Below, in pieces: positions 1 to 64,000 of a stretch of 64,000 bases of DNA (the stretch's first letter is position 1; the number at the start of each line of letters is the position of its first letter). The DNA is from Desulfuromonas acetoxidans DSM 684 (GTDB taxonomy: Bacteria > Desulfobacterota > Desulfuromonadia > Desulfuromonadales > Desulfuromonadaceae): positions 1 through 64,000 of the forward strand of contig NZ_AAEW02000009.1 of the NCBI RefSeq assembly GCF_000167355.1, written 5' to 3'. A program made the translations under genes and the position numbers. The notes below the pieces were generated by a model that was not told where the DNA came from, ran no database searches, and saw only the letters and a program-made list of their open reading frames with translations.

Positions 1-18
1 ATAACGAGGGAGTTCATC

Positions 19-558
19 ATGAGTTTACTGAGAAAAGCATCCTGGAGTCCGTATGTGGCCGGTGCCTTGGTCGGAATTCTAGCCGTGCTGTCGGTCGTGG
101 TCACAACGGTTGTCCTGGATAAGGGCAAATACCTTGGTGCATCCACGACATTTGTTCGCGCCTCTGGTCTGATCGAACAGGTCGTTGCCCCGCAGCATGT
201 GGCGGAAAATGCCTATTTCCAAAGTAAAAAGGTCAAGGTCGATTGGCAAATGCTGTTTGTGATCGGCATCTTTGCAGGGGCCTTAGTTTCTTCACGCCTT
301 GGCGGCAGCGCCAAACATGAAACCGTGCCGCCGATCTGGCGTGACCGGTTTGGCGACAGTGCCCTCAAGCGGGGCGTTGGTTCCTTTATCGGCGGTGCGA
401 TCCTGCTGTTCGGAGCGCGCATGGCCGGGGGCTGCCCCAGTGGTCACGGCATGTCCGGCAACATGCAGTTATCGGTCAGCAGCCTGCTTGCTCTGGTCTT
501 TTTCATGGTCGGCGGCATTCTCACCGCGCGCCTGATTTACGGAAAAGGAGGCCAATGA
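19..558 (+). CDS. YeeE/YedE family membrane protein, first half
   Basis: This 179-residue inner-membrane protein belongs to the YeeE/YedE (sulfur transport, DUF395) family, whose members move thiosulfate or related sulfur compounds. Several hydrophobic segments are visible, starting with one at about residues 12-33. The family signature Gly-Gly-Cys-Pro-Ser-Gly-His-Gly-Met-Ser-Gly lies near residue 140, and its Cys is the expected sulfur-handling residue. The start follows a GAGGGAG ribosome-binding site. The next gene overlaps by four bases, so two half-size proteins probably form one transporter, as in other bacteria where the family is split. The exact substrate (thiosulfate, sulfide or a selenium compound) cannot be read from the sequence. 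Confidence 0.88.
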   Translation: MSLLRKASWSPYVAGALVGILAVLSVVVTTVVLDKGKYLGASTTFVRASGLIEQVVAPQHVAENAYFQSKKVKVDWQMLFVIGIFAGALVSSRLGGSAKHETVPPIWRDRFGDSALKRGVGSFIGGAILLFGARMAGGCPSGHGMSGNMQLSVSSLLALVFFMVGGILTARLIYGKGGQ

Positions 559-1082
559 TGGAACTGATTATCGGATTGCTCACCGGATTTTTCTTCGGGT
601 TCTTATTACAAAAAGGTCAGGTATTACGCTTTGAGCGCCAGGTCGGATTCATGTTGCTCAGGGATATGACCATCATCAAATTCATGGCCACGGCTGTTGT
701 CGTCGGTATGGTCGGCATCTACGCCTGTCATGCGGCCGGACTGATCAGCCTGAGCCTGAAAGCAACCAATGTCGGTGCCATTATCATTGGTGGACTGATC
801 TTTGGTGTGGGCTGGGCCATTGCCGGGTTCTGCCCCGGCACCTCGGTCGGTGCTCTGGCAGAGGGACGCTTTCACGCGCTGTGGGCTATTTTAGGCATGT
901 TGGTCGGTGCAGCCGCTTACGCGGAGATCTACCCGAGCCTGCAAAGCAACATCCTCAGTTGGGGCAACTACGGTAAGATCACCCTTCCCCAAGTGCTCGG
1001 GGTATCCCCGTGGCTGGTTATCGCGGCGTGGATCATCGCGGTTGTGGCGTTCTTTACCTGGGCGGAAAAAAAGGGACTTTAA
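555..1082 (+). CDS. YeeE/YedE family membrane protein, second half
   Basis: This 175-residue membrane protein is the partner of the preceding gene and starts inside its stop codon (ATGATG, with AGGAGG just upstream). It has about four to five hydrophobic segments. The motif Gly-Phe-Cys-Pro-Gly-Thr-Ser-Val-Gly-Ala is the counterpart of the Cys motif of the first half. The two together match the length of a full-size YedE/YeeE transporter. Function is inferred as uptake or movement of a reduced sulfur species. There is no adjacent sulfurtransferase gene in view, so a role in selenium handling, suggested by the selenoproteins further on, is only a guess. Confidence 0.87.
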   Translation: MMELIIGLLTGFFFGFLLQKGQVLRFERQVGFMLLRDMTIIKFMATAVVVGMVGIYACHAAGLISLSLKATNVGAIIIGGLIFGVGWAIAGFCPGTSVGALAEGRFHALWAILGMLVGAAAYAEIYPSLQSNILSWGNYGKITLPQVLGVSPWLVIAAWIIAVVAFFTWAEKKGL

Positions 1083-1112
1083 ACGTCAACGGTCAACGCA
1101 AATCCTTGAAAA

Positions 1113-1140
1113 AGGGAACATGTCATCCGACATGTTCCCT
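1113..1140. other. Perfect hairpin downstream of YedE pair
   Basis: The 12-base arm AGGGAACATGTC and its complement enclose a 4-base loop, 30 bases after the yedE-like stop codon. No T-run follows, so it is not a classic terminator by itself. The same arms recur at 1293-1319. Confidence 0.7.
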
Positions 1141-1150
1141 CTGGCTGTTG

Positions 1151-1286
1151 ACAAACAGGCTCCCCGAGCCCAAGGACGGGCGAGCCAAAAACAAGGAGAG
1201 GCTTAACTTCTTGTTTTTGTAAGTGAAGCAAAACCGCGTTTTTGCGAAACGGCCATGACAAAGTCCCTGGATGGACTTTGTCATCA
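1151..1286 (+). repeat. Dispersed hairpin repeat, copy A (diverged)
   Basis: This copy shares the order of elements seen in the other copies: a GAGCCC..GGACGGGCGA hairpin, a CAAGGA..TCTTG-type hairpin with TTTTGTAAG, a GCGTTTTTGCG segment, then a long hairpin around AAGTCC..GGACTT. It is the most diverged member. It sits between the two identical GGGAACATGTC hairpins and fills the gap between the YedE genes and the STAS-like gene. No coding function is proposed. Confidence 0.6.
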
Positions 1287-1292
1287 AACTGA

Positions 1293-1325
1293 GGGAACAT
1301 GTCATCGACATGTTCCCTTTTTTAC
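1293..1325 (+). terminator. Hairpin plus T-run, twin of 1113-1140
   Basis: The arms AGGGAACATGTC and GACATGTTCCCT enclose a 3-base loop and are followed by six T residues, so this is a good intrinsic terminator for rightward transcription from the YedE pair. Its arms are identical to those of the hairpin at 1113-1140. Confidence 0.75.
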
Positions 1326-1390
1326 GTCCAAAGCTTGACAGCGCCGTCACACCGCGCACACTGAAAAGAAACCCTTTTTTGGATCTGCGT

Positions 1391-1771
1391 ATGCATGAGA
1401 TTCGTACGGATAGCGACAGAAATTATTTGTATATTACCCTCAGTGGTGTGATTGACGCCGAGGATGCCCAAGCCATCAATAAAGAAGTGTTGGCAGCGCT
1501 TGAGCACTTGGAAGACGGCTTTCACGTGATTAACGATATGAGCCAGGCGGATTGTGGTTATATCAGTTGTCTTCCCCTGTTCCAGGAAGTGATGACGGCC
1601 CTTTCCACCCATCACGTCGGTCGGGTGATTCGCATCGTCAGTGACAGTGTTTTTCAGTGTCAGGTCAATGCAGCCAGCCAGCAGTTTGCCCGCTACACCA
1701 TTGAAGAAGCGACATCCGTCAAAGAGGCGGAGGCTCTATTGGCAGCGACTGTTGCCTCAGATCCGACCTGA
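1391..1771 (+). CDS. STAS-like hypothetical protein
   Basis: This 126-residue soluble protein has a beta-alpha pattern that resembles STAS/SpoIIAA-like domains: the strand YLYITLSGVIDAEDAQ, a helix of alternating charged residues, then FHVINDMSQAD and VIRIVSD strands. The role is unknown; related small proteins are often anti-sigma antagonists or lipid-binding domains. The frame is open further upstream, but an earlier start would put the terminator at 1293-1325 inside the gene, so the ATG at 1391 with an upstream GGA is preferred. The 3' end overlaps the end of the convergent YcxB-like gene by 15 bases. Confidence 0.6.
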   Translation: MHEIRTDSDRNYLYITLSGVIDAEDAQAINKEVLAALEHLEDGFHVINDMSQADCGYISCLPLFQEVMTALSTHHVGRVIRIVSDSVFQCQVNAASQQFARYTIEEATSVKEAEALLAATVASDPT

Positions 1772-2272
1772 CAGCGAAACAACATCATTTTTCTTCAAAA
1801 CAGCAACCACGGCCTGCCAGGCGGTGTCGGACAACGCCGACTGCGGAATCATAATAAAGCTGTCCGGCCCATAATAGAGCAACAGCCCCGCTTTCACCTG
1901 ACGATAGCGGGTGAAGTTGTGCCACGGTTGCACCATGCCCTGATCACCGCAACGTAATGTGACCTCTTCATCGTCAATGATCACTGTGACCATTTTTCCG
2001 AAAAACGGATGCCGCCGTGCCTGACCGATCCGCCGCAGGGCAAGAAGGTTGGTAGCGGACAGACCGATAAAACCGGTCACCAACAACAACATGGCACTGA
2101 TACGGTTGGGATAAAATCCCGCGACACCGGCACACCCGGCCATGAGACACACCACACTGAGCACGGCGCGCCAGCGCACGCCGGGTTGGCTGGCATAGTG
2201 GGCACGGGCGAATTCCAGCCACACACTTTGATCAAACGAATAGTGACACTGAATCGGCAGGACCTGTTTCAC
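1757..2272 (-). CDS. YcxB-like membrane protein
   Basis: This 171-residue protein has two adjacent hydrophobic segments at about residues 38-80 and a soluble C-terminal half with the look of the YcxB-like domain (a beta-rich region around TVIIDDEEVTLRCGDQ, then WHNFTRYRQVKAGLLLYY). The function of the family is unknown. The start is a GTG preceded by AAGGAG at ideal spacing. The gene converges with the STAS-like gene and overlaps it at the 3' end. It is monocistronic. Confidence 0.65.
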   Translation of the reverse strand: MKQVLPIQCHYSFDQSVWLEFARAHYASQPGVRWRAVLSVVCLMAGCAGVAGFYPNRISAMLLLVTGFIGLSATNLLALRRIGQARRHPFFGKMVTVIIDDEEVTLRCGDQGMVQPWHNFTRYRQVKAGLLLYYGPDSFIMIPQSALSDTAWQAVVAVLKKNDVVSLSGRI

Positions 2273-2445
2273 GAAAAACTCCTTGCTACTCCAACCAACT
2301 CCCCGTCACCACATGATTTTTTTCATCCGACGGCTTAATTGGTCTTGTCGCCATGGGCGGTTGATGGCATAGTTCCCCGGTGTTGCCGGATGGCCACCTT
2401 AACATATCCTCCCCTCTGTGACACTTTGAGATGAAAGGCGTGATT

Positions 2446-2907
2446 ATGGTTCCCGAATCTGTACAACGTGCCTGGCAGGCACTGGATGAAAAAAAGAAGC
2501 TCAAAATCAGCCGTGGTCTGGCCAAGCGCCAACCGCAAATTTTTGCCCACTGGGTCGAAGCAGCCGGACTGAGAAGCTTTCGTCAAGAGTCTTTGCTCAA
2601 CCGCAAAGCAGGTACCGCATCACGCTTTGACGGCGCTCTGTTTAAAGCGGCCCAGGGTGCCCTTGCCGCGGACGTGCTGGTTGCCTACTTCACCGAACTG
2701 GATCCTGAAGTTAACGAAGAGTATTTGGCTATGCTTAAAGGGGCTGGCAACGAAGAAGAGGCCACCCGCATCGGCATTTATGTGCAACTGGCTACCGAAT
2801 ATAAAGAGTGGCCCCTTCTCGATCTGTACCTGGCCACGGCACTGTGGATGGGTGAAATCGATGAGAGCGAGCTCGACACCATTAAAAACCAGGCGACCGA
2901 AGCCTGA
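2446..2907 (+). CDS. Hypothetical protein, 153 residues
   Basis: This soluble, largely helical protein is not recognised with confidence. It is rich in Lys/Glu and begins with a basic helix (VQRAWQALDEKKKLKISRGLAKRQP). It has no Cys cluster, signal peptide or membrane segment. The ATG at 2446 is chosen because AAAGG lies seven bases upstream; an ATG at 2431 lacks a ribosome-binding site. It precedes the GIY-YIG gene by 54 bases and could be co-transcribed with it. Confidence 0.6.
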   Translation: MVPESVQRAWQALDEKKKLKISRGLAKRQPQIFAHWVEAAGLRSFRQESLLNRKAGTASRFDGALFKAAQGALAADVLVAYFTELDPEVNEEYLAMLKGAGNEEEATRIGIYVQLATEYKEWPLLDLYLATALWMGEIDESELDTIKNQATEA

Positions 2908-2961
2908 TCTCTTTCTCCCGGCGGGGCACTTGTTTCGCCGGGAGTTCCTTGTTGCCGATCA

Positions 2962-3222
2962 ATGACTGCTGACAACTGGCTGGTCTACATCATCCGCTGC
3001 CGCGACAACTCCCTGTACACCGGCATCACCACCGATCTAGAACGGCGCTTTGCCCAACACGCCAGCGGTCGCGGTGCACGCTATTTTCGCGGCCACGAAC
3101 CGATTGAGGTCGTCTACCACGAATCCGGCCACAATCGTTCATCGGCCAGTCGCCGCGAAGCGGCTATCAAGAAATTGAAAACAGAAGACAAATGGCGCTT
3201 AGTTAGAAAAAAAACAACGTAG
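2962..3222 (+). CDS. GIY-YIG nuclease superfamily protein (YhbQ/UPF0213 type)
   Basis: This 86-residue protein is a complete single GIY-YIG domain. It begins WLVYIIRCRDNSLYTGITTDLERR, where the V-Y-I and Y-T-G motifs match GIY and YIG, and contains the conserved Arg of the family and a C-terminal helix REAAIKKLK. Proteins of this size match the UPF0213/YhbQ/YazA group, whose members cleave or bind damaged DNA. No partner gene is obvious. Confidence 0.85.
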   Translation: MTADNWLVYIIRCRDNSLYTGITTDLERRFAQHASGRGARYFRGHEPIEVVYHESGHNRSSASRREAAIKKLKTEDKWRLVRKKTT

Positions 3223-3310
3223 CCACCCTTCAATCAGTTTCTCCAGCTCCACATGTTTTGTCCTGAGCTCACCACAACACGCACAGAGAGAAACGCCTCC
3301 AACAAAGCCA

Positions 3311-3471
3311 TTAGCAGGATGTTGAAAAAGTCCCGTCCGGGGATTTTTCAACGACGCAAGCCGAAAATGCGATTTTCGCCTTGCTCACAAAATCAAGGAC
3401 TTGAAAACCTGTCCTTGATTTTGATCGCCCGTCCATGGGCTCCACAGTCTGTTTTTAAACAGCCTGTTAGG
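3311..3471 (-). repeat. Dispersed hairpin repeat, copy B (full length)
   Basis: This is the most complete copy, about 160 bases. Its ends form an imperfect terminal inverted repeat: TTAGCAGGATGTTGAAAAA on one side against CTAACAGGCTGTTTAAAAA on the other strand, 15 of 19 matching. Inside are hairpins built on AAAAAGTCC/GGACTTTTT-like arms, GCGAAAATCGC-like arms, a CAAGGAC/GTCCTTG hairpin and GCCCATGGACGGGC. The rest of the 460-base gap (3223-3684) holds the moaA terminator and no gene. Confidence 0.85.
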
Positions 3472-3551
3472 ATCATTGAAGATTGCCTTGAGTTGATTCT
3501 TTGAGTTTTAAGCCTCAGATTGGCGGCTTGTGCGATTTTGCCCCTTAAAAA

Positions 3552-3590
3552 TCAAAAAAAGAAGGCCACCTGTTTACACAGATGGCCTTC
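3552..3590 (-). terminator. Intrinsic terminator of moaA
   Basis: On the minus strand GAAGGCCATCTG and CAGGTGGCCTTC form a stem with a short loop, followed by TTTTTTTGAT. It lies about 95 bases after the moaA stop and ends the leftward aldehyde oxidoreductase gene block. Confidence 0.88.
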
Positions 3591-3684
3591 AGCTGTCGAC
3601 GTACGTGGCGTCGGTTGTCAGGAGGTTTCAACAAGGGGGGCGAAAGGCTCCTACCGATACGCCGACAGATGGCGTGGCGGTTCG

Positions 3685-4662
3685 TCAACCGCCGATATTG
3701 GACATGGCAAAAGCGGTGTGATCGCACTGATCCACGCTGACGTTATGCATATCCGGTTTGAGTGTCACCACGGTGCGTAATGCTCCCTGCAGGGCCAGCT
3801 GATCTTCACTGTCGAGGATCGGCTTGAGATCGACCCCTTTTTCCGAAAACAGGCAACTGCGGGCTTTGCCGGTTGAGGTGACGCGAATACGGTTGCAACT
3901 TTTACAGAAATGACCGGTGATCGGCGTGATCACGCCGATGGTCCCCTTGGCTCCGGGGATACGGTATTCGCACGCTGGACCAGCCAGTTCATGGCGATCC
4001 ACCGCATCAAGACGGTAGCGCTCGCCTAATCGCTCAAGGACTTCGTGTCCGGACAGCGACAACTTCTGCCAGCCCGGCTCTTTGAGGGCGGGCATGTATT
4101 CGATAAAGCGTACCGCCAGCGGCTTGTCACGGGTCAGCTCGGCAAAGCGCTCGATTTCATGATCATTGACACCGCGCATCACCACCATATTGAGCTTGAC
4201 CGGCAGACCGACACGTTCAGCAGCCGCCAGACCAGCAAGAACTTTCACCAGGTTGGCACCACGGGTAACTTCGGCAAAGGTGTTGGCATTGAGGGAATCA
4301 AGACTGACATTGAGATGTTTAACACCGGCCTGCTTGAGGTCATAGGCCATCTCATCGAGCATCAGACCATTGGTGGTCAAAACCAGCTGCTTGAGGCCGT
4401 CAATACGCGACAGACGCTCCAGAAACGGTACAATGCCCTTACGTACAAGGGGTTCTCCACCGGTGACGCGGATCTTTTCGATGCCGGTTGTCACAGCCGC
4501 CTGAGAGATACGATAGAGCTCTTCATAGCTGAGCACATCGTCATGGGTGACTTTTTCCACACCGTGAGCCGGCATGCAATAGCGACAACGCATATTGCAG
4601 CGGTCAGTGACAGACAATCTGAGGTAGTTGATTTTTCGCCCGTAGCGATCGATCAGTTTCAT
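3685..4662 (-). CDS. moaA: GTP 3',8-cyclase MoaA
   Basis: MoaA is the radical SAM enzyme that, with MoaC, turns GTP into cyclic pyranopterin monophosphate, the first step of molybdenum/tungsten cofactor synthesis. The 325-residue length is normal. The N-terminal radical SAM cluster Cys residues are C22, C26 and C29 (CNMRCRYC). The second [4Fe-4S] cluster is bound by Cys residues in GPACEYR and CKSCNRIR with the later SCLF. The C-terminus ends in the essential Gly-Gly tail (SNIGG). It is the last gene of the leftward block that starts with the iron alcohol dehydrogenase at 9390, so it probably supplies cofactor for the aldehyde oxidoreductase. moaC is not in the window. Confidence 0.97.
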   Translation of the reverse strand: MKLIDRYGRKINYLRLSVTDRCNMRCRYCMPAHGVEKVTHDDVLSYEELYRISQAAVTTGIEKIRVTGGEPLVRKGIVPFLERLSRIDGLKQLVLTTNGLMLDEMAYDLKQAGVKHLNVSLDSLNANTFAEVTRGANLVKVLAGLAAAERVGLPVKLNMVVMRGVNDHEIERFAELTRDKPLAVRFIEYMPALKEPGWQKLSLSGHEVLERLGERYRLDAVDRHELAGPACEYRIPGAKGTIGVITPITGHFCKSCNRIRVTSTGKARSCLFSEKGVDLKPILDSEDQLALQGALRTVVTLKPDMHNVSVDQCDHTAFAMSNIGG

Positions 4663-4682
4663 AGCCCCCCTCCTTGTTCGGG

Positions 4683-4958
4683 TCAGGCGTTGTCCACTTC
4701 CGGTCCAAACTTTTTGAACACTTCAGCCACCCGGCTGATCGGAAGCTCTCCACGCATAGCGTGTTCCTGCACCGCAGCCACGTCAGGTGCAACATACACG
4801 CAATAAAACTTGTTCTCGGTGACATAGCTCTCTACCCAGGTCACCTGGTGATCCATGGCATCGACGATTTCGCACGCGCGATGGGCGATGCCTTCGAGTT
4901 GTTCGGCTGACAGCCAGCCGGCACCTTCGAGATCTCGTTCAACAACAAATGTTGGCAT
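4683..4958 (-). CDS. DUF4242 (nickel-binding-like) protein
   Basis: This 91-residue protein starts MPTFVVERDLEGAGWLSAEQ and continues with a ferredoxin-like alpha/beta pattern typical of DUF4242, whose Streptomyces member SCO4226 was described as a nickel-binding protein. The ATG at 4958 has GGAGGATGAT just upstream, so the longer open frame is not used. It lies 20 bases upstream of moaA and after the ThiF-like gene, inside a cofactor gene block. A role as a metal-binding accessory in tungsten or molybdenum insertion is an inference from position only. Confidence 0.72.
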   Translation of the reverse strand: MPTFVVERDLEGAGWLSAEQLEGIAHRACEIVDAMDHQVTWVESYVTENKFYCVYVAPDVAAVQEHAMRGELPISRVAEVFKKFGPEVDNA

Positions 4959-5050
4959 ATCATCCTCCACATTATCTTGTTTGAAAGAGAGCCACCCGGA
5001 GGCCAGCATCGATGCGGTTGTACCCTTATCTTCGCTAAGGGCTATCACCG

Positions 5051-5102
5051 TTAACCAACAGATTGTCAAAGCCCTACCGGGACTTTTTCAACAACCTGCT
5101 AA
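5051..5102 (+). repeat. Dispersed hairpin repeat, copy C (short)
   Basis: Only the end parts remain: AACAGATTGTCAAAG joined to GGGACTTTTTCAACAACCTGCTAA. The final CTAA is the complement of the stop codon of the ThiF-like gene (5099-5101). It lies in the gap between the ThiF-like and DUF4242 genes. Confidence 0.65.
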
Positions 5103-5917
5103 AGGGGTGTTTCGATACACTCCATATCCAGAAGGTCGATGGTAAACAGGCGATGGCGCAGGGGTTCCCCATGGTTCAATAAAATCTTGATCACCTCGGC
5201 CACTTGCACAGAGGCAATCAGGCTCGGGGTAAATGAGGGATTTCCTAACGATCCCTCAATCCCTTTCGGCCTCTGCTTCTGGCCGTAGAGGGTGTCTAAA
5301 CTCTTGTCACCGGGCATCTGTGAGGTCACGTGGCCATACCAACCAGCGATGGCCCCATGAACCAGAGGCAGCTCCAGTGATTCGCAGACCTCGGACAGTT
5401 CGAGACGGGTATCAATGTTGTCGAGCCCGTCCACCACGACCTGAGCTCCGGCCAACAGGCCACAGCCGTTGGTGCGGGACAAAGCTTTGACAACCGGGGT
5501 GACGGTCACGGCCGGATTAATCTCCGCGACACGGTGTGCCGCCACAGCGACTTTGTCATGACCGAGATTTGCCGGTGTCGACAGAATCTGGCGATTGAGA
5601 TTGTGCTCTTCAAAAAAGTCAGGATCAATCACGGTCAGGTGACCGACGCCAATGCGGGCCAGCTCTTCGATGATGTAGCCACCCAGGCCGCCGCAACCAA
5701 CCACTGCGATATGGCTGCTGAACAACGCCAGCTGGTCGCGGCAATTGAGCATATTGCGATTACGCTGATAGCGCGCCGGAAGAATGCCGCGCTCTAACGC
5801 GACGGCTTCGATGTAGGCTACGCTGACACTGTATTGTCGGGCAATGGTCAGCTGATCACTCCAACTGAGCATACCGTCGCACACGCAGCATTCTACACTG
5901 GCGCGAACTTCGGACAT
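5099..5917 (-). CDS. ThiF/MoeB/HesA family sulfur-carrier adenylyltransferase
   Basis: Proteins of this E1-like family adenylate the C-terminal Gly-Gly of a MoaD/ThiS-type carrier so that it can accept sulfur. The 272-residue protein has a small N-terminal extension (MSEVRASVECCVC) and an adenylating Rossmann domain with the nucleotide motif VVGCGGLGGYI and the acidic strand VIDPDFFEEHNLNRQ, whose Asn-Arg-Gln is diagnostic. The ATG at 5917 is chosen for its GGAGG, which sits inside the end of the moaD-like gene. The two genes are immediately adjacent, so this is most likely the MoeB-type partner of that MoaD. CxxC zinc pairs usual in MoeB are not evident. Confidence 0.88.
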   Translation of the reverse strand: MSEVRASVECCVCDGMLSWSDQLTIARQYSVSVAYIEAVALERGILPARYQRNRNMLNCRDQLALFSSHIAVVGCGGLGGYIIEELARIGVGHLTVIDPDFFEEHNLNRQILSTPANLGHDKVAVAAHRVAEINPAVTVTPVVKALSRTNGCGLLAGAQVVVDGLDNIDTRLELSEVCESLELPLVHGAIAGWYGHVTSQMPGDKSLDTLYGQKQRPKGIEGSLGNPSFTPSLIASVQVAEVIKILLNHGEPLRHRLFTIDLLDMECIETPL

Positions 5918-5918
5918 G

Positions 5919-6143
5919 CTAACCGCCTCCAACCAGGGGGAAGATGGACACGGTATCACCGTCTTTGAGTTCCTGATCAAGATCGGCATGACGGCTGTTG
6001 ACCATCAGCACGCCCAGTTCCTCCTCGGTGATGTAGAGTTCCTGCAACACCAGGCGGCATGGCGTGTTATTGGGATAGTTGCGTTGGGCTTCTTTGAAAC
6101 GCCCGACGCGAAAGTTGGCAAACAGCTTGACTGTGATATTCAT
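5919..6143 (-). CDS. MoaD/ThiS family sulfur carrier
   Basis: This 74-residue ubiquitin-fold protein starts MNITVKLFANFRVGRFK and ends with the Gly-Gly tail (FPLVGGG) that is thiocarboxylated and donates sulfur to the pterin dithiolene. It lies directly upstream of its likely activating enzyme and downstream of aor. Similar dedicated MoaD proteins are known next to tungsten aldehyde oxidoreductases. Two ATGs occur in tandem at the start; the second is better spaced from AGGA. Confidence 0.88.
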   Translation of the reverse strand: MNITVKLFANFRVGRFKEAQRNYPNNTPCRLVLQELYITEEELGVLMVNSRHADLDQELKDGDTVSIFPLVGGG

Positions 6144-6173
6144 CATTCCTGCACCCGTAAAACCGTTTTCCAG

Positions 6174-6220
6174 AGAAAAAACCCGGGTGCGACCGGACAA
6201 CAGGGGTTGGTCGCACCCGG
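6174..6220 (-). terminator. Internal terminator between aor and moaD
   Basis: On the minus strand CCGGGTGCGACC pairs with GGTCGCACCCGG over a 14-base loop and is followed by TTTTTTC. It sits 30 bases after the aor stop and 30 bases before moaD. It probably lets only part of the transcripts go on, so that aor mRNA exceeds that for the cofactor proteins. Confidence 0.85.
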
Positions 6221-6248
6221 CAAGGAGAGTCCACGACTCTAAAGTTGT

Positions 6249-7979
6249 TTAAAAGTTCCAGAATTCGTCGATCTCTTCGTCGCTGAAGTCCCAGATCGCG
6301 TTGTGCGGCGGAACCGGATCGGTCTTGAAGAACTCAGGCAGACGATCGTCCTTGTTGGTCATGCCGGCATCAAGATTGAACTGATGCTCCAGCTTGAGGA
6401 CTTTCTTACCCAGCTCGGTGACGTCATCACCGGTCAGCTCACACCCGAAGCGGGCGTTGATCATGTCGATCAATGCCGGCAGACACTCGGGAATATCCAG
6501 CGCCGGGAAGGCAACAAAGATACACATACCGGTGGAATCGATGGCTGCGGTAGCAATCTGCAGATTGCGCGACAGCTCAACCTGACCGTCTTTGCTCAGC
6601 GGATCAACAAAACCGCCGACATTGAGAATGTTGGTCGCGATAGTGTAACCGGAAGTGTGGTCTGCGCCCATGGTGCTGGTGGCATAGGTGATGCCGATAC
6701 CCTTAACACTGCGCGGATCGTAAGCCGGAATACCCTGGTTCTTGACAACAGGAACACGGGTCACGCCGTAGGTACGACCGACATTGCCGGCACCACCACC
6801 GAGGATACGACCCAGAGGGGTGCCTTTGCCGATCTCTTCGCGCAGCATGCGCAGAATCCCTTTGCCGTCACCGAACGGCAGGATGCCTGCTTCCATGGCC
6901 ACACCGAACATAACGACGGTTTCGATGGAATCAACACCGATATCATCCATGATGTTGTCGGCTTCAGCGATCTCGTCGAGGTTTTCAACACAGCAGTTGG
7001 CTCCCATGCCCCAGATGGTCTCGTACTCGAAACCGGAGGTGACATAGTTGCCGTCTTTGTCGTTGTATACCTGGGAGCACTGGATGATGCAGCCCTTATG
7101 GCAACCGTGCTTGGGGCTACCGCCACGCTCAACGATGGTGTCGTGCATGGTCTCACCACTGATGTTGTCGTGGGCGTCAAACTGGCCATAGGTGAAGTTA
7201 CGGGTCGGCAGGCCACCGGCTTCGTTGAGGATATTGACCAGAACGTTGGTGCCGTAGGTGGGCAGACCTTCGCCGCTGACCGGGTGGTCGAGCATCGCCT
7301 TAGCAAACACGCGGGCGGCTTTTTTGAAGGTGTCGGGGTCCGCGATGGGCACCGCACCGGCACCTTCGGAATCCACGGTCATGAACTTGATTTTTTTCGA
7401 ACCCATAACAGCACCCATACCGCCACGGCCGTGGCTGCGGATTTTGCCGTCGGGATCTTTAACTGAAATGTTGGCAGACGCCATCTTCAATTCGCCGGGC
7501 AGGCCGATGGTCATGACACCGATTTTCTTGTCATATTTTTCCACCATGGCATCGATGACAGCAAAGTTGCCGCTACCGAGCAGCTCGGACTCTTCGGCGA
7601 TGGTCACGCCGTCTTTGGTGATGTGCAGGCTGTAGAACTTGTCCTCTTTGGGCATGCCCTCAATGATCATCGCCTTGATGCCCATGCGGGCGAATTGCTG
7701 GGCGGTGGTGCCGCCGGCATTACTCTCTTTGATGCCGCCGGTCAGCGGACTTTTAGCGCCGCAGGACATACGACCGGATTGGGCCGCAGCGGTACCACTA
7801 AGCAGGCCAGGGGCAAAAACGAGTTTGTTTTTTTCTCCCAGAGGATGGCATTCAGGATCAACCTCGGTAGCTACGATGGTTGAGGTCAGGGCACGACCAC
7901 CGAGACCAGCCCATTCAGCCGGGACGTCTTCAACGGTGGTGGTCAGGTCGGTCATGTTAACGCGGAAAATCTTATCCAT
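6249..7979 (-). CDS. Aldehyde:ferredoxin oxidoreductase (tungsten/pterin enzyme)
   Basis: The enzyme oxidises aldehydes to carboxylic acids, or reduces acids in reverse, with ferredoxin as partner, using a bis-pterin tungsten site and a [4Fe-4S] cluster. The 576-residue protein begins MDKIFRVNMTDLTT like the family and has the N-terminal pterin-binding domain up to about residue 210, including GGRALTS and RSHGRGGMGAVMGSKK. Three cluster Cys residues are at 293, 297 and 301 (CHKGCIIQC), a spacing of C-x3-C-x3-C. A later Cys in DSTGMCIF fits the fourth ligand. AAGGAG precedes the ATG at 7979. A cofactor riboswitch lies upstream, and moaD, thiF-like and moaA genes follow. The choice of tungsten over molybdenum is inferred from the family and from the Tup-type transporter. 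Confidence 0.95.
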   Translation of the reverse strand: MDKIFRVNMTDLTTTVEDVPAEWAGLGGRALTSTIVATEVDPECHPLGEKNKLVFAPGLLSGTAAAQSGRMSCGAKSPLTGGIKESNAGGTTAQQFARMGIKAMIIEGMPKEDKFYSLHITKDGVTIAEESELLGSGNFAVIDAMVEKYDKKIGVMTIGLPGELKMASANISVKDPDGKIRSHGRGGMGAVMGSKKIKFMTVDSEGAGAVPIADPDTFKKAARVFAKAMLDHPVSGEGLPTYGTNVLVNILNEAGGLPTRNFTYGQFDAHDNISGETMHDTIVERGGSPKHGCHKGCIIQCSQVYNDKDGNYVTSGFEYETIWGMGANCCVENLDEIAEADNIMDDIGVDSIETVVMFGVAMEAGILPFGDGKGILRMLREEIGKGTPLGRILGGGAGNVGRTYGVTRVPVVKNQGIPAYDPRSVKGIGITYATSTMGADHTSGYTIATNILNVGGFVDPLSKDGQVELSRNLQIATAAIDSTGMCIFVAFPALDIPECLPALIDMINARFGCELTGDDVTELGKKVLKLEHQFNLDAGMTNKDDRLPEFFKTDPVPPHNAIWDFSDEEIDEFWNF

Positions 7980-8029
7980 GTGTGTCAGGCTCCTTTGCAG
8001 TGTCTTAACGTTAAGCGCATGGTAAGAAT

Positions 8030-8123
8030 CTCCTTTCCAAGACTGGGAGGCCACACCGTTTCCAATGCAACCCTGAGGCCTGTCCCCTTAAAGGCAACCT
8101 CCGTAGGGGGGGCAGGCTCGGAG
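8030..8123 (-). promoter_or_regulatory. Moco/Tuco riboswitch upstream of aor
   Basis: On the minus strand the leader runs CTCCGAGCC, then GGCCTCAGGGTTGC, GGAAAC, GGCCTCCCAGTCTTGG and AAAGGAG. CTCC and GGAG at the ends can close the outer stem. These are the conserved blocks of the molybdenum/tungsten cofactor RNA motif, and the same blocks in the same order occur at 10121-10212. It starts 20 bases after the adh terminator and ends 50 bases before the aor start. It would sense the cofactor that aor needs. Confidence 0.85.
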
Positions 8124-8142
8124 ATCTTGATAGTACTTAATT

Positions 8143-8173
8143 GAGAAAATAGGGAGAGGCCGAAGCCTCTCCC
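8143..8173 (-). terminator. Terminator after iron alcohol dehydrogenase
   Basis: On the minus strand GGGAGAGGC TTCG GCCTCTCCC forms a perfect stem with a stable tetraloop followed by TATTTTC. It separates adh from the riboswitch and aor. A possible minus-strand -10 box TACTAT at about 8130-8135 would start transcription close to the first riboswitch base, but no good -35 box is seen. Confidence 0.88.
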
Positions 8174-8226
8174 ATGCTGGTCGTTTCCGACGATAGTCCG
8201 TCAGATCAGCCCGTGAGGGCCGGGTG

Positions 8227-9390
8227 TTACATTGCTGCCTTGTAGATGTCGATCACTTGCTCCAACTTCGCTTTGAGGGGGTTGGTCAGCATGCAGGCAT
8301 CTTTCTGAGCGTTCTCTGCCATGATCTTCAGATCTTCTTCTTTAACACCCAGCTCGGTCAGACCGGCAGGGATACCAACGTCTGCGGACAGACGACGGAT
8401 GGCTGCGATGGCAACTTCAGCGGCTTCAACGTCAGACAGGCCGTCGATGTTCTCGCCCATGGCAACAGCGATGTCAGCGAAACGCTTCACGTTGGCAATG
8501 GAGTTGAATTCGCAAACAACCGGCAGCAGGACAGCGTTGCAGACACCGTGAGGCAGGTTGTAGAAGCCACCCAGTTGGTGAGCCATGGCGTGAACGTAAC
8601 CGAGGCTGGCGTTGTTGAATGCCATACCGGCCAGGTACTCAGCGTAAGCCATCTTGTCGCGGGCTTCCATGTTCTCGCCGTTGGCAACAGCTTGACGCAG
8701 GTACTCAGCGACCAGCTCGATCGCTTTGATCGCGCAAGCGTCAGTGATCGGAGTAGCGATGGTGGAAACATAAGCCTCAACAGCGTGAGTCAGTGCATCC
8801 ATACCGGTCGCAGCAGTCAGAGGAGCCGGCTTGCCAACCATCAGAACAGGATCATTGATCGCGATGTTCGGCGTGCAGCGCCAGTCAACAATGGCCATTT
8901 TAACGTGGGTGTCCGTGTTGGTGATGATGCAGAAACGGGTCATTTCAGACGCGGTACCTGCAGTGGTGTTGATGGCCAGGAACGGAGGCATGGATTTGGT
9001 GGACTGGTTCACACCTTCGAAATCACGAATCTGGCCGCCGTTACCAACAACCAGGCCTACACCTTTACCGCAGTCGTGGGAGCTACCACCACCCAGGGTG
9101 ATGATGCCGTCACACTTGTTGTCTTCGTAGACTTTAACGCCATCGGCAACGTTCTTATCTGTCGGGTTAGGCTCAGCGCCGTCAAAGATAACAGCTTCCA
9201 GACCGGCAGCTTCAACATAACCTTTGATGGTGTCGGCAACGCCCATGGCAGCCAGGCCAGCGTCGGTAACGATGAGCAGCTTGGTAGCGCCCAGTGCTTT
9301 TGCTTGATCGCCGGCTTCCTTGGCACAACCTACCCCCATCAAAGATACTGTCGGGATGAAGAAACCGTAAGTTTGATCTGCTAATGCCAT
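8227..9390 (-). CDS. Iron-containing (group III) alcohol dehydrogenase
   Basis: The enzyme interconverts alcohols and aldehydes with NAD(H) and Fe2+. The 387-residue length is normal for the family. It has the dinucleotide-binding GGGSSHDCGKGVG motif near residue 97 and the iron-binding signature around AMAHQLGGFYNLPHG with conserved His residues. CAAAGGAGAG precedes the ATG at 9390. It is the first gene of the leftward block and is followed by a terminator and then by aor. Together they would oxidise an alcohol to an aldehyde and then to an acid. A sigma-54-type promoter lies 160 bases upstream. Confidence 0.95.
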   Translation of the reverse strand: MALADQTYGFFIPTVSLMGVGCAKEAGDQAKALGATKLLIVTDAGLAAMGVADTIKGYVEAAGLEAVIFDGAEPNPTDKNVADGVKVYEDNKCDGIITLGGGSSHDCGKGVGLVVGNGGQIRDFEGVNQSTKSMPPFLAINTTAGTASEMTRFCIITNTDTHVKMAIVDWRCTPNIAINDPVLMVGKPAPLTAATGMDALTHAVEAYVSTIATPITDACAIKAIELVAEYLRQAVANGENMEARDKMAYAEYLAGMAFNNASLGYVHAMAHQLGGFYNLPHGVCNAVLLPVVCEFNSIANVKRFADIAVAMGENIDGLSDVEAAEVAIAAIRRLSADVGIPAGLTELGVKEEDLKIMAENAQKDACMLTNPLKAKLEQVIDIYKAAM

Positions 9391-9551
9391 TAGTTCTCTC
9401 CTTTGTTGCTGTTGTGAATGAGACATAACGTCCGCATGACAGTCTCTCAAATCCGCCCGGCTCCTCCATCGATAGTGATGTGAAATAGATCCGGTAGAAT
9501 CCCTGCACCAGAACACCTGATTCAGGTACGGACAACGCTACCTCCCCTTAG

Positions 9552-9567
9552 AGCAACTTGGATGCCA
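9552..9567 (-). promoter_or_regulatory. Sigma-54-type promoter for adh
   Basis: The minus strand reads TGGCAT CCAAG TTGCT. The -24 GG and -12 GC elements have the exact sigma-54 spacing (TGGCAC-N5-TTGCW, one mismatch). It faces the iron alcohol dehydrogenase, leaving a leader of about 150 bases. A sigma-54 activator is encoded in the opposite gene block. Confidence 0.75.
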
Positions 9568-9615
9568 CTTTTAAATATTTTTCTAAAAACCTCCGTAATT
9601 CAATAGAGTTACATA

Positions 9616-9921
9616 GTGGAACACCACGTTGTTGTCTACAGAATCGGCAAGTTACGACTTGTCGTCAACGCGACGATTTGATCCAGTTTGGAACACAATG
9701 CAACAGCTCGTCACACACGGATCACCAGAATGGAACACCCCACAAATCCTTTTTCATGTGACAAACCCGGAATATCCGGCCTGCCCCGACCGCACCAACC
9801 GTTCCCAATTGGCACAGAGCCAGCTCAAGTTCGTGACAATGCGTGCCACTTTGTTACACTTTTATTGCGTTCGTCCTGACACTGAAAAAAGAGGTCCACG
9901 GCTCTGGTACAGATTGGAACA
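9616..9921. promoter_or_regulatory. Candidate activator-binding region (TGGAACA repeats, palindromes)
   Basis: TGGAACA occurs four times in one orientation, at 9617, 9689, 9731 and 9915. The first copy is embedded in the palindrome GTGGAACACCAC. At 9649-9669 two overlapping inverted repeats occur, CAAGTTACGACTTG and ACGACTTGTCGT. The region lies between two outward-facing sigma-54-type promoters, which is where an enhancer-binding activator would bind. Which element is the true operator is not known. No gene is seen between 9391 and 10313. Confidence 0.55.
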
Positions 9922-10038
9922 GTTGACCTCGACTTGCACAACAACCTGTAAAACAAGGAGGTTACATCGACAATCCCCCGTAAAAACAGCTCAAGTTCCA
10001 CCCGCATAGCCTTTTTTAATGGCTCACCCTCCAAGATT

Positions 10039-10054
10039 GTGCACGAGACTTGCA
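10039..10054 (+). promoter_or_regulatory. Candidate sigma-54 promoter for tupABC block
   Basis: The sequence GTGCACG AGAC TTGCA matches the sigma-54 consensus TGGCACG-rNNN-TTGCA with a perfect -12 box and spacing, but the -24 GG is TG. Transcription would start near 10066, about 55 bases before the riboswitch. Confidence 0.55.
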
Positions 10055-10120
10055 CGTATACAGGCTGCCATAAAAAAGAGCTGTCGGTTGCCCAAAGCAC
10101 CGACACGAAAATAGTTACAA

Positions 10121-10212
10121 CTCCGAGTCTGTTCACCTACCGGCACATCCCAAGGTGGCAGGCCTATGGGTTCTTCGGGAAACTGGCGAGCCTCCCACTC
10201 TTGGAAAGGAGC
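10121..10212 (+). promoter_or_regulatory. Moco/Tuco riboswitch upstream of tupA
   Basis: The leader has CTCCGAG at its 5' end, then GGTGGCAGGCCTATGGGTT, CGGGAAAC, GAGCCTCCCACTCTTGG and AAAGGAG. It shares all main blocks with the element upstream of aor and with the known molybdenum/tungsten cofactor RNA motif. It precedes tupA by about 100 bases. Cofactor excess would be expected to turn down metal uptake. Confidence 0.86.
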
Positions 10213-10313
10213 TGACGGACATTAATCATCAAGGTGACTGGTGCCGTTTTTTGTCTTTCCCGGCGATGGAGGGTCATTTTATTTCAACCCCTTTGTTTGA
10301 AGGAAAAATTGTT

Positions 10314-11120
10314 ATGAAACAACTGCGAATGGTACTCTTTTCATTGATGATCGTCCTGCTGCTGGCTGGGGCCGCCTTGGCTCAGGAGCACCTGAAGCTG
10401 GCCACGACCACATCGACGGAAAACTCCGGTCTGCTCAGTGCTCTGCTGCCGACCTTTGAAGCGCAGAACAACTGCAAGGTCGACGTGATTGCCGTGGGTA
10501 CCGGCAAGGCAATCAAGCTGGGTATGGCTGGCGATGTGGATGTCATCCTGGTCCACGCCCGTGCCAAGGAAGATGCATTTGTCGACGGCGGCTACGGCGT
10601 TGATCGTCAGGATGTGATGTACAATGATTTTGTCGTCGTCGGTCCGCCAGCAGACCCGGCAGGCATTAAAGGCACCAGTGACGTGGCTGCGGCTCTGGCG
10701 AAAATTGCCCACAGCAAAGCGACCTTCGTCTCACGTGGTGATGAGTCTGGCACCCACTTTAAAGAGTTGGCACTGTGGAAAGCTGCGGATTTAAAACCAG
10801 CCGGCGACTGGTATCTCGAAGCGGGGCGCGGCATGGGGGAAGTTCTCACCATGGCCGATGAGCGCCAGGGCTATGCTCTGACCGACCGCGGCACCTACAT
10901 TGCCTATCAGGGCAAAATCGACCTGCAGGTTGTTGTTGAAGGCGACAAGCGGTTGTTTAACCCGTATGGCGTCATTCCGGTGAATCCAGCCAAGCATCCG
11001 CATGCAAAGTATGAACTGGCCACGGCGTTTGCCAATTTTCTCACCGGTGAAACCGGGCAGAAGATGATTGACGGCTACCGGAAAAACAACCAACAACTGT
11101 TTTTCACCTACGAGAAATAA
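10314..11120 (+). CDS. tupA: Tungstate ABC transporter, substrate-binding protein
   Basis: This 268-residue periplasmic protein has a clear signal peptide (MKQLRMVLFSLMIVLLLAGAALAQ). The mature part begins EHLKLATTTSTENSGLL, and the Thr-Thr-Thr-Ser motif is the anion-binding signature of TupA. It is followed by tupB and tupC. AAGGA precedes the ATG at 10314. A cofactor riboswitch lies in the leader. The assignment to tungstate rather than molybdate rests on the TTTS motif and the aldehyde oxidoreductase context. WtpA or ModA types look different. Confidence 0.93.
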   Translation: MKQLRMVLFSLMIVLLLAGAALAQEHLKLATTTSTENSGLLSALLPTFEAQNNCKVDVIAVGTGKAIKLGMAGDVDVILVHARAKEDAFVDGGYGVDRQDVMYNDFVVVGPPADPAGIKGTSDVAAALAKIAHSKATFVSRGDESGTHFKELALWKAADLKPAGDWYLEAGRGMGEVLTMADERQGYALTDRGTYIAYQGKIDLQVVVEGDKRLFNPYGVIPVNPAKHPHAKYELATAFANFLTGETGQKMIDGYRKNNQQLFFTYEK

Positions 11121-11129
11121 GGATCGCCG

Positions 11130-11822
11130 GTGAGCTTTATTGTTGAATCATTGCGCACAGCGTTTGCGCTGATTCTGTCTTTCGACGGGGAGGTGTTCAA
11201 TACAGTGAACACCTCCCTGACGATCTCGAGTGTAGCCATTGTCATCGCCACACTGATCAGTGTGCCCATCGGCATCGTCATTGCCCTCAACCAGTTCACC
11301 GGCAAAACCATTTGCCTGACACTGCTGAACACGTTGATGGCTTTGCCGACGGTGGTAGTCGGCTTGGTGGTGTACGGTTTCCTCAGCCGTCAGGGGCCTC
11401 TGGGTCAGTTCGGTTTGCTGTTTACTCCAGGCGCCATGATTATCGGTCAGACGATTCTGGCCACGCCCATCGTCACCAATTACACCCTGGCGGCGGTGGT
11501 CGGATCGGATCCACGCATTTTGCCGACAGCCCAAACATTGGGAGCCGGCCCTCTGACCAGTGTACTGGTTCTGGTTAAAGAGATCCGTTTCGGCATTATG
11601 GCCGCCCTGATTGCCGGTTTTGGCCGCATCATTGCCGAAGTGGGCGTGGCCATGATGCTCGGCGGCAACATTCGCGGCTATACCCGCACCATGACCACGG
11701 CGATTGCTCTGGAAACCAGCAAAGGGGAATTCGCTTTTGGTCTGGCCCTGGGCATCATTTTGTTGTCCGTGGCCCTGGCGATTAATATTTTTCTCAATCT
11801 TCTGCAACAGAGGTCCCGATGA
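11130..11822 (+). CDS. tupB: Tungstate ABC transporter, permease
   Basis: This 230-residue inner-membrane permease has about five hydrophobic segments and the binding-protein-dependent transport signature near LGAGPLTSVLVLVKEIRFGIMAA. It starts at a GTG with AAGGA upstream, nine bases after the tupA stop, and overlaps tupC by four bases. It is the membrane channel for tungstate import with TupA and TupC. Confidence 0.92.
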   Translation: MSFIVESLRTAFALILSFDGEVFNTVNTSLTISSVAIVIATLISVPIGIVIALNQFTGKTICLTLLNTLMALPTVVVGLVVYGFLSRQGPLGQFGLLFTPGAMIIGQTILATPIVTNYTLAAVVGSDPRILPTAQTLGAGPLTSVLVLVKEIRFGIMAALIAGFGRIIAEVGVAMMLGGNIRGYTRTMTTAIALETSKGEFAFGLALGIILLSVALAINIFLNLLQQRSR

Positions 11823-12514
11823 GTGAACTGTACCGTCTTGAACAGATCCGCTACCGCTATGCCAATGAGCAGCGCTGCGCCCTGGACATCGCGTCTTTGT
11901 CATTCGCAACCGGACACCTCTACGCACTGCATGGCGCCAACGGCTCCGGCAAGAGTACCTTGCTCAATTGCCTGGCGCTGCTTATTAACCCGCAAAGCGG
12001 GTCACTCTATTTCAGGCAACGCCGTGTCCAGAGGGGCTGGTTCTCCCTGCCACGGTTACGCCGTCAGATCACGTTGGTCCACCAGACGCCTTATCTGTTT
12101 GACGGCACGGTCAACGACAATCTGCGCGTGGCCCTGCGGCTCGGTGGCATCTGCTCCAATCAGGCACAGCAGGCAGTTGATGACGCACTGGACAGTGTCG
12201 GCCTGGCAGATTTTCACAACCGCAGCGCACGTGAACTCTCGGGCGGAGAACAAAAAAGGGTCGCCATTGCCCGCGCTCTGGCCTTACGTCCCAAAGTTCT
12301 GCTCCTTGATGAGCCAACAGCCAATATGGACAAATACAGTGTCGAGCGACTCGAACAACTGATCTCCACCCTGCCCGATCAGGGCATCACCGTGATTATC
12401 GCCAGTCATGACCAGGCTCAGGCCCAGCGTCTCGGCAGTCAGGTGATCGAACTTCAGGGGGGGCAGGTGGTTACGTCGGACGACATGATGATAAAGGAAA
12501 AATCCTATGCTTAG
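11819..12514 (+). CDS. tupC: Tungstate ABC transporter, ATP-binding protein
   Basis: This 231-residue ATPase drives tungstate import. It has Walker A GANGSGKST, the signature LSGGEQKR, and Walker B VLLLDEPTANMD with the switch His in IIASHD. The start overlaps the tupB stop (ATGA), and its end overlaps the moeA start by eight bases, so uptake and metal insertion are translationally linked. Confidence 0.93.
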   Translation: MSELYRLEQIRYRYANEQRCALDIASLSFATGHLYALHGANGSGKSTLLNCLALLINPQSGSLYFRQRRVQRGWFSLPRLRRQITLVHQTPYLFDGTVNDNLRVALRLGGICSNQAQQAVDDALDSVGLADFHNRSARELSGGEQKRVAIARALALRPKVLLLDEPTANMDKYSVERLEQLISTLPDQGITVIIASHDQAQAQRLGSQVIELQGGQVVTSDDMMIKEKSYA

Positions 12515-13709
12515 TTTCCAACAGGCCCGCCAAACCATTCTCGACCATGTCACACCTCTCGGTGTTGAACGGGTCGGCCTTCTTGATGCCAGTGAGCGTA
12601 TTGTTGCCGAAGATATCATTGCACCGTGGAGTCTGCCGGTGTGGGACAACTCGGCCATGGATGGCTTTGCCGTCCGCCATGACGATTGTTCAAATGACGG
12701 CACTCTGACCATCAGCGGCTACATTCCCGCCGGTGGTTATAGCAATGACCCGGTACAACCCGGTACAGCCGTGCGCATCATGACCGGCGCGCCGATTCCA
12801 CCGGGTGCCGACACCGTCGTGCCGTTCGAGGAGACCAGTGAAAAGGGTGATCAATTGACCATTCGCGGTTCCGTCACCGTCGGAGACCATATCCGCGTTA
12901 AAGGCGAGGATATCACCGACGGCGAGAACATTCTTACTGCCGGTTCTCTGCTACGCCCTGCGGAGATCGGGCTGCTGGCAACATTTAATAAAGTGATCGT
13001 CCCGGTGTACCGGAGACCCCGTGTCGCCATTTTGGCGACCGGAGATGAGCTGATCGAACCGGGCACACCACCCAACAACCATCAGATTGTCAATTGCAAC
13101 AGTTTTGCCGTGGCCGCAGCCCTCAAAGAGATTGGCGCTGAACCGATCCTGCTCGGCATCGCCCGCGACAACCGCGAAAGCCACCTGCAGAAGATCAAGG
13201 AAGGGCTTAAAGCGGACGCGTTGATCACTTCTGCCGGTGTTTCCGCCGGTGATCGTGACCTGGTGCGTGACATCCTTGAAGAACTTGACGTCAAATCAGT
13301 ATTTTGGAAGATCGACATTAAACCGGGACGCCCGACGGCCTTTGCCATGTATGGCGACAAGCCGGTGTTCTCCCTGCCCGGCAACCCAGTGTCGACCATG
13401 ATCACGTTTGAGGAGTTCGTCAAACCGGCGTTGTTGAAGATGATGGGCCACCGCCGCGTCTTTCATCCTACGGTGCGGGCGATCCTCAAAGATGATGTGA
13501 AAAAGAAATCGGGACGCACCCAGTTTATGCGGGTGTTTGTCACCATGCAGAACGGCCAGTATCTTGCCAGCACTTCGGGCGATCAGAATACCGGCATTCT
13601 CAAGACCATGATTCGCGCCAACGGCCTGGCGATCCTTCCGGCAGCGCCCGACCACATCGGCTCCGGAGCCCAGGTTGACGTGCAATTGATCGGCGGAGAC
13701 TATGTTTAG
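12507..13709 (+). CDS. moeA: Molybdopterin molybdenumtransferase MoeA
   Basis: MoeA inserts molybdate or tungstate into adenylated molybdopterin. The 400-residue protein has the expected domain order: WDNSAMDGFAVR near residue 48, TGAPIPPGADTVVPFE, the MPT-binding domain with GDELIEPG, TSAGVSAGDRD and GRPTAFAMYGDKPVFSLPGNPVS, and a C-terminal beta domain. It overlaps tupC, which suggests that it serves tungsten insertion for the aldehyde oxidoreductase. Many bacteria with both metals carry two MoeA paralogues; a second one is not in this window. Confidence 0.95.
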   Translation: MLSFQQARQTILDHVTPLGVERVGLLDASERIVAEDIIAPWSLPVWDNSAMDGFAVRHDDCSNDGTLTISGYIPAGGYSNDPVQPGTAVRIMTGAPIPPGADTVVPFEETSEKGDQLTIRGSVTVGDHIRVKGEDITDGENILTAGSLLRPAEIGLLATFNKVIVPVYRRPRVAILATGDELIEPGTPPNNHQIVNCNSFAVAAALKEIGAEPILLGIARDNRESHLQKIKEGLKADALITSAGVSAGDRDLVRDILEELDVKSVFWKIDIKPGRPTAFAMYGDKPVFSLPGNPVSTMITFEEFVKPALLKMMGHRRVFHPTVRAILKDDVKKKSGRTQFMRVFVTMQNGQYLASTSGDQNTGILKTMIRANGLAILPAAPDHIGSGAQVDVQLIGGDYV

Positions 13710-13723
13710 GATTGGAGTGTACA

Positions 13724-14872
13724 ATGAATATCAGTAAGTTTGTCATGCCGGAGGTGATCTTCGGCCGCGGCAGTCTCAGCCAGATCGGCGACAGCGCCCT
13801 GCGTATCGGCGCCTCGAAAGTGTTTGTCGTCAGTGATGAAGATGTGATCAATGCCGGCTGGGTCGATAAAGCCAAGCATTACCTCCATGCCAGCGGCCTT
13901 GAAACGGTCACCTACGCAGCGCTGACCACCAATCCCAAGGACTACGAAGTGGATGAAGGCCTGCTGCGCTACCTCGAATCCGGTTGCGACGCCATTGTCG
14001 TGGTCGGCGGCGGCAGCCCGACAGACGTTGCCAAGGCGATTGCCATCCTGGCCACCAACGGCGGTGTGCTGCGCGACTACGAAGGGATCAACAAAGTCAC
14101 CCGGCCGTTGCCACCAATGGTGATCGCTCCCAGTACCGCTGGGGCTGGTTCCGAAGTCACCCAGTTTGCCATCATCGTCGATTCCAAACGGCAGCTGAAA
14201 ATGTCGATCATCTCCAAATCACTGGTGCCGGATATCGCCATCGTCGACCCGGAGTTACTGCGCACCAAGGATTCCGCTCTGGCCGCCGCCACCGGCATCG
14301 ATGCCTTTACCCACGGTATTGAAACCTATGTGTCGCTGGCGGCAACACCGATGACCGAGATCCATTCACTCAAATGCATTGAACTGGCATCACAGTATCT
14401 GCGCAAGGCGGTCAACGACCGCAGTGACATGGATGCCAACACCAATATGTCGATGGCCAGTCTCACCGGGGGCCTGGCACTGTCCAACGCCATTCTCGGT
14501 GCCACCCATGCCATGACCCATCAGGTGGACGGCCTGCTTGATAAACATCATGGTGAGTCCAATGCGGCAATCCTGCCCCATGTTATGGAATTCAACCTGC
14601 CCGCCTGTCCGGAGAAATTCCGCGACATCGCTATTGCCATGGGAGAGCAGGTACGCGGCATGACCGTAGAAGAAGCCGCCCGACAATCCATTGTCGCCGT
14701 CAACAATCTGCTGTCCGATATCGGACTTCATCAGGGCTTGGGCGAAATCGGTTTGCCGCTCGATGCCATTGACCGCCTGAGTCACAACGCGTTGAACGAT
14801 GCCTGTCTGGTCACCAACCCGCGGCCGGCCAGTTACGAGCAGATCGCGGAAATTTTCCACAAAGCCATGTAG
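13724..14872 (+). CDS. Iron-containing alcohol dehydrogenase, second copy
   Basis: This 382-residue group III alcohol dehydrogenase has GGGSPTDVAKA near residue 93, APSTAGAGSEVTQFA, and the iron-binding region GATHAMTHQVDGLLDKHHGESNA with its conserved His residues. The ATG at 13724 follows TTGGAG. It differs clearly in sequence from the copy at 8227-9390, so it is not a recent duplicate. It lies 15 bases after moeA and 24 bases before the histidine kinase. It may act on a different alcohol or in the reductive direction. Confidence 0.94.
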   Translation: MNISKFVMPEVIFGRGSLSQIGDSALRIGASKVFVVSDEDVINAGWVDKAKHYLHASGLETVTYAALTTNPKDYEVDEGLLRYLESGCDAIVVVGGGSPTDVAKAIAILATNGGVLRDYEGINKVTRPLPPMVIAPSTAGAGSEVTQFAIIVDSKRQLKMSIISKSLVPDIAIVDPELLRTKDSALAAATGIDAFTHGIETYVSLAATPMTEIHSLKCIELASQYLRKAVNDRSDMDANTNMSMASLTGGLALSNAILGATHAMTHQVDGLLDKHHGESNAAILPHVMEFNLPACPEKFRDIAIAMGEQVRGMTVEEAARQSIVAVNNLLSDIGLHQGLGEIGLPLDAIDRLSHNALNDACLVTNPRPASYEQIAEIFHKAM

Positions 14873-14896
14873 CAACAACACGGCTGAGGAGGAACG

Positions 14897-16546
14897 ATGG
14901 GCAACAAGGAACATCTGTTACAGCAACTGACCGGCGTGGATTCTTCCAAGCTCAACTACTATGTTGAGCTGAAGAAGAAAAACGAGGAGATTCTCAAGCA
15001 GAACACACTGCTGGAGATTCTCCATCAGTTGACCCGTGACATCAATATCCATATGACGATTGAGGATATTCTTGATCGGACGTTTCTCAAGCTGCCTCAG
15101 GCGATCCCCTGCGACTTCCTCAGCGTCGCCACCCTGTCCATGGAACGCCTCAGCCTTAAGGCTGCCGTACCCAGTGACTTCTGCACCATGGACGAACTGC
15201 CCAAAGACTCTTACAGCTGGCAGGTAATCCGCAGCAAAAAAGCCACCAGCTTTGATCCGGCCACCAGTTATCTGGCCCAAATGCACCGCAAAGATATCTA
15301 CCCGATTGAGCTGAAATCTCTGGCGATCGCGCCGATGTTTGTGCGTTCCGAGGTGATCGGCGTGCTGCTGGTGGCCAGTTTCAACCATGATGCGTATCAG
15401 GAGGCGGAGCTGTCCGCCATTCAACATCTGGCCGACCATTTGTCGATCAGTATCCAGAATTCCCGCCTGTACACCCAGGTTTCACGGGCAAAACAGGAGT
15501 GGGAGCAGACCTTCCGCGCCGTGACCGACCCCATTGTGCTGGTCGACCTCGATTACAATGTGATCCTGCATAACGGCCACTTGCCGGAACAGATGCGCAA
15601 AACCTGGGAACAGTCGAACAGCAACAAATGTTATGCCTGTCTGCATGGCCTTCTCGAACCCTGTCCGGACTGCCCGATGGAGGAGATGCAGAAAACGCTG
15701 CAGCCACAGCATATCCGAATTCATGACGAATCGGGCCTGACTCTGGACCGTTCCCACTATCCCGTCCTCACCGACAAAGGACAGATGGTGGCCATGACCA
15801 TCATCCTCAAGGACGTGACGGAAAAGGTCAAAATGGAAGCCCAGTTGGTACAGTCGGCCAAGCTGGCCGCCATTGGCGAGATGGCTGCCGGTGTCGCCCA
15901 TGAGCTGAACAGCCCGATGACCGTCATTATCGGCACCGCACAACTGCTGGCACGTGAACTGGCGGAACAAAACGTCTCTGAAGAGATTGACGATATCATC
16001 AACTGCGGGCTGCGCTGTAAGCGCATTATCCAGAACCTGCTGACATTCTCACGCCAGGATCAGATTGCCGTCAGCTCCACAGATCTCAACAGTGAGGTGG
16101 AACGGGTTCTGAGCCTGATTCAATACCAGATCAACCGCAACCAGATCCGGATCATTGCCGATCTCGATCCGAAGCTGCCGACCATGACCGCCAACGGTCC
16201 GCAGATTCAACAGGTGCTGACCAACCTGCTGGTCAATGCCCGTGATGCTCTTGACAGCCTTAACGATGAAGAAAAAGTGATCCATGTTCGCACCCATGTG
16301 CGGGAAAAAGACGGCAAGCGCTGGGCGATTATCAGTGTCGAGGATAACGGCTGCGGCATTGAAGAGAAGGATCTGCAAAAGATCTTTACACCGTTTTTCA
16401 CCAGCAAGGATGCCACCAAAGGCACCGGGCTGGGTTTGTCGGTGAGCCTGGGCATTGCCCAGGGACATAACGGCACCATCGAAGTGAAGAGCACACCGGG
16501 ACAAGGCAGCACCTTTTCACTGGTCTTGCCGGAAACCGAAGAATAA
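14897..16546 (+). CDS. GAF-PAS sensor histidine kinase with Cys-rich PAS
   Basis: This 549-residue soluble kinase has no membrane segment. It starts with a coiled coil, then a GAF domain (about residues 40-195), a PAS domain (about 205-310), a HisKA domain with the phospho-acceptor H335 in AAGVAHELNSP, and a HATPase domain with DNGCGIEEKD and GTGLGLSVS. The PAS domain holds four Cys residues at 245, 248, 256 and 259 (CYACLHGLLEPCPDCP), which could bind a metal or a redox centre. GAGGAGG precedes the ATG. The next gene is its likely response regulator. The signal is unknown, though an aldehyde, alcohol or redox signal would fit the operon. Confidence 0.9.
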   Translation: MGNKEHLLQQLTGVDSSKLNYYVELKKKNEEILKQNTLLEILHQLTRDINIHMTIEDILDRTFLKLPQAIPCDFLSVATLSMERLSLKAAVPSDFCTMDELPKDSYSWQVIRSKKATSFDPATSYLAQMHRKDIYPIELKSLAIAPMFVRSEVIGVLLVASFNHDAYQEAELSAIQHLADHLSISIQNSRLYTQVSRAKQEWEQTFRAVTDPIVLVDLDYNVILHNGHLPEQMRKTWEQSNSNKCYACLHGLLEPCPDCPMEEMQKTLQPQHIRIHDESGLTLDRSHYPVLTDKGQMVAMTIILKDVTEKVKMEAQLVQSAKLAAIGEMAAGVAHELNSPMTVIIGTAQLLARELAEQNVSEEIDDIINCGLRCKRIIQNLLTFSRQDQIAVSSTDLNSEVERVLSLIQYQINRNQIRIIADLDPKLPTMTANGPQIQQVLTNLLVNARDALDSLNDEEKVIHVRTHVREKDGKRWAIISVEDNGCGIEEKDLQKIFTPFFTSKDATKGTGLGLSVSLGIAQGHNGTIEVKSTPGQGSTFSLVLPETEE

Positions 16547-16622
16547 TTTAAGCCGTTCACGCGCCCCCAACGACGGCGACAAACAGCCTGCGAGGAATCG
16601 TTTGCAAACCGGGAGAGCACCT

Positions 16623-18161
16623 TTGGCCACAATCAATATACTGATTATCGATGACGAAACGGATGTCTGTAATTTTTTCCGTCGCCTGCTCAAGTACAAA
16701 GGCTATGAGGTCACCACCGCGACCAATGAGCCGCAGGCGATCCAGGCGCTGGAGGACAACAATTTCCAGGTCGCACTGGTCGATCTCAAACTGCCGGACA
16801 CCGACGGTTTGACTTTGCTATCTCTGATCAAGAGCCGTCAGCCGGAGTGTGAAGTGATCATCATGACCGGTTACAGCACCATCAAAACAGCGGTCAGTGC
16901 CATGCAGCAGGGCGCTTATGAGTACGTGGAAAAACCCTTTGAAGAGATCAGCGAAATTGAAGAGTTGATTGACCGCGCCGTGGCCTACGGCACCAGCCGG
17001 CAGCAGGGCAACCAGTCCGAAGAGGAATGGGCGGAGGTCGCCGATTCAGTGGGGTTCAAGGTGGGCAACTCCCTGTCCATGCGCCGTACCGTATCGCTGG
17101 CCTATAAGATTGCCAAGAAAAACATCAACGTGTTGATCCAGGGCAAGACCGGTACCGGCAAGGAGGTGATGGCGCGCTTTATTCACGCGGCATCCAACCG
17201 GGCGGATCAGTCGTTTATTGCCGTCAACTGTGGCGCCTTGCCGGAAAACCTGCTCGACAGTGAGCTGTTCGGCCATGAAAAAGGCGCGTTTACCGGCGGT
17301 CATCGCACCCGGCGAGGGATTTTTGAGCTGGCCAACCACGGCACCCTGCTCCTCGATGAGATCGGTGATGCCAGCCCGTTGATTCAGGTCAAACTGCTGC
17401 GGGTCCTGGAAACCGGCGAGTTCATGCGGGTCGGCGGCGAAACACCGATCAAGACCAATGTGCGGGTTATCGCCGCAACCAATGTCGATCTGGAAAAAGC
17501 CATTGATGAAAAAACCTTCCGCGAGGATCTCTACTATCGGCTCAATGTGGTTAAGGTGGAGATCCCATCGTTGGAAGAGCGTCGTGAAGATATCAGCCAG
17601 TTGGCCGAATTCTTTGCCAAACAGCTCAACCCCAACCTGTCGCTCGCTCCAGCGACCCTCGAACGACTCAACGGTTATAGCTGGCCGGGCAATATCCGCG
17701 AGCTGGCCAACTGTATGCGTCGCGCCATTGTACTGTGTAACGACGATGTGATCCAGCCTAACCACCTCGGCGAGCGGCTCGGCAGTCGCAACGAAGAGAG
17801 CAGCCTGTCCGCCGCCCCTGACGATGTCGCTCAACTGCCTGAAAATCCACCACAATCGCTGGAAAACTTCTGGGAAAAATACGGCAATGAAGAGGTCCTT
17901 GAAGCGATGAGTCCCGGGGAGCTGCATCAGATGTGGCACTCGCTACGCGGCCTGGAAAAAACCCTCACCTCCATCATGGCGCGTAAAAATATGCTGCCGC
18001 CGAGTCATCAGGGGCTCAAGGACAGTGAAAAGGAAACCATTCAGGAAGCACTGGAACAGCACCGCTGGAACATTACTGAAACCGCCAAGAGCCTCGGCAT
18101 TGCCCGCAACACGTTGCACCGGAAAATTAAAAAATATAATCTACGTTTTAAGGAGTCCTGA
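16623..18161 (+). CDS. Sigma-54-dependent response regulator
   Basis: This 512-residue NtrC-type activator has a receiver domain (phospho-acceptor D54 in ALVDLKLPD), a sigma-54 AAA+ domain with Walker A GKTGTGKE and the sigma-54 contact loop GAFTGG, and a C-terminal Fis-type helix-turn-helix (WNITETAKSLGIARNTLHRKI). A linker of about 100 residues between AAA+ and HTH has no known motif. The start chosen is the TTG at 16623, seven bases after GGGAG; an earlier TTG at 16602 lacks a good site. It probably receives phosphate from the kinase just upstream and acts on the sigma-54-type promoters at 9552 and 10039. Confidence 0.92.
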   Translation: MATINILIIDDETDVCNFFRRLLKYKGYEVTTATNEPQAIQALEDNNFQVALVDLKLPDTDGLTLLSLIKSRQPECEVIIMTGYSTIKTAVSAMQQGAYEYVEKPFEEISEIEELIDRAVAYGTSRQQGNQSEEEWAEVADSVGFKVGNSLSMRRTVSLAYKIAKKNINVLIQGKTGTGKEVMARFIHAASNRADQSFIAVNCGALPENLLDSELFGHEKGAFTGGHRTRRGIFELANHGTLLLDEIGDASPLIQVKLLRVLETGEFMRVGGETPIKTNVRVIAATNVDLEKAIDEKTFREDLYYRLNVVKVEIPSLEERREDISQLAEFFAKQLNPNLSLAPATLERLNGYSWPGNIRELANCMRRAIVLCNDDVIQPNHLGERLGSRNEESSLSAAPDDVAQLPENPPQSLENFWEKYGNEEVLEAMSPGELHQMWHSLRGLEKTLTSIMARKNMLPPSHQGLKDSEKETIQEALEQHRWNITETAKSLGIARNTLHRKIKKYNLRFKES

Positions 18162-18212
18162 TCCGTCATCGGAGATTCACCTCCCGACGCGGATCGTTAA
18201 ATCGAAACGACC

Positions 18213-19541
18213 ATGACACCTGTAATCCCGACAATTGCCGAGCCGTTGCCGTCACCGGCACTGCGCCCGTTGCCCAGCAAGCTGTTTGTTGAAACCACCA
18301 CCTTTTGTAATTTGTCCTGCCCGATGTGCGTCAAACACGCCGAAGGCAGTACCATTGAGGAGGGTCACCTCACCCAGGCGACTTTCGACGCCCTGAAACC
18401 GGCTTTTTCCCATTTAGAGGCCCTGTTTCTCAACGGCATCGGCGAACCGCTTCTCCATCCACAACTGGCCTCGTTTATCGCTCAGGCCCGTGCGGAGATG
18501 GCCACAGACGCCTGGATCGGTTTTCAATCCAACGGCCTGCTGTTCACCCCGGAAAATGCCCAGCAGATTCTCGATGCCGGTGCTAACCGCATCTGCTTGT
18601 CTATTGACTCGCTCAGTCCGGCCCTGTTCAAAAAGATCCGTCAGGGCGGTCAGGTCGGAGCAGTCCAACGCGCCTTCGCTACGCTCAATGAGGCACGCCG
18701 TCACACCACCACAGCGAATGTCAAACTCGGCATGGAGTTGGTGGTGGTTCAGGAAAACGTCCAAGAACTGCCGGAGCTGATCCGCTGGGCCGCCAAACAG
18801 GGGGTGGACTTCGCCCTGGTCACCCAGATGTTGCCCTATGATGCCCGCTACTGCGACAACGTTGCTTATGACATCAACACCGATGCTGCCATCGCCATTT
18901 TTGAGCGCGGCTGTCAGACTGCCCGCCAACAGGGCATTGACTTGGTGGCCTGGCTGCACAATACCTGGACCCGACAGAAACCCGGCGATGACTTTGTCCG
19001 CCAACTGATTCAGCAGATGAAAAGCCAGGCTCGCGACCAGGGGGTGTTTTTCAACCTCACCACCCTCACCACCCGCTCCCGAGAGCAGCAACATCAGGTG
19101 TCCGAACACTTTGAGCGCGCCCGGCAGACCGCCCAGGCCTGTGGTATTGAGCTGAGCCTACCGTCTTTGACGGCCACCCAGCAACGTCACTGTGCCTTTG
19201 TTGAGGATGGCGGTGCCTTCATCAGTTGGGACGGCAATCTGCACCCCTGCTACAACCTGTGGCACAATTACCGCTGCTTTCTCAACGGCTGGGAAAACCG
19301 CATTGCCACCCGTCAATTCGGCAATGTGACGCAACAGGGGCTCGAAGCGCTGTGGAATCGTCCCGACTTTGTCCAGTTCCGCCGCAACGTGCTCGATTAC
19401 GACTATCCATTTTGCAGTTGTTGCACGGTCGCCCCGTGCGACTACATTGACAATGAGGCGTTCGAAGAGGACTGTTATCTGCGCAGCGAGCCTTGTGGCA
19501 CCTGCCTGTGGGCGATGGGCCTGCTGCAATGCCTCCAGTAA
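18213..19541 (+). CDS. Radical SAM/SPASM putative metalloenzyme maturase
   Basis: This 442-residue protein has the radical SAM motif CNLSCPMC near residue 31 and GIGEP, the SAM-binding loop. The C-terminal third is Cys-rich in SPASM style: LHPCYNLWHNY, CSCCTVAPC and CYLRSEPCGTCLW. Such proteins bind auxiliary [4Fe-4S] clusters and modify peptides or enzymes. Families of this type are known beside tungsten or other metalloenzymes in Geobacter-like bacteria and are thought to mature them. It is the last gene of the rightward block, so it is a candidate maturase for the aldehyde oxidoreductase or an alcohol dehydrogenase. The target is not shown by the sequence. Confidence 0.82.
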   Translation: MTPVIPTIAEPLPSPALRPLPSKLFVETTTFCNLSCPMCVKHAEGSTIEEGHLTQATFDALKPAFSHLEALFLNGIGEPLLHPQLASFIAQARAEMATDAWIGFQSNGLLFTPENAQQILDAGANRICLSIDSLSPALFKKIRQGGQVGAVQRAFATLNEARRHTTTANVKLGMELVVVQENVQELPELIRWAAKQGVDFALVTQMLPYDARYCDNVAYDINTDAAIAIFERGCQTARQQGIDLVAWLHNTWTRQKPGDDFVRQLIQQMKSQARDQGVFFNLTTLTTRSREQQHQVSEHFERARQTAQACGIELSLPSLTATQQRHCAFVEDGGAFISWDGNLHPCYNLWHNYRCFLNGWENRIATRQFGNVTQQGLEALWNRPDFVQFRRNVLDYDYPFCSCCTVAPCDYIDNEAFEEDCYLRSEPCGTCLWAMGLLQCLQ

Positions 19542-19626
19542 TGCGCCTTTTGTAACAACATCTCAACAACGTCCTTTGAAGGACATTGTCATCACACGAT
19601 AACAGCAAGACTCAAGGAGATTCCTG

Positions 19627-20070
19627 ATGGCTGACCAACTGATTTGCCCGCATTGCGGCAAACCTGTCAAAGAATACCGCAACCCGTTTCCCACCGTGGA
19701 TATCATCATCCGTCAGGGTGACAGCATTGTCCTGATTGAGCGCAAAAATGAACCCCTCGGTTGGGCACTGCCCGGCGGCTTCGTCGACTACGGTGAAAGT
19801 TTTGAACACGCCGCAGCGCGTGAAGCCAAAGAGGAAACAAGCCTGACGGTGACAAACCTGGCGCAGTTCCGTGCCTATTCTGATCCGGATCGTGATCCAC
19901 GCCAGCACAACATCTCTGTGGTGTTCACGGCTGAAGGCGAAGGAGTTTTGTGTGGTGGTGATGATGCGGCGAGCGCCAAATTGTTCCCCCTTGACAATCT
20001 GCCGGATCCACTGTGTTTTGATCACGCCACCATCATTGCCGATTATCTTAAGGCACGCGGCGAAGCCTGA
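19627..20070 (+). CDS. Nudix hydrolase with N-terminal zinc ribbon
   Basis: This 147-residue protein has a short Cys pair CPHCGK at residues 8-13 followed by the Nudix box GGFVDYGESFEHAAAREAKEE, split as G-x5-E-x7-REAKEE, which binds Mg2+ and cleaves a nucleoside diphosphate-X substrate. The substrate cannot be told. CAAGGAG precedes the ATG. The gene is separated from the radical SAM gene by 85 bases and is probably its own unit. Confidence 0.9.
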   Translation: MADQLICPHCGKPVKEYRNPFPTVDIIIRQGDSIVLIERKNEPLGWALPGGFVDYGESFEHAAAREAKEETSLTVTNLAQFRAYSDPDRDPRQHNISVVFTAEGEGVLCGGDDAASAKLFPLDNLPDPLCFDHATIIADYLKARGEA

Positions 20071-20196
20071 ATAGACAGCCTGTCAACGCCCTTCTGACGC
20101 GGTTTTCGGGACAAAAGTCTGGACGAAAACCATGAAGGACGATTATAATTGCCCCTCTGTATACAATTTGATCGGACACATTTCAGGAGGGATAAC

Positions 20197-20820
20197 ATGA
20201 CACAGGCAGTTTGCGAATGCGGCACCATACGACAGAAGATCCTGGAGACACTGCGCTTTATCAAGCAGGTGCTCCTCGACCCGGCAACACAGTTTCGTCA
20301 TATGCCCCGTCAGGGCGGTTTTATCGAACCCTTGATCGCCATTGCGGCGCTGGGCCTGTTGGCCGGTGTTGTACGCGTTCTCGTAACGTTTTATTACATG
20401 GTCAACGGTGCCGAAGTGGGCTTGTTCACAGCCTTGTCATCGATCATCACCACGCCGATCACCGTGGTGGCGTTTTGCTATATCGGTGCGTTTCTGCTCA
20501 GCGTCATCATGAAACTGCTCGGTGCCGACCCGTCCTTGGAGATCGCCTTTCGCGTCACCAGCTATCTGGCCATCGTCAGTCCAGCAGCGGTGATCCTGAC
20601 CGCGATCCCCTACGTCGGCAATATCGCAGTTCTGGCGATTCTCGCCTATCTGCTGGTCATTGCCGCCATTGAGGTCTACCAGCTCAACAGCAACACCGCC
20701 TGGATGGTGTTCGGCACCGGGGCTGCCGCACTGGCACTGCTTTCCGCAGTTTCCGACTACCGCCAGCAACCGCAGCCGGAATCAGTTCAACCGGCCGCCG
20801 TTGACGTACACCACCGATAA
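20197..20820 (+). CDS. Yip1 family membrane protein
   Basis: This 207-residue protein has a soluble N-terminus with KQVLLDPATQFRHMPRQGG, typical of bacterial Yip1-domain proteins, then about five hydrophobic segments between residues 45 and 190. CAGGAGG precedes the ATG at 20197. The function of bacterial Yip1 proteins is unknown. It appears monocistronic. Confidence 0.78.
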   Translation: MTQAVCECGTIRQKILETLRFIKQVLLDPATQFRHMPRQGGFIEPLIAIAALGLLAGVVRVLVTFYYMVNGAEVGLFTALSSIITTPITVVAFCYIGAFLLSVIMKLLGADPSLEIAFRVTSYLAIVSPAAVILTAIPYVGNIAVLAILAYLLVIAAIEVYQLNSNTAWMVFGTGAAALALLSAVSDYRQQPQPESVQPAAVDVHHR

Positions 20821-20979
20821 TCGCTTAAAACAGTCAGAAGAAGCCACGACGGCAGACTTTTCTTCCGACCGTTTTTCTGATACATGTATAGGCAGTGCAA
20901 CGGTATAACCGTTTGCATTTATTAGCCTTACATGGCTCAACTTCTTTTATTGCTGCCTGGCAGCACAGCAAGGATGATC

Positions 20980-21756
20980 ATGATTACCGTCCCCCTGAAT
21001 CAGAATGCCTACCACACGGCGGATCACAGTGACGGCTGGCTGTCAGCACAATTGCCCACCGCCAGTTTTTATGCCCGGGCTTTTCCAATTGTTTTCAAGG
21101 CTGCGTGGATGGCTCGCCAGGATATCTACACCGACGGGGACTGGTCAACCAGCAGTCTGAACATCCTGCGCGCTCTGGAAAAATCCGGCGCCCGTTTGCA
21201 TATTGAGGGGATGGAGCACGTTTGCGCCAGCCACGAGCCGTGTGTGTTCATCGGTAACCACATGAGTACGCTGGAAACCTTTATTCTACCTTCCCTGATC
21301 GCCCCGTATCGCCGGGTCACCTTTGTCGTCAAACAAAGCTTGGTCGACTACCCGGTCTTCAAGCATGTCATGCGTTCGCGCCAGCCGGTGGTGGTCAACC
21401 GCACGAACCCGCGTGAAGACCTCAAAGCGGTGCTCGAGCAGGGCTGCGAAAAGCTGGCACAAGGCACCAGCATTGTCGTGTTTCCCCAGACCACCCGCAC
21501 CACGGAGTTTGATCCCGACCAGTTTAACTCCATCGGTATCAAGCTGGCCAAAAAGGCCAAGGTGCCCATCATCCCGCTGGCGCTGCGCACCGATGCATGG
21601 GAGAACGGAAAAAAACTTAAAGACTTTGGTGTGATCGATCCCCACCGGCCAATCCATTTCGAATTTGGTGCTCCCATGGACGCTCAGGGCAATGCCAAAG
21701 AGATTCATCAGGCCATGGTTCAGTTTATTCAGGATCGTCTCAAGCAGTGGTTCTAA
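20980..21756 (+). CDS. PlsC-like lysophospholipid acyltransferase, variant motifs
   Basis: This 258-residue protein has the PlsC fold: GNHMSTLETF (motif I), VVVNRTNPREDLKAV (motif II), IVVFPQTTRT (motif III) and VPIIPLALRTD (motif IV). Motif I normally reads NHxSxxD and motif III FPEGTRS; here the acidic residue is Glu in motif I and the Glu of motif III is Gln. It may acylate another acceptor, or use a shifted catalytic pair. The ATG at 20980 is spaced six bases from AAGG. The stop codon TAA is the first base triplet of repeat copy D. Confidence 0.8.
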   Translation: MITVPLNQNAYHTADHSDGWLSAQLPTASFYARAFPIVFKAAWMARQDIYTDGDWSTSSLNILRALEKSGARLHIEGMEHVCASHEPCVFIGNHMSTLETFILPSLIAPYRRVTFVVKQSLVDYPVFKHVMRSRQPVVVNRTNPREDLKAVLEQGCEKLAQGTSIVVFPQTTRTTEFDPDQFNSIGIKLAKKAKVPIIPLALRTDAWENGKKLKDFGVIDPHRPIHFEFGAPMDAQGNAKEIHQAMVQFIQDRLKQWF

Positions 21757-21850
21757 CAGGCTGTTAAAAAACAGACTGAGAACCCATGGACGGGCGACCA
21801 AAATCAAGGACAGGTTTTCTAGTCCTTGATTTTGTAAGCAAGAAACCAGC
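21754..21850 (+). repeat. Dispersed hairpin repeat, copy D
   Basis: It starts TAACAGGCTGTTAAAAAACAGACTG and continues with GGACGGGCGACC and a hairpin of AATCAAGGAC with its complement, then TTTTGTAAGCAAG. The last hairpin of the full element is missing. The first three bases are the stop codon of the acyltransferase. Confidence 0.8.
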
Positions 21851-21861
21851 TTCATAAAACA

Positions 21862-21899
21862 CAAAAAAAGGGTCGCATCTGTTGATGCGACCCTTTTTA
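21862..21899. terminator. Bidirectional terminator
   Basis: GGGTCGCATC TGTT GATGCGACCC is flanked by an A-run on the left and a T-run on the right. It ends the acyltransferase gene from one side and the HesB-like selenoprotein gene from the other. Confidence 0.92.
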
Positions 21900-21921
21900 T
21901 CTTCCAACTCCAGCTGACAGC

Positions 21922-22224
21922 TTAGCCGCAGCTACCACCGCAGCTACCACCGCAGCCATCACCTTTTTTGGAGGTAATGCTGAAACCGTCCTGGACAAAA
22001 TGGATCACCTGGTCTTCGCTGAAGCGGGCAACCTGGGGATCAAGAAGGACATCGATCTCATTGATATTCAGTTGCTTATCCTCGTCTGTTGACTCGTCCA
22101 GAGTCAATCCCAAAGAGGGACCACCTCAGCCAAAACCTGCCAGTGTCACACGCAGTGACTTACCGGGGTTTTGCTCAAGAATTGTCTTGAGCTCGTTACG
22201 AGCCTCATCAGTAATGGTTAACAT
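21922..22224 (-). CDS. HesB-like selenoprotein (in-frame UGA = Sec33)
   Basis: Reading from the ATG at 22224 (AAGGA upstream), 32 codons lead to an in-frame TGA at 22126-22128 and then on to a normal stop at 21922. The protein of 100 residues reads LRVTLAGFG-U-GGPSLGLTLDES around the TGA. HesB/IscA proteins have Cys at this spot, so the TGA is read as selenocysteine; the HesB-like selenoprotein family is known in delta-proteobacteria. The C-terminus CGGSCGGSCG is also typical. A short TCCC/GGGA hairpin follows the TGA and could be the SECIS element. The function is unknown, perhaps Fe-S or redox chemistry. Automated callers would truncate it to a 63-residue fragment. Confidence 0.93.
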
Positions 22225-22280
22225 GAAGTTGATCCTTTCCTGCATTTGTTGGATGCTGAACAGCATCCTGAAAAACGGCC

Positions 22281-22625
22281 TTACCCGTTGAGTAACGCCT
22301 CATACATCTCTTCGTTGAAACCGATCAGGTAAGCGTCGCCGACTTTAAAAGTGGGCGCACGAAGATTGCCTGACGGCCCCATAGCGGCCTTGAGAATCAG
22401 GACACGATTATCATCATTGACATCGAATTCTTTGCGTGACTTGCCTTTGGCGGCAAACACCCGTTGCGCACCGCGTAACAGTGCCCAGGCCGCCTGTTCA
22501 TCCATTTTCTCTTTGCGGGCATCCACCTGCGTGCCCAGTTCAACCTGATTGTGCTCAAAAAACTTTTGAGCTTTCGTGCACGAGGTTCAACCCTTGCGAA
22601 AATAGATCCATTCAACGCGCTTCAT
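22281..22625 (-). CDS. ArsC-like/thioredoxin-fold selenoprotein (Sec13)
   Basis: From the ATG at 22625 (GGAGG five bases upstream), twelve codons MKRVEWIYFRKG lead to an in-frame TGA at 22587-22589, followed by TSCTKAQKFFEHN and a complete ArsC/Spx-like sequence to the stop at 22281. The 114-residue product has a U-T-S-C motif where related proteins have C-x-x-C, so the TGA is a selenocysteine codon in a redox site. A hairpin GCTCAAAA/TTTTTTGAGC lies about 20 bases after the TGA and may be the SECIS. It sits 56 bases upstream of the HesB-like selenoprotein and is probably co-transcribed with it. Arsenate reductase activity is not implied. Confidence 0.93.
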
Positions 22626-22773
22626 CGATCCTCCGAACTGTGTAATCAAAAATTTCGATTGATCATACAAAGAGTCATATATAAAACCTATGGATAAAAA
22701 TGTCAACGCTGGAAAGGTTTTGGCTGAGCTTGAAGAAACGTTACGCCACGGAAAATGGCGATTGGCGGGGGGA

Positions 22774-22914
22774 GCTAACGGACAGAGCAGCCTGTGGCGA
22801 CCAAAACCAAAAACAGGTTTTCTAGTGCTTGATTCTGTAAGCAAGGCGGAAATCGCATTTTCAGCCTGCGCCACTGAAAAGTCCCAGAATGGGACTTTTT
22901 CAATATCCTGTTAA
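22774..22914 (+). repeat. Dispersed hairpin repeat, copy E
   Basis: This copy contains AAAACAGGTTTTCTAGTGCTTGATTCTG, GGCGGAAATCGCATTTTCAGCC and the end hairpin AAGTCCCAGAATGGGACTTTTTCAATATCCTGTTAA. Its left end is degraded. It fills most of the 330-base gap between the ArsC-like gene and the lipoprotein gene. Confidence 0.8.
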
Positions 22915-22916
22915 AC

Positions 22917-22949
22917 CTCCCGGCCCCCACAGCGATGGGGAGCCGGGAG
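22917..22949 (-). terminator. Terminator of the lipoprotein gene
   Basis: On the minus strand CTCCCGGCTCCCC and GGGGGCCGGGAG form a strong stem with an ATCGCTGT loop, followed by GTTTAA. The T-run is weak, but the position just after the stop codon fits. Confidence 0.65.
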
Positions 22950-22955
22950 AAGTGG

Positions 22956-23408
22956 TTATTGGCGCACGCGCGTCACGCCACCGGGACCGCGAATGATCCG
23001 TACCCGGTCACCAACCGCGTAATAGTCATCAGCTTCCTGAACCACGGCAATCACTTCGCCGCTATCCAGCTCAACGGTCAGTTCCACACCGTTTTGACGG
23101 GTGGTGCCCTCCTCGACGGCCGAGCCGACCAGAGCGCCGCCAATGGCGCCAACTGCGGTGGCCAGAGCACGGCCATGACCACCACCAACGGTATTTCCGG
23201 CAATGCCGCCAACCACACCACCGGCAACGGTGCCCAGCCCGGTCTGGGTGCCTTCAATGGTCACGGTGTTAACCACTAACACGGTACCGTAATACACCGA
23301 AAGCTGTTGTTGGGCCTGGGAACGGCTATAAACATTGCCGGACTGACGTGGGGCACAGCCTGCCATTATCAGGACCAGAGCCATTAAAATTATGCTGAAA
23401 AATCTCAT
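22956..23408 (-). CDS. Glycine-zipper outer-membrane lipoprotein (SlyB/Pcp-like)
   Basis: This 150-residue protein starts MRFFSIILMALVLIMAGC, a lipoprotein signal peptide with cleavage before Cys18. It then has a glycine-zipper stretch GTVAGGVVGGIAGNTVGGG and IGGALVGSAV (about residues 62-100), and ends with a small beta domain. This layout is that of SlyB/Pcp-type 17 kDa surface lipoproteins, which stabilise the outer membrane. AAGGAGG precedes the ATG. It is probably monocistronic. Confidence 0.85.
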   Translation of the reverse strand: MRFFSIILMALVLIMAGCAPRQSGNVYSRSQAQQQLSVYYGTVLVVNTVTIEGTQTGLGTVAGGVVGGIAGNTVGGGHGRALATAVGAIGGALVGSAVEEGTTRQNGVELTVELDSGEVIAVVQEADDYYAVGDRVRIIRGPGGVTRVRQ

Positions 23409-23443
23409 GATGTCCTCCTTGCTGTTTGGTCGGGTATAACCGA

Positions 23444-24271
23444 TCAGACTTCGAGAACGGCTCCAACGGAGCCATAGAAAAACTGGCTTGGAAACAGGTT
23501 CCGCAATTGCGCGGCACGCGCCTGTCCGGTGCAATGGGAAACGCCGATTTTCTCAATATTGAACCCCTGCAGCGCCGCAACGGTCAACTCAAATTGCTCG
23601 CTGCTGACTGGGCCAAGGTGGGTTCCGCCAACCACGGCATAAAAATGTTCGCGCTGCATCACCTCGGCAATATAATTGAGGGTATTGATGATACCGGAAT
23701 GGGCACAGCCGAGGATCACCACGAGCCCCTTGGGAGTATCGACAACAACGGCCATATCATCGGCAAACGGATCTGCGATATAGCCACCCTGGCCATCAGG
23801 CTGAACAAGGTTGCCGTCACCAACTTCAAAATCGCTGGTTCGGGGAATGGCACCGGTGACAAACACCTGCTCAGCGATCTGCTGAAACTGTGGTGTTTCA
23901 TGGAATTGCGCCCCCAGGGTCTCGAGCAATTCACGGCGTTGGGGAATGCCGATGAATCGCAAGCTATGCGGCGTTCTGGAAAAGCGCGGTTCAAAAATAT
24001 CCGGGTGGGCATAAACGGGAACCTCACCACGGACCCGCAGCACCGCCTCAAGACCTCCGGCATGATCATAGTGACCATGACTAAGCACGACACCATCGAA
24101 CTGACTCAGATCTTTTTCAAGAACCCGGGCATTTTGAATAATGCCGAAGCCCTGCCCGGTATCGATGAGAAAACTACCGTCATCGGTCTCAAGCCAACAG
24201 GCAAAGCCATGTTCACCAATGGCGGGAATCGCCCGCCCCACCGTATTTTCACATAAAATTGTCAGTTTCAT
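23444..24271 (-). CDS. Metallo-beta-lactamase fold hydrolase
   Basis: This 275-residue protein has the metal-binding motif SHGHYDHAGG near residue 63, then GCAHSG and a C-terminal HC pair (VSHCTG). The order MKLTILCENT...FLIDTG matches the MBL group that includes the archaeal dihydropterin synthase-like enzymes, so a role with a pterin substrate is possible but unproven. AAGGAGGG precedes the ATG at 24271. It lies just upstream of the lipoprotein gene in the same direction, 35 bases apart. Confidence 0.82.
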   Translation of the reverse strand: MKLTILCENTVGRAIPAIGEHGFACWLETDDGSFLIDTGQGFGIIQNARVLEKDLSQFDGVVLSHGHYDHAGGLEAVLRVRGEVPVYAHPDIFEPRFSRTPHSLRFIGIPQRRELLETLGAQFHETPQFQQIAEQVFVTGAIPRTSDFEVGDGNLVQPDGQGGYIADPFADDMAVVVDTPKGLVVILGCAHSGIINTLNYIAEVMQREHFYAVVGGTHLGPVSSEQFELTVAALQGFNIEKIGVSHCTGQARAAQLRNLFPSQFFYGSVGAVLEV

Positions 24272-24515
24272 TGCCCCCTCCTTGCACTCATCACAGATTT
24301 TCATGCGGCGCGGCCTGCCACCGGCGCACCATCTCTTCATAGTATAATGACTGTCGTCAAAGGTACCAGTGACTTTATGGCGATGGGAGGGAAAAATGAA
24401 AGGCGCGCCACAAGGACGCGCCTTTAACCGGAGGCCGGCAAGTATGGGAGAAGGAGGGCCTCCGGTTTTTCTGTGCCGCTCTCAGCCGCATCTGCAATGG
24501 TTAAATGATGGGAAA

Positions 24516-25307
24516 TCAGGCGATACCGATCATCACCTGACTGGGTGGAATGGTGGCACACAGGATGGCTCCCGGCTGCCATTGCTGACAGGGTACGGCA
24601 TCCTGCGGCACCACAGCACTTAATTGCACCTGGTTGCCAAGATCAAGTTCGATCTCGATCAGGTCACCCTGCTGGCGCGACGATAATACCGTTCCGCACA
24701 GCGGATTGACAACCTGATCACAATCTGCGGCAACAAAGGTGAGACAGGGCGCCTTGACCATGGCAAACACCCGACTCTGTTCTGCCAGAGCAAGACCCTG
24801 AACACTATCCGTAGTGATTTGTGACAACAGTGGTTGGCCACAATCGAGCATCATCTCCACCGTGGTCAACAACCCTTCATTGTGCAAAGACACCACCCGT
24901 CCCTGCAGGGTATTGCGGGCACTGGTGCGCATGGCCAGGCGTTGCAACAAACTGTAGAGATGGGAATAATCTTCAAAATTTTCCGTGAGCAGCGTTAAGA
25001 CGCGGGCATGTTCTTTTTCAATGGTGCGATACAGTTGCACCGCACGACTGCCAGCTTCGGTGAGACGGGTTCCCCCACCATCACGCCCTCCGGTGGAGGC
25101 TTCGGTCAGCGGCTGTTCCGCCAGGCTGTTCATCGCAGCCAGAGCATCCCAGGCACTTTTGTAGCTCATGCCGGACAATTTGGCAGCGCGACTGAGCGAA
25201 CCGGTAGCCTCGATCTGTTCGAGCAGAGCAATCCGTTTGCTGCTCAAGTAGTTGTGGGTATCCTTGTTGAGCCACAATGAGCCCGACAGAGAATGGGGTG
25301 TCGACAT
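24516..25307 (-). CDS. modE: ModE family molybdate/tungstate-responsive regulator
   Basis: ModE binds molybdate or tungstate and controls uptake and cofactor genes. The 263-residue protein has an N-terminal winged helix (residues 20-110, with RIALLEQIEATGSLSRAAKLSGMSYKSAW and GGRDGGGTRLT) and two C-terminal Mop/TOBE domains, the first starting about residue 128 (SARNTLQGRVVSL). AGGA lies eight bases before the ATG at 25307. It is divergent from mobB and could regulate it and the tup genes. Confidence 0.92.
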   Translation of the reverse strand: MSTPHSLSGSLWLNKDTHNYLSSKRIALLEQIEATGSLSRAAKLSGMSYKSAWDALAAMNSLAEQPLTEASTGGRDGGGTRLTEAGSRAVQLYRTIEKEHARVLTLLTENFEDYSHLYSLLQRLAMRTSARNTLQGRVVSLHNEGLLTTVEMMLDCGQPLLSQITTDSVQGLALAEQSRVFAMVKAPCLTFVAADCDQVVNPLCGTVLSSRQQGDLIEIELDLGNQVQLSAVVPQDAVPCQQWQPGAILCATIPPSQVMIGIA

Positions 25308-25607
25308 AGCCGATCCTTTCCTTGTTAACGACATGCGTCGCGCATGCATTGTCGATTCAAGACAAACTTGCGAAAGCTGCGCCAATTTCGTTCTAACAGT
25401 CTGAAATCCCTCAACGTCCGTAAACGTAAACGTTTTTGGCCACCGGCCTGCAGCGAACCGTTTTTTTGCGCTGCTCCGAAGCGGAACAACCTGATCCAGC
25501 TTGGCACACCCAGCCGAGAAACGTCAGGTGAGAAAAAATTACATTGAGCTGAACGAGTCATCCACGTACCATGGAACAAGTTTAACATCTTACCGTCTGG
25601 AGTCTGC
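25308..25607. promoter_or_regulatory. modE-mobB divergent intergenic region
   Basis: This 300-base gap holds the promoters of modE and mobB. The only notable element is the palindrome AAACGTAAACGTTT at 25422-25435, which could be an operator. No RNA or small gene is recognised. Confidence 0.35.
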
Positions 25608-26126
25608 ATGACGATACCGGCCGTTTCATTCATTGCCAAATCCGGAACCGGGAAAACCACCCTGGTTGAAAAAATCATCGCCGAGCTGAAACTGCGCCAC
25701 TTTCGAGTCGGTGCCATCAAGCACGATGCCCACCGTTTTGACATCGATCACCCCGGAAAAGACAGCCACCGATTTACCGCAGCCGGAGCCGACACCATGC
25801 TGGTCTGCTCGTCGAGCAAGCTGGCGCTGGTGAAACAGCATCGCCAGGCACCGGAGATCAGCGACCTCATCACCACCTATTTCAGCGATGTTGATATTGT
25901 CCTGACCGAGGGCTTCAAGCAAAGCTCTATGCCAAAAATCGAAGTCTTTCGCCACCATTACAGCACGGAGCTGATCTGCCGTGGTGAAAAATCGGACCCG
26001 TCGTTGATCGCTGTAGCCAGTGATGCCCCGTTGGAGGTGGATGTTCCGATTTTTGATCTCGAAGAGATCCGCGCACTGACGGACTTTCTTATCACAACAT
26101 TTTCGCTATCTAGATCAGCGGGTTAA
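25608..26126 (+). CDS. mobB: Molybdopterin-guanine dinucleotide biosynthesis adapter MobB
   Basis: MobB is a GTP-binding protein that helps MobA form the guanine dinucleotide cofactor. The 172-residue length is normal. Walker A is AKSGTGKTT, and GAIKHDAHRFDIDHPGKDSHRFTAAGA and DIVLTEGFKQSSMPKIEVFR are diagnostic. The gene is divergent from modE. MobA is not in the window. The aldehyde oxidoreductase uses the non-nucleotide cofactor, so MobB probably serves other enzymes such as formate dehydrogenase. Confidence 0.93.
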   Translation: MTIPAVSFIAKSGTGKTTLVEKIIAELKLRHFRVGAIKHDAHRFDIDHPGKDSHRFTAAGADTMLVCSSSKLALVKQHRQAPEISDLITTYFSDVDIVLTEGFKQSSMPKIEVFRHHYSTELICRGEKSDPSLIAVASDAPLEVDVPIFDLEEIRALTDFLITTFSLSRSAG

Positions 26127-26200
26127 AAGAATTGAGCGACGCTGTTTTTATTTGACACTGTATGACAAAATCAACTAAACTCTTTGCTCTGTTTTTACGT

Positions 26201-26277
26201 GGGCCTATAGCTCAGTTGGTCAGAGCCACCGGCTCATAACCGGTTTGTCCCAGGTTCGAGTCCTGGTGGGCCCACCA
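26201..26277 (+). tRNA. tRNA with CAT anticodon (probably tRNA-Ile2, else Met)
   Basis: The 77-base gene has an acceptor stem GGGCCTA/TGGGCCC, a D-arm GCTC..GAGC, an anticodon stem ACCGG/CCGGT with loop CTCATAA, a T-arm CCAGG TTCGAGT CCTGG, and an encoded CCA. The anticodon is CAT. The overall form resembles the isoleucine tRNA whose C34 is modified to lysidine by TilS. Elongator Met cannot be excluded by eye; a non-initiator is clear, since G1-C72 pairs. Confidence 0.92.
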
Positions 26278-26347
26278 CTTTATGCAGGTAAGTACATGGT
26301 ACGAAGACGAACGCGACGACAGCTACTTTTGACAGTAAACGATCCAG

Positions 26348-26385
26348 GAGAGTGCAACGACAGCCGAGTTGCACTCTCTTTTTTT
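26348..26385 (+). terminator. Strong intrinsic terminator after the tRNA
   Basis: GAGAGTGCAAC and GTTGCACTCTC form an 11-base perfect stem with a nine-base loop, followed by seven T residues. It ends the tRNA transcript shortly before the Nif3-like gene. Confidence 0.93.
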
Positions 26386-26399
26386 GGCGAGAGGAAATG

Positions 26400-27533
26400 A
26401 TGGCAAAAACCTCCTGTGTACGCCTGCACGATCTGGTAGGCTGGCTCAACCGCAACTATCCGCAGAGCCTGGCGGAAGAGTGGGACAATGTCGGCCTGCA
26501 AGTCGGTGATTTAAATCAGGAAATCACTAAAGTCATGGTTGCACTCGAGCCCACGGAACAGACCATCAAACAGGCCATTGACCACCACTGTCAACTGCTC
26601 ATTTCCCACCATCCCCTGCTCTTCAAACCACTGAAAAAAATTTCAAAAAACGACGAAACCGGTCGTATCCTTTTTGCTGCCATCCAGAACAATCTGGCGA
26701 TTGTCAGCGCCCACACCAATCTTGATCATGCCGCCGACGGTCTCAATGACTGGCTGGCCGAGTGCCTCGACCTTGGCGCGACAACCCCTTTATTGCCACC
26801 GCGCAGTGGTGATCTGGTCAAGCTGGTGGTCTTTGTGCCTGAAGACGACACCGACCGGGTTGCCACAGCATTATTCAAGGCCGGAGCCGGTCATATCGGC
26901 GGTTACGACCACTGTTCCTTTCGCAATCGTGGAACCGGCACCTTCCGCCCCGGTACCGACACCCAGCCGTTTATCGGTCAAACCGGTCAGGACGAACGGG
27001 TGGATGAGGTCCGTCTGGAAACCATCGTGCCACGCCACCGGCTGGCCGCCACTCTCCAGCGCATGGAAAAAGCTCACCCTTACGAAGAGGTGGCGTACGA
27101 TCTGATTCCACTGGAAAATCGCCGCCAGGATATCGGCCTGGGACGCATCGGTCGTCTCGCAGAGCCCCTCTCGCTGGAGGAACTGGCACACCGCTGCAAG
27201 GACAAACTTGATTGCGCCGCGCTCCGCATTGTGGCGGCGGAGCAACCCCGGCCGGTAAACAAAGTTGCCGTATGCGGCGGCAGTGGCGCATCGCTGATCC
27301 ATGAAGCGGCCCGCCAGGGTGCCGATGTCCTGATTACCGGCGACATCAAATACCATGAAGCCATGGCCGCCCGCTCTCTAGGGCTGGCCCTCATTGATGC
27401 CGGCCATTTTGCCACAGAACACTTGATGGCTCCGGCGCTGGCCAGCCGACTTGACCACTACAGCCAGACACAGGGCTGGAACATGGCCATAACCACTGCA
27501 CAGCATGAATGTGATCCGTTCACACATATATAG
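26400..27533 (+). CDS. Nif3-like dinuclear metal-centre protein (YqfO type)
   Basis: This 377-residue protein is the long form of the Nif3/YbgI/YqfO family, with a CutA-like domain inserted in the middle (about residues 130-235, containing VKLVVFVPEDDTDRVATALFKAGAG). Metal ligands are seen in LLISHHPLLF and SAHTNLDHAADG and near the C-terminus in DAGHFATEH. A GTP cyclohydrolase-like role has been proposed but the function is unknown. Tandem ATGs lie after GAGGAA; the second is better spaced. Confidence 0.9.
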   Translation: MAKTSCVRLHDLVGWLNRNYPQSLAEEWDNVGLQVGDLNQEITKVMVALEPTEQTIKQAIDHHCQLLISHHPLLFKPLKKISKNDETGRILFAAIQNNLAIVSAHTNLDHAADGLNDWLAECLDLGATTPLLPPRSGDLVKLVVFVPEDDTDRVATALFKAGAGHIGGYDHCSFRNRGTGTFRPGTDTQPFIGQTGQDERVDEVRLETIVPRHRLAATLQRMEKAHPYEEVAYDLIPLENRRQDIGLGRIGRLAEPLSLEELAHRCKDKLDCAALRIVAAEQPRPVNKVAVCGGSGASLIHEAARQGADVLITGDIKYHEAMAARSLGLALIDAGHFATEHLMAPALASRLDHYSQTQGWNMAITTAQHECDPFTHI

Positions 27534-27572
27534 ACCGCTATTCCAAGCACTACAGACCATGGAGGTAACAGG

Positions 27573-28286
27573 GTGAAAGAAGAAGTACAGCTACTTATCG
27601 ATCTGCAGGAACTCGATCAGCACATTATCAGCGGGCGGAAAAAGCAGGAGAAACTCCGCGAAGAACAAAATGAGCTGACCGTCAACACCGACAAGCTCAC
27701 GGCACTCATCGCCCAGCTGGATGGTGAAATCGCGACCATTGAAGCCGAGCGCAGTGAAATCAACCAGTCTTTGCTCAAAGAGCAGGATAACATCGAGAAA
27801 TCGGAAGCTCACCTGCCCGAGATCAAAACCCAAAAAGAGTATCTGGCCATGCTCAAAGAGGTTGATGTGGCAAAAAAGCAGACCAAGGACCTCCAGGAGA
27901 TTCTTCAGGATCGCGATGCGGCACTGGCCACCATTAAAGAGGACCGTGACGAGAAGCAACAAGAACTCGACAACCTCCAATCCACCTCTAACAGCCGGTG
28001 CAGCGAAATCAATGATCTGCTGACGGAGATTGATGAATCCCTGGTCTCGGAAGACACCAAGCGCGCCGCTCTGATCGAGCAGGTTCCCCCCCGGATCCGC
28101 CAACGCTACGAACTGTTACTCAAGCGCCGCAACGGTTCTGCACTGGTGGAAGCCCGCCGTGGCAACTGCCTGGGCTGCAACATGCACCTGCCGCCACAGT
28201 TCTTTAATAACATGCTGAAAAAGCAGGGAATCGACAGTTGTCCCCATTGCAACCGTCTGCTCTTCGTCATGCCTGAAGGCGAATAA
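27573..28286 (+). CDS. Coiled-coil zinc ribbon protein (CT398/DUF164 type)
   Basis: This 237-residue protein has a long coiled coil (about residues 5-175) rich in Glu, Lys and Leu, and a C-terminal C4 zinc ribbon: CLGCNMHLPPQ and CPHCNRLLF. The family includes chlamydial CT398, linked to sigma-54 and secretion factors, and FlgZ-like proteins. The start is a GTG after GGAGG. It is 39 bases after the Nif3-like gene and immediately before rnpB, an order common in this group of bacteria. Confidence 0.85.
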   Translation: MKEEVQLLIDLQELDQHIISGRKKQEKLREEQNELTVNTDKLTALIAQLDGEIATIEAERSEINQSLLKEQDNIEKSEAHLPEIKTQKEYLAMLKEVDVAKKQTKDLQEILQDRDAALATIKEDRDEKQQELDNLQSTSNSRCSEINDLLTEIDESLVSEDTKRAALIEQVPPRIRQRYELLLKRRNGSALVEARRGNCLGCNMHLPPQFFNNMLKKQGIDSCPHCNRLLFVMPEGE

Positions 28287-28310
28287 ACGCCTGACAGGAC
28301 AATCAGAACT

Positions 28311-28684
28311 GGTCGAAGAAGGACAGACGGTCGCCGGTTTCGCAAGAAACGGGAGGAAAGTCCGGGCTCCGCAGAGCAGGATGGTTCCTAACGGGAACCG
28401 GGGGTGACCCCAGGGACAGTGCCACAGAGAGAAGACCGCCTGCTTTGGCAGGTAAGGGTGAAAGGGTGAGGTAAGAGCTCACCAGCTCTGGTGGTGACAT
28501 CAGAGGCTCGGTAAACCCCATCTGGAGCAAGGCCAAATAGGGAAGCGTTTGAGAGCGGCTCGCTCGAAGCTTTCGGGTTGGCTGCTTGAGGCCGTCGGCA
28601 ACGGCGGTCCTAGAGGAATGATCGTTGCCCGTCTCCGGGTAACCGGATTCGGGTACAGAACCCGGCTTACGGCCTTCTTCGACC
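28311..28684 (+). ncRNA. rnpB: RNase P RNA (type A)
   Basis: RNase P RNA is the ribozyme that trims the 5' leader of tRNA precursors. The outer helix is GGTCGAAGAAGG with CCTTCTTCGACC at the far end. The conserved GAGGAAAGTCCGGGCTCC lies near the 5' end, and its partner ACAGAACCCGGCTTA near the 3' end; GGTAAACCCC and GAGAGAAGACCGCC are also present. The length of about 374 bases is normal. A short T-stretch after the last helix may be its terminator. Confidence 0.96.
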
Positions 28685-28710
28685 ACTTTTAATCAGGGAT
28701 AGAGACTGCA

Positions 28711-29253
28711 ATGGCCCCTTTGCCATCAGAAAACCATCAACGCTGGCAGCGGATTGTTTTAAGTGTTCGCAAAGAGATCATGGCGCTCAGCAGTGAAGAG
28801 CGGCAGTGGATTGACCAGCAGCTGAGCCTGATCGGCACTTTGCAGACCGAGATCCACGATCTGTTTCTTTCCGCCCAGGGAGCTGACGCGTGTGCGCAGT
28901 GTCAGGGCTCGTGTTGTGAGCTTGGCCACAACCATATGACCTTGGCCAACCTGCTCGCTGCGATTCTGCAGGATAAGCTGCCGGCCGCCCATTTTGACCG
29001 CACGTGTCCGTTTCTCGGCGACAACGGCTGCACGCTGGACATTGCTGTTCGGCCCTACAACTGCATCACGTTTATCTGTGAGGATGTTGAGCAGGCCCTG
29101 TCCGTAGAGGAGCAGAATCGCTTTTACCGCCTCGAGCAGCAACTGCGCAGTTTATATATTGCTTTTGATGAACGTTATCTCGGCTCGAGCCTTCAAGGAC
29201 TTCTGATTCGCTCGCAAAGCATGGCCGGCAGCCTGTTTCTGGCTCGCCGCTGA
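28711..29253 (+). CDS. YkgJ-type cysteine cluster protein
   Basis: This 180-residue soluble protein has the Cys motif CAQCQGSCCELG, then CPFLGDNGCTLDIAVRPYNC and a further Cys in FICED. This is the YkgJ/CxxCxxCC family, predicted to bind a zinc or Fe-S cluster. The function is unknown. It follows rnpB and precedes the LOG family gene by 23 bases. Confidence 0.82.
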   Translation: MAPLPSENHQRWQRIVLSVRKEIMALSSEERQWIDQQLSLIGTLQTEIHDLFLSAQGADACAQCQGSCCELGHNHMTLANLLAAILQDKLPAAHFDRTCPFLGDNGCTLDIAVRPYNCITFICEDVEQALSVEEQNRFYRLEQQLRSLYIAFDERYLGSSLQGLLIRSQSMAGSLFLARR

Positions 29254-29276
29254 TTTTATGATGGAATGATACCTTT

Positions 29277-30305
29277 ATGGACATCTCGTTTACCCGCTCC
29301 AACGGTCACATCGATGAACTGATCGACAATCTGCTTGAGGAGGTCGGTGTTCACCACCCCTACATCATCCGCGAAATGATCCTCAGTGCTCTCAAAGCCG
29401 GTCAGACCAGCGACTACCTGGCCGACCTGAAGCTGATGCGTACCACCATGAAAGAGATGCGCTACACCAACAAGGTGTTCAGCCCCTATCGGTCACGGCG
29501 TAAAGTCACTATCTTCGGTTCAGCCCGCACCCTGCCATCAGAGCCCATTTATCAAAAATGTGTGCGCTTTTCGCAATTGCTGGCGCAAAACAATTACATG
29601 GTGATCACGGGTGGTGGCGGTGGTATCATGCAGGCGGGAAATGAGGGCGCCGGCAAGGAGAACTCGTTTGCCGTCAACATTGAACTACCCTTTGAACAGG
29701 ATACCAACCGGGTCATGAAACAAAGTGACCGGGTGCTGATGTACAAATACTTTTTCAACCGCAAAGTGGCGTTTCTCAAAGAGGCCGATGCGGTGGCCCT
29801 GTTTCCCGGCGGTTTCGGCACTCTGGATGAAGCGATGGAGACCTTGACCCTGGTTCAGACCGGCAAGAATCCGCCGATCCCCCTGGTGCTGATTGACGAC
29901 AATAACGGCACCTACTGGGAAGACCTGTTCGAGTTTATGCGCGATGTTCTGCTGCCCAAGGGCTTGATATCCGGTGAAGACTTTGGCTTGTTTACCATCA
30001 CCCGCAGTGCTGAAGAGGCGATGGAGGTCATCGACTCATTTTACAAAGTCTATCACTCCAGCCGCTATGTCGGAAAACTGCTGGTCATCCGCCTTAACAA
30101 GGCTTTGACACAGCAGCAGATCGAAACGCTGGAAAGTGAATTTTCAGAAATCCTGCTGCCCGATACCCGGATTAAGGCAGTCAGCGCATTTGACAAAGAG
30201 CGTGATGAGCCCGACCTGTGGGATCTGCCACGGCTGGCCATTCACTTCAACCGCCGCAGCTACGGGCTGTTGAACTCGTTTATTCGCCGAATCAACTCGT
30301 TTTAA
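29277..30305 (+). CDS. LOG family / TIGR00730 Rossmann-fold protein
   Basis: This 342-residue protein has an N-terminal helical region (about 75 residues) before a Rossmann fold with GGGGGIMQAGNEGAGKENS and the LOG signature PGGFGTLDEAMETL. LOG proteins cleave nucleoside 5'-monophosphates to the base and ribose 5-phosphate. The long form found here is common in delta-proteobacteria, and its substrate is unknown. The gene is 15 bases from the ubiD-like gene and likely shares its transcript. Confidence 0.85.
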   Translation: MDISFTRSNGHIDELIDNLLEEVGVHHPYIIREMILSALKAGQTSDYLADLKLMRTTMKEMRYTNKVFSPYRSRRKVTIFGSARTLPSEPIYQKCVRFSQLLAQNNYMVITGGGGGIMQAGNEGAGKENSFAVNIELPFEQDTNRVMKQSDRVLMYKYFFNRKVAFLKEADAVALFPGGFGTLDEAMETLTLVQTGKNPPIPLVLIDDNNGTYWEDLFEFMRDVLLPKGLISGEDFGLFTITRSAEEAMEVIDSFYKVYHSSRYVGKLLVIRLNKALTQQQIETLESEFSEILLPDTRIKAVSAFDKERDEPDLWDLPRLAIHFNRRSYGLLNSFIRRINSF

Positions 30306-30320
30306 GGTGCGGAGGTCATC

Positions 30321-32156
30321 GTGGGGTATGCCAACCTGCAAAGTTGTGTACGCGACCTGGAAAAACATGGTCAACTGATCCGTATCACGGACCCGGTGGA
30401 TCCTTATCTCGAAGCTGGTGCCATTCAACGCCGGGTGTATGCCGCACAAGGCCCGGCGCTGCTGTTCACTAATGTCACCGGCAGTCGCTTCCCCATGCTC
30501 GGCAATCTGTTTGGCACACTGGAGCGCACCCGCTTTATTTTTCGCGACACCCTGACCACGGTCCAACGCCTGGTTGATGCCAAACTTGATCCCTCTGCGG
30601 TGTTTAAACGCCCGTGGGCGTTTGCTAAGGCCCCGGTCGGTGCCTGGCACCTGTTGCCGAAAAAGGTTAAGACCGGACCTATCCTCCAGCACCAGACCAC
30701 CATCGACCAACTGCCGCAACTGGTCTCCTGGCCCGATGACGGCGGTGCTTTTATCACCCTGCCCCAGGTGTATTCCGAACATCCATCGCATCCGGGCATG
30801 CGTTCGTCGAACCTCGGCATGTACCGGGTACAACTGAGTGGCAATGCCTATCAGACTAACAAGGAAGTGGGCCTGCATTACCAGATCCACCGCGGCATCG
30901 GCGTTCACCATCGCAGTGCCAAAGATCGCAGTGAAAAACTCCCCGTCAATATTTTTGTCGGCGGTCCACCCAGTATGACCGTCGCCGCGGTGATGCCGCT
31001 CCCGGAAGGGATGCCGGAACTCTCTTTTGCCGGACTGCTCGGCGGTCAGCGCATCCAGATGGTTCAGCCGGGTGCACTGCCCTTCCCGGCCCAGGCCGAT
31101 TTTGTGATTTGCGGTCATATCGACCCATCTCGCACTCGCCCCGAAGGCCCGTTCGGTGATCATTTCGGCTACTATAGCCTGACCCATGACTTTCCGGTGG
31201 TTGAGGTAAAAGCTGTGTATCACCGTCCGGACGCGATCTGGCCGTTCACCACGGTTGGCCGTCCGCCGCAAGAAGATACCAGTTTTGGTGCCTTTATTCA
31301 TGAACTGACCGGCGATCTGATCCCCACGGTTTTGCCTGGTATTCACGCGGTTCATGCTGTGGATGCCGCCGGTGTGCACCCGCTGTTGCTCGCCATCGGC
31401 AGCGAACGCTATACACCGTACAGCACGGAACAGCGTCCTCAGGAGCTATTGACCCAGGCCAATGCCATTCTCGGCCAGGGACAGCTTTCACTGGCCAAAT
31501 ATCTGTTTATTACCAACCACGAGGATAACCCGCAGCTCGACATTCACGATATTGGCGGGTTTTTAAGCCACGCCCTGCAACGCTGTGACTGGCAACGCGA
31601 CCTGCACTTTCAGACCTGCACCACCATGGACACCCTTGATTACAGTGGCCAGGGCCTGAATAGTGGATCTAAGGTGGTTGTTGCAGCCAGTGGTCCGGCC
31701 AGACGTTCTTTGACCAGTGAAATTCCGCCAGAGATCCATTTGCCTGACGGCTTTCGTGCACCTCATGTCGCTTTGCCGGGTGTTCTGGTCGTTCAAGGAC
31801 CGGCCTGTCAACAGCCTCAGGATGCATCACAGTCCATGGAGCGGTTCTGTGCGTTTTACGATCAACAGGCCCCGATCAACGCCTTCCCATTGATTGTAAT
31901 CAGTGATGACAGTGCGTTCAGCACCCAAACCCTGAATAACTTTTTGTGGACCACATTTACCCGTTCAGATCCCGCCAGCGACCTTTACGGGATTGACAGT
32001 TTCACGGCTGACAAGCACTGGGGCTGTCGTGGCGCTCTGGTGATCGACGCCCGGCGTAAGCCTCACCACGCACCACCTTTGATTGACGATCCGGCGGTTG
32101 AAAAACAGGTTGATGCTCTGGGGGCACCGGGGCAGGTGCTTCACGGCATTATTTAA
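30321..32156 (+). CDS. UbiD family decarboxylase
   Basis: UbiD enzymes are prenylated-FMN-dependent (de)carboxylases of aromatic or unsaturated acids. The 611-residue length is that of the long menaquinone-type UbiD proteins. Visible motifs are VYSEHPSHPGMRSSNLGMYRVQ, the region after it with prFMN ligands, and RPEGPFGDHFGYYS, which holds a catalytic Glu. The start is a GTG after GCGGAGG. A UbiX flavin prenyltransferase is not in the window. A role in menaquinone synthesis (futalosine route) is an inference. Confidence 0.9.
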   Translation: MGYANLQSCVRDLEKHGQLIRITDPVDPYLEAGAIQRRVYAAQGPALLFTNVTGSRFPMLGNLFGTLERTRFIFRDTLTTVQRLVDAKLDPSAVFKRPWAFAKAPVGAWHLLPKKVKTGPILQHQTTIDQLPQLVSWPDDGGAFITLPQVYSEHPSHPGMRSSNLGMYRVQLSGNAYQTNKEVGLHYQIHRGIGVHHRSAKDRSEKLPVNIFVGGPPSMTVAAVMPLPEGMPELSFAGLLGGQRIQMVQPGALPFPAQADFVICGHIDPSRTRPEGPFGDHFGYYSLTHDFPVVEVKAVYHRPDAIWPFTTVGRPPQEDTSFGAFIHELTGDLIPTVLPGIHAVHAVDAAGVHPLLLAIGSERYTPYSTEQRPQELLTQANAILGQGQLSLAKYLFITNHEDNPQLDIHDIGGFLSHALQRCDWQRDLHFQTCTTMDTLDYSGQGLNSGSKVVVAASGPARRSLTSEIPPEIHLPDGFRAPHVALPGVLVVQGPACQQPQDASQSMERFCAFYDQQAPINAFPLIVISDDSAFSTQTLNNFLWTTFTRSDPASDLYGIDSFTADKHWGCRGALVIDARRKPHHAPPLIDDPAVEKQVDALGAPGQVLHGII

Positions 32157-32193
32157 ACCACCACTATCTTTTAGCTTATTTTTGGATCCTATT

Positions 32194-33117
32194 ATGTCGC
32201 CTCAACCATTCACATTGTCTGCTGCCATCGGCAACACGCCGTTGGTCAAAATCACCAAACTGAATCCGAATCCTGCCGTGCAGATTTTCGCCAAGCTGGA
32301 AGGGAGCAATCCCGGGGGTTCGGTCAAAGATCGTCCGGCCTGGTACATGATTAAAAAGGCCATTGAGGATGGATCACTGACACCGGACAAAACCATTCTC
32401 GAGCCGACATCCGGCAACACTGGTATTGCCCTGGCCATGATCGGCGCGTCTCTGGGCTATCACGTGAAACTTGTCATGCCCCCTTGTGTCAGTGTTGAGC
32501 GGCGTAGTGTTCTCGAAGCCTATGGAGCTGAGGTTGTTCTCTCTACTCAGGGCCAAGCGACAGACGGTGCGATCCTATTGGCTCATCAAATTGTTAAGGA
32601 ATCGCCGGACCAGTATTTCATGCCCAACCAGTACAGTAACCCCAACAACCCGTTGGCCCACTACGAAACCACCGGTCCGGAGATCTACCGCCAGTGCAAC
32701 GGCAACATCGACACCTTTATCGCCGGCATCGGCACCTCGGGCACCTTGATGGGCACCGGACGGGCACTGAAAGAGCGTGATCCCTCCATCCGGATTATCG
32801 GCGTGGAGCCAACCCTTGGCCATTCGGTTCAGGGGCTGAAAAACATGCAGGAAGCCATTGTTCCCGACATCTACCACGAGGAGAACCTTGACGACAAACT
32901 GGTGGTCGAGGATGACGAAGCCTTTAACTGTGCTCGGGATCTGGCCATTCACGAGGGATTATTTGTCGGTATGTCAAGTGGTGCGGCTGTTGCCGGGGCG
33001 CTCCGTGTTGCCGCAACCATGAAATCCGGCACCATTGTCACCCTGTTACCAGATCGTGGCGACCGCTACCTGAGTACGTCCCTGTTCCGCTCTACCTGCG
33101 CCTGCTGTCCCCCCTAG
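32194..33117 (+). CDS. Cysteine synthase (CysM/CysK family)
   Basis: This PLP enzyme makes cysteine from an activated serine and sulfide. The 307-residue protein has the PLP Lys45 in GGSVKDR, the substrate loop TSGNTG and the phosphate-binding GIGTSGTLMG. The C-terminal DRGDRYLSTSLF resembles CysM. Whether it uses O-acetylserine, thiosulfate or O-phosphoserine is not decided by the sequence. The ATG at 32194 has a weak ribosome-binding site (GGA). A small hairpin GGTGTCG/CGACACC follows at 33142-33180. Confidence 0.92.
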   Translation: MSPQPFTLSAAIGNTPLVKITKLNPNPAVQIFAKLEGSNPGGSVKDRPAWYMIKKAIEDGSLTPDKTILEPTSGNTGIALAMIGASLGYHVKLVMPPCVSVERRSVLEAYGAEVVLSTQGQATDGAILLAHQIVKESPDQYFMPNQYSNPNNPLAHYETTGPEIYRQCNGNIDTFIAGIGTSGTLMGTGRALKERDPSIRIIGVEPTLGHSVQGLKNMQEAIVPDIYHEENLDDKLVVEDDEAFNCARDLAIHEGLFVGMSSGAAVAGALRVAATMKSGTIVTLLPDRGDRYLSTSLFRSTCACCPP

Positions 33118-33263
33118 TCACTGGCGCGCGAGGATATAAACCGGTGTCGTCAGAGATGAATGCAATGCTGCCGACACCGTGTTGATTGTCGGTGAACCCG
33201 CTGTGTCAATCTGCTATACTCGTCATTTTTTAACCGATGTCTTTCTTCGTTCAGGAGTTCGCC

Positions 33264-34244
33264 ATGAATCCACATTGTCGCATTCTTGCTACAGGCCATG
33301 CTGTTCCATCCCGTGTGTTGACCAACGCCGACCTTGAGTCGATGGTAGACACCAACGACACGTGGATTGTCGAGAGAACGGGAATTCGCCAGCGCCATAT
33401 TGCCGAGCCCGGCAGTGCCCTCTCGGACCTCGCCGCAGACGCCGCCAATCAAGCCTTGGCAAAAGCGAAGGTGAAAGCCGAGGACATTGATCTGATCATT
33501 GTCGGCACGGTAACAGCGGATATGAAATTCCCCTCACTGGCCTGCCTGGTGCAGGAGAAAATCGGTGCGAACAACGCCGCAGCATTTGACCTGTCTGCTG
33601 CGTGCAGCGGCTTTCTCTATGGCCTGCATCTGGCGGACAGCCTCATTCAGACATCCGGCTACCAACATGTCCTGGTGATCGCAGCGGAGATGCTGTCGAG
33701 CATGGTCAACTGGCAGGATCGCAATACCTGCGTGCTGTTCGGTGATGGAGCCGGGGCTGCCGTGATCGGCGCGGCACAGGATGACAAAGGGATTCTCAGT
33801 ACCTACATGAAGAGTGACGGTCGTCACCACGGCCTGCTCTACAACCCCGGCGGCAGTCAGCTGCCCCTGTCCCACGAATTGGTTGACAGCAATGAAGCAA
33901 CCATTCACATGGAAGGACGTGAAGTGTTTCGCCACGCCGTGGTCTCGATGACCGATGCACTTCACGAAGCGCTGAAACGGGCTCAGATCGCACCGGAAGC
34001 CCTTGACCTTCTCATCCCCCATCAAGCCAACATTCGTATCATTGAGGGCATTGGCAAGCGCTTTAAAATTGATTCTGAAAAGGTCTATGTCAATGTGGAT
34101 CGTTTCGGCAACACATCTGCGGCGAGTATCCCCATTGCCCTGAATGAGGCGCTGGAGAATGGTCGTATCCAGCCTGGCGATGTGGTGGGTTTGGTGACCT
34201 TCGGTGCCGGTCTGACCTGGTCCTCGTCAATTATCCGTTTCTAG
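33264..34244 (+). CDS. fabH: Beta-ketoacyl-ACP synthase III
   Basis: FabH joins an acyl-CoA with malonyl-ACP to begin fatty acid synthesis. The 326-residue protein has the catalytic triad: C114 in DLSAACSGF, His in LLIPHQANIRI, and Asn in VDRFGNTSAAS. AGGAG precedes the ATG at 33264. It stands alone, not in the usual fab operon, so it may be a second copy or one with different primer use. Its stop codon TAG is part of the end of repeat copy F. Confidence 0.95.
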   Translation: MNPHCRILATGHAVPSRVLTNADLESMVDTNDTWIVERTGIRQRHIAEPGSALSDLAADAANQALAKAKVKAEDIDLIIVGTVTADMKFPSLACLVQEKIGANNAAAFDLSAACSGFLYGLHLADSLIQTSGYQHVLVIAAEMLSSMVNWQDRNTCVLFGDGAGAAVIGAAQDDKGILSTYMKSDGRHHGLLYNPGGSQLPLSHELVDSNEATIHMEGREVFRHAVVSMTDALHEALKRAQIAPEALDLLIPHQANIRIIEGIGKRFKIDSEKVYVNVDRFGNTSAASIPIALNEALENGRIQPGDVVGLVTFGAGLTWSSSIIRF

Positions 34245-34362
34245 CAGACTGTTGAAAACAACCTGGGGAGCCCATGAACGGGCGACCAACACCAAGGACA
34301 GGTTTTCAATTCCTTAATTTTGTGTGCACGGCGAAAATTGCATTTTCGGCTTCCATCGTCAA
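34242..34362 (+). repeat. Dispersed hairpin repeat, copy F
   Basis: It starts TAGCAGACTGTTGAAAACAACCTG, then GAGCCCATGAACGGGCGACC, the CAAGGACAGG..CCTTAATTTTGTG hairpin and GGCGAAAATTGCATTTTCGGC. The last hairpin is lost. The first three bases form the fabH stop codon. It fills the gap between the convergent fabH and Nudix genes. Confidence 0.8.
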
Positions 34363-34387
34363 TGAATCGACAGTGACATCAAGCCAC

Positions 34388-34984
34388 TTACCGGCCTACC
34401 GGCAGCGTTCCTTTTAAACGGGCGATCTGCACCCATTGCAAGGCGATGAGAGTGGTTGCATTGGTGATGCTCCCCTCATCGAGCTGTGTTTCTATCTCAC
34501 GCCACGGCACCACCAGCACACGAATATCCTCCCCTTCATGGGCAACTCCGCACAGTGTGTTATTGAGTCCTGTGCTGTCAATTTGGCCGTAATAGAGAGT
34601 GATTTTTTCCGAACTTCCGCCTGGAGATACGTAATACTCACCGATCTGCTGCAGATCTACCGGCAGCCTGCCGACCTCTTCACAACACTCCCGTTGCGCC
34701 ACCTCCATCGGCTGTTCACCCGCTTCAATCATACCGGCAGGACATTCGATGAGCCACGCACTGTGGGGATCATCAACGGCACCAATCCGAAACTGTTCCA
34801 CCAGCACAACACTGTCGCGCTGCGCATCATGGAGCAACACCGCCGCTGCCCGAGCACGGTCAATCCGTTCGCGCACCAGGGGTGCCGATTGTGATCCGTC
34901 AAAACATTCATGGCGAACGACAAAACGATTCAGAGAAAAAAACCCATCATAGACACACTCCTGTGAAACAATGTCAATTTTCAT
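34388..34984 (-). CDS. Nudix hydrolase (ADP-ribose pyrophosphatase-like)
   Basis: This 198-residue protein has the NudF-type layout: a small N-terminal beta domain, then VLVEQFRIGA, the Nudix box GMIEAGEQPMEVAQRECCEE, and a C-terminal IRVLVVPWREI segment. It likely hydrolyses ADP-ribose or another nucleotide sugar. Its start overlaps the 3' end of the upstream diguanylate cyclase gene by 11 bases, which suggests co-transcription. Tandem ATGs lie at 34987 and 34984. Confidence 0.88.
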   Translation of the reverse strand: MKIDIVSQECVYDGFFSLNRFVVRHECFDGSQSAPLVRERIDRARAAAVLLHDAQRDSVVLVEQFRIGAVDDPHSAWLIECPAGMIEAGEQPMEVAQRECCEEVGRLPVDLQQIGEYYVSPGGSSEKITLYYGQIDSTGLNNTLCGVAHEGEDIRVLVVPWREIETQLDEGSITNATTLIALQWVQIARLKGTLPVGR

Positions 34985-36620
34985 CATGTTCCCGCTCAAA
35001 ACGATCTGCCTTTGTCATCTCTGCGCTGTATTGCCGTGTTATCTGATCATAACGGTAATAGCGCCCTTTACCGCTGCGTTTAGCTTCATACATCGCCTGA
35101 TCGGCACAGGTGACCAGCCCCTTGCTCGTTTTGGCATGATCGGGATACAGGGCGATTCCGACACTGCCGCCCACCTGAGCGCGGCCATTGTTGAGCTCGA
35201 CCGGCTGACTGAGCTGATCCACCACTTTTGACGCGATCATTTCAGCCACGTGCACCGAACTGATATTGGCGAGCAGAACGGCAAATTCATCGCCACCTAA
35301 TCGCGCAACCGTGTCGCTTTTGCGCACCAGATCTTTCATCCGTTGCCCCAATGCGATCAGCAGTTCATCACCGGCATCGTGTCCCAGCGTATCATTGACG
35401 GCTTTAAAACCATCCAGGTCGCAAAAAAGCACGGCAAACTGGTGACTGCTACGTTCACTAGCCCATAACAACTGTTCAAGACGATCGCTAAACAACACGC
35501 GATTGGCCAAACCGGTCAGCGAATCGTAGTTTACCTTCATTTTAAGTTCATGATGCTTATGGATGATCTCGGCAACAAACAGCGAGACGATCCAGGCTGG
35601 CACAATCGCCAGAAGCAGCAAGATCATGGCCATGTTGAACTGATGCTCAAGTGACGCCATCTTGGCGCGAGAAATCGTTGCATCTGACAGATAACTGACC
35701 ACAAACCAATGGGGCGCATTAAGGACCGATTCAGGCAGTTGCGGATGAAGCGAACGGAAGCAGAAAACGCCCTGCGGCGTGACAACCTGTCCGGCGCTGT
35801 CATCCAGATGCGGCCATGCTAGAGGAAATCTGGTCGAAAACCGCTTGTCGTGTCGCTGCGGAAGAACAAATCCCCATTCATCGTCAGGATTGAGCCCACG
35901 CAGCCAGTAGCCGTCTTTGTTGACCAACAGTAAGGTATCTTGGGCAATGTTCTGCATTCGCTCAAGCAGATCAAGCAGATGCGCACCATTGTAGTTCAAT
36001 ACCACGACACCACACGGACAGGTTTCATTGTCTGCATAGACCGGGGTGGCACAGCGCAATGTCGGTTGATAGGGAACAACAACCTGCCCATGCTCAACGT
36101 TCAGATCAAAACGGGAGAAATAGACGTTGCGATTTTCAAGCTGAATCCCCTGCTGGAAATAATCGCGCTGCGATTTATTCTGGAGGTGTTTTTCGTCCAC
36201 TTTATATGCATGACCGGACTCACTATCAATGCGCACCACTTCACGCCCTTGTGCATTGAGAAAACGGAGTTGTAGGTAATACGGTTTGGAGTGGGCAAAA
36301 AGGAGAAATTCGTTCGCGATTTTATCGAGCAGTTGCGTATCACCGGTCGCAATATAGTCGTTCAGTTCATTGAGCTGACTGAGAATCCTGATATCAGCGA
36401 CCATCATATCGAACTGGTGCTCAATCTCCTGGCTGACCTGAGTGACCACATGGTTTTCATGGGTGGTTATTCGTGACAGGTAGGTGCGATTATAACGGCG
36501 ATAGGATTGCGAAAAAATAGCGGTGAGTATCGCCACCATGGAGACACACAGGATCAGAAAAATGCGCGCTGTCAGCGGGTATCTTTGATGCTCCTTGATG
36601 ATGCGGATCAGCTTTCGCAT
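34974..36620 (-). CDS. Cache-GGDEF diguanylate cyclase
   Basis: This 548-residue membrane protein would make cyclic di-GMP. It has one hydrophobic segment at about residues 15-37, a periplasmic Cache-type sensor domain of about 270 residues, a second segment near residue 320 (MAMILLLLAIVPAWIVSLFV), and a GGDEF domain with the intact active site ARLGGDEFAVLL. No EAL domain is present. An inhibitory RxxD site is not obvious just before GGDEF. The ATG at 36620 is preferred over an upstream TTG. It is followed by the Nudix gene. Confidence 0.92.
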   Translation of the reverse strand: MRKLIRIIKEHQRYPLTARIFLILCVSMVAILTAIFSQSYRRYNRTYLSRITTHENHVVTQVSQEIEHQFDMMVADIRILSQLNELNDYIATGDTQLLDKIANEFLLFAHSKPYYLQLRFLNAQGREVVRIDSESGHAYKVDEKHLQNKSQRDYFQQGIQLENRNVYFSRFDLNVEHGQVVVPYQPTLRCATPVYADNETCPCGVVVLNYNGAHLLDLLERMQNIAQDTLLLVNKDGYWLRGLNPDDEWGFVLPQRHDKRFSTRFPLAWPHLDDSAGQVVTPQGVFCFRSLHPQLPESVLNAPHWFVVSYLSDATISRAKMASLEHQFNMAMILLLLAIVPAWIVSLFVAEIIHKHHELKMKVNYDSLTGLANRVLFSDRLEQLLWASERSSHQFAVLFCDLDGFKAVNDTLGHDAGDELLIALGQRMKDLVRKSDTVARLGGDEFAVLLANISSVHVAEMIASKVVDQLSQPVELNNGRAQVGGSVGIALYPDHAKTSKGLVTCADQAMYEAKRSGKGRYYRYDQITRQYSAEMTKADRFEREHDEN

Positions 36621-36722
36621 ACCCTGTCCCCCATTGTCAGGCAAAAGACGTCTGCCCCTCCCACCAGATATCTCATTAAGAAGACATCAGTATATCAGAA
36701 ATGATTTATGCTGTGCAGAGAT

Positions 36723-36755
36723 AAAAAAAGGCGCTCCCGAAGGGGAGCGCCTTAA
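36723..36755 (-). terminator. Terminator of the F0 operon
   Basis: On the minus strand AAGGCGCTCCCC TTC GGGAGCGCC is followed by seven T residues. It lies 20 bases after the atpE stop. Confidence 0.94.
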
Positions 36756-36777
36756 ACAAGCTTGGTTGCAGGTAAAA

Positions 36778-37044
36778 TTACTTACCAGCCAGTTCCATAA
36801 CTTGAGCGGTGAAGGGGTTGGCGAACAGAATGATCATCGCTACAACGAAAACGTAGATAGCGAGGGACTCGATCATCGCCAGACCGATCATCATGGTGGT
36901 GAGGATTTTACCACTTGCGCTCGGGTTGCGAGCAACACCTTCAACGGCAGATTTGATAGCCAGACCTTGGCCCAGACCAGTACCGAAAGAACCAATAGCC
37001 ATACCGAAACCAGCTGCGATCATGCACCATGCGAAAAACGTCAT
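36778..37044 (-). CDS. atpE: ATP synthase F0 subunit c
   Basis: This 88-residue hairpin protein forms the rotating c-ring. The ion-binding carboxylate is E59 in AMIESLAIY. The loop RNP (residues 39-41) is conserved. Q26 and S60 are also present, as in Na+-coupled c-subunits, but the Thr after Ser is Leu here, so the coupling ion is not certain. It is the last gene of a separate F0 cluster. Confidence 0.96.
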
Positions 37045-37129
37045 CTCTTTTCTCCTTCAAACAAAAAATGTGGGTTATTTTTCCTATATGATATAGGACC
37101 GATCAAAACGTGAATCACGTTGTGATTAT

Positions 37130-37804
37130 TTAGTGTGCTTCTTCCAGAGCCCCGGCAATGTAGATCATCGCCAGCAGGGTGAAAACAAATGCCTGGATAA
37201 ATGCGACCAGGATACCCATCATCATCATGGGAATCGGCAGGAACAGCGGAACCAGAGCAAAGAAGATCATCAGCACGATCTCATGGCCGTACATATTACC
37301 GAAAAGACGCAGAGACAGGGACAACGGACGGGCCAGGTGACCGATGATCTCAATGATAAAGATCAGCGGCGCCAGCGCCAGAATCGGGCCCATGAAGTGC
37401 TTGAGATAGGCAATACCGTGCTCTTTAACACCAATGATGTGCGTCATGGCAAACACGGTCAGCGCCAGAGCGGCGTTGGTGTTCAGGTTTGCGGTCGGCG
37501 GATAGAAACCCGGAACCAAGGCAACCAGGTTGGACACCAGAATAAACAGAGCAAATGTCGCGATCAGCGGGAAATAGGTTTTCCCTTTGGGACCCATAGT
37601 CTCTGTAATCAGGTTCTCAATGCCGCCGACAACACTTTCCATCAGATTCTGCCAGCCACTGGGAACCATTTTGATTCCACGGGAAATAACAAAGGCCAGA
37701 GCGATCAACAGCAGCATGACAAACCAGGTGTATGTCACATGCTCGCCGAGGTGCGTGTGCAACTGCTGCTCGACCCATTGCAGAAATAAAAAGGGATGTG
37801 TCAT
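37130..37804 (-). CDS. atpB: ATP synthase F0 subunit a
   Basis: Subunit a forms the ion half-channels beside the c-ring. The 224-residue protein has five to six hydrophobic segments and the essential Arg in [19 protein letters not shown], the conserved signature of the family. It lies between the AtpI-like gene and atpE. Confidence 0.96.
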
Positions 37805-37819
37805 TTAAGTCGTGCCTCC

Positions 37820-38182
37820 TTACTTGATAGCGCGCTTTATGGTGGTCCACATAATATTGATGACCACGACTGAAAGTCCAATAACCAGGCCGATGGGGTC
37901 CACTTTGACCACGGCAATCAGCAGCAGCAACATTACCGCCAAGGCAGCCAGCCTGAACACATAGCTCAGTTGAAACCCCCGGACCGCCGGTGCGCCCCCT
38001 TCACAGAGCGCTTTCACCAGCGAACGGTGCAACCATTGATAGCCGCACACGGCAATCAGACCGCCACTGGCCACACCAAGAGTCAGGTCAAGATCCTGAA
38101 ACAAGCCACTTAACGCGACCAGCACAGCCAGAATGATCCAGTTGCGTCGGGCAAGTTGTCCGAGCAGTTGATCATCACTCAC
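37820..38182 (-). CDS. atpI: ATP synthase subunit I-like protein
   Basis: This 120-residue membrane protein has four hydrophobic segments and starts at a GTG that overlaps the end of the upstream gene (GTGAGTGA). It is of the AtpI (PF03899) type, thought to help c-ring assembly. It sits between the AtpZ-like gene and atpB. A longer frame exists but lacks a start with a ribosome-binding site. Confidence 0.82.
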   Translation of the reverse strand: MSDDQLLGQLARRNWIILAVLVALSGLFQDLDLTLGVASGGLIAVCGYQWLHRSLVKALCEGGAPAVRGFQLSYVFRLAALAVMLLLLIAVVKVDPIGLVIGLSVVVINIMWTTIKRAIK

Positions 38183-38423
38183 CGTCGTCCTGACTCTCCT
38201 GTTTCTGACGTCGCAGTTCACGATTGGTCAGAATAAAAATATTCCTGAATCCCGAGACAATACCAAATCCGAGGAAAATCAACAACATCCATGGCTTGGT
38301 TCCAAGCCACTGATCAAGATAGTAGCCCATGGCCATGCCGATAAGGATCGACGCAACCATGCAGATGCCGACACTGGACAAGAAACCAAGAGATTTATAG
38401 AGTTCACGCCGATTTTCGGCCAT
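38175..38423 (-). CDS. AtpZ/AtpI family protein
   Basis: This 82-residue protein has two hydrophobic segments (about residues 17-37 and 44-65) joined by DQWLGTKPW, which is typical of AtpZ. AtpZ and AtpI together are reported to aid ATP synthase assembly or Mg2+/Ca2+ entry. It is the first gene of the F0 cluster. Confidence 0.85.
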   Translation of the reverse strand: MAENRRELYKSLGFLSSVGICMVASILIGMAMGYYLDQWLGTKPWMLLIFLGFGIVSGFRNIFILTNRELRRQKQESQDDGE

Positions 38424-38652
38424 GCGAATCTTCTTTCATTCTTTTGTCGTGTCATACAAACGCGGTTTTGTACCACAGCTGCCCGCAACTGTCAATTCGT
38501 TTATCGGAGAACAGCCGCCATCTGGGTGTTTTTATACCATTTTACGATCAAATAACAATGGATTATCCTCGTTGTTGATAAATGACCCTTTTTCGCCTCC
38601 GGGCAATCTGCTACACTCCAGGCCACTTTTGCTTTCTGGACCTGATTTAACC

Positions 38653-39714
38653 ATGCTCAACGACACCTTTATTATCGATATTGACGACGCTCTACGCCGC
38701 CGTGACAACGGTGCCCTGTTTGTCGACGTCCGCAGCCCGGATGAATTTACCGACGGCACCATTCCCGGTGCGGTCAATGTTCCCATTCTGACCAACGAAC
38801 AACGCGTCGAGATCGGTACGCTGTTCAAACAGAAGGGCCCGGATGCCGCACGTCACCGCGGCATGCACCTGGTTGCCCCCCATATTCCGCGCATGATTGA
38901 GGATATCCTCTCCCACCGCCAGTCACACCGTCAACCGATCGTTATTTTCTGCTGGCGTGGTGGACTGCGCAGTCGGGCAATGACTGCGTTTCTTCAGTTA
39001 GCCGGTTATCCGGCGTTTCAATTGCGTGGAGGCCATAAAGCGTTTCGTCGCACGGTTCTGGATTTCTTTGAACAGGGCAGTTGGGCCCGCATGTTGGTGC
39101 TGCGCGGCCTGACGGGTGTCGGCAAAACCCGCATCCTGCAACAGGTTGAACAGCAAGGCTGGCCGGTGATTGATCTGGAAGGCCTGGCCAATCATCGCGG
39201 CAGTGCATTCGGCGGCGTCGGGCTCGGTAACCAGCCGTCACAAAAGACCTTCGAGGCCCTGCTGTGGGATAAGTTACGGCAGTTGGAATCAGGCGGTTGG
39301 GCACTCACTGAAGGGGAGAGCCGTCACATCGGCCGTTTGTTGCTGCCGTTGCGCTTTTACCAGAGCCTGCAGACGGAAACCACCTTGTGGCTGGAGACCT
39401 CCATGGAAAACCGGGTGCGTATCATCCTTGAAGACTATCAGGTCGATCAGTTGCCCATGGATGCGTTTATCCCACCCATTGAATCGATTAAATGTCGTCT
39501 GGGTAGCAAAGAAACCGAGCAGATGCTGGAACTGTTGCACCACAAGCAGTGGCAGCAGTTGGTTTCGGAGCTGATGGTCAAGTATTACGATCCGCTCTAT
39601 CGTCACACCCGTCCGGATGATCGCGTTGAGTTGACCATTGATCCGTTTGCCGAACAACAGCCCGAACTGAAACAGGCCATTGACAGGATACTTGCAACAC
39701 CCAATAATGGATAA
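38653..39714 (+). CDS. selU: tRNA 2-selenouridine synthase
   Basis: SelU (MnmH) replaces sulfur by selenium, using selenophosphate, at the wobble uridine of certain tRNAs. The 353-residue protein has an N-terminal rhodanese domain (FVDVRSPDEFTDGTIPGAVN) with the active Cys in IVIFCWRGGLRSRA, then a P-loop domain with Walker A LTGVGKTRIL. It fits with the two selenoproteins at 21.9-22.6 kb and shows that selenophosphate is made. The ATG at 38653 has a weak site. It is divergent from the F0 operon. Confidence 0.93.
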   Translation: MLNDTFIIDIDDALRRRDNGALFVDVRSPDEFTDGTIPGAVNVPILTNEQRVEIGTLFKQKGPDAARHRGMHLVAPHIPRMIEDILSHRQSHRQPIVIFCWRGGLRSRAMTAFLQLAGYPAFQLRGGHKAFRRTVLDFFEQGSWARMLVLRGLTGVGKTRILQQVEQQGWPVIDLEGLANHRGSAFGGVGLGNQPSQKTFEALLWDKLRQLESGGWALTEGESRHIGRLLLPLRFYQSLQTETTLWLETSMENRVRIILEDYQVDQLPMDAFIPPIESIKCRLGSKETEQMLELLHHKQWQQLVSELMVKYYDPLYRHTRPDDRVELTIDPFAEQQPELKQAIDRILATPNNG

Positions 39715-39740
39715 CAGCTGTTGCCTTCAAGGAGTCTGCT

Positions 39741-39902
39741 GTGGCCTCGACGTCGTCTTTTGAGCAATTCAATCCGCTGTGTGAAAAATGCGTGCGCTCC
39801 TGCCGCCAGCCGTTAGGAACCAAGCTGGTGGAATGTCCGCGTTTTTCACCGCGTCCGTTTAAACTCACCCCACCGCCGCGTAAGCAGCTTGATCTGTTTT
39901 AG
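39741..39902 (+). CDS. Small Cys-rich protein, 53 residues
   Basis: From a GTG with AGGAG seven bases upstream, the frame reads MASTSSFEQFNPL, then CEKCVRSCRQ and VECPRFSPRPFKL and ends KQLDLF. Four Cys residues suggest a small metal-binding protein. It starts 26 bases after selU and could be translated from the same mRNA. It is too short for usual gene callers. The function is unknown. Confidence 0.6.
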   Translation: MASTSSFEQFNPLCEKCVRSCRQPLGTKLVECPRFSPRPFKLTPPPRKQLDLF

Positions 39903-39963
39903 TCGTTCCTTTATTCCTCAATAGATCAATATCAAAACCGCTGGGCCTCGACCTATTTCCAGT

Positions 39964-40328
39964 GTGGCACCGATCAAACGGGTGGGCAGTGCCACCCTCC
40001 ATGGTTTGTTATTTAACAGCCAAGTTCCCCTGTTCAGCAGCGCCGAACGCAGTGAAAGTCACCGCGATGATCGTCGGCAACCTGTCTGAGGACTGATGCA
40101 GACTGGGCGAGTTTTGCCGACATCGCGATGTAAGAGAATGGAGAGAGGGAACCCGTAGGGCGCAATGATCAGGGGTCGATTTTGCCTCCCTTTTGTCGAC
40201 GCAAAAGGGAGCCGACGGGCGGGCGCGGAAGCCCGCGTCATGTGGGTACCATCATTGTGAACGGATGACGTTCGCCAGAGCGATCAGTTCTGAATTGCGA
40301 ACTGCTGAAGATCAAAGTCAAGGTCAAG
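39964..40328. repeat. Long direct repeat, copy 1
   Basis: This 365-base copy aligns with 40553-40888 over its whole length with scattered differences and one extra segment at about 40170-40210 that holds a CCCTTTTGTCGACGCAAAAGGG hairpin. It starts GTGGCACCGATCAAACGGGTGGGC and includes GGACTGATGCAGACTGGGCG and GGAAGCCCGCGTCA. Frames in it are short and not convincing. With copy 2 it makes up most of the gene-free stretch 39903-40897. Confidence 0.85.
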
Positions 40329-40552
40329 ACCGCCGGGTCTCGTCCCGGCAGCCGACACACTTTTGGCTGGCCGCCCAAAAGTATGCAAAAGCCAGCTTGA
40401 ACACCTCCTGAACCTGGATTCACCTGCAATAGGTCTGCTTCCGTGATGCTTCACAGATTCGGCTCGCCGCCCTTTAGGTCGACGAATCCTGCAACTCATC
40501 ACCTCTGGCATAAAACGTTGATAACGGTTTGACGCCTTACTCTATTTTTTTC

Positions 40553-40888
40553 GTGGCACCGATAAAACGGGTGGGCAATGCCCACCCTTCTTCAGAGTGT
40601 TATTTAGCAGCCAAGCTCTCCCGTTCAGCAGCACCGAACGCAATGAACGTCAGCGCGATGGTTGTCGGGAATCTGTTTGAGGACTGATGCAGACTGGGCG
40701 AGTTTTGCCGATATCGCGATGTAAGAGAATGGAGTGAGGGAACCTGCAGGGTGCAATGACGGGAGCCGACTGGCGGGCGCGGAAGCCCGCGTCACGTGGG
40801 TACCACCATTGCGAACGGATGACGTTCGCCTGTGCGATTCGTTCCAAATAATGAACCACCGAAGAGCAAGATCAAAGACAAGCTCGAG
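40553..40888. repeat. Long direct repeat, copy 2
   Basis: This copy starts GTGGCACCGATAAAACGG, followed by the perfect hairpin GGTGGGCAATGCCCACC. It ends at GATCAAAGACAAGCTCGAG just before the metX stop codon. Its similarity to copy 1 across more than 300 bases shows a duplication, or two insertions of one element. Confidence 0.85.
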
Positions 40889-40897
40889 TTACGGACT

Positions 40898-42013
40898 CTA
40901 TACCTCAAGCTGACGAAGAAACTCCACCACATAAGGCGTAAATTTCTCCGGCTCAACCAAGAACGAGTCATGACCGTAATCGGAGTCAATCAGGTGGTAG
41001 GTCACCGGCTTATTGGCTTTCTGAAGCACATCCACCACCTCTTCGGTCTGCTCCGGCCGATACAACCAATCCGAGGTAAAGGCAAACCACAGCGACGGGC
41101 AGTCCAGACGCTCCAGCGCCTCTTCCATGCCGGAAAAGTTCCACGACACATCATAGAGGTCGAGCGCCTTGGCCAGATAGAGAAAGGAATTGCAATCGAA
41201 ACGGGCAGGAAAACTGTTGCCGTTGTACTCCAGATAACGCTCCACCTCGAACTGGCCGAAGAAATCAAACAAACCGTCTCGCGCTGAAAAACGGCGACCG
41301 AATTTCATGGCCATGGATTCTTCGGATAAAAATGAAATATGGCCAACGGCGCGCGCCAAGGCAAAACCGCTTGCTGGCTGGTGTTCCGGTTTGTAATTGC
41401 CTTTCTTCCACAACGGATCGTTATAAATTGCCTGACGGGCCAGAGCGTTGAGGGCGATGGCCATGGGCGAGGTTCGTCCGGTTCCGGCAATGGGAATGAT
41501 TGAGCGCACCATATCCGGATAGTGGATGCCCCATTCCAGCGCCTGCATGGCGCCCATACTGCCACCAATGACCGTAACCAACGAGGAGATGCCCAGGGCA
41601 TCGAGCATCAGCTTCTGGGCACGCACCATGTCGCGCACCATAACAATGGGGAATTTGAGTCGGTAAGGTCGGCCGGTCTGCGGATTGGTGCTGGTGGGTC
41701 CGGTAGAGCCTTTGCAGGAGCCGATGACATTGGAACAGATGACATAATACTTGTCGGTATCCAGCACACGCCCGGGCCCGATCATATTATCCCACCAGCC
41801 CGGCTTGCGGTCTTCTTCACTGTGCCTGCCGGCGGCATGGGCGTCGCCAGTCCAGGCATGGGTCACCAGGATGGCGTTGCTGGCGGTATCATTGAGCGTC
41901 CCGTAGGTCTCATAAGCCAACGTCAACGGCCCGAGCAGACGCCCACTCTCCAGGCGCAACTCCTGATCGATCTCTATGGTCTGGGTTGTTACCAGTTGAA
42001 CGTCGTTGGTCAA
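40898..42013 (-). CDS. metX: Homoserine O-acetyltransferase
   Basis: MetX acylates homoserine, the first step to methionine. The 371-residue alpha/beta hydrolase has [14 protein letters not shown], the nucleophile Ser in [14 protein letters not shown], and the final Asp and His in [10 protein letters not shown]. The frame is open to an ATG at 42040, but that ATG lies inside the terminator hairpin 42026-42059. A TTG at 42013 has GGAG six bases upstream and is preferred; a GTG at 42025 is the alternative. Expression is controlled by the SAM-I riboswitch upstream. Confidence 0.93.
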
Positions 42014-42025
42014 ATTTCTCTCCAC

Positions 42026-42059
42026 GCAAAAAGGCCCCATCCAGAGAGAATGGGGCCTT
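42026..42059 (-). terminator. Riboswitch-controlled terminator before metX
   Basis: On the minus strand AAGGCCCCAT and ATGGGGCCTT enclose TCTCTCTGG and are followed by TTTTTGC. It is the expression platform of the SAM-I riboswitch: with SAM bound, this hairpin forms and metX is not transcribed. Confidence 0.92.
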
Positions 42060-42112
42060 GTGGATACGTGGAACAGGAAGAAACGTCCTGTGGTGGATCA
42101 AGTATCCAAAGA

Positions 42113-42228
42113 CGCCGTCTCATCTGTCCCCTTGCGGGGGTGGAATTAGCACCTGTCATCCTGAACGTCAGGACCGGTTGCTGTGGTTTCAAAGGGCCAT
42201 TCCCTCCACCACTCGTGATAACACGGTT
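42113..42228 (-). promoter_or_regulatory. SAM-I riboswitch
   Basis: The minus strand reads TTATCACGAGTGGTGGAGGG, AATGGCCCTTTGAAACC, CAGCAACCGGTC, GGTGCTAATTCC and GGGACAGATGAGAC. These are the conserved cores of the SAM-I (S-box) aptamer in order, including the K-turn GATGAG end. It precedes a terminator and metX, as expected for methionine gene control. Confidence 0.96.
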
Positions 42229-42291
42229 GTCAATGTGCTTTTCAATCTAAATGAACGCCGGAGGGTTGTCAACGTTTTAGCCGTCAACCCG

Positions 42292-43593
42292 TTACCAGCT
42301 CTTCGACCAGGCCGGGTGGCTGCAGTCAGCATCCAGGGTCGAAATCCGTCGTTGTCCGCTGCCATCGGCACGCATGACATAGATGGCCTTTTTACCGGAA
42401 ATATCGTTGGAATAGACAATAAAGCGACCATCCGGACTCCAGCGCGGATGTTCCTTGTTACCGGCACCGAAAGTCAACTGCCGTTCCTCCTTGCCATCGA
42501 CACCAATGCTGAACAAGTTGAAGGCACCACCCTCGAGACGACTGAACACAATCCGCTTGCCGTCCGGACTCCAGGCCGGAGTGGCATTGTATTTGCCGTT
42601 ATAGGTCAAACGCCGCACTTGGCCGTCGATCAGATCGGCAACAAACAGATTGGGATTGCCCTGGCGGTTAGAGACAAACACCAGTTGATCGCCAATCGGG
42701 CTCCAGCTCGGATCGACATCAATGGCCCACGAGTTGGTCACCCGCTTGTGCAGCTGACCGGAAAGGCTCTCCAGATAAATTTCCGCATTGCCATCACGGG
42801 ACAGGGTCAAGGCCAGTTCACGACCATCGTGTCGGTAGCGTCCGGAGATATTGAGTCCCTTATAGCGAGAGATGCGCGCTTCTTTGCCAGTGTAAATCTC
42901 TTTGCGGTACAGGTCGGGATTGCCCTGACGGTAGGAGGTAAAAATCACCTCACGCCCCAGCGGCGAAAAATCGGGATTGAGCACCAGGCTACGGTGGTTG
43001 GTGATCCGTTTCGGATCGTAACCATCCGATTCCATCAGATACAGTTCCTTGTGACCGGACTGATTACTGATAAAGGCAATACGGGTATTAAACGCTCCGC
43101 TCTTGCCGGTGAGAGCTTCGAGGATCAGGTCGGCAAAACTGTGTGCCATGCGCCGCACATCCGACACCTGACCACGGTAATTGTGGCCCACCAACAGCCG
43201 CCGCGAGATCACATCAAACAGGCGCAGGTTCAGTTCCACCTGGCTGCCGTTGAGCCGATAGCCGCCTTTAAACAACACCTGAGCACCAAGCAGGCGCCAC
43301 TGGGTAAAGTTAACCTCGGTGCTGGTCAACCCCATACGCCCGGCGTCATCGAGAAAGGCCTGTGGATCGACAAATTCAAACAGACCACTGAGGTCGAGAT
43401 CTGCGCTGAGAACCTTATCAACGGTCTCTTCAAGAACCGTATCACGTTGCTGAAACGGCAAGATCCGGGTCAAGCTCATGGGGATGGCCTGTTTACCCGG
43501 AGTGGTAATAACAATCTCTTTGGCCGTCGTCATACCGGCAGCGCCCAAAACGCTTACCAGCAGCACAAGGGCCATTATCAGTGTTTTTTTCAT
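42292..43593 (-). CDS. tolB: Tol-Pal system protein TolB
   Basis: TolB is a periplasmic beta-propeller that links Pal with TolA to keep the outer membrane attached. The 433-residue protein has a signal peptide (MKKTLIMALVLLVSVLGAAG), an N-terminal alpha/beta domain, and five WD40-like PD repeats of the type SPDGKRIVFSRLEG and SPDGRFIVYSND. It overlaps the end of the tolA-like gene by four bases. Pal is not seen downstream. Confidence 0.95.
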   Translation of the reverse strand: MKKTLIMALVLLVSVLGAAGMTTAKEIVITTPGKQAIPMSLTRILPFQQRDTVLEETVDKVLSADLDLSGLFEFVDPQAFLDDAGRMGLTSTEVNFTQWRLLGAQVLFKGGYRLNGSQVELNLRLFDVISRRLLVGHNYRGQVSDVRRMAHSFADLILEALTGKSGAFNTRIAFISNQSGHKELYLMESDGYDPKRITNHRSLVLNPDFSPLGREVIFTSYRQGNPDLYRKEIYTGKEARISRYKGLNISGRYRHDGRELALTLSRDGNAEIYLESLSGQLHKRVTNSWAIDVDPSWSPIGDQLVFVSNRQGNPNLFVADLIDGQVRRLTYNGKYNATPAWSPDGKRIVFSRLEGGAFNLFSIGVDGKEERQLTFGAGNKEHPRWSPDGRFIVYSNDISGKKAIYVMRADGSGQRRISTLDADCSHPAWSKSW

Positions 43594-44441
43594 CGCATCA
43601 ACATCTCTTTCGGATCAAAAGTCACGATCAGTTCGAGAGGACGGGCCGGTTTGGAGGGCAGTTGGGTCAACTGCTGCACCGCCCGCTTGACACTGGCATC
43701 GAAAAAACTGTCGCCCGATGGGGAGAGCATTTCGTAATGGGCCAGCCTTCCGGAGGTATTGAACTGCAGAACCATTTTGGCCTTCAAGCCGCGCTCCCAA
43801 TAATGACGGGGCAGTGCCCAGGCCTGGGACAAATATTCCTTGATCCAACTGTCGAACCCGACCCCGACTTCATCGCCCTGCCCGCCCACTTCACCGACGG
43901 GTGCATCAATGGTATCAGTGGTTGGTATATCGCGTGTGGCCAAGGCGTTCAGCTCCTGTTTTAACGCATTGATCCGTTGCTTACGTTTGAGCCGTTCAAT
44001 GGCATCAAGGGTTTCTTCCTGGTAGTTTTTCTCCACCGTCTTGGTGGGAACGTCAGCCGGTTGTTTGACCACCGGTGTTTTCTGTGTGGCCTTGGGTTGG
44101 GTTTTGACAACTTCGGCAGGGGCTTTTTTAACGGTAACCGGTTTTTTCTTCACCGGCGGTTTGGTGACAGCCGGAGCCTTTTTAATCACCGGTTTCTTTT
44201 TCTTCGGCGCTTTCTTCTTTGCCGGTGCATCAGGACGACCCGCCCGGGGCTTGGCAACCGGCTTGTTCAGCAGGTCGACGTAGTACACCGGCTTTTGCGG
44301 TTTTTCAAAGCGGGGCACCAGATAGCCTCCCATCAGGGCAAACAGCAGCACATGCAGGATGAAGGACAACACCAACATCCTGCCGATACCGGCATTGCTG
44401 CGATGGGAGAGATCTCGACGCGGAGTCACGGGTTCCGACAT
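43590..44441 (-). CDS. tolA: TolA/TonB-type energy transducer
   Basis: This 283-residue protein has a short cytoplasmic N-terminus, one membrane segment (LVLSFILHVLLFALMGGYLV), a Lys/Pro/Ala-rich periplasmic linker (about residues 55-125) and a C-terminal TonB/TolA domain (WALPRHYWERGLKAKMVLQF). Its place between tolR and tolB marks it as TolA. Confidence 0.88.
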   Translation of the reverse strand: MSEPVTPRRDLSHRSNAGIGRMLVLSFILHVLLFALMGGYLVPRFEKPQKPVYYVDLLNKPVAKPRAGRPDAPAKKKAPKKKKPVIKKAPAVTKPPVKKKPVTVKKAPAEVVKTQPKATQKTPVVKQPADVPTKTVEKNYQEETLDAIERLKRKQRINALKQELNALATRDIPTTDTIDAPVGEVGGQGDEVGVGFDSWIKEYLSQAWALPRHYWERGLKAKMVLQFNTSGRLAHYEMLSPSGDSFFDASVKRAVQQLTQLPSKPARPLELIVTFDPKEMLMR

Positions 44442-44455
44442 AGCCGTCCTTTGAC

Positions 44456-44878
44456 CTAGTTGGTTTCCGGTTCCAGAGCGACCATACCGAGGCGGGTGAC
44501 ACCAGCACGGCGAATCGCCGCCAGCACGCGTACCACACGTTCGTAGGGGACAACTTTGTCCGCTTCGAGGTAAACCTCCTTGCTGTCACGGCTGGCCAAC
44601 ACCTGTTGCAGAACCGCCACCAGCTTATCTGGGCTGTCCACAGCCTGTTTGCCGATAAAGATCCGCCCACGGCTGTCAATGCTGACAATCAGCGACTGTT
44701 TTGCCGCTTCAAGGTTGGGCGCCTGGCTGACTTCGGGAAGGTTGACATCGACCCCTTTTTCCATCATCGGCGCCGTGACCATAAAGATAATCAGCAGCAC
44801 CAGCATGACATCGACAAACGGGGTGACATTGATTTGCGACAGTGAGCTGCGTCGCTGAGGACGAGGGCTGATTTCCAT
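44456..44878 (-). CDS. tolR: Biopolymer transporter TolR/ExbD
   Basis: This 140-residue protein has one N-terminal membrane segment with the key Asp in INVTPFVDVMLVLLIIFMVT and a periplasmic domain. With TolQ it uses the proton gradient to power TolA. Its start overlaps the tolQ stop (ATGA). Confidence 0.94.
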   Translation of the reverse strand: MEISPRPQRRSSLSQINVTPFVDVMLVLLIIFMVTAPMMEKGVDVNLPEVSQAPNLEAAKQSLIVSIDSRGRIFIGKQAVDSPDKLVAVLQQVLASRDSKEVYLEADKVVPYERVVRVLAAIRRAGVTRLGMVALEPETN

Positions 44879-45546
44879 CAGGACCTCCGCGTCATATGCT
44901 CAATGATGTTGAGAAATTCCTGGCTGAAATTGTCCATCTCTCCGATCAAGACATTGACCTTGTTGAGAAAATGGTTGTAGCCGACCACGGCCGGAATCGC
45001 CGCCATCAGGCCGATAGCCGTAGCGACCAGAGCTTCAGAGATACCCGGAGCAACAACCGCCAGCGAGGCACTGCCGGTCTGACCGATGCCGTGAAATGAA
45101 TCCATGATTCCCCACACGGTTCCGAACAGTCCGATAAACGGTGCGGTCGAACCGGTTGTGGCCAAAAAGGTCAGGTATTTTTCCAGCCGGTGGGTTTCCT
45201 GGGTACTGGCGCGCCGCAAAGCTCGGGCGATGTTCTCGCCGCCCATATCGGCAAAGCCGCGACTGTCATCACCCTTCTCAATCCGTTGTACTTTGAGCAG
45301 TTCCTGATACCCTTCGCGGAACAGGGAGCTCAGCGGTGAATGGCTGTATTGCTTAATCTCCTGGGCGACGGCATCAAGACGTTTTTTGTTCCAGAAGAAA
45401 TCGATAAATTGGCTTGATTCACGGGTAGCGCGCTGAATCGTGCGGAATTTATAGAAGATGATGGTCCACGACACCACGGAAAAATAGACCAGAACCAGCA
45501 ACACCAATTTTACCACCGGACCGGCATTCCAGATCAAATCGAGCAC
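44878..45546 (-). CDS. tolQ: Proton channel protein TolQ/ExbB
   Basis: This 222-residue inner-membrane protein has three membrane segments, with the conserved GLFGTVWGIMDSF and ALVATAIGLMAAIPAVVGYN segments. It starts at a GTG with AGGAG upstream and is the first gene of tolQRAB. Confidence 0.94.
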   Translation of the reverse strand: MLDLIWNAGPVVKLVLLVLVYFSVVSWTIIFYKFRTIQRATRESSQFIDFFWNKKRLDAVAQEIKQYSHSPLSSLFREGYQELLKVQRIEKGDDSRGFADMGGENIARALRRASTQETHRLEKYLTFLATTGSTAPFIGLFGTVWGIMDSFHGIGQTGSASLAVVAPGISEALVATAIGLMAAIPAVVGYNHFLNKVNVLIGEMDNFSQEFLNIIEHMTRRS

Positions 45547-45571
45547 GTGAGTCTCCTATCGGTTTTTTCAC

Positions 45572-46231
45572 TCATTTTAAGTTACGGTTTCCCTGCAAAC
45601 AGCGCAGTGCATAGCGGGAGCAGCCGTTATCGGCATGACGTTGCGCATAGCGCCGCAGGCTGCCAACATCGTCAATATCTTCCCAAGGCGGCAGCAGATG
45701 ATAGCGAAGCTGACACGATACCAGCCGTGTGCGGGTCTGTTCAAGCACCCGTTCGCTGCTCCAGTCTATCTGCTCGAAAACAGTCGGATAATAATCGCTC
45801 GCCCCGGCCAACACATAACCGCCATCCTCGGCAGGAACGACAACAAAGTCATTGTCCTCAAGCGCTTTAAACGCCTGGAGGACCCGTTCACGCGGCAGAT
45901 CCGGGCTGTCCGTTCCCACCACACACACCCGCTGCCAACCACATTGGATGGCGTGATGAAACATCCGTTTCAGCCGTTGCCCAAGATCCCCCTGTCCCTG
46001 ACAGACCAGCTGACACTGTGGATATCGCTCGGCAAAATAGCTGCGCTCGCCGCTGTAACAGATCACCACATCGTAGTCATCATCACGGCTCAGTGCAGCG
46101 ATCGTTTGACGCAGACTGAACGCATAGAGGGTTGCCGCCTGGCATGGTGTCAGGTCGGGCGTCAGGCGTGTTTTCACTTGACCGGCTAACGGCTGCTTGG
46201 CAAAGATCAGTAAAACGGATGCGTTACGCAC
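45572..46231 (-). CDS. DUF2064/TIGR04282 glycosyltransferase-like protein
   Basis: This 219-residue protein has a nucleotidyl/glycosyl transferase fold: LLIFAKQPLAGQVKTRLTP at the N-terminus, VVGTDSPDLP and the PAEDGGYVLAG motif. The group has been named arsenosugar glycosyltransferase in some organisms, but most members have no known substrate. The GTG at 46231 (AGGTG upstream) is preferred, since an upstream GTG at 46276 lies inside an inverted repeat with two DnaA boxes. It follows folE2. Confidence 0.82.
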   Translation of the reverse strand: MRNASVLLIFAKQPLAGQVKTRLTPDLTPCQAATLYAFSLRQTIAALSRDDDYDVVICYSGERSYFAERYPQCQLVCQGQGDLGQRLKRMFHHAIQCGWQRVCVVGTDSPDLPRERVLQAFKALEDNDFVVVPAEDGGYVLAGASDYYPTVFEQIDWSSERVLEQTRTRLVSCQLRYHLLPPWEDIDDVGSLRRYAQRHADNGCSRYALRCLQGNRNLK

Positions 46232-46240
46232 AGTCGCACC

Positions 46241-46277
46241 TGTGGATAACTTGGTGGAATCTTCAGAGTTATCCACA
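46241..46277. other. Inverted repeat with two perfect DnaA boxes
   Basis: TGTGGATAACT and AGTTATCCACA form a perfect 11-base inverted repeat with a 15-base spacer. Each arm contains the consensus DnaA box TTATCCACA. It lies in the 47-base gap between the folE2 stop and the chosen start of the DUF2064 gene. No T-run follows, so it is not a simple terminator. Confidence 0.75.
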
Positions 46278-46278
46278 G

Positions 46279-47073
46279 CTAGTCACTCCGGCGTGGATAT
46301 TCCAGTGTGGCATAGGCGGAGTGGTTGTGAATCGATTCATAGTTCTCACATTCCACGCAGAACCACTCGATGGAAGAGACACTTTTTAGTTTTTCCGTCA
46401 CCGCCCGGACGATATCTTCGACAAACATGGGATTTTCGTAAGCCTGCTCCGTCACGGCTTTTTCATCTTCCCGTTTGAGCAACGAGTACACCGGAGCGCT
46501 GCCACAGCTCTCCACCCAATTGATCAGATCTTCGATCCAGATCATTTTTTTACTGCGGATGGCCACCGTGACGCTACTGCGTTGATTGTGGGCACCATAA
46601 CGACTGATATCGCGTGAACACGGACACAGAGAGGTCACAGGCACTCGCACCTCCAGCACAAAGTCCTTTTTTTCACGCAGGGTGCCGATAAAGCGACACT
46701 CATATTCCATCAACCCCTTGGCTTGGGATACCGGTGCCTGCTTTTCGATAAAGTAGGGAAAGGTCAGTTCAATGTGGGCGCAGTCCGACTCCAGCCGTTC
46801 CTTCATCGCCTGTAGCAACCCTTCCATGTCATTGAGGGTCACCTGTTCACCGCGATACTGGTTGAGAATCTCCAGAAAGCGGCTCATGTGTGTGCCCTTG
46901 AACTGATGGGGCAATTCCACATACATATTGATGCTAGCTACGGTCTGTTGTCGGCTGGTATTCTTATCCTCAACAACAATGGGGTAGCGCACATCCTTGA
47001 TTCCCACCTTATCGATGGCAATATTGCGGGTATCCTGCGATTTCTGCAGGTCAGGCATGGAGGAAGGTGTCAT
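46279..47073 (-). CDS. folE2: GTP cyclohydrolase FolE2
   Basis: FolE2 (type IB) turns GTP into dihydroneopterin triphosphate for folate and queuosine synthesis and works with various metals. The 264-residue protein has the family core, with the conserved Cys in SLCPCSRDIS and the catalytic Glu in the region after MFVEDIVR. It follows queC by one base, which suggests supply of the queuosine pathway. Confidence 0.93.
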   Translation of the reverse strand: MTPSSMPDLQKSQDTRNIAIDKVGIKDVRYPIVVEDKNTSRQQTVASINMYVELPHQFKGTHMSRFLEILNQYRGEQVTLNDMEGLLQAMKERLESDCAHIELTFPYFIEKQAPVSQAKGLMEYECRFIGTLREKKDFVLEVRVPVTSLCPCSRDISRYGAHNQRSSVTVAIRSKKMIWIEDLINWVESCGSAPVYSLLKREDEKAVTEQAYENPMFVEDIVRAVTEKLKSVSSIEWFCVECENYESIHNHSAYATLEYPRRSD

Positions 47074-47074
47074 C

Positions 47075-47758
47075 TCATTTCTCTACGTAAGGGACCGGAT
47101 CGGTCTGACCGGCCTGGGCAAAACCATTGAGTCGCAGTACGCAGGAATCGCAGCGACCGCAGGCGCGTCCATCCGGTGCAGGATCATAGCAGGAATGGGT
47201 CAGAGCATAATCAACACCAAGGTCGGTTCCCATGCGAATAATATCGGCTTTGCTCAGATGGAGCAGCGGCGTATGAATCTGGTACTGTCCCGAACCTTCG
47301 ACGGCAGCTTTGGTCGCCAGATTGGCCATGTTCTGATACGCCTCGATGAATTCGGGACGACAGTCGGGATAACCGGAATAATCCAGGGCATTCACGCCGA
47401 TAACGATATCAAACGCTCCAAGCGCTTCCGCCCATGCCAACCCGTACGAGAGAAAAATCGTGTTGCGTGCCGGAACATAGGTCACCGGGATCGCTTCATC
47501 AATCTGCCGATCCTTGGGAACCTCGATGTCTGCGGTTAAAGCGCTGCCGCCGATCTTACGCAGATCAATGTCCACGATGAGATGCTGCTCGGCACCCATC
47601 TGCGGGGCAAAGGATTCGGCTTTTTCCAATTCAATGCTGTGGCGTTGACCATAGCGAAAACTCAGGGCGTATGGTGTCATCCCCTGGGCTTTGGCCCAGG
47701 CCAGGCATGTGGTTGAATCCAGCCCGCCGCTATAGAGTACAATGGCTTTTTTTGACAT
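47075..47758 (-). CDS. queC: 7-cyano-7-deazaguanine synthase QueC
   Basis: QueC makes preQ0, the precursor of queuosine in tRNA. The 227-residue protein has the PP-loop SGGLDSTT and the zinc site ending in CGRCDSC with the Cys of HSCYDP. It is the first gene of queC-folE2-DUF2064. No preQ1 riboswitch was recognised upstream. Confidence 0.95.
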
Positions 47759-47978
47759 GATCTGCTTCCCGGATAAAGGCTTATAAGACCGTAAGTCTTT
47801 TTCTGCATTTCATCGACACCATACACAAACCGGACATAAAAGAAAAGCTGCTGCACCCGTTCTTGGCGATCTGTGTGTTCACTCACAGTTCCAGGGTGTG
47901 CGGACCCACAACCGGCAAAGGTTTAACACCCTGATTTCATCTTGCCTCGGCATGAACGGTGGCGGTATAGTCCCTGTC

Positions 47979-48911
47979 ATGTCTTTTGCCCTGAACATTG
48001 AACATTTGAATAAATCGTTCGGCAGCCATGCCGCGGTTAAAGATCTGTCGTTGTCGGTTGAACGTGGTGAGATTTTTGGCTTACTCGGTCCAAATGGTGC
48101 CGGCAAAAGTACCACCATCAACATGATCTGTGGTGTTTCACGTATTGATTCGGGAACTGTATCCGTTTTTGGTCATGACAGCCAGAAACACTGCCAGCAT
48201 GCTCGTCGCCTGACGGGCGTTATGCATCAGGAGGTAGTGACCGATGCTTTTTTCACCATTGACAAAGCCCTGAAAATGCATCCCGGTTTTTTCGGTGTTA
48301 AATCCGATCCGGACTGGCGACAGCTTCTCATTGAACGTCTTGATCTCTCTGAACATCTCCACAAGCCGATGAACTATCTTTCCGGTGGTATGAAGCGTCG
48401 TTTCATGTTGGCCAAAGCGTTGATTCATAAACCGCGCTTATTGATCCTCGACGAACCGACCGCCGGTGTTGACATTGAACTGCGCCATACCATCTGGTCG
48501 TTTATCCGTGAGATCAATCAGCATGATACAACCATCCTGCTGACCACCCATTACCTCGAAGAGGCTGAGCAGATGTGCCGGCGTATCGCCATTATGAACT
48601 CCGGACAACTGATCGCCCTCGACACCACTCAGGCCCTTCTCAACCATCTTGATACCCGACAGATCACGTTGATCCTCGATCAACCGCTGAACACAGTGCC
48701 GCACTGGCTGAGCGTGCGTTCTGCCACCCTGTCACCCGATGGACGCCAGATCACCGTAGCGCTTACAGCCGATGAGACCGTATGCGCCTTTCTTCAACAG
48801 TGCCATACTCATGCCCTGCCGGTTCTTGATCTTGAGACCACCTCCCCCAACCTTGAAGAGGTCTTTCTTCATCTGACCCGAGGCGACAACTCTGGCGAGG
48901 TGCTCTCATGA
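47979..48911 (+). CDS. ABC exporter ATP-binding protein
   Basis: This 310-residue ATPase has Walker A GPNGAGKST, signature LSGGMKRR and Walker B LLILDEPTAGVD with a TTHYLEEAE segment, typical of daunorubicin/Nod-type ABC-2 exporters. A C-terminal extension of about 80 residues follows. Two starts are possible (ATG 47952 and 47979), neither with a strong site. The permease gene overlaps its end by four bases. The substrate is unknown. Confidence 0.9.
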   Translation: MSFALNIEHLNKSFGSHAAVKDLSLSVERGEIFGLLGPNGAGKSTTINMICGVSRIDSGTVSVFGHDSQKHCQHARRLTGVMHQEVVTDAFFTIDKALKMHPGFFGVKSDPDWRQLLIERLDLSEHLHKPMNYLSGGMKRRFMLAKALIHKPRLLILDEPTAGVDIELRHTIWSFIREINQHDTTILLTTHYLEEAEQMCRRIAIMNSGQLIALDTTQALLNHLDTRQITLILDQPLNTVPHWLSVRSATLSPDGRQITVALTADETVCAFLQQCHTHALPVLDLETTSPNLEEVFLHLTRGDNSGEVLS

Positions 48912-49702
48912 CCCCGTTGCACCGTGATGATCAGGGCTACTGTTCGTGGCTGCCTTTTGTCTCTTTGCTAAAAAAAGAGATTCACCGTTTTTGTCGAGTT
49001 TATACCCAGACACTGATCACACCAGTGATCATTGCGTCACTTTATCTGTTTGTTTTCGGCGCCACCTTGGGTAATCGCATCTCTGTTATTGACGGCTTCA
49101 GTTATGCACAATTCGTCATTCCGGGTCTGATTCTGATGGGTGTTATCAACAACACCTTTGCCAACAGTTCGTCATCCCTGTTCATGTCGCGCCATCTCGG
49201 CCATATTGTCGATCTGCTGGTGATGCCCCTTTCGTCGCTACAGATCGTTGCTGTTTATACCCTTGCCGCCATGGTCCGCGGCCTGGTTGTCGGCTCCGTG
49301 GTATGCGTTATCTCAACTTTTTTTGCCAAACTGCCCTGGGCGCATCCATTTCATGCCCTGGCCATGATCGTGTTGTGCAGTTTTCTGTTTGCGCAGCTCG
49401 GCATCATTGCCGGCCTGTTTTCAGACAGCTTTGACGGCCTCGCCATGTACATCAATTTTCTGCTCTTACCGTTGATCTTTCTCGGTGGTGTGTTTTATCC
49501 GATCTCTATTCTGCCGCCTTTCTGGCGCCAGGTATCCCACATTAATCCGTTATTTTATATTCTCGACGGTTTTCGTCATTCCCTGCTCGGCGTCGGTGAC
49601 TTGCCACTGATGGGATCGTTCCTTTTCACCACCCTGCTCAGTCTTATCCTGTTTGTTGCTTCGGTGATGCTGATTCAACGCAGCTCCCGTTTTCGTACAT
49701 AA
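48908..49702 (+). CDS. ABC-2 type permease
   Basis: This 264-residue membrane protein has six hydrophobic segments and the ABC-2 signature near LLLPLIFLGGVFYPISILPPFW. It forms an exporter with the preceding ATPase. The group includes drug and capsule exporters, and the substrate is not known. Confidence 0.9.
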   Translation: MTPLHRDDQGYCSWLPFVSLLKKEIHRFCRVYTQTLITPVIIASLYLFVFGATLGNRISVIDGFSYAQFVIPGLILMGVINNTFANSSSSLFMSRHLGHIVDLLVMPLSSLQIVAVYTLAAMVRGLVVGSVVCVISTFFAKLPWAHPFHALAMIVLCSFLFAQLGIIAGLFSDSFDGLAMYINFLLLPLIFLGGVFYPISILPPFWRQVSHINPLFYILDGFRHSLLGVGDLPLMGSFLFTTLLSLILFVASVMLIQRSSRFRT

Positions 49703-49729
49703 AAAAAACCCACCATACGGTGGGTTTTT
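49701..49729. terminator. Bidirectional terminator
   Basis: AAAAAAAACCCACC ATAC GGTGGGTTTTT is a stem with an A-run on one side and a T-run on the other. It separates the convergent ABC permease and GntR genes. Confidence 0.92.
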
Positions 49730-49751
49730 ATCAGCATTTTGTCGGCAGATT

Positions 49752-50411
49752 TTATTCGGTCATGCTCTGCAACAACACCTGTCCGCCATAAGCGGCATTT
49801 TTTCGCACCAGACGGTCGGCAGTATCGCCGTCGTGGCTTTCGAAGGCATCAATAATTTTTTCGTGCTCCTGGACCGAAATTTCCATCCGGCCCGGCAAAG
49901 ACAGGGAGGCGATCCGCAATCTGTCAAATTTTTTCAACAACTGCTGAATCAGCTCCAGAAGCTTTTCATTACCGGACGCCCGGATAAACTGCTCGTGAAA
50001 CTCATTGTGCACACGAAAAAATGTTTTCACATCTCCGGCGCTGGCCAGTTTCGCCAACCGGGTATTAATCGTTTTCAGCCGGTCGATATCCTTATCGGTA
50101 AGTTTTTCCGCTGCCAGCCGCGCTGCATACCCTTCGAGAATACTCTTGATGGAGTAAAACTCCTCGACATCGCGCTCGGTCAGGGCAGTGACAACAGCAC
50201 CCTTACGCGGAACTACGGTTAAATAGCCCTCAGATTCCAGTTGACGAAACGCTTCGCGAATTGGTGTACGACTGATTCCGTAACGTTCTGCAAGGTCCGG
50301 CTCAGAAACGCGCTCACCGGCTTTGAGGCTTCCTTTCAAAATGGCATCGCGAATATTTTCCAGAATCTTTTCACGCAGAGTCTGGTGTCTTTCTATGGGT
50401 TTTTTCTTCAT
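49752..50411 (-). CDS. GntR family regulator, FadR/FCD type
   Basis: This 219-residue protein has an N-terminal winged helix (LREKILENIRDAILKGSLKAGERVSE and YGISRTPIREAFRQLESEG) and a C-terminal helical FCD ligand domain with the metal-site residues in FFRVHNEFHE and QEHEKII. TGAGGAC precedes the ATG at 50411. A perfect palindrome at 50517-50531 is a likely operator for self-control. The ligand is unknown, probably a small carboxylate. Confidence 0.92.
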   Translation of the reverse strand: MKKKPIERHQTLREKILENIRDAILKGSLKAGERVSEPDLAERYGISRTPIREAFRQLESEGYLTVVPRKGAVVTALTERDVEEFYSIKSILEGYAARLAAEKLTDKDIDRLKTINTRLAKLASAGDVKTFFRVHNEFHEQFIRASGNEKLLELIQQLLKKFDRLRIASLSLPGRMEISVQEHEKIIDAFESHDGDTADRLVRKNAAYGGQVLLQSMTE

Positions 50412-50516
50412 TGTGTCCTCATCTACACATCCACAGCGAACTGACAATGACGCCTTTGTCCCTTGATACAGTTCACTTATCCAGCTTTCTAGACTACTAG
50501 CGGATGACAGTATATA

Positions 50517-50531
50517 TGTATACTGTATACA
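50517..50531. promoter_or_regulatory. Candidate GntR operator
   Basis: TGTATACTGTATACA is a perfect 15-base palindrome about 105 bases upstream of the GntR gene and 93 bases before the K+ channel gene. Such TNGTATACNA-like sites are typical operators of FadR-type GntR proteins. It could also control the divergent channel gene. Confidence 0.68.
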
Positions 50532-50623
50532 GCACAAGCACTAGTTATCTCTCATTATTTTTATTTCCCAGTGTCTTGTGTTTCCGCTAAGCCAAAGGTA
50601 TTCTTGGCCAAGATGGAGTGGCT

Positions 50624-51634
50624 ATGAATTCAATTCGTAACGTTATTGTTTCCCTGACCGCGCTGGTGACCATTCTCATCATTGGCACTATCGGCTATCG
50701 CCATATTCAAGGCTGGTCACTGATAGATTCGTTTTATATGACGGTCATCACAGTCGCGACTGTTGGGTTTCGTGAGGTTCACGAACTCAGTAATCAGGGG
50801 CAACTTTTTACTATTTTCATTATTATCTGTGGTACAGGCCTTGTCGCCTATGCCGCGGCCAGCGTTATTCAGCTGATGGTTGAAGGTCAGTTGCGCCAGA
50901 TCTTGGGGAGGAAAAAATTGCTACAACAGATTTCCAAGCTGGAAAATCACTACATTGTTTGCGGCTATGGACGCATCGGGAATTTTATCTGCCGTGAACT
51001 TGCCGCCAAACCGGTTGCGTTTGTCGTTGTTGAAAGCGATAACGAGTTATGCGGCAAGATGAATGAGGAGGGAACGCTGCACGTCAACGGTGATGCCACT
51101 GATGACGAGGTCTTGATCAATGCCGGGATTACCCGTGCAAAAGGGTTGATCACCGCGGTAACATCCGATACGGCCAATGTCTATATCACCCTCACCGCTC
51201 GCGGCCTGAATCCCGACCTTTTCATCCTGGCCCGTTCCGGAGAGAAATCAACCGAGAAAAAGCTGCTACGCGCCGGAGCGAGCAAAGTGATATCACCCTA
51301 TACCATTGGTGCCAACCGCATGGCTCAAGCTGTTTTACGTCCCTCTGTGATGGATTTTATTGAGATAGCGACCGCGCATCAAAACCTTGAGTTACAGATC
51401 GAAGAGATCCGCATTAATACCGGATCCGATCTGGTTAATCGTACCTTGATGAGCTCAGATATCCGCAAGCAGCTTGGCATTATTATCGTCGCCATTAAAA
51501 AGCGTCACCATGAGCAGATGCTGTTCAATCCACCGTCCGATGCTCTGATGGAAGAAGGTGATATTCTCATCACACTTGGTGAACCGGTCTCGATTCAGCA
51601 TCTTGAACGCCGCGCTTCAGGAAGCGCGGTTTAA
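50624..51634 (+). CDS. Two-helix K+ channel with TrkA/RCK domains
   Basis: This 336-residue protein has two membrane helices around a pore loop with the filter TVGF (VITVATVGFREVHELS), an RCK_N domain with the nucleotide motif VCGYGRIGNFICREL, and a TrkA_C domain at the C-terminus (about residues 245-330). It is an MthK-like channel gated by a ligand. The ATG at 50624 follows GGAG. The filter lacks the Tyr of TVGYG, as in many close relatives. Confidence 0.9.
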   Translation: MNSIRNVIVSLTALVTILIIGTIGYRHIQGWSLIDSFYMTVITVATVGFREVHELSNQGQLFTIFIIICGTGLVAYAAASVIQLMVEGQLRQILGRKKLLQQISKLENHYIVCGYGRIGNFICRELAAKPVAFVVVESDNELCGKMNEEGTLHVNGDATDDEVLINAGITRAKGLITAVTSDTANVYITLTARGLNPDLFILARSGEKSTEKKLLRAGASKVISPYTIGANRMAQAVLRPSVMDFIEIATAHQNLELQIEEIRINTGSDLVNRTLMSSDIRKQLGIIIVAIKKRHHEQMLFNPPSDALMEEGDILITLGEPVSIQHLERRASGSAV

Positions 51635-51676
51635 TCATCATATTAACCCGATTTTTTCCAGCCGTGGCTTACCAAC

Positions 51677-51707
51677 AAAAAAAGGCAGCCTTAAAGGCTG
51701 CCTTTTT
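51677..51707. terminator. Bidirectional terminator
   Basis: AAAAAGGCAGCC TTAAA GGCTGCCTTTTT ends the channel gene on one side and the atp operon on the other. Confidence 0.94.
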
Positions 51708-51728
51708 AATGTTACATGATTGATCCGG

Positions 51729-52142
51729 TTAACGTGCTTTGCGCGCCGCAACCTGGATACGGATCATAGCGCGCTCAAGCGCGGCTTCCATAATCCGGAA
51801 TTGTTTATCTTCGGGATCAAGCTTTTTCAGTGCATCTTCTGCACGACCCAAAGCAGCTTTAGCACGAGCCAGATCAATCTCATCAGCCGGCTCGGCAGTT
51901 TCAGCTAAAATTGTTACCTTACCCTCCTCAACTTCCACGTAGCCCCAGTTGACTGCCACGTGAAACGCTGCACCGCCCTTACGATAGGTCAGTTCCCCAA
52001 CCTTCAGGGTGGTCAGCAACGGGGTATGGCCAGGCAGAATGCCCAGCTCACCAAGGGCGCCGGGAGCAATAATCTCGTCGACTTCCTCGGAGAGAACCCG
52101 CTTGTAAGGAGTGACCATCTCCAGTTTTAATATATCTGCCAT
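51729..52142 (-). CDS. atpC: ATP synthase F1 subunit epsilon
   Basis: This 137-residue protein has the N-terminal beta sandwich (LKLEMVTPYKRVLSEEVDE, LGILPGHTPLLTTL) and a C-terminal two-helix part. It is the last gene of the F1 cluster and inhibits idle ATP hydrolysis in related enzymes. AAGGAAG precedes the ATG at 52142. Confidence 0.95.
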   Translation of the reverse strand: MADILKLEMVTPYKRVLSEEVDEIIAPGALGELGILPGHTPLLTTLKVGELTYRKGGAAFHVAVNWGYVEVEEGKVTILAETAEPADEIDLARAKAALGRAEDALKKLDPEDKQFRIMEAALERAMIRIQVAARKAR

Positions 52143-52196
52143 GTGCAACTTCCTTTATCGTTGCGGGCGGCCTGGGCCGCCCTCAAACTCAAATGA

Positions 52197-54517
<2,321 letters not shown>

Positions 54518-54540
54518 TTTTTAATCCTCAGGTTGATAGT

Positions 54541-56058
<1,518 letters not shown>

Positions 56059-56601
56059 CTACCCCTTCTTTAAGGTATCTTCAATCCGCTGTAATTGGGT
56101 CTTAATGCTTCCGTCAAAAACTTTGCCTCCAACCTCGGCCTTGAGTCCACCAAGCAAGGTTGAATCCACCTTGGTCTGGAGATCGATCTTTTTACCGCTC
56201 TGAGCTTCGAGACCTTTCTGAATATTATCGGCCTGTGCCTTGGTCAGCTTGGTTGCTGAGGTCACGCTGGCACGCAGAACTCCAGAAATCTCATCGGCAT
56301 ATGCGGTATAATCTGTGTGGATCTGGCCGACATACTGGATACGATCCTTGACCGTCAGCAATCCAACAAATTTTTTGATCCCTTCCGAAAGCTCCATTTT
56401 GTTGACAATATCAGCCATGATGGCCGTTTTCTTATCAACATCCAGTGTGGGGCTTTCCATCAACAAACGAAGAGCATCCTCACGAGCAAGAACAGCGCTG
56501 ACTTCTCCCAGTTCTGCACCATACTGCTCGACCAGTTTTTGTTCGGTCGCCAACTCTACCAGAGCTGTTGCGTACCGTTTTGAAATCGCGCTGCTACTCA
56601 A
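56059..56601 (-). CDS. atpH: ATP synthase F1 subunit delta
   Basis: This 180-residue stator protein has the OSCP-type layout, an N-terminal helical domain and a C-terminal part with DSTLLGGLKAEVGGKVFDGS. Its start overlaps the atpF stop by four bases. Confidence 0.95.
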   Translation of the reverse strand: MSSSAISKRYATALVELATEQKLVEQYGAELGEVSAVLAREDALRLLMESPTLDVDKKTAIMADIVNKMELSEGIKKFVGLLTVKDRIQYVGQIHTDYTAYADEISGVLRASVTSATKLTKAQADNIQKGLEAQSGKKIDLQTKVDSTLLGGLKAEVGGKVFDGSIKTQLQRIEDTLKKG

Positions 56602-57209
56602 TGCAGTTCTCCTACTTTCGTTTTATATTCTTCAACTAAACGGGCCTGATCCTCTTTATTGACTGCCTTTTTAAGAATATCTTCGGCGATACCAACAGCC
56701 ATGGTTACAGCTTCCTGCTGCAGAGTCAGACGTGCCTTTGCGACTTCATTGTCAGCTGATTTTTGCGCTTCAGCCTTGATCTTTTCCGCCATCTCTTTGG
56801 CTTCGGAAATGATCCGTTGTTTTTCGCTTTCCGCCTCTTCTTTAATCGCCAGCTGAATGTCGGCAATTTCTGATTCCGCCTGAGTCAGCTTGCTATCGTA
56901 TTCCGCATATTTCGACTCAGCTGATTCAGCCGCTTCTTGTGAGGCTTTCAACGCCTGTTCTATACCTTCACGTCGGCCAGCCAGGGCATTCTTCAACGGC
57001 TTGGCCACAAAGTAGACCAGGATGCCGACAGTGACGCTAAAGTTGAAGACACGGTACAGGAAATCCTTGAGAAGCACACCACTGTCAACATGATGTGCAG
57101 CCTCATGTCCTTCACCTGAAGCAAATGCGATTCCAGCGCCGGCAATAACCAGTGCTGCCCCTGCGGCTACAGTTAGGGTCCGTTTTGTCAGAAACTTATC
57201 AACAAACAT
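56598..57209 (-). CDS. atpF: ATP synthase F0 subunit b
   Basis: This 203-residue peripheral-stalk protein has a signal-like hydrophobic N-terminus (LTVAAGAALVIAGAGIAFASG), then a membrane helix (YRVFNFSVTVGILVYFVA) and a long charged coiled coil. Its start overlaps the stop of the b' gene. Confidence 0.93.
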   Translation of the reverse strand: MFVDKFLTKRTLTVAAGAALVIAGAGIAFASGEGHEAAHHVDSGVLLKDFLYRVFNFSVTVGILVYFVAKPLKNALAGRREGIEQALKASQEAAESAESKYAEYDSKLTQAESEIADIQLAIKEEAESEKQRIISEAKEMAEKIKAEAQKSADNEVAKARLTLQQEAVTMAVGIAEDILKKAVNKEDQARLVEEYKTKVGELH

Positions 57210-57637
57210 TATTTCACGTCCCTTCCCAGAACCTTTGAAGCGATGGCATTCGCCAGATTCTTAGTTTCTTCTCCCAAAGTCTTGCGTGCCTCTTCCGCTT
57301 CTCCGGCGACTTTGTTTTTCATTTCGGCTAAACTTTTGTCTGCCTCACCACGTGCCTCACCAAGTATGGCGGACTCCTCTTTAACTGCTTCAGCACGAAG
57401 CGACGCTGCTTCCTGGCTGCCTTCCAGTTTCGCTTGCTGGAGCTTACTCTCGTAGCTTTCCATCTTTTCATTGATAGAAGCTTCCAGTTCGCTCGCCTTT
57501 TGGTGACCGCCGTCAATGGCTTCCTGACGTTGCGTCATAATATTACGCAAAGGACGATATAACAGGATGTTAAGTACCGCCATAAGGATCAGGAAATTGA
57601 CAAACTGCACCAGGATGGTCCAATCAATGCTTATCAC
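57209..57637 (-). CDS. ATP synthase F0 subunit b'
   Basis: This 142-residue second b-type subunit has an N-terminal membrane helix (WTILVQFVNFLILMAVLNILLY) and a coiled coil. A b/b' pair is usual in this group of bacteria. It is the first gene of the second atp cluster; the promoter should lie in 57638-57702. Confidence 0.92.
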   Translation of the reverse strand: MISIDWTILVQFVNFLILMAVLNILLYRPLRNIMTQRQEAIDGGHQKASELEASINEKMESYESKLQQAKLEGSQEAASLRAEAVKEESAILGEARGEADKSLAEMKNKVAGEAEEARKTLGEETKNLANAIASKVLGRDVK

Positions 57638-57702
57638 CGCGTAACCTCTTTCTTCCTTTTGAATTCAACTCGATTGTGAATGACTAGAAGATCACTAGAC
57701 AG

Positions 57703-57734
57703 ATAACAGAAAGCCCTGCTGGGCAGAGCAGGGC
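57703..57734 (-). terminator. Terminator of parB
   Basis: On the minus strand GCCCTGCT CTGCCC AGCAGGGC is followed by TTTCTGTT. It lies between parB and the atp genes. Confidence 0.8.
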
Positions 57735-57812
57735 ATTCCTATCACAGAGACATGAGAAATGTCAAGGGTTTTGTCCTCATTACGGTCTTCAAAAACCCGT
57801 AGTGTTGACTAT

Positions 57813-58667
57813 TTATACAACATTCATATAGTCCAATATCCGTTGAAGTTCAGTATTATCATAAAAACTGATTTCGATCCTGCCACCTTTCCCTTTGGTT
57901 TTAATCTTCACCTGGGTTCCAAGGTTCTTCTTCAGGATATCTTCTAAATGATTTAATTCCGGGTCAATTTTAACCTGTTTCTCTTTTTCACTGGGTGCTA
58001 TCACAGTCTTTATTTTTTTCACCAGTGATTCCGTTGCCCGCACTGACAGACCCTTTTTCACGACCTGATCTCGGGCCTCAACCATGTCCTCATCACTCTC
58101 CAACGACAGAAGACAACGGGCATGTCCCATACTCAATTTCTGTTCCAACACATCCTGTCTAATGGCTTCCGGTAAACGCAATAAACGCAGGGAATTGGTA
58201 ACTGCGGAACGACTTTTCCCAACACGTTTTGCAACATCATCCTGAGCCAGATCAAAATTTTCAATCAGGTGTTTATACGCTTCAGCTTCCTCAATGGCGT
58301 TAAGATCTTCACGCTGGATATTCTCAATCAGAGCGATTTCCAGAGCCCAATCTTCGGAAACATCCTGAATCGTGACCGGAACTTCTGTTAATCCCGCTTT
58401 CTGGGCCGCACGCCAGCGCCTCTCACCGGCGATGATCTGATAAAAATCATCGACACGTCGCACAACCAGAGGCTGAATAACCCCCTTCTCTTTTATGGAG
58501 GCAACAAGCTCCTCCATCTTTTCATCATTGAAGGTTTTTCTCGGCTGGCTGTGATGCGGTTTAAGATCCTCAATGCCACAGAGAAAATATTTACCGTTGG
58601 ACGCCGGTGTCGCTGCGCTGAGCAGAGCCCCCATCCCTTTACCTAAAGCAGGTCGTTTTGCCATCAT
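57813..58667 (-). CDS. parB: Chromosome partitioning protein ParB
   Basis: This 284-residue CTP-dependent DNA clamp binds parS. It has the CTPase/ParB-N motif GERRWRAA, the box ENIQREDLNAIEEA, a helix-turn-helix (AKRVGKSRSAVTNSLRLLRLP) and a C-terminal dimer domain. The start overlaps the parA stop. A matching parS lies at 62024-62039. Confidence 0.96.
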   Translation of the reverse strand: MMAKRPALGKGMGALLSAATPASNGKYFLCGIEDLKPHHSQPRKTFNDEKMEELVASIKEKGVIQPLVVRRVDDFYQIIAGERRWRAAQKAGLTEVPVTIQDVSEDWALEIALIENIQREDLNAIEEAEAYKHLIENFDLAQDDVAKRVGKSRSAVTNSLRLLRLPEAIRQDVLEQKLSMGHARCLLSLESDEDMVEARDQVVKKGLSVRATESLVKKIKTVIAPSEKEKQVKIDPELNHLEDILKKNLGTQVKIKTKGKGGRIEISFYDNTELQRILDYMNVV

Positions 58668-59431
58668 GATTCCCTTGTTTTAATCACTTCCTGGGCTAAA
58701 TCCAAATAGGCTGTAGCACCACGCGATGAGACATCATAAAGGAGCACTGGTGCACCATGACTGGGAGCTTCCGACAACCGGACATTTCTCGGTATCACCG
58801 ATTTAAAAACTTTTTCCTGAAAATGCTCCCGCACTTCCTCACTCACCTGATGTGACAAATTGTTCCGACGGTCAAACATAGTCAGGACGATGCCACGCAA
58901 AGACAATCTAGTATTCAGACCTTGCTGCACTAGGCCAATGGTTTTCATCAACTGGCTCAAGCCCTCCATAGCATAATACTCGCACTGAAGAGGAACGATA
59001 ACCGAACCAGCGGCAGTCAATGAATTGATGGTCAACAATCCCAACGATGGAGGACAATCGATAATAATATAATCATAATCCGCAGCAACTTGATTGATCA
59101 CGTTACTCAGACGATATTCACGACGATCTGCGGCAACCAGTTCGAGCTCGGCACCAATCAAATCGGTTGTCGAGGGCAAAACATTAAGAAAATCCAATTG
59201 CGTTTTAACAATCCCCTCTTTTACAAGCAGCGGGTCATGCAGCGTATCATAGACTGTGACTTCAAGTTCCTCTGTCACGACACCAACACCACTACAGGCA
59301 TTGCCCTGAGGATCCATATCGACAAGTAAGGTTTTTTTCTCAGCAACAGCCAATGATGCAGAAAGGTTAACAGCGGTTGTCGTTTTACCAACGCCACCTT
59401 TCTGATTCGCAATGGCAATAATTTCGGCCAT
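58664..59431 (-). CDS. parA: Chromosome partitioning ATPase ParA
   Basis: This 255-residue deviant Walker ATPase has the motif KGGVGKTTTAVN, DMDPQGN and DYIIIDCPPSLG. With ParB it moves the origin region. It is short (no N-terminal HTH), as in chromosomal Soj proteins. Confidence 0.97.
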   Translation of the reverse strand: MAEIIAIANQKGGVGKTTTAVNLSASLAVAEKKTLLVDMDPQGNACSGVGVVTEELEVTVYDTLHDPLLVKEGIVKTQLDFLNVLPSTTDLIGAELELVAADRREYRLSNVINQVAADYDYIIIDCPPSLGLLTINSLTAAGSVIVPLQCEYYAMEGLSQLMKTIGLVQQGLNTRLSLRGIVLTMFDRRNNLSHQVSEEVREHFQEKVFKSVIPRNVRLSEAPSHGAPVLLYDVSSRGATAYLDLAQEVIKTRES

Positions 59432-59493
59432 ATCAACTCCTATATCCGAGAATAGTGCATAATATCACACTCATGACTGTGCTTAAACTGCAA

Positions 59494-60153
59494 TTAGCAT
59501 ACAGCGACCTGTTTACCTTTATTCAGGACAATAAAAGCCCTTTTTTCATCTAAGGGTTGAAGGATTCGCTCATGAATCGTAACTATTTCGAGGTCCAGCT
59601 CTGACAAGATATCCGTTGCCTCTTCAATTTCTCTTTTATAATCAGCACCCTTCATTGCAATCAAAACGCCATTATCAGCTAAATAATGATGGCTGAGTTG
59701 GCAGAACTGAGCCAAAGAACTAAAGGCTCGTGATGTAATGTATGGGTAGCGTTGCTGAGACTGACCATTAAGATGTTCAATTCGAGTAGACAGTGCTTGA
59801 TAGTGTGTCAAGTGCAACTTTCTAACGCAATGTTTTTGAAATTGAATTTTTTTACTAACCGTATCAACTGAGGTTACCGACAACTGTGGATAAAATATCT
59901 TCAGTGGAATTGACGGCAACCCTGCCCCCGAGCCGATATCAAGCAAACAGGAGTCAGGGTCAATAAACTCACCCAGCATCAGAGAATCAATAATATGTTT
60001 TTGCCAACATATATTTTTCTGGCGAATTGCTGTCAAATTTATTTTACGATTCCACACCAACAACTCATCAAGATATTGATCTATCAGTTCATATTGTTCA
60101 GAGGATAACTGTAGCATGGGGGGCAAACAGCGATTAACCTCTTCAATGATCAT
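59494..60153 (-). CDS. rsmG: 16S rRNA G527 N7-methyltransferase RsmG
   Basis: This 219-residue SAM-dependent methyltransferase has the motif LLDIGSGAGLPSIPLKI and the fold of GidB. It overlaps the end of mnmG by 11 bases. A consensus DnaA box (TTATCCACA on the minus strand) lies in its coding part at 59885-59893. Confidence 0.96.
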   Translation of the reverse strand: MIIEEVNRCLPPMLQLSSEQYELIDQYLDELLVWNRKINLTAIRQKNICWQKHIIDSLMLGEFIDPDSCLLDIGSGAGLPSIPLKIFYPQLSVTSVDTVSKKIQFQKHCVRKLHLTHYQALSTRIEHLNGQSQQRYPYITSRAFSSLAQFCQLSHHYLADNGVLIAMKGADYKREIEEATDILSELDLEIVTIHERILQPLDEKRAFIVLNKGKQVAVC

Positions 60154-62011
60154 TTCTACCTCGAAGTAAAACGGAGAGGATTGTTATCGCAGCAGGAGTC
60201 ACTCCAGGAATACGCGAAGCCTGACCAAGATTTTCAGGACGGATTTTACACAATTTTTCAATCACTTCAGCAGACAGGCTTTGAACTTTTGTATAATCAA
60301 ACGTCTCAGGTATTTTTACCAATTCGTTTTTCTTAAATTTTTCAACCTGATCATTTTGACGTTTAATATATCCGTCATATTTGACGGCAATTTCAACCTG
60401 AAGCAATACCTCATCTGAATAGGCATCTAGACCATCAACGACACCTTTGAGTTGCGCAATTGTGATATTTGGACGCTTGAGCAGGTCCTTCGCCGATTGA
60501 CCATTACTTATTTTTTCAACATTCAAAGCAGCTATTTTATCTTTGTCTTTCGCTGTAATCCGTTCATCAACAAGTAGCTTTAACGCCTCATCAATATGTT
60601 TTTTCTTAGTTGAATAGTGTTTCCACCTTTGTTCATCAACCAGACCGACCTGATAACCCAATTCAGTCAACCGTTCATCCGCGTTATCTTCACGCAGCAA
60701 CAATCGGTATTCAGCTCGCGATGTAAACATACGATACGGTTCTTTCGATCCGAGATTAATAAGATCATCGATAAGAACACCAATATAAGCCTGATCACGT
60801 CGTAAAATTACTGGTGGTTTCCCTTCAATTTTCCTGACTGCATTAATACCTGCCATCAACCCCTGGGCAGCTGCTTCCTCATAGCCCGAAGTGCCATTAA
60901 CCTGCCCGGCATGAAAAAGTCCGTCTATCAACTTTGTTTCTAAACTGGGTTTCAGTTGAATAGGATCTACATAGTCGTACTCTATAGCGTAACCCACGCG
61001 CATTATTTCGACATTTTCAAGACCAGGTATCGTTCTCAAAAATTTCAACTGCACATCTGCAGGTAACGATGTTGGCAATCCATTTGGATATATTTCTGAT
61101 GAATTCAATCCTTCTGGCTCAAGAAAAACTTGATGGGTTGTTTTTTCAGGAAAACGAACAACCTTATCCTCAATCGAAGGACAATAGCGTGGTCCTACCC
61201 CCTCAATAACTCCGCTGTATAAAGGAGAACGGTCCAGCCCTGATCGAATAATCTCATGGGTTTGTTCATTGGTTGCCGTAATATAACACGACACCTGTTG
61301 CTGGTTTACCTGTTCACTCACATAAGAGAAGGGTCTAAATGTATCGTCCCCAGGTTGCTCTTCAGTTTTGGAAAAATCAATACTGCCTCGATATAGCCTG
61401 GGAGGCGTACCTGTTTTTAATCGACCGACATCAAAACCCAATTTTTTCAATTGGTCTGACAACCCTAACGATGGCGGTTCACCTGAACGACCACCAGGAT
61501 AATGATTCATACCGACATGAATCAACCCCCGCATAAATGTCCCAGTCGTCAAAACAACACACTGACAATTAAAACGCCACCCCTCTTTAATTTCAACCGC
61601 AACAATTCGATTTTCTTCAACAACAAGATGACTCACAGTGCCTTGCTTCAAATCAAGTTTTTCTTGATTTTCAACCACCAATTTCATTGACTGTGAATAC
61701 AAAAATCTGTCCGCCTGAGCTCGTGAAGCTTGAACAGCCGGTCCCTTTTTTGTATTTAAAACTCGAAACTGAATGCCAGTTTTATCGATATTCTTTGCCA
61801 TCTGACCGCCGAGAGCATCAATTTCTCTCACAAGATGCCCTTTTGCCAACCCACCAATTGCTGGATTACATGACATCTGAGCAACGGCGTCTAGGTTCAT
61901 ATTCAACAACAGCGTTTCATGGCCCATACGAGCAGCAGCTAAAGCCGCTTCACATCCAGCATGTCCAGCACCAACAACGACCACTTCGTATTTTTTATCG
62001 TAGACAATCAT
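60143..62011 (-). CDS. mnmG: tRNA uridine-5-carboxymethylaminomethyl modification enzyme MnmG
   Basis: MnmG with MnmE modifies the wobble uridine of several tRNAs; FAD and tetrahydrofolate take part. The 622-residue protein has VVVVGAGHAGCEAALAAAR, the FAD-binding start, and the family motifs GTFMRGLIHVG and GLFHAGQVNGTSGYEEAAAQG. The ATG at 62011 has GGTG six bases upstream and is preferred over a GTG at 62023. Confidence 0.97.
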   Translation of the reverse strand: MIVYDKKYEVVVVGAGHAGCEAALAAARMGHETLLLNMNLDAVAQMSCNPAIGGLAKGHLVREIDALGGQMAKNIDKTGIQFRVLNTKKGPAVQASRAQADRFLYSQSMKLVVENQEKLDLKQGTVSHLVVEENRIVAVEIKEGWRFNCQCVVLTTGTFMRGLIHVGMNHYPGGRSGEPPSLGLSDQLKKLGFDVGRLKTGTPPRLYRGSIDFSKTEEQPGDDTFRPFSYVSEQVNQQQVSCYITATNEQTHEIIRSGLDRSPLYSGVIEGVGPRYCPSIEDKVVRFPEKTTHQVFLEPEGLNSSEIYPNGLPTSLPADVQLKFLRTIPGLENVEIMRVGYAIEYDYVDPIQLKPSLETKLIDGLFHAGQVNGTSGYEEAAAQGLMAGINAVRKIEGKPPVILRRDQAYIGVLIDDLINLGSKEPYRMFTSRAEYRLLLREDNADERLTELGYQVGLVDEQRWKHYSTKKKHIDEALKLLVDERITAKDKDKIAALNVEKISNGQSAKDLLKRPNITIAQLKGVVDGLDAYSDEVLLQVEIAVKYDGYIKRQNDQVEKFKKNELVKIPETFDYTKVQSLSAEVIEKLCKIRPENLGQASRIPGVTPAAITILSVLLRGRNDH

Positions 62012-62023
62012 TTTATTCACCAC

Positions 62024-62039
62024 TGTTTCACGTGAAACA
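62024..62039. other. parS centromere site
   Basis: TGTTTCACGTGAAACA is a perfect copy of the bacterial parS consensus. It lies between mnmG and mnmE, about 3.4 kb from parB, which encodes the protein that binds it. Confidence 0.95.
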
Positions 62040-62041
62040 TT

Positions 62042-63418
62042 TTATTTACCGATACAAAACCGGCCAAAAATATCGTTCAAAATATCATCTGGAGTTGTTT
62101 CACCAGTTATTTCACCCAACGCTTGTAACGCTTCACGTAAATGCAAAGCCAAAAACTCATCAGAATGGCCAGACTCAAAGGCCTCTATAAAATCTTTCAG
62201 AAAAGCATGACAACGAACAAGAATATCTTTATGACGCCGATCTGACAATACAACAGATTCATCGTGGTGACGACTATTGAGATTGAGCTTATCAAGAATA
62301 CCGTTTATCAATTGCTCGACACCCGTATTCTCTTTAACAGAGATAGAAAAATTTATAAAATTAGAAATCTGTGATTCTTGGAAATCAAAGTCTGGTTTAT
62401 CGCACTTATTAACAACAAAAATGAAACGGTCAGCTGGCAAGAGCTTAATATCTTGCACTATTGAAATATCAAACGGTTGCGAACCATCAACCATATATAA
62501 AATAACATCTGCAGACCCTATCTGATTTTTCGCTCTCGATACTCCATCCTGTTCAATTGGGTCATCAGAATCACGAATTCCGGCAGTATCAATAACTGTA
62601 ATAGGATAACCATGAAGAGTAATAGTTTCCTGAATAATATCTCTTGTTGTGCCTGGGATATTGGTAACAATAGCTCTATCCTCACCAACAAGTAAATTTA
62701 AAAGGGAACTTTTCCCAACATTCGGTTTTCCAAGAATTAACAGAGAAAAACCCTCTCTGAGTATTTTCCCTTCGTCATAACCTGAAAGGGTTTCTTCAAC
62801 TTTTGATAAAAGAAGTTCACAATCTCTTTGAATGGATAAAGCGTGATGTTTATCGATATCTTCTTCAGGAAAATCGATATAAGCTTCAATCAAAGCCAAC
62901 ATAGACAATATTGTATCTTTAAACTCATAAACACGTCCAGACAGAGCACCCTTCATCTGTCTTAATGCTAACTGGCTGGCCATAGTTGATTTAGCTGCAA
63001 TTAGATCCGCTATAGCTTCAGCATGAGAAAGATCAATACGACCATTTTTAAAAGCCCTATAAGTAAATTCACCCGGCTCAGCTATCCGGACTCCAGATCG
63101 GACAAAAATATCAATAATATTTCGAACAACTGCAACACTGGAATGACAATGAATTTCAACAACATCTTCACGCGTATAAGATTTAGGTGATGCCATGTAA
63201 ACAACCATAACCTCATCGATAGACACACCCTCATCACAAATAAAACCATAATAAAAATAATGTGAAAGTAAGGACCTAAACCTATTAAAAGATTTATTGA
63301 AAAAATGAGTTAAAACAAGGTCTAAAGATTTAGAACCAGAAAGTCGTAAAATAGTAACAGCACCATGACCTGGCGCTGTTAACGGAGCAATAATTGTATC
63401 ATCTTCTGAGAACAACAT
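62042..63418 (-). CDS. mnmE: tRNA modification GTPase MnmE
   Basis: This 458-residue GTPase forms a complex with MnmG. It has the N-terminal tetrahydrofolate domain, the G domain (GKPNVGKSSLLN, DTAG, NKCD) inserted in the middle, and the C-terminal CIGK motif. The ATG at 63418 has GGAG six bases upstream. Confidence 0.97.
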   Translation of the reverse strand: MLFSEDDTIIAPLTAPGHGAVTILRLSGSKSLDLVLTHFFNKSFNRFRSLLSHYFYYGFICDEGVSIDEVMVVYMASPKSYTREDVVEIHCHSSVAVVRNIIDIFVRSGVRIAEPGEFTYRAFKNGRIDLSHAEAIADLIAAKSTMASQLALRQMKGALSGRVYEFKDTILSMLALIEAYIDFPEEDIDKHHALSIQRDCELLLSKVEETLSGYDEGKILREGFSLLILGKPNVGKSSLLNLLVGEDRAIVTNIPGTTRDIIQETITLHGYPITVIDTAGIRDSDDPIEQDGVSRAKNQIGSADVILYMVDGSQPFDISIVQDIKLLPADRFIFVVNKCDKPDFDFQESQISNFINFSISVKENTGVEQLINGILDKLNLNSRHHDESVVLSDRRHKDILVRCHAFLKDFIEAFESGHSDEFLALHLREALQALGEITGETTPDDILNDIFGRFCIGK

Positions 63419-63432
63419 ACCATTCTCCAACT

Positions 63433-63469
63433 AAAAGACCGATTTGAAAAAAAACAAATCGGTCTTTTA
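63433..63469. terminator. Bidirectional terminator between yidC and mnmE
   Basis: AAAAGACCGATTTG and CAAATCGGTCTTTT form a perfect 14-base stem with an eight-base A-loop. It separates the yidC stop from mnmE. Confidence 0.88.
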
Positions 63470-63491
63470 GATAATATATTGAAAAGAAAAA

Positions 63492-64000
63492 TCAAGCAGG
63501 TTTTTTATAAATTAAATATTGCTGGAAAATAGTCAAAAGGTTATTCACCAACCAATAAACAACAAGCCCTGCAGGAAAGTTTAGAAATAGAAATGTGAAA
63601 ACGACAGGCATCGCCAACATCATTTTTGCCTGCATAGGATCCATTGTATTTGGAGTCAATTTTTGCTGAATAAACATCGTTAGGCCCATTACCAATGGTG
63701 TGATGTAATAAGGGTCTTTTACAGACAAATCAGTGATCCAAAAAATAAATGGTGCATGACGCAACTCTATTGTTCCAAGCAAAACCTTATATAACGCAAA
63801 AAAGACCGGAATCTGCACCAGCATCGGCAGACACCCTCCGAGTGGATTTACACGATGCTCTCGATACAGCTCCATCATCTTACGATTGAGAGACTCACGG
63901 TCATTACCATATTTTTCTCTAAGCTTTTTCATCTCAGGCTGGATTTTCTGCATCGCCTTCATTGAGACATAACTCTTTTGAGTTAATGGCCAAAAGAGCA
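63492..64000 (-). CDS. yidC: Membrane protein insertase YidC (3' part, cut by window edge)
   Basis: The visible C-terminal 168 or so residues belong to the conserved insertase core: [40 protein letters not shown] and three membrane segments. The frame runs out of the window at base 64000, so the start and the periplasmic domain are not seen. In other bacteria rnpA, rpmH and dnaA lie upstream of it. Confidence 0.96.

Follow-up and report, generated by a model that had tools for sequence, protein, structure and literature searches.

The RNA between the alcohol dehydrogenase gene adh and the aldehyde:ferredoxin oxidoreductase gene aor belongs to the Moco/Tuco riboswitch class and lacks the P3 stem, as does a second copy in front of tupA. 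All positions refer to the window, that is, the whole stretch of 64,000 nucleotides that was analyzed. Both the class and its occurrence before aor were already known; what is new here is that the expression platforms are split by gene function, with an own Shine-Dalgarno (SD) sequence and no terminator at aor and with terminators at most other targets.

The model that we propose, with confidence somewhat above even, is that of a P3-less riboswitch of the tungsten-cofactor type located inside an adh-aor transcript, acting as an ON switch for aor and as an OFF switch for tupA. No published ON-type Moco/Tuco switch before aor was found in the open literature, which was the scope of the search.

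Identification and structure of the RNAs

When the whole window was scanned with Rfam, RF01055 (Moco/Tuco) matched at 8014–8135 on the minus strand (74.0 bits, E = 5e-16), 5' of aor, and at 10109–10227 on the plus strand (58.8 bits, E = 1.5e-11), 5' of tupA, both above the gathering score of 36. The original prediction had placed a cofactor riboswitch at 8030–8123 and had named the Moco_RNA model as the check for both stretches; both matches are significant, and 8030–8123 proved to be exactly the segment from P1 to P1', with the P1 5' strand CUCC at 8120–8123 and P1' GGAG at 8030–8033 (minus). The near-identical RNA expected before tupA is indeed of the same class, with its P1' GGAG at 10208–10211 (plus). 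A third genomic copy lies on another contig, 5' of a second aor gene. Elsewhere in the window, an RNase P RNA (28315–28684, plus) and a SAM riboswitch (42117–42224, minus) were recorded.

The comparison of P3, suggested earlier as the means of telling Moco from Tuco subtypes, gave the same result for both window RNAs: the P3 positions of the RF01055 alignment are deleted, as in the Tuco subtype. According to the alignment and the covariation test, the multistem core, in which P2 and P4 covary, and the GAAA tetraloop are present, and both RNAs precede cofactor-related genes, as members of RF01055 do. In Regulski et al. 2008 (PMC2408646), the P3-less subtype is assigned to Tuco on correlative grounds; the tungsten cofactor is accordingly the predicted ligand here.

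A covariance model built on 16 RNAs of the window's genus detected 54 further RNAs among 80 aor loci of named genomes. In 71 aligned RNAs, 93% of the pair cells were standard, a percentage biased in the model's favor by the fitting of the alignment to it; firmer evidence comes from the double changes, with 144 such cells compared to 39 in shuffles. Slid structures paired in just 29–56% of cells.

Gene order and transcript organization

The aor aptamer lies inside an operon for ethanol oxidation and is flanked by genes of two kinds. Upstream lies adh (8227–9390, minus; Pfam Fe-ADH), encoding an iron-containing alcohol dehydrogenase, and downstream aor (6249–7979, minus; Pfam AFOR_N and AFOR_C), encoding a tungsten aldehyde:ferredoxin oxidoreductase, followed by MoaD, ThiF and MoaA genes. 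On the other side, tupA (10314–11120, plus), encoding a tungstate-binding protein, is followed by tupB, tupC, moeA and a second adh (Pfam, NCBIfam); the names MoaD, ThiF and TupABC are best matches below the strict NCBIfam equivalog cut-offs. The aor-moaA run also includes an SCO4226-like gene (4683–5027, minus), of a nickel-responsive family.

Among the 80 aor loci from other organisms, adh was found directly 5' of aor in 41, with the RNA in between in 30 and absent from 11, one of the latter being a Thermincola record. The conserved position of the RNA indicates that adh escapes and that aor is the target, which agrees with the earlier proposal that the iron enzyme is left unaffected and the pterin enzyme is placed behind the RNA.

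A sigma-54-like promoter, TGGCATCCAAGTTGC, lies upstream of adh at 9552–9566 (minus). Such a site was found upstream of adh in 37 of 39 relatives, compared to 2.7% of shuffles, and in only one of 28 adh-aptamer spacers of relatives. Where aor occurs as a solo copy in the window's genus, a sigma-54-like site of its own lies 74–117 nt ahead of the aptamer. In the aor2 leaders of the genus (L002), an additional long hairpin-rich stretch separates this site from the aptamer. Four TGGAACA boxes occur in the adh/tupA divergent region (9617–9915, plus), where an activator of the sigma-54 promoter might bind. A histidine kinase and a sigma-54-dependent response regulator (14897–18161, plus; Pfam) form a plausible activator pair for the adh promoter.

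The adh terminator that had been predicted before the RNA corresponds to a real hairpin at 8152–8173 (minus), GGGAGAGGCTTCGGCCTCTCCC with the tail TATTTTCTC, terminator-like with an interrupted U tract; a second small hairpin, between adh and this one (8186–8205, minus), keeps its pairing while its sequence varies among congeners. The clean boundary implied by that prediction did not stand. The terminator-like hairpin ends 16 nt ahead of the aptamer (16–20 nt across the genus), and neither a sigma-54-like nor a sigma-70-like promoter was found in this gap on the minus strand of the window, nor anything promoter-like between adh and the aptamer. Since no promoter was found there, transcription from the adh promoter probably continues into aor, past a hairpin that is probably leaky.

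It is decidedly unlikely that adh and aor are separate transcription units, with an efficient adh terminator at the hairpin and an aor promoter of its own: the window's hairpin, like that of most congeners, does carry a U-rich tail, but the short gap lacks any promoter match, and the spacers of relatives, ranging from 40 to 304 nt, hold strong hairpins without a U tract where they are shortest (40–54 nt). A conserved intergenic terminator as a general boundary was rejected, being present in just 7 of 28 relatives. Judged from promoter and hairpin sequences, read-through is the more probable arrangement, and the simplest reading is a single sigma-54 transcript in which adh, the leaky hairpin, the riboswitch and aor follow one another, so that the riboswitch would be internal to one transcript.

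Expression platforms of aor and other leaders

An order-wide search covered 136 genomes, 67 of which gave matches; the fetched regions were scanned with the covariance model, yielding 181 distinct RNAs. A terminator-like hairpin after the aptamer was present in 0 of 97 aor leaders and in 69 of 84 other leaders (48/53 for tup, moe and moa genes, 3/5 for aldehyde dehydrogenase genes and 18/26 for others). The Fisher value of 1e-35 for this split is overstated, as related sequences are not independent; the contrast nonetheless holds across many genera. Some leaders (L169, L180 and L218) were classed as terminator-less although their hairpin and U tract narrowly miss the filter.

Most terminators have a CUUUCC-like 5' arm complementary to the aptamer sequence GGAAAGG. 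Complementarity of this kind is the usual antiterminator logic of an OFF switch.

The aor leaders conform to neither familiar platform. No intrinsic terminator separates aptamer and gene in any of them, as transcription attenuation would demand, and the aor SD is not part of P1', as it would be in a moaA-type platform. In the window it is AAGGAG (7990–7995, minus), at least 35 nt away from P1', and the distance from P1' to the ATG has a median of 49 nt in 78 aor leaders. With a platform lacking a terminator, control looks translational and would act directly on aor. The earlier expectation that aor and the cofactor genes respond together is thus retained for aor as the target; moaD, thiF and moaA would be affected just through polarity or coupling.

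Predicted switching of the aor leader

In the window, P1' and the following linker, GGAGAUUCUUACCAUG (8018–8033, minus), can pair with aor codons 1–6, CAUGGAUAAGAUUUUCC (7964–7980, minus), in a putative anti-start helix of −19.2 kcal/mol, a value equalled by 10 of 5000 shuffled linkers. Five leaders of the genus form such helices of 14–16 bp with the aor start, at −17 to −19 kcal/mol. The P1 state (−59.1 kcal/mol) and the anti-start state (−59.5 kcal/mol) of the window are nearly isoenergetic, and those of four congeners lie within 3 kcal/mol; as the congeners are close relatives, they and the window count as about one observation. This pairing of about 15 bp between the released P1 3' strand with its linker and the aor start predicts an ON switch.

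In the free fold of leaders from other relatives, it is mostly CCUCCC or CUCC of the aptamer that pairs with the aor SD. Compared with swapped leaders taken from unrelated genes, formation of the aptamer made the aor start cheaper to open in 21 of 25 sequence clusters (p = 4e-4). When a second set of aor leaders was analyzed, this held for 8 of 14 clusters, which was not significant (p = 0.33), and the energy gain in the window's own leader was only about 1–3 kcal/mol, in predictions that take no account of kinetics or tertiary contacts. The second set weakened the case for a universal ON energy signal, and ON for aor is therefore treated as favored, not established.

The weak energy gain that the window shares with the second set, together with the 11 adh-aor operons lacking any RNA, would suit an aptamer relic, with the RNA conserved, aor translation unresponsive and sigma-54 control as the sole regulation. 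The strong covariation, the invariant core in 71 sequences, and the retention of the RNA both between adh and aor and before solo aor copies make a relic very improbable.

A further alternative concerns a short leader ORF, MRLTLRHCKGA (7985–8020, minus), which starts 9 nt after P1' GGAG and stops 5 nt before the aor ATG. If P1, closed by the bound cofactor, hid the SD of this 11-codon ORF, and aor were translationally coupled to it, aor would be repressed like moaA in E. coli. An AUG or GUG at +9 from P1' was found in 12 of 12 leaders examined (window's genus and L019; GUG in L009 and L019), the stops lie near the aor start, and the geometry is that of moaA, where the ligand represses (PMC2408646). 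The anti-start helix could account for the leader start codon as a by-product, CCAUG being the complement of the aor start CAUGG; in L004, L009 and L019, however, the start codon is present without CCAUG, a point in favor of the ORF. Several points speak against repression through the ORF: aor possesses a strong SD itself, the position of the ORF stop ranges between 18 nt upstream of and 28 nt beyond the aor start, AOR of Pelobacter increases with tungstate, and the listed leaders of other relatives, which have the same operon and RNA, showed no such ORF. We consider this OFF arrangement unlikely; limited to the window's genus and L019, the ORF was demoted from main device to rival.

In the favored ON model, transcription would start at the sigma-54 promoter before adh and produce an adh-aor transcript carrying the P3-less Moco/Tuco riboswitch inside, from which adh would be translated irrespective of cofactor. 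As long as cofactor is absent, the aptamer's 3' half would be available for burying the aor start, in the window by pairing of P1' and linker with aor codons 1–6, and in relatives mostly by pairing of aptamer CCUCCC or CUCC with the aor SD. Cofactor binding would close P1, uncover the aor start, and thereby turn aor ON, the sign favored by the present evidence.

Predicted switching of the tupA leader

The sister RNA before tupA, 2 kb from the aor copy, would act in the OFF sense and shut down tungstate uptake. It is followed by a terminator-like hairpin with a U tract (10214–10252, plus), seen also in L003 and L014 but not throughout the genus, and by a CUUUCC element (10255–10260, plus) capable of pairing either with GGAAAGG of the aptamer or with the tupA SD, AAGGAAAAA (10300–10308, plus).

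In all five tupA leaders of the genus, formation of the aptamer made the tupA start costlier to open, since CUUUUCC is then paired with the SD of tupA; the sign is opposite to that for aor. The difference for the window's own tupA was small (8.1 with the aptamer formed and 7.7 otherwise). The folds of these leaders suggest the OFF direction. The earlier reading gave no sign of regulation; the present evidence favors ON for aor and OFF for tup, not one common response.

Tungsten-related leaders across the order

In one relative (L081:2185–3738), a Tuco-class RNA stands directly 5' of an NAD-type, tungsten-independent aldehyde dehydrogenase gene, with P1' as its SD; a second Tuco RNA and then aor come next. 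Tuco-class RNAs with a terminator-like platform precede aldehyde dehydrogenase genes in L210, L143, L153, L180 and L169; a group among these enzymes, beginning MAQAM..., resembles CoA-acetylating enzymes. Tandem RNA copies occur in L031, L109 and L166.

It is possible, though on balance doubtful, that one aptamer class with opposite signs directs an exchange of isozymes at the RNA level, turning aor ON and turning OFF tungstate uptake, pterin synthesis and the tungsten-free aldehyde dehydrogenases able to replace aor (those of L081 and L210, with CoA-acetylating-type genes in L143, L153 and L180).

Tuco-class RNAs were also found 5' of TonB-receptor-like and porin-like genes (L131, L140 and L184; L031, L159, L109 and L137), which suggests that outer-membrane uptake is under the same control.

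If the ON model is true, a class described so far as repressing cofactor supply also activates a cofactor-using enzyme, from inside an operon, and apo-AOR would be made only when it can be filled with cofactor. The order-wide split of platforms provides ready pairs of leaders with the same aptamer and opposite signs, by which the identity of the ligand (Moco or Tuco) could be addressed.

Comparison with known systems

The closest published case is Pelobacter carbinolicus, where Moco riboswitches were predicted before aorA1-3 (PMC3543383). This organism belongs to the same order, and its homologous aor genes stand behind RNAs of the same class; the available part of that paper gives no mechanism, sign or intra-operon analysis, unlike the present work. 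The riboswitch-led AORs Pcar_0456 and Pcar_0665 are reported to rise with tungstate while ADH is constitutive (PMC3543383, PMC4275255). These data fit the split between iron and tungsten enzymes and the ON sign, with the qualification that Pcar_0456 and Pcar_0665 are not necessarily post-adh copies; the protein levels could also be caused by instability and turnover of apo-AOR instead of RNA control. In the same tungstate data, the acetylating dehydrogenase Pcar_2758 is also increased, which, if its gene is led by a Tuco RNA, would conflict with the idea of isozyme exchange.

The window RNAs share the core sequence and the stems P1, P2, P4 and P5 with the RF01055 Moco RNA, and with its P3-less subtype the missing P3, the association with tungsten genes, and the terminator platforms before transport and synthesis genes (Regulski et al., PMC2408646). 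They differ in that the aor leaders have neither a terminator nor an SD in P1, the RNA is internal to an operon, and the sign proposed for aor is ON, where the accessible text of that paper proposes only repression.

The E. coli moaA Moco riboswitch has the same aptamer class, and there too P1' coincides with the ribosome binding site of the ORF that follows. The moaA RNA possesses P3, its P1' serves directly as the SD of the gene under control, and the ligand represses; in the window, P1' provides the SD for a tiny ORF, and aor has a separate one. By analogy, a leader ORF whose SD lies in P1' looks like the OFF arrangement of moaA and counts against the ON model.
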